Of a DNA stretch of 31,404 nucleotides, positions 1 to 31,404 are shown piece after piece. This DNA comes from a virus, in the IMG/VR virus record IMGVR_UViG_3300013133_000034, positions 1 to 31,404 of that record, one strand, 5' to 3'. Positions within the stretch are counted from its first letter, which is position 1; each line of letters begins with the position of its first letter. The notes under the pieces are model-generated. The model worked only from the letters and a program-made list of their open reading frames with translations. It did no database searches and was not told the DNA's origin. The position numbers and the translations under genes were made by a program.

Positions 1-255
1 ATAAGTACCTGAAGCTGTTGTTAGATGACCTTCAGCGTGAGACACATAACCCGATGCTGTTGTGATTTGACCTTCAGCGTGAGAAACATCTCCTGATGCT
101 GTTGTAGTATCACCTTCAGCGTGAGAATAAGCACCTGATGATATTGTTGATAAACCTTCAGCGTGAGAAGCTAATCCTGTTGATGTTGTTAAATAACCTT
201 CAGAATGTGAACCATAAGTACCAGATGCTGTTGTTTGTTGACCTTCAGCGTGAGA
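1..255 (-). repeat. Tandem 42-bp coding repeats (SHAEG units), cut by left edge
   Basis: Six consecutive 14- to 15-codon units encode SHAEG/SHSEG followed by xxTTASGxx. At DNA level the core 'accttcagcgtgaga' or a near variant recurs about every 42 bp. The array continues beyond position 1. Confidence 0.85.
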
Positions 256-1140
256 ATATTGTCCTGAAGATATTGTTTGATAACCACTAGCTGTACTACC
301 TATAGTGGTAGCACTTGTTTGAATACCCCACGCTGTTGAATCTTGTCCCGAAGCCAAGGTTTGATTACCCCATGCCACAGCTCTATCACCTGTTGAATCA
401 AGTCCTGTACTGTTAATAGCTTTAATTGAATCGGTACCTGTAGAACCTGATGTCCAATAGGTAACTTTTGGAACTGTTACTGTTGCTCCGTCATTTCTAA
501 ATAATTCTAAATTACCTAAAGAAGTTACGGTTCCACCAGTTACATAAACATCATTTGTTTGACTAAACGCTGTAAGTAAACCATAATTTACAACTTCATT
601 TGATGCTGATGCTGTATTGTTATAATAAGCCGGACCATTTAATGTTGTTGTACCAGTTACAGTTAAATTACCGTTAACATTGTTTGTTCCATAAAGGGTT
701 ATACCATTAAATGAATCAATTGTTACTGGAACTGATGGTTTACCATTATTTAAACTAATTGTTAAGGTATTTGGTGACCATGTAGCTCCTGTTGTGTGCG
801 AGTCAACGGATGATGCAATGTCTGAAATATCTGCTAAAACAAAACCAGTAGTAGTACCTGAAAGGAATTTACCTACAAGACCTGAACCTGTTTGTCCTTG
901 ATATTTTGTGATTTGATTTCGTAATCTTAAATCGTAAAGATTGGAACCCACCTCAAAGAAACTAGCTGTAGCACCTGTACCAGCGGGGGTCCATTCAGAT
1001 GTGGAAGTTGTAATACCCGAAAAGAATACAATACCATCGGCTGTATTTACTATCGGTTCACCTTTTAGTAACGAGGACGGTAACGGTCTGTTTACTATAT
1101 CCGAGTTCTTTAATACGTGAGTTGTTTTTCTAATTGACAT
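1..1140 (-). CDS. Tail fibre with YadA-like head repeats (3' end outside window)
   Basis: The reading frame opens at the ATG at 1140-1138 (MSIRKTTHVLKNSDIV) and stays open for 380 codons to the left edge, so the C-terminus is missing. The N-terminal ~270 residues are Thr/Gly/Ser-rich beta-type sequence typical of phage fibres (for example 'NGITLYGTNNVNGNLTVTG'). From about residue 296 the protein becomes 14-residue YadA-like head (Hep/Hag) repeats of the type SHAEGxxTTASGxx, six of which are visible. Such repeats form left-handed beta-roll trimers in adhesins and fibres. It is the last visible gene of a minus-strand block behind the neck proteins, so a role in host attachment is likely. It lacks the 'CI.DL..SN..GCSPITV' junction found in the two plus-strand relatives. 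A promoter-like ATATTTAT lies 14 nt before the start. Confidence 0.8.
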   Translation of the reverse strand, partial: MSIRKTTHVLKNSDIVNRPLPSSLLKGEPIVNTADGIVFFSGITTSTSEWTPAGTGATASFFEVGSNLYDLRLRNQITKYQGQTGSGLVGKFLSGTTTGFVLADISDIASSVDSHTTGATWSPNTLTISLNNGKPSVPVTIDSFNGITLYGTNNVNGNLTVTGTTTLNGPAYYNNTASASNEVVNYGLLTAFSQTNDVYVTGGTVTSLGNLELFRNDGATVTVPKVTYWTSGSTGTDSIKAINSTGLDSTGDRAVAWGNQTLASGQDSTAWGIQTSATTIGSTASGYQTISSGQYSHAEGQQTTASGTYGSHSEGYLTTSTGLASHAEGLSTISSGAYSHAEGDTTTASGDVSHAEGQITTASGYVSHAEGHLTTASGTY

Positions 1141-1154
1141 TTTATTTTTATTTA

Positions 1155-1162
1155 ATAAATAT
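1155..1162 (-). promoter_or_regulatory. Candidate promoter element ATATTTAT
   Basis: On the minus strand ATATTTAT lies exactly 14 nt before the ATG at 1140. The same element sits 14-15 nt before the starts at 3198(-), 6259, 16505 and 24221. A second copy (1192-1199) lies in the 3' end of the upstream gene, whose last codons are GAT ATT TAT TAA. Function is inferred from position only. Confidence 0.45.
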
Positions 1163-1188
1163 TATCTTATTTTTATTTGTTACATTTT

Positions 1189-1632
1189 TTAATAAATATC
1201 ACCATCTAAAATATCATTTTGTATTACTGAATTATTGGCTGTTATAGTTCTTTGATTCCCTAAACTATCTAAACCTAAATTTAAATTAGGTGTTATAACT
1301 TGGTTTGTAGATGTCCATACCGTAGATGTACCACTAACAGTATTTACATCTCTAAATCTTCTAGAAGTAGAACCTAAATTAATAGTGTTATCAGTAGTAG
1401 GTAGAATATCACCATTAGGGTAAAATGTAGTAATATTTGATATAGTAACCCCGCTATTAGGGTCACACGGTTCTATAAAATTTGTAAATATAGTACTACC
1501 AGAAGGGTTACATACAAACAAATCACCACCAACGTAAAAATTACCAGTACTACCAGTAATATTAGTACCCCCACCAGGTGGTTGTACAACATAATATTTT
1601 ACTATTTCAGCATTACACCCGTTACCACCCAT
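1189..1632 (-). CDS. Small fibre-like structural protein
   Basis: This 147-residue protein is rich in Thr, Asn, Gly and Ser, with no signal peptide or membrane segment. The segment 'TINLGSTSRRFRDVNTVSG' (about residues 83-101) matches the 'NLGS..rrF' pattern common in phage tail-fibre and baseplate-associated proteins, where it precedes a receptor-binding or chaperone region. The C-terminus is short and ends in DIY. The start overlaps the stop of the upstream gp15-like gene as TAATG, implying translational coupling. It sits between the neck genes and a YadA-type fibre, so a virion structural role is likely, but I do not recognise a named family. Confidence 0.6.
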   Translation of the reverse strand: MGGNGCNAEIVKYYVVQPPGGGTNITGSTGNFYVGGDLFVCNPSGSTIFTNFIEPCDPNSGVTISNITTFYPNGDILPTTDNTINLGSTSRRFRDVNTVSGTSTVWTSTNQVITPNLNLGLDSLGNQRTITANNSVIQNDILDGDIY

Positions 1633-2672
1633 TATACTATTGCTAATCCTCTAAGTATTATTTCACTAAATTTTGTTGTATCGTTTTTCACTATACTGAT
1701 AAATATTGTATCATTTTCATTTGCTGTGAAAGGCAATGTAATAGGGGAACCATTTTTTAATATTGTATAAGTAATAATGTTTTCAACTTCGATTGAAGTT
1801 ATTTGTGATGGTGAGTCAGGTGATAAATTTATTTCTGTGTAAGAACCAGGTAAAAATTGGATTATTAATTTTAAAGTTATGTCGTTTTCAGTATGGTCTT
1901 TAATAATTCTAGTAATCGGTCTTGGTTTTTTCTGGTCAACTTCAATAGAAACAAAAGCTCTACTAACAGCAGGTTTAACATCAAATTCTTCACTATCAAC
2001 AAGATAACCTTGTAATTTCATTTCGTATGTTTGTACATAAAATCTTTTACCATCTAAATTATCTATTTGACTTTCATCCCCCATACTCTCTAAAAGTATT
2101 GGGAAGTAATGACCTTTTATATTGACGTAGGCTTGTGCTGAAGCAAAAGTTTGTAAAACTTTTTGATGTAATTTATTTAGTTCACGCATTTTATAACTAA
2201 AAAGTCGTACAGTGTATATCATATCAACGCCAACAGGATTTGGGATGCTATAAATGTCAGCACCCTTACGATTACCATCCCAAACAGGAATTGTCATATA
2301 AGGGAAATTTTTTCTAACAGGTATTTTAAAATCTGCCGGGTTTGTACCTGTCTCAGGATTAGGTCTTCTAACAACAGAAATAAACGGTATTTTTAAATTT
2401 TTATATTTATCGGTATTTTGCCAAGTTTTAGCAAATTCATTCCATCTTTGTAAGGTTAAAAAATTAACAGGTACTTTTTCACCTTCGAAGGCTATCTCTA
2501 AATCGTTTCTAACAAATTCAACAAAACCTTCATCTAAATCAGTTAAATCTACTGACCTAGGAAGAAATTGTTTGTTTTTATCTATAAACTGGTCTACCCA
2601 ATGAGCAGGACCACCTTGTGGATCAACACTCTTAATCTGTATATCAGTTTTTCTTTTTTTAGGTAATGCCAT
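1632..2672 (-). CDS. Tail sheath stabiliser / completion protein, T4 gp15-like
   Basis: The product has 346 residues. The central part resembles T4 gp15, which caps the contractile sheath and tail tube and binds the neck. The order of features agrees: an 'NPVGVDMIYTVRLFSY' segment (T4 gp15 has a comparable 'SPIKMIYELSIFTRY'), a helical stretch with 'KLHQKVLQTFASAQAYVN', then an 'ESMGDESQIDNLDGKRFYV' segment and 'YEMKLQGYLV'. The C-terminal ~100 residues (from about residue 250) look like an added beta domain not expected in gp15, which is about 270 residues. The gene follows a gp14-like gene with only 7 bases between, the same gp14-gp15 order as in T4. Identification rests on remembered sequence patterns and synteny, so it is probable rather than certain. 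Confidence 0.55.
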   Translation of the reverse strand: MALPKKRKTDIQIKSVDPQGGPAHWVDQFIDKNKQFLPRSVDLTDLDEGFVEFVRNDLEIAFEGEKVPVNFLTLQRWNEFAKTWQNTDKYKNLKIPFISVVRRPNPETGTNPADFKIPVRKNFPYMTIPVWDGNRKGADIYSIPNPVGVDMIYTVRLFSYKMRELNKLHQKVLQTFASAQAYVNIKGHYFPILLESMGDESQIDNLDGKRFYVQTYEMKLQGYLVDSEEFDVKPAVSRAFVSIEVDQKKPRPITRIIKDHTENDITLKLIIQFLPGSYTEINLSPDSPSQITSIEVENIITYTILKNGSPITLPFTANENDTIFISIVKNDTTKFSEIILRGLAIV

Positions 2673-2679
2673 TTAATTT

Positions 2680-3198
2680 TTAATAATTAGGGTTGAATTC
2701 ATTAGGGTCAGCTGTCACACATTTAATAGTTCTATAGTAACCTTTATAACCTAATCTTGTGTGTTGATTATCTGAATAAATTTTACCATCATCTGTTACA
2801 GTAAAATATTTTATGTTATTTTCAAAATCAGGATAACCTACATAATCACCATAATCGATATCAACACCCATTTCAACTAAATGGTCAACAAATATTGTAA
2901 AATCAAAATTTCCATAATCTTGGTATCTAACATAACCTTCTGAATATGTTTGTGATTCTGGTTCATTAAGTAATGGTCTAACCTTTAATTCTACAGGTGG
3001 ATAAAACACAATTTCATTAGCATTAGATTCACCATAAACATCATCAGTCTGACTTTTAATTCTATCTACTTTAAACAACACAACAGTAAAATTTAAATCA
3101 CCCTCAACAAATTCACGAGCCATTTCATTTTCTAAATTAAAATCAACGTTATCGTAAAATTTTTGTAAACGAGTTATAGGTCTTTTATTAGTTGCCAT
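2680..3198 (-). CDS. Neck protein, T4 gp14-like
   Basis: The product has 172 residues. It resembles the core of T4 gp14, a ring protein of the head-tail connector. After the 'VYGESNANEIVFYPPVELKV' region come 'YQDYGNFDFTIFVDHLVEMG' and then 'DYGDYVGYPDFENNIKYFTV', matching the gp14 pattern in which a 'GDLIYFP...LFEI' segment follows the FG-strand region. It is shorter than T4 gp14 (256 residues), lacking the long C-terminal tail. It begins the minus-strand block and is followed by a gp15-like gene. The start at 3198 is supported by the ATATTTAT element 14 nt upstream. The assignment is inferred from motifs and synteny. Confidence 0.55.
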   Translation of the reverse strand: MATNKRPITRLQKFYDNVDFNLENEMAREFVEGDLNFTVVLFKVDRIKSQTDDVYGESNANEIVFYPPVELKVRPLLNEPESQTYSEGYVRYQDYGNFDFTIFVDHLVEMGVDIDYGDYVGYPDFENNIKYFTVTDDGKIYSDNQHTRLGYKGYYRTIKCVTADPNEFNPNY

Positions 3199-3212
3199 TT
3201 AAAGTTTTATCT

Positions 3213-3220
3213 ATAAATAT
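3213..3220 (-). promoter_or_regulatory. Candidate promoter element ATATTTAT
   Basis: The element lies on the minus strand, 14 nt before the gp14-like start at 3198, in the divergent region 3199-3269. Read on the plus strand the same bases give TATAAATA (3212-3219), the T4 late-promoter core, so its direction is ambiguous here. Confidence 0.45.
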
Positions 3221-3260
3221 TTAGTCAATCCATTTAGTTTATTTTTTTTGATTTCTTTTT

Positions 3261-3268
3261 ATATTTAT
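3261..3268 (+). promoter_or_regulatory. ATATTTAT element next to helicase start
   Basis: The element lies immediately before the first ATG of the helicase gene (3270) and 7 nt before a second in-frame ATG (3276). The spacing is much shorter than the usual 14 nt, so it may be fortuitous or may favour the second start. Confidence 0.25.
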
Positions 3269-3269
3269 T

Positions 3270-6221
3270 ATGTTTATGCTAGATATTAGTAATTTAAAAA
3301 ATAGAAAAACATTACTTAAATTAGAGGAATATAGTGGTACTAATGAGTATTTAATTTCACTAAAAGAAAGACTTCAGAAGGAAGGACCATTCCCTATTGC
3401 ACCTAGTATTGCTGAATACATAGAGAAAAATTTTCATTTTGATCCTTTAACAATAAATAAAGTGATTAAAATCACAGATTTTTTTGGTCAAACTTTAAAG
3501 GAAAAATTTGAGTTAAATCATGTGCCAGAAAGAATATTTGTTGAACAAGTTTTAGCGGATACAGAAAAAACTTACCATGTTAAGGGTAAAGTTTTTAAAA
3601 ATCAAAAATATTCACCCCTATTTTATATACCAAAAACACAAATAGATGAAAATTTATTAGACCTAGAAGAAGAGGTTGAGGTAGATTTTGATAAATATCA
3701 AGAAATGGATAAGAGGGGCTGGCGGGTATTTAAACATCAGGAGGAAGGAATTAAATTTTTACTAAGAAAGAAAAAATGTATTCTTGCTGACGATATGGGT
3801 CTTGGTAAAGTAATAGCTAACGATGTTCCAGTACTAACACCAAACGGTTGGGTAGAACATGGTTCATTAAAAGTTGGTGATTACGTTATAGGTAGTGATG
3901 GTAAACCAACAAAAGTTTTAGCCGTCCACCCAAATCCAATAAAAGATTATTATAATATAACATTTACGGATGGTACAGTAGTTGAGGCTTGTGACGAACA
4001 TTTATGGTCGGTATACACACCTTCACAAAAAAAACGTAATACTAAAAATCAAGTACTAACAATTCGTGATATGTTGGATAAAGAAAAAACTGTTATTACT
4101 AACGGTATCGGTATTAATGAAGGGAAAAAATACAAAACAAAAACTTATTATAAAATGAGTAATGGTGATTGTAAGTGGTATATACCAATTGTGAAACCAG
4201 TAGAATTTAACCCAAGAGAGATAAAAATACATCCTTATTTATTAGGTATTTTGTTAGGTGATGGATCTATTAGTGGTAAAAACAGTATTAAGTTAACAAC
4301 TAAAGATAGTGAAATTATAGATGAGATTACTAAAATAATACCAAAAAATATTTTATTGAGTGATTATAAGGAAGAGATAGAGTTTGGTTTTAAAATGGTT
4401 GCCAGGTCTAAGGGTAATGATTTGTTAAAATCGTTAAAATATTATAATCTAATGGGTAAAACTTCTGAAAACAAATTCATTCCAAACGATTACAAGTTCA
4501 ATGCTGTTGAAGTTAGATTAGAAATGTTACAAGGTTTATTGGATACTGATGGGTATTGTTCAAAAAAGGATGGTACAATACAATATTATTCAGTATCTAA
4601 ACAATTATCTGACGATGTTAAGGAATTAGTACAATCCCTAGGGGGTGTGGCTAGACAAAGAAGTAAAAGGGGTTCTTATAGATTACCAAATGGAGAACTT
4701 AAAGAATGTAAAATTTGTTATACATTAACAATAAACCTACCAGAAAATATAAAACCATTTAAGTTAACCCGTAAACTAGAAAATATAAAAGACATTAAAA
4801 AATACCATCCTTCAAGAGGTGTTAAAAACATTGAATTTTCTAGAAGAACTTTAGGACAATGTATTACTGTTGAAGCTGAAGATTCTTTATATGTTATGGA
4901 CCAATATGTTGTAACACATAATACTATAGTCTCAGTTGTAGCTTCAATAGCTAGTGAAGCAAAAAAAATATTAATTATTTGTCCTGCTAATGCCAAAATT
5001 AATTGGTTCCGTGAAATTAATGCTTATATACCTGAAGAAGATATTAGTATTATAAAAAGTAGTCATTGGAACACTAAAAAATATACTATTATTAATTATG
5101 ATATTTTAAAAAATTTCCACACACTAATTGATAATAGAAAGAAATATGAAGATTGGGAAATAAGGAGACATATTGTTGAAGAAGGTTTTGATTTGGTGAT
5201 AATGGATGAAGCTCACATGGTTAAAAATCCTAAAGCAGATAGAACTAAAATTGTTAATCAAATAACTACTGATATAGATAGAAGATGGTTATTAACAGGT
5301 ACACCTATTGCTAATAGACCAATGGACTACTATAATTTATTAAATCTTTGTGGTTCACCATTAACTTCTAGTTGGACCTTTTTTGCTTTTAGATATTGTG
5401 ACGGTAAAAAATTTAAAAGAAAATTAAAGAACGGTAAATTTAAAGAGATTTGGTTGACTGATGGCGCTTCTAATTTGGAAGAATTAAATGACAGAACTAA
5501 ATCAATTATTTTACGTAGAAAAAAAACAGACCATTTAGATTTACCACCTAAAATTGTGGCCCCATATTATATTGAAATTGATGATATGAAAAAATATAAT
5601 AGTGTTTTTGAAGAATATTTAGAATGGGCAAAAAGTGAAGGTAAAAAATTAGGTAACGGTAGACACATGGTTGAGTTAGTTGTTCTTAGAAAATATTTGG
5701 CAGAAGAAAAAGTTAAACATACAATAGAATTAGCCGAACAAGCTTTAGAAAATAATCAGAAGGTTATCATATTTACCAACTTTACACATTCTTTTGATTT
5801 ATTGATGAAACATTTTGGTAAGTTAGCTGTAGGCCATAATGGTAGAATGAACTCAACACAAAAACAATCCTCCATAGACAGGTTCCAAAATGACGATAAT
5901 GTTATGGTTTTTGTTGGTAATTTGATTTCGGCTGGTTCAGCTATTACTCTAACAAAAGCTCAAGTAACAATTATGAACGATTTAGACTTTGTTCCTGCTA
6001 ATCATGCACAAGCAGAAGATAGGTCATGGAGGATTGGTGTACAAAATACCGTTAACATCTATTATCCAATAGCACAAGGAACAATAGATGAAATGATGTA
6101 CGAAATGCTACAAAAGAAAACCAAAATTATTAACACAGTTATTGGGGATGAACAAAATGAATTGGACATTTCTGAAGACTTCTTTAAAAAATTTCTATCA
6201 AAACATAGTGAAACCGTTTAA
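3270..6221 (+). CDS. SNF2/DEAH-type DNA helicase interrupted by an intein
   Basis: The precursor has 983 residues; removing the intein (residues 181-551) leaves 612. The host protein is a superfamily 2 ATPase of the SNF2/SMARCAL1-like type. Visible motifs are the Q-like 'VFKHQEEGIKFLL', Walker A 'DDMGLGK' (K180) continuing after the intein with T552, DEAH (646-649), motif III 'WLLTGTPIANRP', motif IV 'KVIIFTNFTHSFDLLMKHFG', and motifs V/VI with 'GSAITLT' and 'QAEDRSWRIG' (Q914). It probably translocates on or remodels phage DNA during replication, recombination or fork repair. About 140 residues precede the helicase core. A second in-frame ATG at 3276 could be the true start. It lies between divergent neck genes, an odd place for a replication enzyme. 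Activity requires intein removal because the Walker A lysine and threonine are split. Confidence 0.92.
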   Translation: MFMLDISNLKNRKTLLKLEEYSGTNEYLISLKERLQKEGPFPIAPSIAEYIEKNFHFDPLTINKVIKITDFFGQTLKEKFELNHVPERIFVEQVLADTEKTYHVKGKVFKNQKYSPLFYIPKTQIDENLLDLEEEVEVDFDKYQEMDKRGWRVFKHQEEGIKFLLRKKKCILADDMGLGKVIANDVPVLTPNGWVEHGSLKVGDYVIGSDGKPTKVLAVHPNPIKDYYNITFTDGTVVEACDEHLWSVYTPSQKKRNTKNQVLTIRDMLDKEKTVITNGIGINEGKKYKTKTYYKMSNGDCKWYIPIVKPVEFNPREIKIHPYLLGILLGDGSISGKNSIKLTTKDSEIIDEITKIIPKNILLSDYKEEIEFGFKMVARSKGNDLLKSLKYYNLMGKTSENKFIPNDYKFNAVEVRLEMLQGLLDTDGYCSKKDGTIQYYSVSKQLSDDVKELVQSLGGVARQRSKRGSYRLPNGELKECKICYTLTINLPENIKPFKLTRKLENIKDIKKYHPSRGVKNIEFSRRTLGQCITVEAEDSLYVMDQYVVTHNTIVSVVASIASEAKKILIICPANAKINWFREINAYIPEEDISIIKSSHWNTKKYTIINYDILKNFHTLIDNRKKYEDWEIRRHIVEEGFDLVIMDEAHMVKNPKADRTKIVNQITTDIDRRWLLTGTPIANRPMDYYNLLNLCGSPLTSSWTFFAFRYCDGKKFKRKLKNGKFKEIWLTDGASNLEELNDRTKSIILRRKKTDHLDLPPKIVAPYYIEIDDMKKYNSVFEEYLEWAKSEGKKLGNGRHMVELVVLRKYLAEEKVKHTIELAEQALENNQKVIIFTNFTHSFDLLMKHFGKLAVGHNGRMNSTQKQSSIDRFQNDDNVMVFVGNLISAGSAITLTKAQVTIMNDLDFVPANHAQAEDRSWRIGVQNTVNIYYPIAQGTIDEMMYEMLQKKTKIINTVIGDEQNELDISEDFFKKFLSKHSETV
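3810..4922 (+). other. Class 3-type intein with LAGLIDADG endonuclease (371 aa)
   Basis: The intein occupies residues 181-551, inserted in Walker A between GLGK and T. Its first residue is Val, not Cys, Ser or Ala, so the normal N-terminal nucleophile is absent. The diagnostic W-C-T set of class 3 inteins is present: Trp246 two residues after the block B His244 ('DEHLWSV'), Cys531 at the block F position usually held by Asp ('GQCITVE'), and Thr549 just before the terminal His-Asn ('VVTHN', N551). The +1 residue is Thr552. 'LLGILLGDGSI' (about 323-333) and 'GLLDTDGYC' (about 421-430) are the two LAGLIDADG motifs, so the homing nuclease looks intact. In class 3 inteins the block F Cys forms the branched intermediate directly; applying this here is inference. 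Confidence 0.88.
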
Positions 6222-6236
6222 TTATAAATGTATCGA

Positions 6237-6244
6237 ATATTTAT
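6237..6244 (+). promoter_or_regulatory. Candidate promoter element ATATTTAT
   Basis: The element lies exactly 14 nt before the ATG of the gp13-like gene at 6259, within the 37-bp gap after the helicase stop. It is followed by an A-rich leader (ataagaaaaaacggat). Confidence 0.45.
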
Positions 6245-6258
6245 AAGAAAAAACGGAT

Positions 6259-7413
6259 ATGGCATTAATTATTAATGATGCTGAAAAAGCTAAATTATTT
6301 AGACAAATTAAACACAGACTAGGAGCCCCAATCAGAAAAGTTGAATTGGAGGACGAAATGATGTGTACTTTATTAGAGATTTCTATTGAAGACCATTCAG
6401 CATATATTAATGAATGGTTAATTGAATCACAATGGTCTTCTCTTTATGGTAAAGATATTAATATCACTGATATTGCTAGGTCTTTAACAATTAGAGAACA
6501 GAATTATGAAGATTCTTTTACTTACGCTTATTCAAAGATTGTGGGTTTACAGGCTAGAGGTCCTTGGGAATTAAAAAAAGATTATGTAACCGTTACACAA
6601 GGTCAACAAGTTTATGAAATTCCAGCTGGACGTGAAATCAATGAAGTTCTTTGGATAACACCCCCAACAATAGACCACGCTTTATATTCATCGTATGGAT
6701 TTGGTGATTACGGATTTGGTGGAGGATATGGTCAAGTACCCTTCGGTGGTGGAGGTGGTGGATACGGTTATGGTGGTTTTTATTTAGCTCCTGCTTATGA
6801 TATCTTATCTAGAGATGCTGACTATTCACTTAAACAAAGGATTATATCATCAGATTTAGTATATAAAATTACTGCAGGACCTAATGGAACTAAGTTATTA
6901 CATTTAATTCCACCCCCAGGTTCTAGAATTATTTTTGGTAGAGGTGGTTTTGGTCCAAGTGCTACTGGTATGGATGTTACGGGTAGTAAAGTATGGTACC
7001 ATTACTATGAAGTTAAAGATGATGAAGAAAGACAAAGATGTTTAAACGAAAACAAAGATATCATTAAACTTCCTTCAGATGTACCTATTGATGTTGTTAA
7101 TTATGATGAATTAAACACATCTTCAAAACAATGGGTTAGGGATTATTTCACTGCTATGTGTAAAGAAACTCTTGGTAGGGTTCGTGGTAAATTTGGTGGT
7201 GCTTTAGGTATTACCGATGCTGATGTAACAATGGATTATGATTCCCTTTTAAGTGAGGCTAAAGACGATAAAGCAGCATTAATGGAAAGACTCAACGATA
7301 GATTAGAAAGACTTAGACCTGATAAGATGTTGGAGAGAAAAGCTATTGAAGCTGAAAACCTTAATAAAACACTTACTTACAGACCTCTTGGTCATCACTG
7401 GAATGTAATATAA
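6259..7413 (+). CDS. Neck protein, T4 gp13-like
   Basis: The product has 384 residues; T4 gp13 has 309. The N-terminus 'IKHRLGAPIRKVEL' (from residue 17) closely follows the gp13 pattern 'RRLGAPIINVEL', followed by a helix ('CTLLEISIEDHSAYINEWL'). The C-terminus also matches: 'WVRDYFTAMCKETLGRVRG' (from about 292) corresponds to the gp13 'WVKDYATALAKELNG' region, followed by the helical 'SLLSEAKDDKAALMERL'. The protein forms part of the neck that seals the filled head and receives the tail. Odd here is a Gly/Tyr/Phe-rich low-complexity insertion at about residues 144-177. The gene lies on the opposite strand from the gp14/gp15-like genes and is separated from them by the helicase, unlike the compact T4 cluster. 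The product is cytoplasmic, then part of the virion. Confidence 0.78.
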   Translation: MALIINDAEKAKLFRQIKHRLGAPIRKVELEDEMMCTLLEISIEDHSAYINEWLIESQWSSLYGKDINITDIARSLTIREQNYEDSFTYAYSKIVGLQARGPWELKKDYVTVTQGQQVYEIPAGREINEVLWITPPTIDHALYSSYGFGDYGFGGGYGQVPFGGGGGGYGYGGFYLAPAYDILSRDADYSLKQRIISSDLVYKITAGPNGTKLLHLIPPPGSRIIFGRGGFGPSATGMDVTGSKVWYHYYEVKDDEERQRCLNENKDIIKLPSDVPIDVVNYDELNTSSKQWVRDYFTAMCKETLGRVRGKFGGALGITDADVTMDYDSLLSEAKDDKAALMERLNDRLERLRPDKMLERKAIEAENLNKTLTYRPLGHHWNVI

Positions 7414-7422
7414 TTTTTTTTA

Positions 7423-9690
7423 ATGAGTAATTTTTTCACAAGACCTAGATTTCAAGACAGAGATATTGTTCAATTAAGTGGTGATACAATAAGTTTATCT
7501 GGTGAAACTAATATAGATAATATTTTTAGATTTAGACCAAATGCTGTCGCTGGTTACGTTTTGACAGCCTTAGATAATAATGGTACTATATATTGGCAAC
7601 CTTCTTCAGGTTCAAGTGGTACATTCACAGGTAATACATCCGCTTCTTGTATTACCGATTTATGGGTTTCAAACATTTATGGGTGTTCACCTATAACTGT
7701 TTGGGATAGTGTTCAATCTATTGGGTCTTCTGCCACAGGTTTAATATCTTTTGCTTTTGGTGTTTCTAATTCGGCGGTTGGAATCGCTTCTCACGCTGAA
7801 GGTGGTAATACAACTGCTATTGGTGATACTTCACACTCTGAAGGAGCTTATACCACGGCCCTTGGTGACTCTTCACATGCTGAAGGTTATTACACAACAG
7901 CATCAGGACTTTATACATCACATGCTGAAGGTGCTTATACTTTAGCTTTAGGTACCGGTTCACACACTGAAGGTTATGGGACAACCGCTAGTGGGGACTA
8001 TTCACATACTGAGGGTAGACATACCAAGGCTTTAGGAGGTTATTCTCATGCTGAGGGTTCGGGTACAACCGCTATTGGGGACTATTCACATACTGAGGGT
8101 ATGGGTAATATATCAAGTGGTATGGGTTCACATACAGAAGGAGGCGTTTATTTTAAAGTTGGTTCACCAGAAATTACACCCAATTCAGCGACTACATATT
8201 CTTCTCATGCTGAAGGAGCAGGTACATTATCTTCAGGTTTGGCATCACATTCTGAAGGTTATGAAACAATAGCCTCAAGTAATTATTCACATTCTGAAGG
8301 TAGAGAGACAACAGCTTTAGGTATATCTTCTCACGCTGAGGGTTATCAAACAACAGCTTCAGGTCTTTATTCCCACGCTGAAGGACAATCAAATTTAGCT
8401 TACGGTAGTAGGTCACATGTAGAGGGAGGTTCAAATTTAGCTTACGGTACTTATTCTCACGCTGAAGGTAGTCAAACAACAGCTAGTGGTATAACATCAC
8501 ATTCTGAAGGTCAATTAACTACCGCTTATGGTGATTATTCACATGCTGAAGGTCAATCTACAACAGCTAATGGACCATCATCACATTCTGAAGGTCAATC
8601 TACAACTGCTTCAGGATTAGCTTCTCACGCTGAAGGCTCTGGAACAAAAGCTATGGGTATCTCTTCACACGCTGAAGGTTATCTAACAACAGCATCAGGT
8701 AATTATTCACATAGTGAAGGTAATCAGACAACAGCTTCAGGCCTTTATTCACATTCTGAGGGTATATTAACTACCGCTTCAGGTCTTTATTCACATTCTG
8801 AAGGTTATGGTACTATAGCTAGTGGTTACACTTCTCATGCTGAAGGTTTTAATACAACTTCAATAGAAGATTGGTCTCACACTGAGGGTGACCAAACAAC
8901 CACTTTAGGTAAACGTTCACACGCTGAAGGATGGTTAACAATAGCTATAGGTAATAACTCACATGTTGAGGGTAGACAAAATATAACTTATGGTGATAAC
9001 TCACATGCTGAAGGTTACGGGACGATTGCTAGTGGTGATTCGTCACATGCAGAAGGTTACTATAGTACAGCATTAGGATTCGCCTCACATGCTGAAGGTG
9101 GGTATTTAGAGATTTCGACATATTATTCAGGTGGGACGGCTATAGGTAGTGGTTCACATGCTGAAGGGGATAGAACTTCTGCTGTAGGGGATGTATCACA
9201 CGCCGAAGGCACTAGAACAGTCTCAATTGGAATAGCTTCACATGTTGAGGGTAGGCAAACAACTGCTGTAGGTGATTTTTCTCACGCTGAAGGTAGTCAA
9301 ACAACTGCTCAAGGTAATGTATCACACGCCGAAGGTAGATTAACAATATCTAGTGGTGACTATTCACACGCACAAGGGTATCAAACAACAGCTTCAGGTT
9401 ATTATTCTCATGCAGGTGGTTATAATTCAATAGCTCAAGGAATCACATCTTTTATACACTCAAAAGACTCCTTAGTTACGGGTGATAGAAGTGTTGTTTT
9501 AGGTGGTGAATATATTACAGGTTCAACAAGTGACACGGTTTATGTACCTAATTTAGTTGTGGTTAACAATTTTACACCTTCAGGTTCTACAGACCCCACT
9601 GGTGGTAACGGTTCTATGTCTTGGGATAATAATTATTTCTATTGGAAAGCTAATAATCAATGGTTAAGGATTTCTGGTTCTACATGGTAA
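7423..9690 (+). CDS. Tail fibre with ~38 YadA-like head repeats
   Basis: The product has 755 residues. Residues 1-~75 are an N-terminal anchor. A junction follows, 'CITDLWVSNIYGCSPITVWD' (two Cys), and then about 38 units of a 14-residue YadA-like head repeat (SHAEGxxTTASGxx; residues 123-675). Two units are enlarged by insertions (the 'GVYFKVGSPEITPNS' and 'GGYLEISTYYSGGTA' segments). After the repeats comes a conserved exit, 'SFIHSKDSLVTGDRSVVLGG', and a short C-terminal domain ending 'DNNYFYWKANNQWLRISGST', a common phage-fibre terminus. Such repeats build long trimeric stalks that present receptor-binding ends. The stop is 9 bp after the upstream gene's stop/start gap, so it is probably co-transcribed with the gp13-like gene. 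The assignment as a fibre is firm; the receptor is unknown. Confidence 0.88.
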   Translation: MSNFFTRPRFQDRDIVQLSGDTISLSGETNIDNIFRFRPNAVAGYVLTALDNNGTIYWQPSSGSSGTFTGNTSASCITDLWVSNIYGCSPITVWDSVQSIGSSATGLISFAFGVSNSAVGIASHAEGGNTTAIGDTSHSEGAYTTALGDSSHAEGYYTTASGLYTSHAEGAYTLALGTGSHTEGYGTTASGDYSHTEGRHTKALGGYSHAEGSGTTAIGDYSHTEGMGNISSGMGSHTEGGVYFKVGSPEITPNSATTYSSHAEGAGTLSSGLASHSEGYETIASSNYSHSEGRETTALGISSHAEGYQTTASGLYSHAEGQSNLAYGSRSHVEGGSNLAYGTYSHAEGSQTTASGITSHSEGQLTTAYGDYSHAEGQSTTANGPSSHSEGQSTTASGLASHAEGSGTKAMGISSHAEGYLTTASGNYSHSEGNQTTASGLYSHSEGILTTASGLYSHSEGYGTIASGYTSHAEGFNTTSIEDWSHTEGDQTTTLGKRSHAEGWLTIAIGNNSHVEGRQNITYGDNSHAEGYGTIASGDSSHAEGYYSTALGFASHAEGGYLEISTYYSGGTAIGSGSHAEGDRTSAVGDVSHAEGTRTVSIGIASHVEGRQTTAVGDFSHAEGSQTTAQGNVSHAEGRLTISSGDYSHAQGYQTTASGYYSHAGGYNSIAQGITSFIHSKDSLVTGDRSVVLGGEYITGSTSDTVYVPNLVVVNNFTPSGSTDPTGGNGSMSWDNNYFYWKANNQWLRISGSTW
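7789..9447 (+). repeat. ~38 tandem 42-bp coding repeats
   Basis: The region encodes SHAEG/SHSEG/SHTEG/SHVEG units at 14-codon spacing. The 'tcacatgctgaaggt' core and close variants recur throughout, giving ample substrate for unequal recombination within this gene and with the arrays at 1-255 and 12341-13225. Confidence 0.9.
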
Positions 9691-9706
9691 TAAAAAATTA
9701 GAAATG

Positions 9707-9714
9707 ATATTTAT
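9707..9714 (+). promoter_or_regulatory. ATATTTAT element before lectin-like gene
   Basis: The element lies 5 nt before the ATG at 9720, closer than the usual 14 nt. A promoter here would leave almost no leader. Weak support. Confidence 0.25.
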
Positions 9715-9719
9715 TAAAA

Positions 9720-11411
9720 ATGGGAATCAGTAACTATTATTTTAAAAATATTGAAGGTAGGTTAATTAGAAATGATTATTGGGATTTTTATCTGTCGTCT
9801 GATAATCAAACCTTACCAGCCGTATATGCAACAGGTTGTAATAGTAATACCTCAAACATAGAGGATTGTGAATTAGTGGCCGTCACAGATGGTTTGGTTT
9901 TTTGGATAGACCTAAATCAAACAGGTTCTACAATTGATGGTTCTTCATTAAGTTCTATTATTGAATGGTCCGGCGCCACAGTTAAACCTTCTTCAGGTAT
10001 AACCCTATGCGATTTTGGTTTAACGGGTGTTGATAATGGTAGGTATGATAAATTATCTGGAATCACGGTTAATATAACTTCTGCCGATACAAAAGTGATT
10101 TTATACCCAGTAACAGGTTATACAATAAATTCTATTACAGGTACAGCAACTAATGGTTTATACACTTACGATTGGACTTTTTTAACAGGTGTTACAACAA
10201 CTGATGGTTGTACCGTTGGAAATACAATATGTTTAGATGGTGGATTTTATCAAGGATATTTTAAACTAGACTTCCTAGAACCTACACCAACAGTAAAAAC
10301 TGTGACAGGTTACTGTCCTAGTGATGTTACAACAACTTTAGTTGCCGGAGACCCCGATGAATTTGTCTATGATTTAATGCCAAGTGAATTTACCAACGGA
10401 TGGTCTATGGAAACATGGATAAACCCTAGTAATGTAAATTGTGATGTTAATACGGGTAAAACATTAAATGAAGATTTTACAGCTAATACAGGATTTTTCT
10501 TTTATATAGGTACAAGAGCTGAAAATAAATTTAGAAATGTTTTTTCTGGTGAAACAAATTTAACTACTTGTGGTGGAATCCCTCTATCACCTGACGTGAA
10601 ATATAGAGTAAGTGATGGTACTGAAAATTGGTTTATAATCAATCCTAAGTTGGCAAATAGATGTGGATGTTGTACAGGGTATACACCAACAACTTCCACG
10701 GCAACAACTGAAACATATTGTGACCAATTATCTGAAAATGCTTTAGGTTTTAGAATTACCCCTGATGGTAGAATTGGTTATAGAAAAATGACCGTTTCTG
10801 TTGGTTGTTACAATAATAAAGATAGAATCACAGGAACAACAATGGAAGAAGGCTATTCTGAAACACCTGTTATTTTATCTGGTGATAATTGGGTTCATAT
10901 TGTTGTTACATATACACAAAATTCAGTTAAACACGGTTTACCGTCAGGTACCCTTAGATTTTGGATAAATGGTAGAGTTGTTTATCGTGTAGAAAATTTT
11001 ATAGGTTTAAAATTAAGAGCATTAGATGAATGGAGTGATAAACAATTAGGTGTGCCATTTAATATTTCATGGGGTGGTGGTACACAAGGATTATTAGAAT
11101 CACAGACTTTTGGTGGTCCAGACCCAGCAGATAAAAATTTAGATTTAGAAACTTATTTTGCTGGTACTTTCAATGGTCAATTATCACAATTAAGATTTTA
11201 TGAAAAGCCTTTAAACATATTAGAAATTAGAAATAATCTATATATAGATTGTAATAGATATTGTGTTAAGGTTACATATGGTGGTGCACATATTGTACAA
11301 CCCAACTCAAATTTATGTGGGGATTGTAAATCTGGCACAATTGCTAACTATTTATTGCATAGTGATTACTGTTTTATAATAACAGAATACGGAGAAAAAA
11401 TAATATTATAA
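9720..11411 (+). CDS. Large LamG/concanavalin-like tail protein
   Basis: The product has 563 residues. The C-terminal half has the hallmarks of a LamG/concanavalin-like jelly roll: 'FTNGWSMETWINPSNV' (about residue 224), 'NWVHIVVTYTQNS' (about 391), 'LRFWINGRVVYRVENF' (about 409) and 'FNGQLSQLRFYEKPLNILEI' (about 485), then a Cys-containing tail with 'CGDCKSG'. The N-terminal part ('VAVTDGLVFWIDLNQTGS') has the start of a similar fold interrupted by beta-rich sequence. Many Cys residues are present (for example 'CGCCTGY'), unusual for a phage fibre and suggestive of metal sites or disulfides. It probably binds carbohydrate on the host surface. The stop overlaps the next start as TAATG, so the two are coupled. 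Confidence 0.72.
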   Translation: MGISNYYFKNIEGRLIRNDYWDFYLSSDNQTLPAVYATGCNSNTSNIEDCELVAVTDGLVFWIDLNQTGSTIDGSSLSSIIEWSGATVKPSSGITLCDFGLTGVDNGRYDKLSGITVNITSADTKVILYPVTGYTINSITGTATNGLYTYDWTFLTGVTTTDGCTVGNTICLDGGFYQGYFKLDFLEPTPTVKTVTGYCPSDVTTTLVAGDPDEFVYDLMPSEFTNGWSMETWINPSNVNCDVNTGKTLNEDFTANTGFFFYIGTRAENKFRNVFSGETNLTTCGGIPLSPDVKYRVSDGTENWFIINPKLANRCGCCTGYTPTTSTATTETYCDQLSENALGFRITPDGRIGYRKMTVSVGCYNNKDRITGTTMEEGYSETPVILSGDNWVHIVVTYTQNSVKHGLPSGTLRFWINGRVVYRVENFIGLKLRALDEWSDKQLGVPFNISWGGGTQGLLESQTFGGPDPADKNLDLETYFAGTFNGQLSQLRFYEKPLNILEIRNNLYIDCNRYCVKVTYGGAHIVQPNSNLCGDCKSGTIANYLLHSDYCFIITEYGEKIIL

Positions 11412-13867
11412 TGCCAAATAAAAGGATAGACCAGTTAAACCCAAATCTTAACCCACTTACGGGTAATGAGTTGGTACCTATTTTTGATAATAATAGTAAT
11501 AGTACAGAGAGAATTACTCTTAATGAACTAGCGGCCTTTGTTGATAATGCCACAAACACTTTTTTAACAGGTGCTACTTATAATAACACTAATGATACAT
11601 TAAGTCTATTAATGGCTAACGGTAATAATGTTGATGTTACCATTAATAGATATAATAGATGGTTTGTGCCTTCAGGTCAAACCTTAACAACCCCTAGTAA
11701 TTTCCAAAGTTTTATCTATGGTGATTTGGTTGTTGAAGGTACTTTATTTTTAGAAGATAATAGTCAGCTAATTGTTTTAAATGGTGACATTATTTTAAGT
11801 GGTGGAACTATTGTAGGTTCTGGAACCACTTATATCGTAGATTTACCTGAAACAGATTTACATGTAACTTCAGGGACATTCAACCCAATAAGTAAACAAA
11901 TTACATTTACAGGTAATCTTGGGTTTATTCCTTTTAATGTTGATTTAAGTAGTCTTTCTACAGATAACTTTTATTTGACGGCTGGGACTTATAATACTAT
12001 CACAAAAAGTATTGATTTTACAGGTAATGATGTTGTTACAGATTTTTCTGTCGACGTTAGTCAATTATTAGATGACACCAATACATACACTACAGGTGCT
12101 ACACTAAATGGTACTATTGTAGAGTTTAATAGAAATGATATTAGTAATGCATATTCTGTTGATTTATCACCTTTAAATTTTACAGGTGGTTCATCTAATT
12201 GCATAAGTGATTTATATATATCTAATTTACATGGATGTTCACCTATTACTGTGCACGATTCAATTCAACACAATACATCAACAGCGTCTGGTTTGTTATC
12301 AACAGCATTTGGTTATCAAACAACTGCAAGTGGTATTTATTCACATGCCGAAGGTTATCAAACAACAGCATTAGGTTTAGCATCACATACTGAGGGTAGA
12401 CAAACAACAACAACAAATAGTTATTCACACGCTGAAGGTTATTTAACAACATCAACAGGTCAATATTCACATGTTGAGGGTGTTAGTTCAACTGCTAATG
12501 GTTTTGGTTCACATTCTGAAGGTAATACAACAATTGCTAATGGTGAGGGTTCTCACGCTGAAGGTGGTTATACCACGGCTAGTGGTATTAGGTCACATGC
12601 TGAAGGTCAATTAACAATAGCTAATGGTTCATATTCACATGCTGAAGGTGATAGTACAAAAGCTTTAGCTAATTATTCACATGCTGAAGGTTATAGTACA
12701 AGTGCTAGTGGTTTAGCTTCACATGCTGAAGGTTATGGTACAAGTGCTAGTGGTAATTATTCTCACACTGAAGGTTTTCTAACAAAAACTATTGGTAATA
12801 TTTCACATGCTGAAGGTAACTCTACAACAGCTTCAGGTTATGTTTCACATGCTGAAGGTAGTAATACAACAGCATCGGGTATAGCTTCTCACGCTGAAGG
12901 TTATTATACAACAAATAACGGTAACTACGGTGCACATACTGAAGGTAATAATACAACAGCTAACGGTGAATCTTCACACGCTGAAGGGGCTTACACAATC
13001 TCAAATGGTAAACGCTCACATGCTGAAGGTAGTAATACAACATCTTCAGGATATTATTCTCACACTGAAGGTTACAATACAATAACTTCAAACACAGCAG
13101 CACACGCTGAAGGTTATAACACATTAGCAAATGGTGAGGCCTCACACTCTGAAGGTAACGCTACAACAGCTTCAGGTAATTATTCACACGCCGGTGGTTA
13201 TAATTCATCAGCATCAGGTTTAAATTCTTTTATACACTCATACAACTCAACAGTTACAGGTGATAGAAGTGTTGTATTAGGTGGTCAAAATTTAAATGGT
13301 TTTGCTAATGACACTGTTTATGTCCCTAATTTTTACTCAAGAGGTAATTCAGTATTTTCAGGAACCACTACTGATGTAGTTAAAATATATGGTTCAGGGA
13401 CAACAACACCTATATTCAGTATACAAGGGTCTAGTGGAGAATTATTCAGTGTATCTGATAGTTTAATTGGTTCATTATTTAGTGTTAACGATATTTCGGG
13501 TTTACCTATATTAGAAGTATTTTCAGATAACACAACTTTAATGGGTAGTTATCAGGCACCTTCATTAAACACAACCATTAAAAAATCATTATCAGCTGGT
13601 GTTAACACAGTTTATTCAATACCAACAAGTGCCTATACGGGAGCTTTCTTTGATTACACTCTATTGAGTTCAACAGGAGCGAGAGCGGGAAATGTTATGT
13701 CAATATGGAGTGGTGTGACATCACAATATACTGATGCATCTACAAATGATATTGGTGATACTTCTGGTGTTATATTCTCTGTATCTGTCTCAGGTGATTA
13801 TGCTGTATTCAGTAGTTCAGCTAATACATCAGGATGGACATTAAAAACAATAGTAAGGAGTATATAA
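11411..13867 (+). CDS. Tail fibre with ~21 YadA-like head repeats
   Basis: The product has 818 residues. The N-terminus 'NKRIDQLNPNLNPLTGNELV' is the usual virion-attachment opening of phage fibres. Several beta segments with 'LTGATYN', 'VTSGTFN' and 'LTAGTYN' repeats follow. The junction 'CISDLYISNLHGCSPITVHD' matches that of the fibre at 7423. About 21 units of the 14-residue SHAEG repeat occupy residues 311-605. The exit 'SFIHSYNSTVTGDRSVVLGG' again matches the other fibre. The C-terminal ~100 residues, including 'AYTGAFFDYTLLSSTGARAG' and 'SGWTLKTIVRSI', are a widespread phage fibre end domain, unlike the end of the 7423 protein. The two fibres therefore share a repeat cassette with different ends. 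Confidence 0.88.
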   Translation: MPNKRIDQLNPNLNPLTGNELVPIFDNNSNSTERITLNELAAFVDNATNTFLTGATYNNTNDTLSLLMANGNNVDVTINRYNRWFVPSGQTLTTPSNFQSFIYGDLVVEGTLFLEDNSQLIVLNGDIILSGGTIVGSGTTYIVDLPETDLHVTSGTFNPISKQITFTGNLGFIPFNVDLSSLSTDNFYLTAGTYNTITKSIDFTGNDVVTDFSVDVSQLLDDTNTYTTGATLNGTIVEFNRNDISNAYSVDLSPLNFTGGSSNCISDLYISNLHGCSPITVHDSIQHNTSTASGLLSTAFGYQTTASGIYSHAEGYQTTALGLASHTEGRQTTTTNSYSHAEGYLTTSTGQYSHVEGVSSTANGFGSHSEGNTTIANGEGSHAEGGYTTASGIRSHAEGQLTIANGSYSHAEGDSTKALANYSHAEGYSTSASGLASHAEGYGTSASGNYSHTEGFLTKTIGNISHAEGNSTTASGYVSHAEGSNTTASGIASHAEGYYTTNNGNYGAHTEGNNTTANGESSHAEGAYTISNGKRSHAEGSNTTSSGYYSHTEGYNTITSNTAAHAEGYNTLANGEASHSEGNATTASGNYSHAGGYNSSASGLNSFIHSYNSTVTGDRSVVLGGQNLNGFANDTVYVPNFYSRGNSVFSGTTTDVVKIYGSGTTTPIFSIQGSSGELFSVSDSLIGSLFSVNDISGLPILEVFSDNTTLMGSYQAPSLNTTIKKSLSAGVNTVYSIPTSAYTGAFFDYTLLSSTGARAGNVMSIWSGVTSQYTDASTNDIGDTSGVIFSVSVSGDYAVFSSSANTSGWTLKTIVRSI
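12341..13225 (+). repeat. ~21 tandem 42-bp coding repeats
   Basis: The region encodes 14-residue SHAEG-type units, with one 15-residue unit ('YYTTNNGNYG'). It shares many short identical stretches with the arrays at 7789-9447 and 1-255. Confidence 0.9.
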
Positions 13868-13868
13868 T

Positions 13869-14576
13869 ATGAGTTATAGTTTTTCACCAAAAATAGTAAC
13901 TGATGGGTTAATTTTATGTGTAGACGCTAAAAATGTAAAATCATACACCAATGGTAGTCCGACTTGGGTTGATATTTCAACGGGGATTAATAATGGGACT
14001 TTGATAAATGGACCTACTTTTGATAGTATAAATGGGTCACTTACATTTGACGGGATAAATCAATATATTGACTTTGGTAACAACTCAAAATTACAAATAA
14101 CTGTAGGAACAATAAGTCTTTGGATGAAGGCAACAAGTGGCAATAATAGTTTTAGAGGTATTATTGTAAAACAAAATGCTTGGGGTTTATTTTTGGTAGA
14201 TAATGTTTTAGCATCATTTGATTGGGGTAATTATTACGCTACTGGGTTTAACATAGCATTTGGTTTAAAAAGTACGGGAATTAATCTTGGGAATAATACT
14301 TGGACAAATGTTGCTATGACATTTACCCAAACATTGGGCTCTCCTTTACCTGGTCCACCATTAAATAATGTTATAGTTTATGTTAATGGGTCACCAGTTC
14401 TTACAACAACAATTTTAAATCAAGACCAATTAAACCCATTACAAATTGCTTACGGAAATTTCCCTGGTCAATATTTTGTTGGTAGTATTGCACAAGGGAT
14501 TGTCTATAATAGAGTGTTAAGTGTTAACGAAATTCTACAAAATTATAACGCTTTAAAAACAAGATTTGGATTATGA
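13869..14576 (+). CDS. LamG-like lectin domain protein
   Basis: The product has 235 residues, essentially one LamG/concanavalin-like domain. The opening 'IVTDGLILCVDAKNVKSY' with 'SPTWVDISTGINNGTL' is the typical start of phage and bacterial LamG modules. 'GSLTFDGINQYIDFG' follows, then 'GTISLWMKATSG', 'TWTNVAMTFTQT', 'VIVYVNGSPVLTT', and the end 'GIVYNRVLSVNEILQNYNAL'. It probably binds glycans as a separate virion subunit or fibre tip. It starts 1 bp after the upstream stop and its TGA overlaps the next ATG (ATGA), so it is in the same transcription unit. Two short fragments at 15733-15870 and 16183-16434 match parts of this domain type. Confidence 0.75.
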   Translation: MSYSFSPKIVTDGLILCVDAKNVKSYTNGSPTWVDISTGINNGTLINGPTFDSINGSLTFDGINQYIDFGNNSKLQITVGTISLWMKATSGNNSFRGIIVKQNAWGLFLVDNVLASFDWGNYYATGFNIAFGLKSTGINLGNNTWTNVAMTFTQTLGSPLPGPPLNNVIVYVNGSPVLTTTILNQDQLNPLQIAYGNFPGQYFVGSIAQGIVYNRVLSVNEILQNYNALKTRFGL

Positions 14577-15502
14577 GTGGAGTTGTTGGACCAAGACCAG
14601 AATCTATACCTTATCCATATTTATTGGATGGTTATCCTGGTGCTATTGCAGCATATTCAAATAGGAAATTATCGTCAACATATAATGGTCCTTGTATGAG
14701 GGTTAGGAGGAATTTTGATAATTCCGAATTAGATATAGGTTTTGCTAAAATAAATGGTAAATGGGTTTTAGATTCACCAGCACTTATGGACTTTGTTACA
14801 GGACCGTATGGTTCATGGTCATTTACTGGTGGTTTATATGTTGGTGTTGGTGGTTGGGGTTATGTTGTTAATTGGTATGACCAATCTGGTAATAATAATA
14901 CCGCATATCAATATACTTATAATCAACAACAAGTTGTTGTATCAGATGGTACTAGGGTTGCTTTATTGGACAAGGATGGTAATTATCAAATAACACCTTA
15001 TCTACATTCATTTATCATGACACCTGGCGACCCGTTTACAACTTTTTCAAAGGCACCATTAACTTTATCAACAAATATACAAATAAGAGCAGCTTTCACT
15101 TTGGGTCAAGTATTTTCACAAAACGTAATTAATTACATATTCTTTGGTTCGAGTGGTTCAATAGGGGGTGCATGGTATAATGGTTCTTTTGTTGACGCAA
15201 ACGGTTTGGGCTTTTTTGATGGCATTACAGCATTCAGTTTAACTGGTGAGGATTTATTATCACATTTAGGGTATTTTGATTTTTCAACTGGTAGGATGTT
15301 AATTGCTAAAGATGGTGCGTCTGCTCAAGATTTGGGTGCGTCTCAATCTTTAGTTAATTTAACACATGTCGCTGGTAGGGCTTTTTCAAGTAATCTATAT
15401 TTTAGAGGTGCTGTTAATGAGCTTGTTTTTTATGACACAAATCAATCCGCAAATAAATCTGGAATTGAATCGAATATAAACACTTTTTATAATACTTACT
15501 AA
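14573..15502 (+). CDS. Concanavalin-like (arabinofuranosidase-B-like) tail protein
   Basis: The product has 309 residues. The N-terminus shows a pattern I associate with phage tail proteins carrying an ArabFuran-catal/concanavalin-like domain: 'AIAAYSNRKLSSTYNGPCMR' then 'VRRNFDNSELDIGF', and 'GYVVNWYDQSGNNNTAYQ' (about residues 97-114). The C-terminus 'GAVNELVFYDTNQSANKSGI' with 'ESNINTFYN' is a common ending in the same kind of protein. A glycan-binding or glycan-cleaving role at the tail tip is likely, but no catalytic residues can be assigned by eye. It overlaps its upstream neighbour by 4 bp and its downstream neighbour by 1 bp. Confidence 0.65.
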   Translation: MSGVVGPRPESIPYPYLLDGYPGAIAAYSNRKLSSTYNGPCMRVRRNFDNSELDIGFAKINGKWVLDSPALMDFVTGPYGSWSFTGGLYVGVGGWGYVVNWYDQSGNNNTAYQYTYNQQQVVVSDGTRVALLDKDGNYQITPYLHSFIMTPGDPFTTFSKAPLTLSTNIQIRAAFTLGQVFSQNVINYIFFGSSGSIGGAWYNGSFVDANGLGFFDGITAFSLTGEDLLSHLGYFDFSTGRMLIAKDGASAQDLGASQSLVNLTHVAGRAFSSNLYFRGAVNELVFYDTNQSANKSGIESNINTFYNTY

Positions 15503-15729
15503 TGAAAATATTTGGATATAAATACGATACTGAAGATTCTGCTAAATTAGCGGTTAAACAATGTAATGATTATTATGGATACCCAAAAGAAGGTTGTTTA
15601 ACAAATAGGATTTGTGATTATTATTTTTATGAAAAAGGTAATTTTTATTACATAGAATACGAATATTCGGTAAAGGTGGTTTTAGGTGAACCAGAAGAAT
15701 TAGAAATTGATTTTGATATTACATTATAA
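15502..15729 (+). CDS. Small acidic Tyr-rich protein, unknown
   Basis: The 75-residue product is rich in Tyr, Glu and Asp, with three Cys ('VKQCNDYYGYPKEGCLTNRI' then 'CDYYFYEKGNFYYIEYEYS'). It has no membrane segment. The start overlaps the upstream stop as TAATG. Its position inside the fibre block suggests a small accessory or chaperone-like protein for a fibre, but no family is recognised. Confidence 0.6.
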   Translation: MKIFGYKYDTEDSAKLAVKQCNDYYGYPKEGCLTNRICDYYFYEKGNFYYIEYEYSVKVVLGEPEELEIDFDITL

Positions 15730-15732
15730 AAA

Positions 15733-15870
15733 ATGAGTACAGTTGAGGGTGGTAATCCTTTTATTAATTATCAAGGTAAGGTAGTGATAAGTAGAATATA
15801 TAATAGAGCATTATCTGATAGTGAAGTTTTGCAAAACTTTAATGCACATAAAGGTAGATTTAATTTATAA
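15733..15870 (+). pseudogene. LamG C-terminal fragment (45 aa)
   Basis: A short frame encodes 45 residues, MSTVEGGNPFINY then 'ISRIYNRALSDSEVLQNFNA' and ending HKGRFNL. It aligns with the last ~35 residues of the LamG protein at 13869 (ending 'VYNRVLSVNEILQNYNAL' then KTRFGL). Everything upstream of the last strand and helix of the fold is missing, while the start region 'ATGAGTAC' resembles that of neighbouring genes. It looks like an internal deletion of a LamG gene that kept its start and its tail. It could still be translated as a micro-protein, but it cannot fold as a lectin. Confidence 0.6.
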
Positions 15871-15875
15871 AAATT

Positions 15876-16166
15876 ATGGAAACAATTTATAATAACAGAC
15901 AGTTTATGATATTCAATGTATCAGAACTAAATCAAATAGATTTTTCACAAGTATTAGAGACATCTGAAGAAACTGTTAGAAAATCAGTAGATGAAACAAA
16001 AACATTTGTTAAATGGGATGGTGATATACCTTCATCTGTTAATTCTTTGACAACAAAAGAAGGTCCTTATACTTATGAGGAAATTTTAACAATTTTGGAA
16101 ACTTCAGAATGGGTTAATCCTTATTCAGTTTCATTTGAACAAATCGTATTAAACAATAACGAATAA
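15876..16166 (+). CDS. Small hypothetical protein in fibre region
   Basis: The product has 96 residues, acidic and probably alpha/beta. It contains 'FMIFNVSELNQIDFSQVLET', then 'DETKTFVKWDGDIPSSVNSL' and 'GPYTYEEILTILETSEW'. The type seems familiar from phage fibre neighbourhoods, but I cannot name a function. It may assist folding or attachment of a fibre. It starts 5 bp after the LamG fragment, and its stop overlaps an ATG as TAATG (16164-16168). Confidence 0.6.
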   Translation: METIYNNRQFMIFNVSELNQIDFSQVLETSEETVRKSVDETKTFVKWDGDIPSSVNSLTTKEGPYTYEEILTILETSEWVNPYSVSFEQIVLNNNE

Positions 16167-16182
16167 TGAGTACTACATCGGT

Positions 16183-16434
16183 ATGCTTTACAATGGTTCA
16201 ACATTGACAGCTTATGTTAATGGTGTCTCAGCCGGTTCAGTTACTTTTAATAGGGCCGCACCGTATAATAATGGTTTTAATTTATATTACGGTATTGGTG
16301 TAACCGATTCTACTAATATGGGTGATGGTAGTTACGCTAAGATGTATTTGAGTCGTTTTGAAGTGTTTAATTATGCTTTAACACAAGCTCAAATAACTTA
16401 TAACTATAATATGACTAGTTCTAGGTTTTTATAA
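16183..16434 (+). pseudogene. Truncated LamG domain (C-terminal half)
   Basis: The frame from ATG 16183 gives 83 residues, 'MLYNGSTLTAYVNGVSAGSV' through 'FEVFNYALTQAQITYNYNMT', ending SSRFL. This is the C-terminal half of a LamG fold (strand with YVNG, then the closing 'YNxxLTxxEI..NYN' helix). The coupled start expected from local gene organisation is the ATG at 16166 (TAATGAGTACT), but it is in another frame and stops after 13 codons. An internal deletion has probably fused a gene start to the second half of the domain out of frame. No ATG occurs earlier in the LamG frame, which is open only from 16153. Confidence 0.6.
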
Positions 16435-16481
16435 CAAATCAATAAAAAGTAAATAGTTTCTGAATTTATTCAATAAACAAA

Positions 16482-16489
16482 ATATTTAT
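16482..16489 (+). promoter_or_regulatory. Candidate promoter element ATATTTAT (also TATAAATA)
   Basis: ATATTTAT lies 15 nt before the ATG at 16505. The adjoining bases 16487-16494 also read TATAAATA, identical to the T4 late promoter core, in the sense direction. It lies in the 70-bp gap after the LamG fragment, a natural place for a new transcript. Confidence 0.5.
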
Positions 16490-16504
16490 AAATAAAAACA
16501 CGAA

Positions 16505-19078
16505 ATGGGTAAATTAATTTTAAGAAAAAACGGGATAGAAACCCAACTTATAAATGGTGAAGATTTTTCTACACTTACACCACAAGCTAATACATATGTA
16601 TTAGGTTTTGATGCCATTACAGGTAACCTTGAGGGTTTCGACCCTAATGGTGATATTACAGAATATGGTACTGGAGGTGGAGGTAACCCATTTACAGGTG
16701 GTACTGTAAATGGTTCTACTGATTTTTTAGGTACAGTAACTGCAACTGTTTTTTCTGCTGGTACCTATCTTAATTTACCTAGTACAGGTGGGGGTGTTGT
16801 TGATGTTACTTACTTAGAGTTAGTTGATAAAATTACTGGTAGTACTTTAAATCCAGGTACATTTTATTTGATAACAGATTTCCAAACTTGTTATGACCAA
16901 CCAGATTTTGATAATAGTCGTAACCCAATAACAAGTGGTAATTACAAACAAGGTCCAGTTGAGTCATTAATGATTCTTGCTACTTCAGTTAATACAATTT
17001 CTAATGACGCGTTCCAATTGGCTTACCCAAGTGATAAAATAACTTATGATTGGACGTTTGATACAACTGAAGCAACATCTGGTGTTGCATTTGGTAGAAT
17101 TACAGAAAGAATAGATGATATGGGTAATAGAACTGGGTATGACCATAGAACTATATTATTTAAAAGATATTTGGAATCAAGTGGTGGTACAATTTATAAT
17201 GTTATTTTTGATAATGGTTTAGCATCTTCAGAATTCTTAACATTCTCTGGTTCTTCATCAAACAATAAAATTGGTGACAATTTCGATTATTCCACTTTCT
17301 TATTACCTAACATTATATTTGGTGCTGATTCTAATAATAATGTGATTGGTGTTAATTCTTATAATAATACTATAGGTGCAAATTCCAATGACAATACTAT
17401 TGGTAGCAACTTTATTGGTAACACGATAGGTGATGATTTTGAATCAAATGAAATTGGTGACTATTTTGGTAACAACGCTTCTTTCAGCGGCACCCCAGTT
17501 CAAAACTTAATTTCTTCTGGATTTAAATATAATAAAATCGGTGACTATTTTGGTAATGATTTAAATTATCCATCTGAAGGTGCTGGTTCTGGTGGTGATG
17601 GTGGTAACTTGGTTAGTCCAGGTTTCCAAAACAACGTAATTGGTAATAATTCAGTTATGAATATATTTGGGTCATCATTTACTGGAAACAGAATAGGTGA
17701 CTATCTTGGATTAAATTCATTTGGAAGTACATCACAAGATAATATTATTGGTAATTATTTTACTGGTAATGGTGGTATTGGTGGATATCCAAATCAAATG
17801 GGTGATGATTTCACATCAAATAAAATAGGGAATTATGCGGTTTATAACCAAATTGATGAATTTAGATTTAATCAAATAGGTGATTTCTTTGGCAATAGTA
17901 ATACTAATGAGGGTAATATTATATACAACGCTTATAATAATAAAATAGGTGAAAGATTTGGTTTCAGTTTCGGTAACACCATTTATTCTGATTTCTTTGA
18001 CAATTTAATTGGTAATAATTTCTATAATAATTTTATCGGTGATTTTAGTAGAAATAATTCTTTCTATAGAAATGACATTGGGAATGATTTTAGAGATAAT
18101 ATAGCATATGACCAGTTTCAAAATAATGAAATAGGTAATCAGTTCAATAATAATATTTGTGGTAGAGACTTTTTAAAGAACACCATAGCTAATGGATTCA
18201 ATAATAATACTGTATCATATTTTGATGGTAATAAAATAGGTAACGGATTTAACGATAATGTTATAGCTTCAGATTTTAATGGTAATAAAATAGGTAACTA
18301 TTTTGATAATAATAGAATTACAGAGGCTAGTAGAAATATAATAGGTGAACAATTTGATGGAAATAGATTTGGTTCTGGTTTTGGGTTTTACGATTTTTCT
18401 GATGTCACATCTAGAACTTATGATAATTTTAAAGATGCACTAAATGGTGCTATCGGTAATAATATTATTGGTAGGGAATTAGTAATGTATGACACTGTTA
18501 GCAATGAATATCATCGGTTTGTATTTACAAAATGGACTCAAGGTGGAGACGGTGGCGGATTTAAATATGAAAGACAACTGGTACACCCATCATTTGGACC
18601 TACAGTAGAATTTGAAAGGCCTGATTATAGTGCGTCAACTATTGATGTTATCGTTCCTGGAGTTCTTGAAATAAAAAGAGATAATAATGGTGGTGGTATT
18701 TATAACGTAGCTGTTGAAGGGTCATTTAATAGTTCAGTTTCACCATCAGGTACAACTTGGAACTCTAATTTCACATCACCAAATAGCGGAGACAATTTTA
18801 ACAATAATAACATTGGTAATTCATTTTATAGTAATGAAATTTTAGGTTATAGTTTTTCAGACAATAATATCTCAGATAGTTTCAATAATAATGAAAATAT
18901 AGGGAATGATTTCAGAAAAAACACTATAAAATGTCAAATAAACTCTAATGACTTCTCAACCGCTACTTATGTGTATGGTGATTATAATTGTGAGTTATTT
19001 GAAAACTCTAGTAACAATAAAAGATTATCATATTATGATGGGTCTGATGTATTAAACATAACAAACATAACAGATTAA
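16505..19078 (+). CDS. Large NxIG-repeat beta-solenoid tail protein
   Basis: The product has 857 residues. Residues ~1-230 form an N-terminal region with 'LILRKNGIETQLINGEDFST' and 'ITGSTLNPGTFYLITDFQTC', of the sort that precedes phage spike domains. From about residue 252 to 625 there are dozens of N-x-I-G units, many spaced exactly nine residues apart ('NTIGSNFIGNTIGDDFESN'), as expected for a right-handed beta-solenoid with Asn ladders and Ile in the core. Residues ~625-760 form a different domain ('FTKWTQGGDGGGFKYERQLV', 'IDVIVPGVLEIKRDNNGGGI'). NxIG repeats then resume briefly (about 762-810) before a short C-terminus. It probably acts as a tailspike or adhesin. No enzymatic site can be assigned. 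A TATAAATA/ATATTTAT element stands before the start. Confidence 0.72.
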   Translation: MGKLILRKNGIETQLINGEDFSTLTPQANTYVLGFDAITGNLEGFDPNGDITEYGTGGGGNPFTGGTVNGSTDFLGTVTATVFSAGTYLNLPSTGGGVVDVTYLELVDKITGSTLNPGTFYLITDFQTCYDQPDFDNSRNPITSGNYKQGPVESLMILATSVNTISNDAFQLAYPSDKITYDWTFDTTEATSGVAFGRITERIDDMGNRTGYDHRTILFKRYLESSGGTIYNVIFDNGLASSEFLTFSGSSSNNKIGDNFDYSTFLLPNIIFGADSNNNVIGVNSYNNTIGANSNDNTIGSNFIGNTIGDDFESNEIGDYFGNNASFSGTPVQNLISSGFKYNKIGDYFGNDLNYPSEGAGSGGDGGNLVSPGFQNNVIGNNSVMNIFGSSFTGNRIGDYLGLNSFGSTSQDNIIGNYFTGNGGIGGYPNQMGDDFTSNKIGNYAVYNQIDEFRFNQIGDFFGNSNTNEGNIIYNAYNNKIGERFGFSFGNTIYSDFFDNLIGNNFYNNFIGDFSRNNSFYRNDIGNDFRDNIAYDQFQNNEIGNQFNNNICGRDFLKNTIANGFNNNTVSYFDGNKIGNGFNDNVIASDFNGNKIGNYFDNNRITEASRNIIGEQFDGNRFGSGFGFYDFSDVTSRTYDNFKDALNGAIGNNIIGRELVMYDTVSNEYHRFVFTKWTQGGDGGGFKYERQLVHPSFGPTVEFERPDYSASTIDVIVPGVLEIKRDNNGGGIYNVAVEGSFNSSVSPSGTTWNSNFTSPNSGDNFNNNNIGNSFYSNEILGYSFSDNNISDSFNNNENIGNDFRKNTIKCQINSNDFSTATYVYGDYNCELFENSSNNKRLSYYDGSDVLNITNITD
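17255..18375 (+). repeat. Asn-rich NxIG coding repeats (9-residue period)
   Basis: The coding stretch recurrently encodes N-x-I-G-x-x-F/S-x-x, with many units exactly 27 bp apart (clear run about 17330-17470) and others separated by loops. The DNA shows frequent 'aataataaaataggtga'-type segments. Confidence 0.7.
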
Positions 19079-19103
19079 AATAACAAATAAAATATAAAAT
19101 ATA

Positions 19104-19457
19104 ATGGCAGCACCAACTTTTTTATTCAATTCATGTGACGGTTCATACGAGCCACTTTTAGTAATCTTACGTCTGGGTCCAAAATCTAAAGGTCCTGAGT
19201 CAGAAGAAATACCAACTATAACAATAAAAATAAATGATAGTGAATCTGGAATCGTTGGTTGCTTCGTTATTGACAGTCTTTCTGAATCAGAAGGTAATGA
19301 ATATAACATAGATGGTATTTATGATTCTTGTGAGTCTTGTTCATTTAGTGATTTTGTTGATGAGTTTAAATCTAATGAAAACATCAATACAAAATTTGAA
19401 GTTGTTAGAGATGAAATACAAACAGTAATACAAGGTAAACTTGCTGATGGTAAATAA
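19104..19457 (+). CDS. Small acidic protein, unknown
   Basis: The product has 117 residues, strongly acidic in the middle and C-terminal parts. It begins MAAPTFLFNSCDGSY and has Cys residues at several points ('IYDSCESCSFSDFVDEF', a CxxC). There is no signal peptide. It sits between the solenoid protein and two small tail-type proteins, so a virion or assembly role is plausible. The CxxC could bind metal. I do not recognise a family. Confidence 0.55.
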   Translation: MAAPTFLFNSCDGSYEPLLVILRLGPKSKGPESEEIPTITIKINDSESGIVGCFVIDSLSESEGNEYNIDGIYDSCESCSFSDFVDEFKSNENINTKFEVVRDEIQTVIQGKLADGK

Positions 19458-19464
19458 ATAGATA

Positions 19465-19722
19465 ATGGAAGATTACACATATGAAATTGTTGATTCTATA
19501 GTAGATGGTATAGCAACATATAAAACGATTACAGATAAAAGACCAAAGTTAAACCCCAATTACGATTCTAATACAGTTTATGTACCTAGAGCACAAAGAC
19601 CTGAATGGAATGTTGTAGGTTTAATGGGACAAATTAAAATCTTAAAAAATCAAGAAATACCTGATAGATGGATTAAGATGGAAGATATTAATGATGAGAT
19701 TGCTCTTTATTTAGTACGTTAA
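19465..19722 (+). CDS. Stand-alone segment resembling a Peptidase_G2 fibre C-terminus
   Basis: The product has 85 residues. 'RPKLNPNYDSNTVYVPRA' followed by 'QRPEWNVVGLMGQIKI' resembles the last part of Peptidase_G2-type autoprocessing domains ('NP.YDP...Y.PR..RPEW..VGL.G') found at the ends of phage fibres, including phi29 appendage-type proteins and YadA-repeat fibres. Here it is a separate small gene without the upstream part of that domain. It might act in trans as a fibre assembly or tip protein, or be a remnant. The resemblance is by remembered pattern only and could be superficial. It lies 7 bp after the previous stop. Confidence 0.5.
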   Translation: MEDYTYEIVDSIVDGIATYKTITDKRPKLNPNYDSNTVYVPRAQRPEWNVVGLMGQIKILKNQEIPDRWIKMEDINDEIALYLVR

Positions 19723-19724
19723 CA

Positions 19725-19732
19725 ATATTTAT
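19725..19732 (+). promoter_or_regulatory. ATATTTAT element before small tail gene
   Basis: The element lies 5 nt before the ATG at 19738, directly after the stop of the previous gene. Spacing is atypical. Weak. Confidence 0.25.
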
Positions 19733-19737
19733 AATTA

Positions 19738-20127
19738 ATGGGACAAAACTTTTTTATAAAAAAAAATTCTGAATTACCTATTCTACAGATGAAGGTAATA
19801 AATGATGGTCGTAGTGATTATAAAAAAATATTTAATAATCTAGAAAATGCGGCAATAACTTTCTCCATGATAAATGAAGAAACTGGTAGATATAAAGTTT
19901 TTAATAAACCAGCTTTAATAATACCTGTTATGGATGAAGTTTGTGGTGAAACTGAATATTATATTGGTTATAAATTTAAATCTTCAGAAACTAATTTAAA
20001 TGGTAGGTTTAAGGCACAATTTAAAATAGACTTTTTAGATGATGGGACATCACTAATTGTTCCGATATATGAAGATTTATTTGTTAATATTGGTGACAGT
20101 TTTGTGAACACAAAAATTGTCTGTTAA
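19738..20127 (+). CDS. Small tail/baseplate-like protein (BppU-N-like opening)
   Basis: The product has 129 residues, predicted beta-rich. The opening 'FFIKKNSELPILQMKVIND' followed by 'NLENAAITFSMINEETGRY' resembles the N-terminal domain of baseplate upper proteins and related fibre modules ('F.KkgDt.PiL...l......dLtga.v.F.m'). That domain normally anchors receptor-binding proteins to the baseplate. It is the last gene before a strong terminator, closing the fibre/tail unit. The assignment is tentative. Confidence 0.5.
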   Translation: MGQNFFIKKNSELPILQMKVINDGRSDYKKIFNNLENAAITFSMINEETGRYKVFNKPALIIPVMDEVCGETEYYIGYKFKSSETNLNGRFKAQFKIDFLDDGTSLIVPIYEDLFVNIGDSFVNTKIVC

Positions 20128-20132
20128 GAAAT

Positions 20133-20167
20133 AAAAACACATTGATGACTTCACAATGTGTTTTTTT
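20133..20167 (+). terminator. Rho-independent terminator
   Basis: A 12-bp stem (AAAAACACATTG at 20133-20144 pairs with CAATGTGTTTTT at 20154-20165) has a 9-nt loop and runs into seven T. It lies 5 bp after the stop at 20127 and ends the tail/fibre transcript before the polymerase gene. Confidence 0.88.
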
Positions 20168-20199
20168 ATGCTTAAAATTATAGGAAAATAATAACGAGA

Positions 20200-20214
20200 G
20201 GTTAAGATTTAACC
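20200..20214. promoter_or_regulatory. Inverted repeat GGTTAA-GAT-TTAACC upstream of polymerase
   Basis: A perfect 6-bp inverted repeat with a 3-nt centre lies 20 nt before the polymerase ATG, in the gap after the terminator where a promoter is needed. It could be an operator or an RNA hairpin in the leader. No ATATTTAT element is present here, so this gene may belong to a different expression class. Confidence 0.35.
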
Positions 20215-20233
20215 CGTCCAAAAAATCAAATGT

Positions 20234-23200
20234 ATGAGTAAAAAAGAAATTAAACAGGCAACCCCTGAAGATATTAAAAAATTCTTAGAGGGTTATGACG
20301 ATGAAAAATATATCGTCTCCATAGAATTGGACCAAACAGATGATTGGTCTATTGATGAAACAAACAAAGTTTATATTGTAATTGACGACCCTAAAAAGGG
20401 TAAAAAAATAAAAACACAAAAATTCACCCCTTTTTGTTGGACAAAATCATTACGTGGAAGTGGTTTCTATGGTGATGACTTAGATGTTATAAAAAGAGAA
20501 GCAAAAAAATACGGTATCTATACTGAGAAACTTAAGACTGGTGATAATGAACGTTTAGAAGATGGTTTTAAGTTTATGGTTAAAACTAGTGGGACTTATC
20601 GTGACCTTGTAAATTTCTTTAGAAAAGGTGGTGTTAACCCTTGGGATAGAAATAATAAATTAATAGAAATTTTACCCCCTGTTGAGCAATTTATGATTCA
20701 AACAGGTAAAAGGTTGTTTAAAGGTTATGAAGACTACACAGAAGTCCATAAACTAACTTTCGATATTGAGACCACGAGTCTTGAAGCCAATGAAGGACAT
20801 TGTTTTATGATTGGTGTTAAAGATAATCGTGGTTTTAAAAAATTATTAACAGCCTATGATGAGAATGGTGAATATTCTGAAGAAGGTGAGAGAAAAATGA
20901 TAAAAGAGTTTTTTGAAATCATCCATGAACTAGAACCAACAATTATCATTGGATATAACTCTGAAAACTTTGACTGGACTTATCTAATTGGTAAATGGGT
21001 AGAATATAAACACCCTAAAACAAAAAAAATAGAAAAAACTTTATTACCTGGTAGGGCTCAATTATTAGGTTTGAATACTGATGATTTTGTTAAAACAAAA
21101 CACCCTCTAGTTAAACTTAAAAGAAGTGCTGCAACTTTAAAATTAGGTGCTGAGGTTGAGGATTATCAACAAACTAATATATGGGGTTATAATGTGATGG
21201 ATACTTACCATAGAGTTAGACAAGCCATGGCATTGAATTCAGCTTTGGAAAGTGGTACTTTGAAATATATTGCTAAAGAAGCTAAAGTAGAGAGACCAAA
21301 TAGGGTTTATGTTGATGGTAATCAATTAGGTAAAATTTGGAAAGAAAATAAAAAATATTATTATAACCCAACAAGTGGTCAATGGTATAATTTGGATGGT
21401 AATAAACCTGAACCAAAAGATGTCAATGGTTATGAAGATAAGTGGGAAATTGTTGACGGTCAATTTTTAATTAAGGAGTATCTTAATGATGACCTTTTGG
21501 AAACCGAACTTGTTGACGATATCTATGCTCAAGCTGGTTTCTTAACCTCAGCATTGGTTCCAACAAACTTTATTAGGTCAATCACAATGGGTACAGCTAC
21601 AATGTGGAAGACTCTAATGATGGCATGGTCTTATGAAAATGGGTTAGCATTACCAGGGATACAACCAAAAAGAGATTTTGTTGGTGGTTTATCTAGATTA
21701 TTAAATTTAGGTTATAGTAGAAATATTGCTAAATTTGACTACGCTTCACTTTATCCTTCAATTCAGTTAACACATAACGTATTCCCTACTGTAGATATTT
21801 CAGGTGCTTTAAGAGCTATGTTAAAATATTTGTTAGATACCCGTAATGAATACAAATATTTGGCAAATGAATATAAAGAAAAAGGTGATGAAAAATTAGC
21901 AAGTAAATTTGACAAGAAACAATTACCTATTAAAATCTTTAACAACTCAGCATTTGGTTCTATTTCGGCACCTTATATTTTTCCTTGGGGTGATATTGAT
22001 ATTGGTGAAACTATTACTTGTACGGGTAGACAATATCTTCGTTTAATGGTTAAATTTTTTATGGATAGAGGTTATAAACCTTTAGTTGGTGATTCCGTAA
22101 CAGCTGACACACCAGTATACATTAAATATGAAGATGGTACTATAGATATAAAAGCTATATGTGATTTATTTGATGAAAATGGTATTATCGGTGATGATAA
22201 CTTAAGGGACCATTCTATTAAACCATATCAAATCCTAACAAGAAGTGGCTGGAGACATATAAAATATGTTTATAAACATGGAACTGATAAAAAAATACAT
22301 AACATTGTAACTAAAGACAGATATGTAAATGTTACTGAAGACCACTCACTATTCCAAAATGGGGTAGAAATTAAACCATCAGAACTAAAAAGGGGTGATA
22401 TTATTGATGTAATTGACGTACCTTTTTCTGAAATTAAAAGTGAAATGTCTTTAGACAAAGCTTGGTTAATGGGATTCTTTTTAGGTGATGGGTCTTCTTG
22501 TAATAATTTTAGAGAAACAAGTAGATATAAAAGTAAAAAAACTGGTGATTTTAGAAAATATAAAAGTAGAAGGTGTGATTGGAAAATCAGTAATAAAGAT
22601 ATTTTACTATTAGAAAAGGCTAAAAATATTCTAGAAAAAGAATATGGTATAAAAGCTAATATTAAAGACCATTTAAAATCTTCTAGTGTTTATAATTTGT
22701 ATTCAGCAAAAAAAGAATTATGTGAATGGTATAGTAATAATTTTTACACATCATATAGAGAAAAAAAGGTACCTATGTTAATTTTAAATTCTAGTATTGA
22801 GGTTAAAAAATCTTTTATAGATGGGTTTATGTCTGCTGATGGTGATGGTTACACAATGGATACAACAACAAGTTTTTGTCAAAAATCACAAATAACCATG
22901 GCAGGTTTATCATTACTATTTAAAGAATTAGACAATAATTATAAAATAGTGGTTAGAAAAGACAAAGAAAATATCATATCCTTTATTACAGGTTGTATTA
23001 GAAATGGTAAAAATTATAAAATTAATGACGACAAATCAAATATTAAATCTAATGAGGTTTGGGTTAATAGAGTTGTTAAAAATAAAACAGAATATGTTTA
23101 TGATGTTTCTACTGAGGATGGTACTTTTATTTGTGGTATTGGTGGTGTTATAGCACATAATACTGATGGTATGAACTTTTCTTGTCCTGACGATGTTGAA

Positions 23201-24175
23201 TCTAGGACTTATATCGGTAAAGGGTTTCACAGATTTAGTGAAGAGGGTAAAGAATATAAAGGTATTGAGGCTGACGTGGCTGAATATAATGACCGTTATA
23301 TGTTTGAGGCTATGGGTCTTGATATTGATGAGGTATGGCCTGCAACAATTAATATTTCACGTAAAAATTATGCCACATTAAAACCAAACGGAAAAATTAA
23401 ATTAACTGGTAATACCATTAAGGGTAAAACAATCCCAAAATATATTAAAACCTTTTTAGATAAAGGTATAAAAATGTTATTAAGTGGTGATGGTAAATCT
23501 TTTGTTGAATATTATTATGAATATTTAGAAAGAATCTATAATATGGATATTCCCTTATCTGAGATTGCTAATAAATCTAAAGTTAAAAAAACTATTCAAC
23601 AATATCTAAATAGAGGTACAGATAAAAATGGTAAAGATTTAGCTAGACAGGCACATATGGAACTTTTAATTAAGGAAAGTGCTCACGCTGATTTAGGTGA
23701 AACTGTTTTTTATGTCAATAATGGGACAAAAAAATCACACGGTGACATCCAAGTAAGAAAAACTAAAAATGACCCACCTGAAGGTACTTTAATTTTTAAT
23801 TCTTATTTGATTAGAAGTGAAGAAATGGAAAAGAACCCAAATCTAAAAGGAGTTTATAACGTACCAAAATATATAGATGCTTTTAATAAAAAGGTAGAAC
23901 CACTTTTAGTTGTGTTTAACATTGGTGTTAGAGAAACTTTATTAATAACTGACCCTGAAGAAAGACAATATTATACTAATAGTGAACTTGAACTTGTTTC
24001 AGGGATACCTAGTAGTCCTGGTGACCAAGATACTTTAGAAGAACTTTTAACAATCAGTGATGCTGAATTAGATTTTTGGAATAAAATGGGTGTTTCCCCC
24101 GATTACATGGTTAATGATAGATTATCTGATAAAGTTGAAAACTTAGACTCAAAAAGTCAAAATTTAGTTCATTAA
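20234..24175 (+). CDS. Family B DNA polymerase interrupted by an intein
   Basis: The precursor has 1313 residues; without the intein (621-976) it has 957, close to T4 gp43 (898). The exonuclease domain shows Exo I 'FDIET' (D177, E179), Exo II 'GYNSENFD' (D247) and Exo III 'YNVMD' (Y319, D323). The polymerase domain shows motif A 'DYASLYPS' (D502), motif B 'KIFNNSAFG' (K567) and motif C, split by the intein as GD620/T977-D978 ('TDGMNFS'). All expected metal ligands are present, so the spliced enzyme should replicate and proofread phage DNA. It follows a terminator and begins a new unit. Splicing is required for activity because the catalytic motif C is split. Confidence 0.95.
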   Translation: MSKKEIKQATPEDIKKFLEGYDDEKYIVSIELDQTDDWSIDETNKVYIVIDDPKKGKKIKTQKFTPFCWTKSLRGSGFYGDDLDVIKREAKKYGIYTEKLKTGDNERLEDGFKFMVKTSGTYRDLVNFFRKGGVNPWDRNNKLIEILPPVEQFMIQTGKRLFKGYEDYTEVHKLTFDIETTSLEANEGHCFMIGVKDNRGFKKLLTAYDENGEYSEEGERKMIKEFFEIIHELEPTIIIGYNSENFDWTYLIGKWVEYKHPKTKKIEKTLLPGRAQLLGLNTDDFVKTKHPLVKLKRSAATLKLGAEVEDYQQTNIWGYNVMDTYHRVRQAMALNSALESGTLKYIAKEAKVERPNRVYVDGNQLGKIWKENKKYYYNPTSGQWYNLDGNKPEPKDVNGYEDKWEIVDGQFLIKEYLNDDLLETELVDDIYAQAGFLTSALVPTNFIRSITMGTATMWKTLMMAWSYENGLALPGIQPKRDFVGGLSRLLNLGYSRNIAKFDYASLYPSIQLTHNVFPTVDISGALRAMLKYLLDTRNEYKYLANEYKEKGDEKLASKFDKKQLPIKIFNNSAFGSISAPYIFPWGDIDIGETITCTGRQYLRLMVKFFMDRGYKPLVGDSVTADTPVYIKYEDGTIDIKAICDLFDENGIIGDDNLRDHSIKPYQILTRSGWRHIKYVYKHGTDKKIHNIVTKDRYVNVTEDHSLFQNGVEIKPSELKRGDIIDVIDVPFSEIKSEMSLDKAWLMGFFLGDGSSCNNFRETSRYKSKKTGDFRKYKSRRCDWKISNKDILLLEKAKNILEKEYGIKANIKDHLKSSSVYNLYSAKKELCEWYSNNFYTSYREKKVPMLILNSSIEVKKSFIDGFMSADGDGYTMDTTTSFCQKSQITMAGLSLLFKELDNNYKIVVRKDKENIISFITGCIRNGKNYKINDDKSNIKSNEVWVNRVVKNKTEYVYDVSTEDGTFICGIGGVIAHNTDGMNFSCPDDVESRTYIGKGFHRFSEEGKEYKGIEADVAEYNDRYMFEAMGLDIDEVWPATINISRKNYATLKPNGKIKLTGNTIKGKTIPKYIKTFLDKGIKMLLSGDGKSFVEYYYEYLERIYNMDIPLSEIANKSKVKKTIQQYLNRGTDKNGKDLARQAHMELLIKESAHADLGETVFYVNNGTKKSHGDIQVRKTKNDPPEGTLIFNSYLIRSEEMEKNPNLKGVYNVPKYIDAFNKKVEPLLVVFNIGVRETLLITDPEERQYYTNSELELVSGIPSSPGDQDTLEELLTISDAELDFWNKMGVSPDYMVNDRLSDKVENLDSKSQNLVH
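22094..23161 (+). other. Class 1 intein at polymerase motif C, LAGLIDADG type (356 aa)
   Basis: Residues 621-976 are inserted between D620 and T977 of motif C, the same place as the archaeal pol-c intein site. The intein starts with Ser ('SVTADTPVYIKYEDG') and ends with 'GVIAHN', with Thr at +1. Block B has 'NVTEDHSLF' and block F 'YVYDVSTEDGTFI', which keeps the usual Asp, so splicing should follow the standard class 1 route. LAGLIDADG motifs are 'LMGFFLGDG' (about 745-754) and 'FIDGFMSADGDG' (about 861-872), so the homing nuclease appears intact. Confidence 0.93.
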
Positions 24176-24198
24176 TCAATAATTATCCTATTTGTGTG

Positions 24199-24206
24199 AT
24201 ATTTAT
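24199..24206 (+). promoter_or_regulatory. Candidate promoter element ATATTTAT
   Basis: The element lies exactly 14 nt before the ATG at 24221, in the 45-bp gap after the polymerase stop, and fits the conserved spacing seen at 1140(-), 3198(-) and 6259. Confidence 0.45.
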
Positions 24207-24220
24207 ATTAAAAGATTAGT

Positions 24221-24784
24221 ATGAATATCTTACTTAAAGAACTTATAAATAAATTTGGTGGCCCAATTGGTGGTGACTATAGGATTGATTCAGACGATTC
24301 TATGACCACATCACCAACAACACCACCTACCACAACGGATGATGCTATTAAGTATCAACGTCAAGGACCTAATAGATTTATGTATCGTTCATTTGCTCGT
24401 GAGGATGATGAAAAAAATAAGAACGTAAAATTACCCAAAAGAGACAAAAAGAAAAAATTTCCTAAAAACCCTAAATCAGAATTAGAAGAAAGTTCTAAGT
24501 TTAAAATGGATGAACTTATTGAGGATATTTTTACTAAAAAAGATTTTGACAGGGATTTTGTACCGAAACAATCAGATTTAAGATTAAATGCAATACAACC
24601 ATTAGAAACTATTAAAGATTCTAACCCTATTTTAATTAGAAAAATAGAAACACTTAGAAATTTAATAGATACAAACGACCTTACTGGTGAAGAAAAGGCT
24701 ATTATATTAAATTATATTTTAAATATGGATATAACAAATATACCTAATGAATATAAAATAGAACTTAAAAAGAAAATTAAATAA
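24221..24784 (+). CDS. Hypothetical charged protein
   Basis: The product has 187 residues. The N-terminal part has a Thr/Pro-rich low-complexity stretch ('TTSPTTPPTTTDD') and a strongly basic segment ('KLPKRDKKKKFPKNPKS', about residues 71-87). The C-terminal third is helical with Leu/Ile spacing ('IRKIETLRNLIDTNDLTGEE'). Disordered basic regions of this sort occur in phage head-internal or scaffold-associated proteins, but nothing here proves that. The next gene overlaps by TAATG, starting a run of coupled small genes. Confidence 0.65.
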   Translation: MNILLKELINKFGGPIGGDYRIDSDDSMTTSPTTPPTTTDDAIKYQRQGPNRFMYRSFAREDDEKNKNVKLPKRDKKKKFPKNPKSELEESSKFKMDELIEDIFTKKDFDRDFVPKQSDLRLNAIQPLETIKDSNPILIRKIETLRNLIDTNDLTGEEKAIILNYILNMDITNIPNEYKIELKKKIK

Positions 24785-25311
24785 TGGCTAACTCCTCATT
24801 ACAAGGAAAATATTTTACAATACCCCAAAATATAAGTGAACATTTAACAAAAATATTTAAAGCTTATAAAGGGGCAAAAAATGTTGAGGGTTACCAAAGA
24901 CTTGAAGAACTTGTAAATAAAACAGAATCTAAAGACAATAGTAAGATTAGTTATGAACAATTAAAATTAATGAAAAATTTTTTTGATTCATATACAGGTA
25001 ATAATAAAAGTACACCTTATCTTTTGAATGGTGGGACTTTAATGAAAAACTGGATACAAAAAACTTTAGATAATGCTAGACAAGGTATTGAAGGTAAAGA
25101 AAAGGCTATGAAATCTGTTGGTATGGGTGACCATTACCAAAAAGAAAAATTAGGTGTATCTGGAATGGGTGGTAAAGAACATGATTCAGACACAAATAAA
25201 ATTTTAAGACAAGAAGGTATTTATAGCTTAGGTATACTTGAAAACCTAATAACAATAATTGATAAAAACAAAGAATTATGCCGAGTGGACAACAAATCTC
25301 ACCTGTTCTAA
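24784..25311 (+). CDS. Hypothetical protein, coupled small-gene run
   Basis: The product has 175 residues, predicted mostly helical. Notable segments are 'ISYEQLKLMKNFFDSYTGNN' and 'YLLNGGTLMKNWIQKTLDNA'. No domain is recognised. It starts in a TAATG overlap and runs 34 nt into the next gene, a much longer overlap than elsewhere in the window. The C-terminus beyond that point ('CRVDNKSHLF') is therefore constrained by the neighbour. Confidence 0.65.
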   Translation: MANSSLQGKYFTIPQNISEHLTKIFKAYKGAKNVEGYQRLEELVNKTESKDNSKISYEQLKLMKNFFDSYTGNNKSTPYLLNGGTLMKNWIQKTLDNARQGIEGKEKAMKSVGMGDHYQKEKLGVSGMGGKEHDSDTNKILRQEGIYSLGILENLITIIDKNKELCRVDNKSHLF

Positions 25312-25634
25312 CTGACGCAGCTTCAGTACAAGAACTAAACCCTAATGGTGGTGGTGTTACTAATCAGTTACCAACACTAAAACAAACTGGTGAAGTTGTA
25401 AGACAACAAAGTTTAGCTTTCAACACATACGTTGATAGTACAGGTAATAGATACGATTCTACACACCCAAATGCTCAAAGTGATGGTGATGAATATGGTA
25501 GAGGGGATTATGGTAATGGTGTTGGTACCAAGACTGATAAAATTGTAAAAACTAGTTTATTATATTCTTCAGGTAATAAATACAATCCTGTAGATGGTTA
25601 TTACAATTTTGATTTTGGTGAACAATACTGGTAA
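25278..25634 (+). CDS. Hypothetical Gly/Asn/Gln-rich protein, possibly structural
   Basis: The product has 118 residues of low complexity, rich in Gly, Asn, Gln, Tyr and Asp ('GDEYGRGDYGNGVGTKTDK', 'YNPVDGYYNFDFGEQYW'). There is no hydrophobic segment. Such compositions are seen in small virion proteins. The start lies inside the upstream gene, and the stop overlaps the next ATG as TAATG. No family recognised. Confidence 0.6.
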   Translation: MPSGQQISPVLTDAASVQELNPNGGGVTNQLPTLKQTGEVVRQQSLAFNTYVDSTGNRYDSTHPNAQSDGDEYGRGDYGNGVGTKTDKIVKTSLLYSSGNKYNPVDGYYNFDFGEQYW

Positions 25635-26005
25635 TGAAACTTTACTATCTATTAGAAAATATTATATTAGAGGCTGCCAATAAGACAGATATTGAATTTG
25701 CCATGGACAATCGTAGGATAGTTAGTCTAGAATACGACGACGAATTAGAACCTGGTGGTAAAGGTAAAAGATTTGTGGAAATTTATTGTTATGGTAGTTC
25801 ATTAGATGGTAATGATATTATAAGAGTTTATCAAGTAGGTGGGGATACTAAAACTGAACAACCTCAATGGAAAACTTTTAGAGTAGATAGAATTAATAAT
25901 TTTACAGTGTTAGGTGGTACTTTTGATACTCCTAGACCTTTATTTAATCCTACTGGTGATAAAAGTATGAGTAGAATATATAAAATAACTCAGTTTCAAA
26001 GATAA
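25634..26005 (+). CDS. Stand-alone WYL-like domain protein
   Basis: The product has 123 residues. From about residue 18 it follows the WYL-domain outline: 'IEFAMDNRRIVSLEYDD', then 'RFVEIYCYGSSLDGNDIIRV' and 'YQVGG', and 'WKTFRVDRINNFTVLGGTF', matching the 'A...rr.v.i.Y / R.v.P..l / lrgyq / r.frldRI' pattern. WYL domains are SH3-like ligand- or nucleic-acid-binding modules, usually attached to an HTH domain. None is present here, so this may be an accessory regulator or a structural reuse of the fold. It starts in a TAATG overlap and is followed 6 bp later by the next gene. Confidence 0.55.
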   Translation: MKLYYLLENIILEAANKTDIEFAMDNRRIVSLEYDDELEPGGKGKRFVEIYCYGSSLDGNDIIRVYQVGGDTKTEQPQWKTFRVDRINNFTVLGGTFDTPRPLFNPTGDKSMSRIYKITQFQR

Positions 26006-26011
26006 TAGAAT

Positions 26012-26584
26012 ATGGATCCAAAATTAAAAGCAATATTACAAAAAGCTAAGGCAATAGACCAAGCAGCAAGAAAATATGATACAGTTGATCACACAGTATT
26101 AGAACAAAGAGTTAGTAGTAAAACTAATTCAGGTGGTTTAATGGATCAAGTTGTTGGTGGTAGTACACCTTCTTATCAACCAATGGATGTTTATTCAGAA
26201 TCTTATAAAGAAAAAGTTACTTCATCTAAATTACCACCAGAAATACAAAAATTAATGATGGAAAATCCTATCCCACAGGCTAGTATGGTGGACCAACTAA
26301 GTGAGGAAGATATTAGGGATATTAATCCATCAGCTTATTCTGAAAGTGATGAATGGGATATGCAAACAAGATCTAAAGATGTAGTTACTAGAAAGAAAAA
26401 AACAATTCAAGAATCAGTATCAAATTCTAGTGTTGAGGGTATATCTGCTTCACAAATAAGAAAAATGATAGCTGAAGAAATAGCTAAAGCATTACCTGGA
26501 ATAATAGAAAATTATTTTGATAAAAAGGTTATTCAAGAAAATATGAGAATTATGAAACATGTTATAAAAAATAGTCAAAAATAA
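26012..26584 (+). CDS. Hypothetical helical protein, possible scaffold-type
   Basis: The product has 190 residues. The N-terminus is helical and Lys/Ala-rich ('KLKAILQKAKAIDQAARKYD'). The middle is Ser/Pro/Glu-rich and probably disordered. The C-terminus has an amphipathic helix ('SQIRKMIAEEIAKALPGIIE') of about 50 residues. The layout (disordered middle, terminal coil) resembles small phage core or scaffold proteins, but this is only a guess. It is the last larger gene before the micro-ORF and terminator at 26669. Confidence 0.65.
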   Translation: MDPKLKAILQKAKAIDQAARKYDTVDHTVLEQRVSSKTNSGGLMDQVVGGSTPSYQPMDVYSESYKEKVTSSKLPPEIQKLMMENPIPQASMVDQLSEEDIRDINPSAYSESDEWDMQTRSKDVVTRKKKTIQESVSNSSVEGISASQIRKMIAEEIAKALPGIIENYFDKKVIQENMRIMKHVIKNSQK

Positions 26585-26611
26585 AATAACAAAAAAATAA
26601 AAAAGAAAGCC

Positions 26612-26665
26612 ATGAAATCAGTAACTGGAGGTGGGTGTAAATGTAAAGGTACACCAAAGAAATAA
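26612..26665 (+). CDS. Micro-ORF, 17-residue CxC peptide
   Basis: The frame encodes MKSVTGGGCKCKGTPKK. It is preceded by a purine-rich stretch ('aaaaaagaaagcc'), starts 27 bp after the upstream stop, and ends 3 bp before the terminator stem, so it occupies the whole gap. The peptide is basic with a Cys-Lys-Cys pair after a Gly run, which could bind metal or nucleic acid. At this size coding status cannot be shown from one sequence. Confidence 0.4.
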   Translation: MKSVTGGGCKCKGTPKK

Positions 26666-26668
26666 AAT

Positions 26669-26695
26669 AAAACCCGATTTAGTTCGGGTTTTTTT
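26669..26695 (+). terminator. Rho-independent terminator
   Basis: A 9-bp stem (AAAACCCGA-type arm at 26669-26677 pairs with TTCGGGTTT... at 26684-26692) has a 6-nt loop (TTTAGT) and runs into a T-tract. It closes the polymerase-to-micro-ORF unit. Confidence 0.9.
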
Positions 26696-26746
26696 ATTTA
26701 CATAAAATTGTAATTTAATTATATTTTACTTATAAAAAAAAATATT

Positions 26747-28084
26747 ATGAGTAAAATTAAAGTACTAGTATTGCCAAGTGATCGCTCGGGAGTTTCAAAA
26801 TTCAGATCTGTTGAGCCACATATGAAACTACAGGAATTATATAATGATGAGTTTCATGTTGATATCATTACTGCTGGGACAATGAATTTTGATTGGAATG
26901 ATGATAATTTTTTAAAACAATACGATATAGTACATTTTCATAGGGCCTTACCATTTGTCGTTAATGGTAACTTACACCAAGCTTATCTTGAAAACGCTGA
27001 TATCATTTTTAATAAATTAAAATCTCTAGATATAATCAGTGTAATGGATTTAGATGATTATTGGGAACCAGGTAAAGAACACCCTGCATATGAATTAATT
27101 AAAAAGGAAGATTTAGCTAATAAAATCAAAGAAAATATAAAAAAGGCTGATTATGTTACAACTACAACACCTATTTTTGCTAGTGAAATATCTAAATTAA
27201 ATAAAAATGTAATTGTTTTACCCAACGCTATTGACCCTTCTGAAAGACAATTCAAACCTAACCTTGAAGAAACTACAAAAAAATTAAGATTCGGTTGGTT
27301 AGGTGGATCTTCACATTATCATGATTTAAAATTAATGAATGATAATGTTACTAGATTTATTAAAGACAATAGTGAGGAAACCCAATTTGTTTTGTGTGGT
27401 TTTGACTTAAGAGGTAATATCACAGAAATTAATAAAGACACTGGTGAACAAAAAACTAGAAAAATATTACCACATGAAAGTATTTGGGCCAGATATGAAG
27501 AAGCTTTTACTAAAAATTATGGTAATTTAAGTGAAGATTATACTAAAAAATTAAAAAAATATGATAGAGAATTCGATGAAGATTCTAAAATAAAAACTGA
27601 AATGTATCGTCGTGTTTGGACTAAACCTATCACTACTTACGCTTCTAACTATAATCTTTTTGATGTTTCTATGGCACCACTTAAAGAACACATGTTTAAT
27701 AAAGTAAAATCACAATTAAAAGTTATCGAGGCTGGGTTCCATAAAAAAGCTTTAATTGCACAAAATTTTGGACCGTATCAAATTGATTGTGTTAATGTTA
27801 TTGAGTATGGTGGTAAGATTAACGAAAATGGTAACGCTATTTTAGTTGATACATCTAAGAATCATAAGGATTGGTATAAAGCAATGAAAAAATTATATGA
27901 TAATCCTGAATTAGTGGATTTAATGGGGAATAATTTGTATAATTTGGTTAATGAAAAATACCATATTGACGTGGTAACAAAAAATCGTGCTTCTTGGTAC
28001 AAAGAAATAGTGACCCATAATGAAAAAAATGTCACAAAATTGATGGAAGAAATTAATAATTTTAATGTAACCACATCTAAGTAA
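26747..28084 (+). CDS. Glycosyltransferase, GT-B/GT4-like
   Basis: The product has 445 residues. The N-terminal Rossmann-like half opens 'KIKVLVLPSDRSGVSKFRSV' and contains 'YDIVHFHRALPF' and 'SVMDLDDYWEPG'. The C-terminal half opens with 'KLRFGWLGGSSHYHDL' and ends with 'LKVIEAGFHKKALIAQNFGP', followed by 'DNPELVDLMGNNLYNLVNE', the usual closing helices of GT4-type enzymes. About 60 charged residues are inserted in the middle (about 225-285). It should transfer a sugar from an activated donor. The target could be phage DNA, a virion protein or a host surface sugar. It stands alone after a terminator, with an AT-rich promoter-like region but no exact ATATTTAT. No signal peptide. Confidence 0.8.
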   Translation: MSKIKVLVLPSDRSGVSKFRSVEPHMKLQELYNDEFHVDIITAGTMNFDWNDDNFLKQYDIVHFHRALPFVVNGNLHQAYLENADIIFNKLKSLDIISVMDLDDYWEPGKEHPAYELIKKEDLANKIKENIKKADYVTTTTPIFASEISKLNKNVIVLPNAIDPSERQFKPNLEETTKKLRFGWLGGSSHYHDLKLMNDNVTRFIKDNSEETQFVLCGFDLRGNITEINKDTGEQKTRKILPHESIWARYEEAFTKNYGNLSEDYTKKLKKYDREFDEDSKIKTEMYRRVWTKPITTYASNYNLFDVSMAPLKEHMFNKVKSQLKVIEAGFHKKALIAQNFGPYQIDCVNVIEYGGKINENGNAILVDTSKNHKDWYKAMKKLYDNPELVDLMGNNLYNLVNEKYHIDVVTKNRASWYKEIVTHNEKNVTKLMEEINNFNVTTSK

Positions 28085-28087
28085 TAG

Positions 28088-28095
28088 ATATTTAT
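28088..28095 (+). promoter_or_regulatory. ATATTTAT element before GIY-YIG gene
   Basis: The element lies 17 nt before the ATG at 28113, within the 28-bp gap after the glycosyltransferase. The spacing is slightly longer than in the best examples. Confidence 0.35.
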
Positions 28096-28112
28096 ATATA
28101 AAAAATAATGTT

Positions 28113-28913
28113 ATGATTATATATAAAACAATAAATTTATTAAATAATAAATTTTATATCGGGAAGGATACCAAAAACAACCCAAAATATTTAGGTTCTG
28201 GAATAAAATTAAAAAGAGCTATAAAAAAATATGGTATAGAAAATTTTAAAAAAGAAATAATTGAGCAATGTGATACACGTAAAAAATTAAATGAACGTGA
28301 AATATTTTGGATAGAAAAACTTAACTCACAAAACCCTAAAATAGGGTATAACATATCTAACGGTGGTGATGGTGGTTCACCTATGTTAGGAAAAAAACAT
28401 TCAGAAGAAACTAAGAAAAAAATTAGTAAATCTAATAAAGGTAAAATTGTTATAATTTCAGAAGAAATTAAGAAAAAAATTAGTAAAAAATTAAAAAATA
28501 GAAAATTAAACCCTTTATCTGAAGAAACTAAGAAAAAAATCAGTGAAGCTAATAAAGGTAAACCACACTCTGTAAAAGGTAGGAAACTATCACAAGAAAC
28601 TAAAAATAAAATTAGTGAATCTAAAAAAGGTCAAACACCATGGATGAAGGGTAAATCTCATACCGAAAAATCTAAAAAAATTTTATCAGAAAAGAATAAA
28701 AAATATAAACATACGGAAAATGCTAAAAATAAAATATCAGAAAAACAAAAAATTAAATGGATAATTAAAACACCAAATAATGACTTAATGGAATTTTTAG
28801 GTTATAATTCATTTAAAGATTATGTAAAAGAAAACTCATTAAATGTTAGTGTAGAGACTTTGAAATCATATGGTAAAAACAAAGGATGGGTTATTATAGA
28901 AAAAAACAAGTAA
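28113..28913 (+). CDS. GIY-YIG homing endonuclease with NUMOD3 repeats
   Basis: The product has 266 residues. The N-terminal ~90 residues form a GIY-YIG nuclease domain: 'IYKTINLLNNKFYIGKD', the basic helix 'LKRAIKKYGIENFKKEII', the likely catalytic Glu in 'NEREIFWIEKL', and 'YNISNGGDGG'. There follow several NUMOD3-type DNA-binding repeats ('KKHSEETKKKISKSNKGK', 'LSEETKKKISEANKGK', 'LSQETKNKISESKKGQ', 'SHTEKSKKILSEKNKK'), then a short C-terminal module. Such free-standing genes copy themselves into related phages by cutting a nearby target. It lies 12 bp before the exonuclease gene. It is strongly Lys-rich and paralogous to the gene at 30225 on the other strand. Confidence 0.88.
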   Translation: MIIYKTINLLNNKFYIGKDTKNNPKYLGSGIKLKRAIKKYGIENFKKEIIEQCDTRKKLNEREIFWIEKLNSQNPKIGYNISNGGDGGSPMLGKKHSEETKKKISKSNKGKIVIISEEIKKKISKKLKNRKLNPLSEETKKKISEANKGKPHSVKGRKLSQETKNKISESKKGQTPWMKGKSHTEKSKKILSEKNKKYKHTENAKNKISEKQKIKWIIKTPNNDLMEFLGYNSFKDYVKENSLNVSVETLKSYGKNKGWVIIEKNK

Positions 28914-28925
28914 TTAAAGAAGTAA

Positions 28926-29639
28926 ATGGAATTTAAGATAGATAAATTATTATTTTTTGATATTGAATCGGTAAGTCAGTATAAGGATTTATATGACATG
29001 CCTGAAGATAAATTAAAAATGTGGGAATCTTATTATGATACTTTTAGAAAGAAAGTTACAGATGAATCTAAAATAGATTCAGATTTAATGACTGAAGGCG
29101 AGATACACCAAGAAGTATATAGACAAACAGCAGCTTTCTTCCCTGAATTTGGTAAAGTTGCTTGTGTTTCTATGGCATTTGTAACTAAAACAGGGGAAGT
29201 TAGATTTGAATCTTTTTATGGTGAAGATGAGTTACATATTTTAACTGAAGTTAGAAAAATATTTGATAAGATTGAACCTCTTGGATTTGAACTTTGTGGT
29301 CAAAGTATTAAACTCTTTGATATTCCATTTTTAGGTAAAAGATATTTTATTAATGGAATGAAACCACCTAAGTTATTTCCAACTCACGACTCTAAACCAT
29401 GGGATTTAAAAGTTGTGGATACTAAAGAAGTATGGCAATTTGGTAATAATTGGTCCCTAGGTTCTTTAGATTTAATATGTTCTTCTTTGAATGTAGACTC
29501 ACCAAAAAACGGTGATGTTAAAGGGGATAATGTAACCAATAATTATTGGGAAGGAAAACATGAACAAATTAAAGAATATTGTGAAAAGGATGTAAAAGCT
29601 CTTGTAGATATAATTACAAAATTAAACAACCTTAAATAA
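28926..29639 (+). CDS. Stand-alone DEDDy 3'-5' exonuclease (PolB-exonuclease-like)
   Basis: The product has 237 residues. Exo I is 'LLFFDIES' (D12, E14), Exo II is 'LCGQSIKLFDIPFLGKR' (D132) and Exo III is 'YCEKDVKAL' (Y218, D222), so all four metal-binding acids and the Tyr of the DEDDy group are present. This is the predicted 3'-5' exonuclease group related to the exonuclease domain of PolB. It probably trims or degrades 3' ends in replication, repair or recombination. It is distinct from the proofreading domain of the polymerase at 20234. Its stop overlaps the dUTPase start as TAATG, linking the two in expression. Confidence 0.85.
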   Translation: MEFKIDKLLFFDIESVSQYKDLYDMPEDKLKMWESYYDTFRKKVTDESKIDSDLMTEGEIHQEVYRQTAAFFPEFGKVACVSMAFVTKTGEVRFESFYGEDELHILTEVRKIFDKIEPLGFELCGQSIKLFDIPFLGKRYFINGMKPPKLFPTHDSKPWDLKVVDTKEVWQFGNNWSLGSLDLICSSLNVDSPKNGDVKGDNVTNNYWEGKHEQIKEYCEKDVKALVDIITKLNNLK

Positions 29640-30232
29640 TGGATGAAGGTATAAAAAAACATATTGAAGAATTAAAACATCTTCAATCTTTAGGAATACT
29701 TGACGAAGAAACTTCAAACCAATTAGATAACACTTTAAAAGAGTTTGAAAATGTTTTAACCGTTTCTAACCCTGAAGATTTTAAAATTAAAATTAAATAT
29801 ATTAATAAATCGGATAATGAAAATCCTGTCTACGCTAAAGAAGGTGATTCAGGTTTTGATTTAAGAGCTAACCTAATAGAACCTGTAACACTAAAACCAA
29901 TGGAAAGGAAACTGATTGGTACTGGGTTATATTTTGAATTACCATTTGGGTATGATATGGAGATACGTTCACGTAGTGGCATGTCACTCAAACACGGTAT
30001 TATTGTATTAAACACACCAGGAACAATAGATTTGAATTTTAGGGGTGAAATTGGGATTATTTTAATTAATTTGGGACAGGAGGATTTCATTATAAATCCG
30101 GGTGATAGAATAGCACAAGGCCTCATTAGGGTATCTACCACTGATACTATTATAGATTTAATAGAGGTTAGTGAAATATCTAAAGAAACTGATAGAGGTG
30201 TTAACGGTTTTGGCCATAGTGGTATTAAATAA
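29639..30232 (+). CDS. dut: dUTPase (trimeric type)
   Basis: The product has 197 residues. The five motifs of trimeric dUTP diphosphatases are present: 1 'GDSGFDLRA' (from G69), 2 'RSRSG' (110-114), 3 'GTIDLNFRGE' (from 128), 4 'GDRIAQGLI', and 5 'RGVNGFGHSG' at the C-terminus. The enzyme hydrolyses dUTP to dUMP and pyrophosphate, keeping uracil out of DNA and feeding dTTP synthesis. Two oddities: motif 3 has Phe134 where Tyr is usual, and about 55 extra residues form a helical, probably coiled N-terminus ('GIKKHIEELKHLQSLGI'). The start is coupled to the exonuclease stop. The last 8 bp overlap the convergent GIY-YIG gene. Confidence 0.93.
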   Translation: MDEGIKKHIEELKHLQSLGILDEETSNQLDNTLKEFENVLTVSNPEDFKIKIKYINKSDNENPVYAKEGDSGFDLRANLIEPVTLKPMERKLIGTGLYFELPFGYDMEIRSRSGMSLKHGIIVLNTPGTIDLNFRGEIGIILINLGQEDFIINPGDRIAQGLIRVSTTDTIIDLIEVSEISKETDRGVNGFGHSGIK

Positions 30233-31004
30233 AAAACCACCCAAATTTATTATTTTTACACCTAGATGTGATTAAATACGTAGACACACCTAAGATCCTA
30301 GAGGCTTCCATAATAGAGTTATATACAACATTGTCAATATTAACTTTTTTACTGTTTATTGGGTTTTTTCTACTATCTTTTATTTTTTGTTTAGCCTCTT
30401 CAGTGTGCTTTTTACCATACATAGGATTATTTTTACCACTAGTTTTTTCAGATATTTTTTGTTTAGCCTCTTCAGTATGTTTTTTTCCATACATAGGATT
30501 TTCAGGTCCAAATTTAGGGTGAGACATTTTTAATCTAGCTTCTTTAGTGTGTGTTTTTCCATACATAGGATTTTCAGGTCCACATAATTTACCTTTTCTA
30601 GTTTCTGAATACTTTTTTTTAGTCTCTTCACTATGTTTAAAACCTGTCATATTATGTAAAAAATTTGGATCCCTCTTTTTATCACCCCAAGAGAGTTTCA
30701 TTTTTTGTTTAGTCTCTTCACTATGTGATCTACCTAAGAAATTTGGTCCGCCAGTACCACCAATTGACAAATTATAACCTTTATTAATTGAATCATATTT
30801 TTTAATATAATAAATTTCCTTTTCATCTAATTCATTTTTACTATTACAGTATTCTATAATTTCTTTAATAAAATTATTTTTACCATATTTTTTTATAGCC
30901 TTTTCAAGTAAAACACCAGAACCATAGTAATTTGGGTTATTTATACTATCTTGTCCTATATAAAATTTTCCGTTTATTAAATTTGTTGTTTTGTAAATAA
31001 CCAT
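30225..31004 (-). CDS. GIY-YIG homing endonuclease with NUMOD3 repeats (antisense)
   Basis: The product has 259 residues from the ATG at 31004. An earlier in-frame ATG at 31103 would add 33 hydrophobic, family-unlike residues and run into the divergent gene, so I prefer 31004. The nuclease domain shows 'VIYKTTNLINGKFYIGQD', 'LEKAIKKYGKNNFIKEII', the likely catalytic Glu in 'LDEKEIYYIKKY', and 'YNLSIGGTGG'. Five NUMOD3 repeats follow ('RSHSEETKQK', 'FKHSEETKKK', 'PMYGKTHTKEARLK', then two 'PMYGKKHTEEAKQKI'), then a NUMOD1/IENR1-like helix module ('YNSIMEASRILGVSTYLITS'). It is opposed to all neighbouring genes, consistent with recent insertion between dUTPase and the gene at 31082. It is paralogous to 28113-28913. 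Confidence 0.88.
   Translation of the reverse strand: MVIYKTTNLINGKFYIGQDSINNPNYYGSGVLLEKAIKKYGKNNFIKEIIEYCNSKNELDEKEIYYIKKYDSINKGYNLSIGGTGGPNFLGRSHSEETKQKMKLSWGDKKRDPNFLHNMTGFKHSEETKKKYSETRKGKLCGPENPMYGKTHTKEARLKMSHPKFGPENPMYGKKHTEEAKQKISEKTSGKNNPMYGKKHTEEAKQKIKDSRKNPINSKKVNIDNVVYNSIMEASRILGVSTYLITSRCKNNKFGWFFI
30382..30581 (-). repeat. Near-identical direct repeats coding NUMOD3 units
   Basis: Three copies of a ~45-bp unit ending in 'ccatacataggat' start near 30382, 30454 and 30536. The first two are 72 bp apart and almost identical. They encode successive 'PMYGKxHTxEA' modules and indicate recent tandem duplication inside the endonuclease gene. Confidence 0.75.
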
Positions 31005-31019
31005 ATTATTAATATTTAG

Positions 31020-31032
31020 ACCACGATGTGGT
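31020..31032. promoter_or_regulatory. Palindrome ACCAC-GAT-GTGGT between divergent genes
   Basis: A perfect 5-bp inverted repeat with a GAT centre lies 15 bp before the minus-strand endonuclease start and about 50 bp before the plus-strand gene at 31082. It could be an operator or an insertion-junction feature. The region 31005-31081 also holds an ATATTTAT on the minus strand (31039-31046). Confidence 0.3.
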
Positions 31033-31081
31033 TTACTAATAAATATGTTACAATTATATTTTATGTAATTAATAAATAAAA

Positions 31082-31404
31082 ATGAAAATACAATTAGACA
31101 CAATTAATAAAACCATTACAATAGAAGAAGATGTTAATCTTCATGATTTCTATGAAGAAATCAATTCTATATTACCTGGTGGTTTATGGAGAGAATTTAC
31201 TTTAAAGGTGGAAAAAATTAAAGAATGGACTAATCCCATAACAATTACACCAAACACTACACCAATAAATCCTTTTACACCTATTGACCCTATTCCTAAC
31301 CCTTATACAAGTCCATACCCACCGACATACCCACAAGTATGGTATACGACATCAAATACCGATAATACATCTTTAATTCAGGGGATTTATAATATAAAAA
31401 CAAA
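31082..31404 (+). CDS. Conserved small phage protein (3' end outside window)
   Basis: The ATG at 31082 opens a frame of 107 codons to the right edge. The N-terminal ~50 residues, 'MKIQLDTINKTITIEEDVNL' then 'LPGGLWREFTLKVE', resemble a small protein type common in Bacteroidota phages ('MKIQLDT.NKTI.ie..v.l...'), whose function is unknown to me. A Pro/Thr-rich stretch with 'PFTPIDPIPNPYTSPYPPTY' follows and is probably disordered. It is divergent from the adjacent GIY-YIG gene. Its true length cannot be seen. Confidence 0.75.
   Translation, partial: MKIQLDTINKTITIEEDVNLHDFYEEINSILPGGLWREFTLKVEKIKEWTNPITITPNTTPINPFTPIDPIPNPYTSPYPPTYPQVWYTTSNTDNTSLIQGIYNIKT

Follow-up and report, generated by a model that had tools for sequence, protein, structure and literature searches.

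What kind of element interrupts the Walker A motif of a SNF2 helicase in a virus record from IMG/VR, by which route would it leave the protein, and does it widen the known range of such elements? The reading best supported by sequence comparison and structural modelling, to which we assign a probability of about 0.93, is that the 371-aa insert in the Walker A loop is a class 3 intein with a LAGLIDADG nuclease, which would be spliced out by the class 3 route.

The interrupted helicase gene

The window, i.e. the whole stretch of DNA analysed here, is an IMG/VR virus record of 31.4 kb (31,404 nt). An ORF at positions 3270-6221 on the plus strand, open under table 11, encodes a protein of 983 aa, in which Pfam searches identified SNF2-rel_dom (PF00176, 3e-29, residues 156 to 790), which extends to either side of the insert, and Helicase_C (PF00271, 2e-11) on the extein portion. 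The presence of both domains on the exteins identifies the host protein as a SNF2 helicase. The insert is an in-frame intein of 371 aa, extending from Val1 to Asn371 and corresponding exactly to residues 181-551, or nt 3810-4922 on the plus strand, as placed by the original prediction. It splits the Walker A motif between Lys and Thr (ADDMGLGK|T), following an N-extein of residues 1-180 (3270-3809, plus strand) that ends in ILADDMGLGK and preceding a C-extein of residues 552-983 with Helicase_C (4923-6221, plus strand, including the stop codon). Excision of the insert gives back ILADDMGLGK-TIVSVV with an unbroken Walker A motif, and the helicase without the 371 aa matches intein-free homologues over its full length. 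The insert is no chance feature.

The PHROG profiles for 'terminase large subunit' were found to match the intein portion of the helicase at 3270-6221, and similar genes in public records (H21, H42, H50, H85) are variously named helicase, terminase or DarB-like antirestriction protein. Such genes may have been misnamed from the intein that they have in common.

Class 3 signature and nuclease domain

Class 3 inteins are defined by a Trp at B:12, a Cys at F:4 and a Thr at G:5, the +1 residue being usually Ser or Thr and a nucleophile at position 1 being dispensable (PMC5222942, PMC3196547). The window intein has Trp66 at B:12 (4005-4007), Cys351 at F:4 (4860-4862), which is the predicted first nucleophile, and Thr369 at G:5, the latter within the terminal Thr369-His370-Asn371 of block G:5-G:7 (4914-4922). 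It begins with the non-nucleophilic Val1 (3810-3812), carries the block B:10 residue His64 (3999-4001) and is followed by Thr+1, the Walker A Thr and predicted second nucleophile, at 4923-4925; all these features are on the plus strand. In the precursor they correspond to Val181, Trp246 (in DEHLW), Cys531 (in GQCITVE), Thr549 (in VVTHN) and Thr552 at +1, a numbering that the original prediction had given correctly.

The assignment of these residues to the intein blocks was examined against a solved structure. 6riz is, according to its structure title, the gp41-1 intein with the substitutions C1A, F65W and D107C, and was built to mimic the class 3 triad (PMC7664689). When a profile of 60 related inteins was compared with PDB sequences, the conserved HLW was placed on EEHLW of 6riz and the conserved Cys on that of RELICIEV; with positions counted along the printed alignment, Trp66 falls on F65W and Cys351 on D107C. 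Cys531 of the precursor is thus at F:4, whereas a position outside F:4 had been named as refuting class 3 membership.

Structural comparisons pointed in the same direction. The top matches of a single-sequence phmmer search among solved structures were the class 3 DnaB inteins 6rix, 6riy and 6bs8. The AF2 model of the intein (pLDDT 94.8) matched 6bs8 of M. smegmatis with a Z of 18.6 (1.5 A over 123 aa) and 6rix of M. chimaera with a Z of 18.1, the solved class 3 inteins as a whole superposing on the predicted splicing domain with Z of about 18 and 1.5-1.9 A, whereas class 1 mini-inteins scored lower (e.g. 1mi8, Z 15.6). PI-SceI, which also carries a nuclease, matched over the whole length (Z 26.6 over 329 aa). 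The AF2 model of the precursor has a pTM of 0.52, with pLDDT below 50 at both junctions (residues 175-180 and 546-551).

The LAGLIDADG homing endonuclease domain occupies approximately residues 139-320 of the intein (4224-4769, plus strand), with a match to LAGLIDADG_3 (PF14528, 1.3e-13) inside the insert. The acidic residue is preserved in each of the two LAGLIDADG motifs; Asp151 (LLGILLGDG) and Asp247 (LQGLLDTDG) are present in 92 and 93 of 94 related inteins, respectively. Comparison with a second allele of the same intein (locus L003, see below) gave dN 0.116, dS 1.06 and dN/dS of about 0.11 for the whole intein, dN 0.152, dS 1.27 and dN/dS of about 0.12 for the nuclease part, and dN 0.055, dS 0.97 and dN/dS of about 0.06 for the splicing part, values that are rough since dS is near saturation (about 1.1), so that only their direction, purifying selection, is safe. 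At the level of sequence, therefore, both class 3 membership and an intact LAGLIDADG nuclease, as originally proposed, were borne out, the former by the alignment of the triad with the WCT positions of 6riz and the latter by the two acidic residues, the PF14528 match and the low dN/dS.

Alleles, related inteins and the phage

Scanning of IMG/VR with the whole protein yielded 18 loci. One of these, on another IMG/VR contig (L002), is the same allele, 99.9% identical over 983 aa. Intein-free homologues in related phages, which the original prediction had proposed to look for, were also found: L004 lacks the intein while its extein is identical to that of the window at 580 of 612 positions (94.8%), and represents a precise empty site. 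L003 carries a second intein allele, identical to the window intein at 296 of 370 positions (80%), the exteins being identical at 445 of 609 (73%); L016, with an extein 91% identical to that of L003, has no intein and completes a second pair of occupied and empty sites. At least ten further relatives of 48-77% identity are without the intein and, among nine records searched whole, a copy of it was present only in that of L003. As judged from these alignments, presence and absence between near relatives, together with inteins that are more alike than their exteins, is the usual pattern of a mobile intein. A co-conversion tract was considered for the first 20 codons after the insertion point, which in amino acids are the most diverged between the window and L004 (12 of 20 aa, 44 of 60 nt); this divergence is no evidence for co-conversion, because L004 shows the same peak when compared with intein-free relatives such as L018.

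A wider set of inteins was assembled from 18 loci of named phages and 80 of IMG/VR, in which 94 distinct inteins were delimited. The Cys at F:4 and the His at B:10 are invariant (94/94), the Thr at G:5 is found in 92 and the Trp at B:12 in 90, with Phe in the other four, frequencies that are partly built in because the 94 relatives were chosen by similarity, and that give no estimate for inteins at large. Position 1 is occupied by Ala in 52, Gly in eight, Ser and Phe in seven each, Val in five and others in the rest; Val at this position is within the normal range. In most of them the insertion point is directly after the Gly-Lys of a P-loop and before the Thr. The carriers include phages of Salmonella, Vibrio, Klebsiella, Pseudomonas, Brevundimonas, Mycobacterium and Parabacteroides and a Kochikohdavirus, and the intein-bearing proteins are of SNF2, UvrD, DnaB and terminase type. 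At an ADDMGLGK|T-like site, at least 23 other SNF2 genes in IMG/VR have an intein with the F:4 Cys, as do the named phages Brevundimonas Papperlapapp and PhiPA3 and a 484-kb phage.

In a quick maximum-likelihood tree, with SH-aLRT support only and without a class 1 outgroup, the window intein groups with other WCT inteins, first with L040 (support 99) and then with L041 and L042 (98), which share its SNF2 site. The majority of the remaining SNF2-site inteins belong to another, well supported group (99). The SNF2 site label requires 11 changes on the tree against 26.8 in shuffles. The descent of these inteins is thus tied to the insertion site, which has probably been reached on several separate occasions.

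Several variants were observed in the set. The four inteins with Phe in place of the signature Trp at B:12 (L044, L052, L069, L071) are at the SNF2 site and keep the F:4 Cys and the G:5 Thr; they are natural test cases of the Trp requirement. L114 and L116 keep the Trp and the Cys of the triad with Ser at G:5 (SHN|S), and are inserted after the GPRG of a P-loop-like stretch. A second tight group of phage class 3 inteins (L053, L054, L057, L060, L067, L073, L075, L078, L079, L081, L084, L103; support 100) is found at GVILAPTGVGK|T of a host protein.

A phage of Bacteroidota, as originally suggested, is plausible from sequence matches to named phages, which fall short of proof. Flavobacterium phage immuto is among the best matches (31%) of the TerL of a relative (L018 contig) and is matched by the tail spike-like protein of the window, and the helicase extein has matches in Bacteroides, Rhodothermus and Cellulophaga phages, the nearest named phages for the three proteins being at about 27-48% identity. 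Among 27 ORFs of the window (1189-30232), a Shine-Dalgarno-like sequence is absent from the 30 nt upstream of 26. A genome scan did not find the window intein in the best 80 cellular SNF2 loci and, because these loci are distant (22-33% identity) and without the intein, they are no guide to the host.

Other features of the window were also recorded. ATATTTATA occurs in six copies, five on the plus strand (6237, 16482, 19725, 24199, 28088) and one on the minus strand (3220), each of which precedes an ORF start on its own strand by 13-25 nt; in the close relatives L002, L003, L004, L006, L012, L013, L015, L016 and L018 the distance is 21-25 nt for every copy. This phage group may use it as a late promoter or a leader element. 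Read on the opposite strand, TATTTATA gives the T4 late-promoter-like TATAAATA. Near the helicase, 7423-9690 encodes a 755-aa protein with many SHAEG/SHTEG repeats (YadA-like head repeats), which is probably a tail fibre. A 1313-aa protein (20234-24175) has its best named matches, of about 25% identity, in Salinibacter phage proteins that carry the annotation DNA polymerase elongation subunit.

Splicing route and known class 3 inteins

Because the intein lies between Lys180 and Thr552, normal ATP binding would be impaired in the precursor. By the class 3 route, Cys351, aided by His64, Thr369 and Trp66, would attack the Lys180-Val181 bond to form a branched thioester at block F, from which the N-extein would move to Thr+1 in a second branched ester; cyclisation of Asn371 and an O-to-N shift would then join Lys to Thr and restore ADDMGLGKT. 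The nuclease would cut the unbroken GLGKT-coding site of intein-free phages during mixed infection, and the element would be copied into the cut site by repair. We infer this chemistry, as well as splicing, nuclease activity and homing, from knowledge of the family.

Three other explanations were weighed. Val at position 1 excludes the usual acyl shift, and direct attack from +1 is established for class 2 inteins (PMC5222942), so that Thr+1 might attack the N-junction itself, in a class 2-like or class 1-like manner, with Cys351 merely assisting. However, class 2 is known from KlbA only (PMC3196547), the full triad is present, and the Cys is invariant in the relatives although their first residue varies freely; such a route appears extremely improbable. 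The class 3 signature might otherwise belong to an intein that splices slowly or not at all, like the Arth_1007 pseudo-intein of Arthrobacter, and that is kept since the helicase is dispensable. Inactive class 3-like inteins are on record (PMC3196547), but the window intein keeps every catalytic residue that Arth_1007 has lost (the His of B:10 and the Cys of F:4), the splicing blocks are the most constrained portion of the intein by the dN and dS values given above, and the helicase motifs are kept on both sides of it, which makes a dead or slow intein very unlikely.

The intein might, in addition, act as a switch, with splicing of the helicase controlled, e.g. by oxidation of Cys351 or zinc binding to it, and thus be a regulator beyond a selfish element. 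Redox and zinc control are reported for class 3 DnaB inteins (PMC6195587, PMC7360933). The patchy occurrence among near-identical relatives fits instead a mobile element that its hosts can do without, and the sequence holds no pointer to control of splicing; a regulatory role is very unlikely. Splicing by the class 3 route is, therefore, the preferred reading.

The original prediction held that class 3 inteins are known mainly from DnaB-type helicases and terminases of actinobacterial phages, and that the intein of the window would extend their range of host genes and host lineages. Comparison with known systems corrects the former, SNF2 hosts and non-actinobacterial phages being well represented already, and does not sustain the latter. 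The Snf2 intein of Deinococcus radiodurans was shown to splice via the F:4 Cys (Brace et al. 2010, cited by PMC5222942 and PMC3196547) and has since 2010 served as a model of class 3 (the same two papers and PMC7664689). By the description in these citing papers it is, like the window intein, of class 3 and inserted in a helicase of the SNF2 family, differing in that its gene is bacterial while that of the window is of phage origin; together with the 23 further SNF2 genes of IMG/VR, it places class 3-type inteins in this host gene already. L040, L041, L042 and the L044-L074 set share with the window the gene family, the K|T site, the WCT positions (apart from the Phe variants described above) and the LAGLIDADG domain, with intein identities of 80%, 57%, 56% and about 36-46%, respectively. 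The DnaB inteins of Mycobacterium (6bs8, 6rix) share the triad, the splicing fold (1.5-1.9 A) and a P-loop helicase host, but are mini-inteins without a nuclease, in DnaB, at 28-30% identity. For mycobacteriophages, inteins at the K|T of the P-loop have been described, and also an intein in a HepA-related helicase (PMC5050341); the P-loop class 3 inteins are phage-borne and lie between Lys and Thr as in the window, but belong to actinobacterial phages and mostly to terminases.

With respect to lineage, a residue-by-residue check of public records found W-C-T inteins in Parabacteroides phage PF672P1 and the crAss-like cr111_1 (L029, L031). These are inteins of Bacteroidota phages, at about 32-34% identity to that of the window, and their host proteins are different, with no Pfam match outside the intein, the cr111_1 gene being annotated as a terminase. 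Inteins of crAss-like phages have been described, their class not being given in the available part of that report (PMC7886860).

It is improbable that in uncultured phages the Walker A site of SNF2 is a major reservoir of class 3 inteins that has gone unreported so far, natural Phe-for-Trp variants included, and that the inserts tune the helicase through the F:4 Cys during infection. Phages commonly carry class 3 inteins, examples in this gene and at this site are on record, and the window holds a well-resolved ordinary one. It leaves the known mechanism and the known range of host genes unchanged; what is gained is a class 3 intein that is clean and complete in length and has an empty counterpart of 95% identity, a pair useful for tests of splicing and homing.
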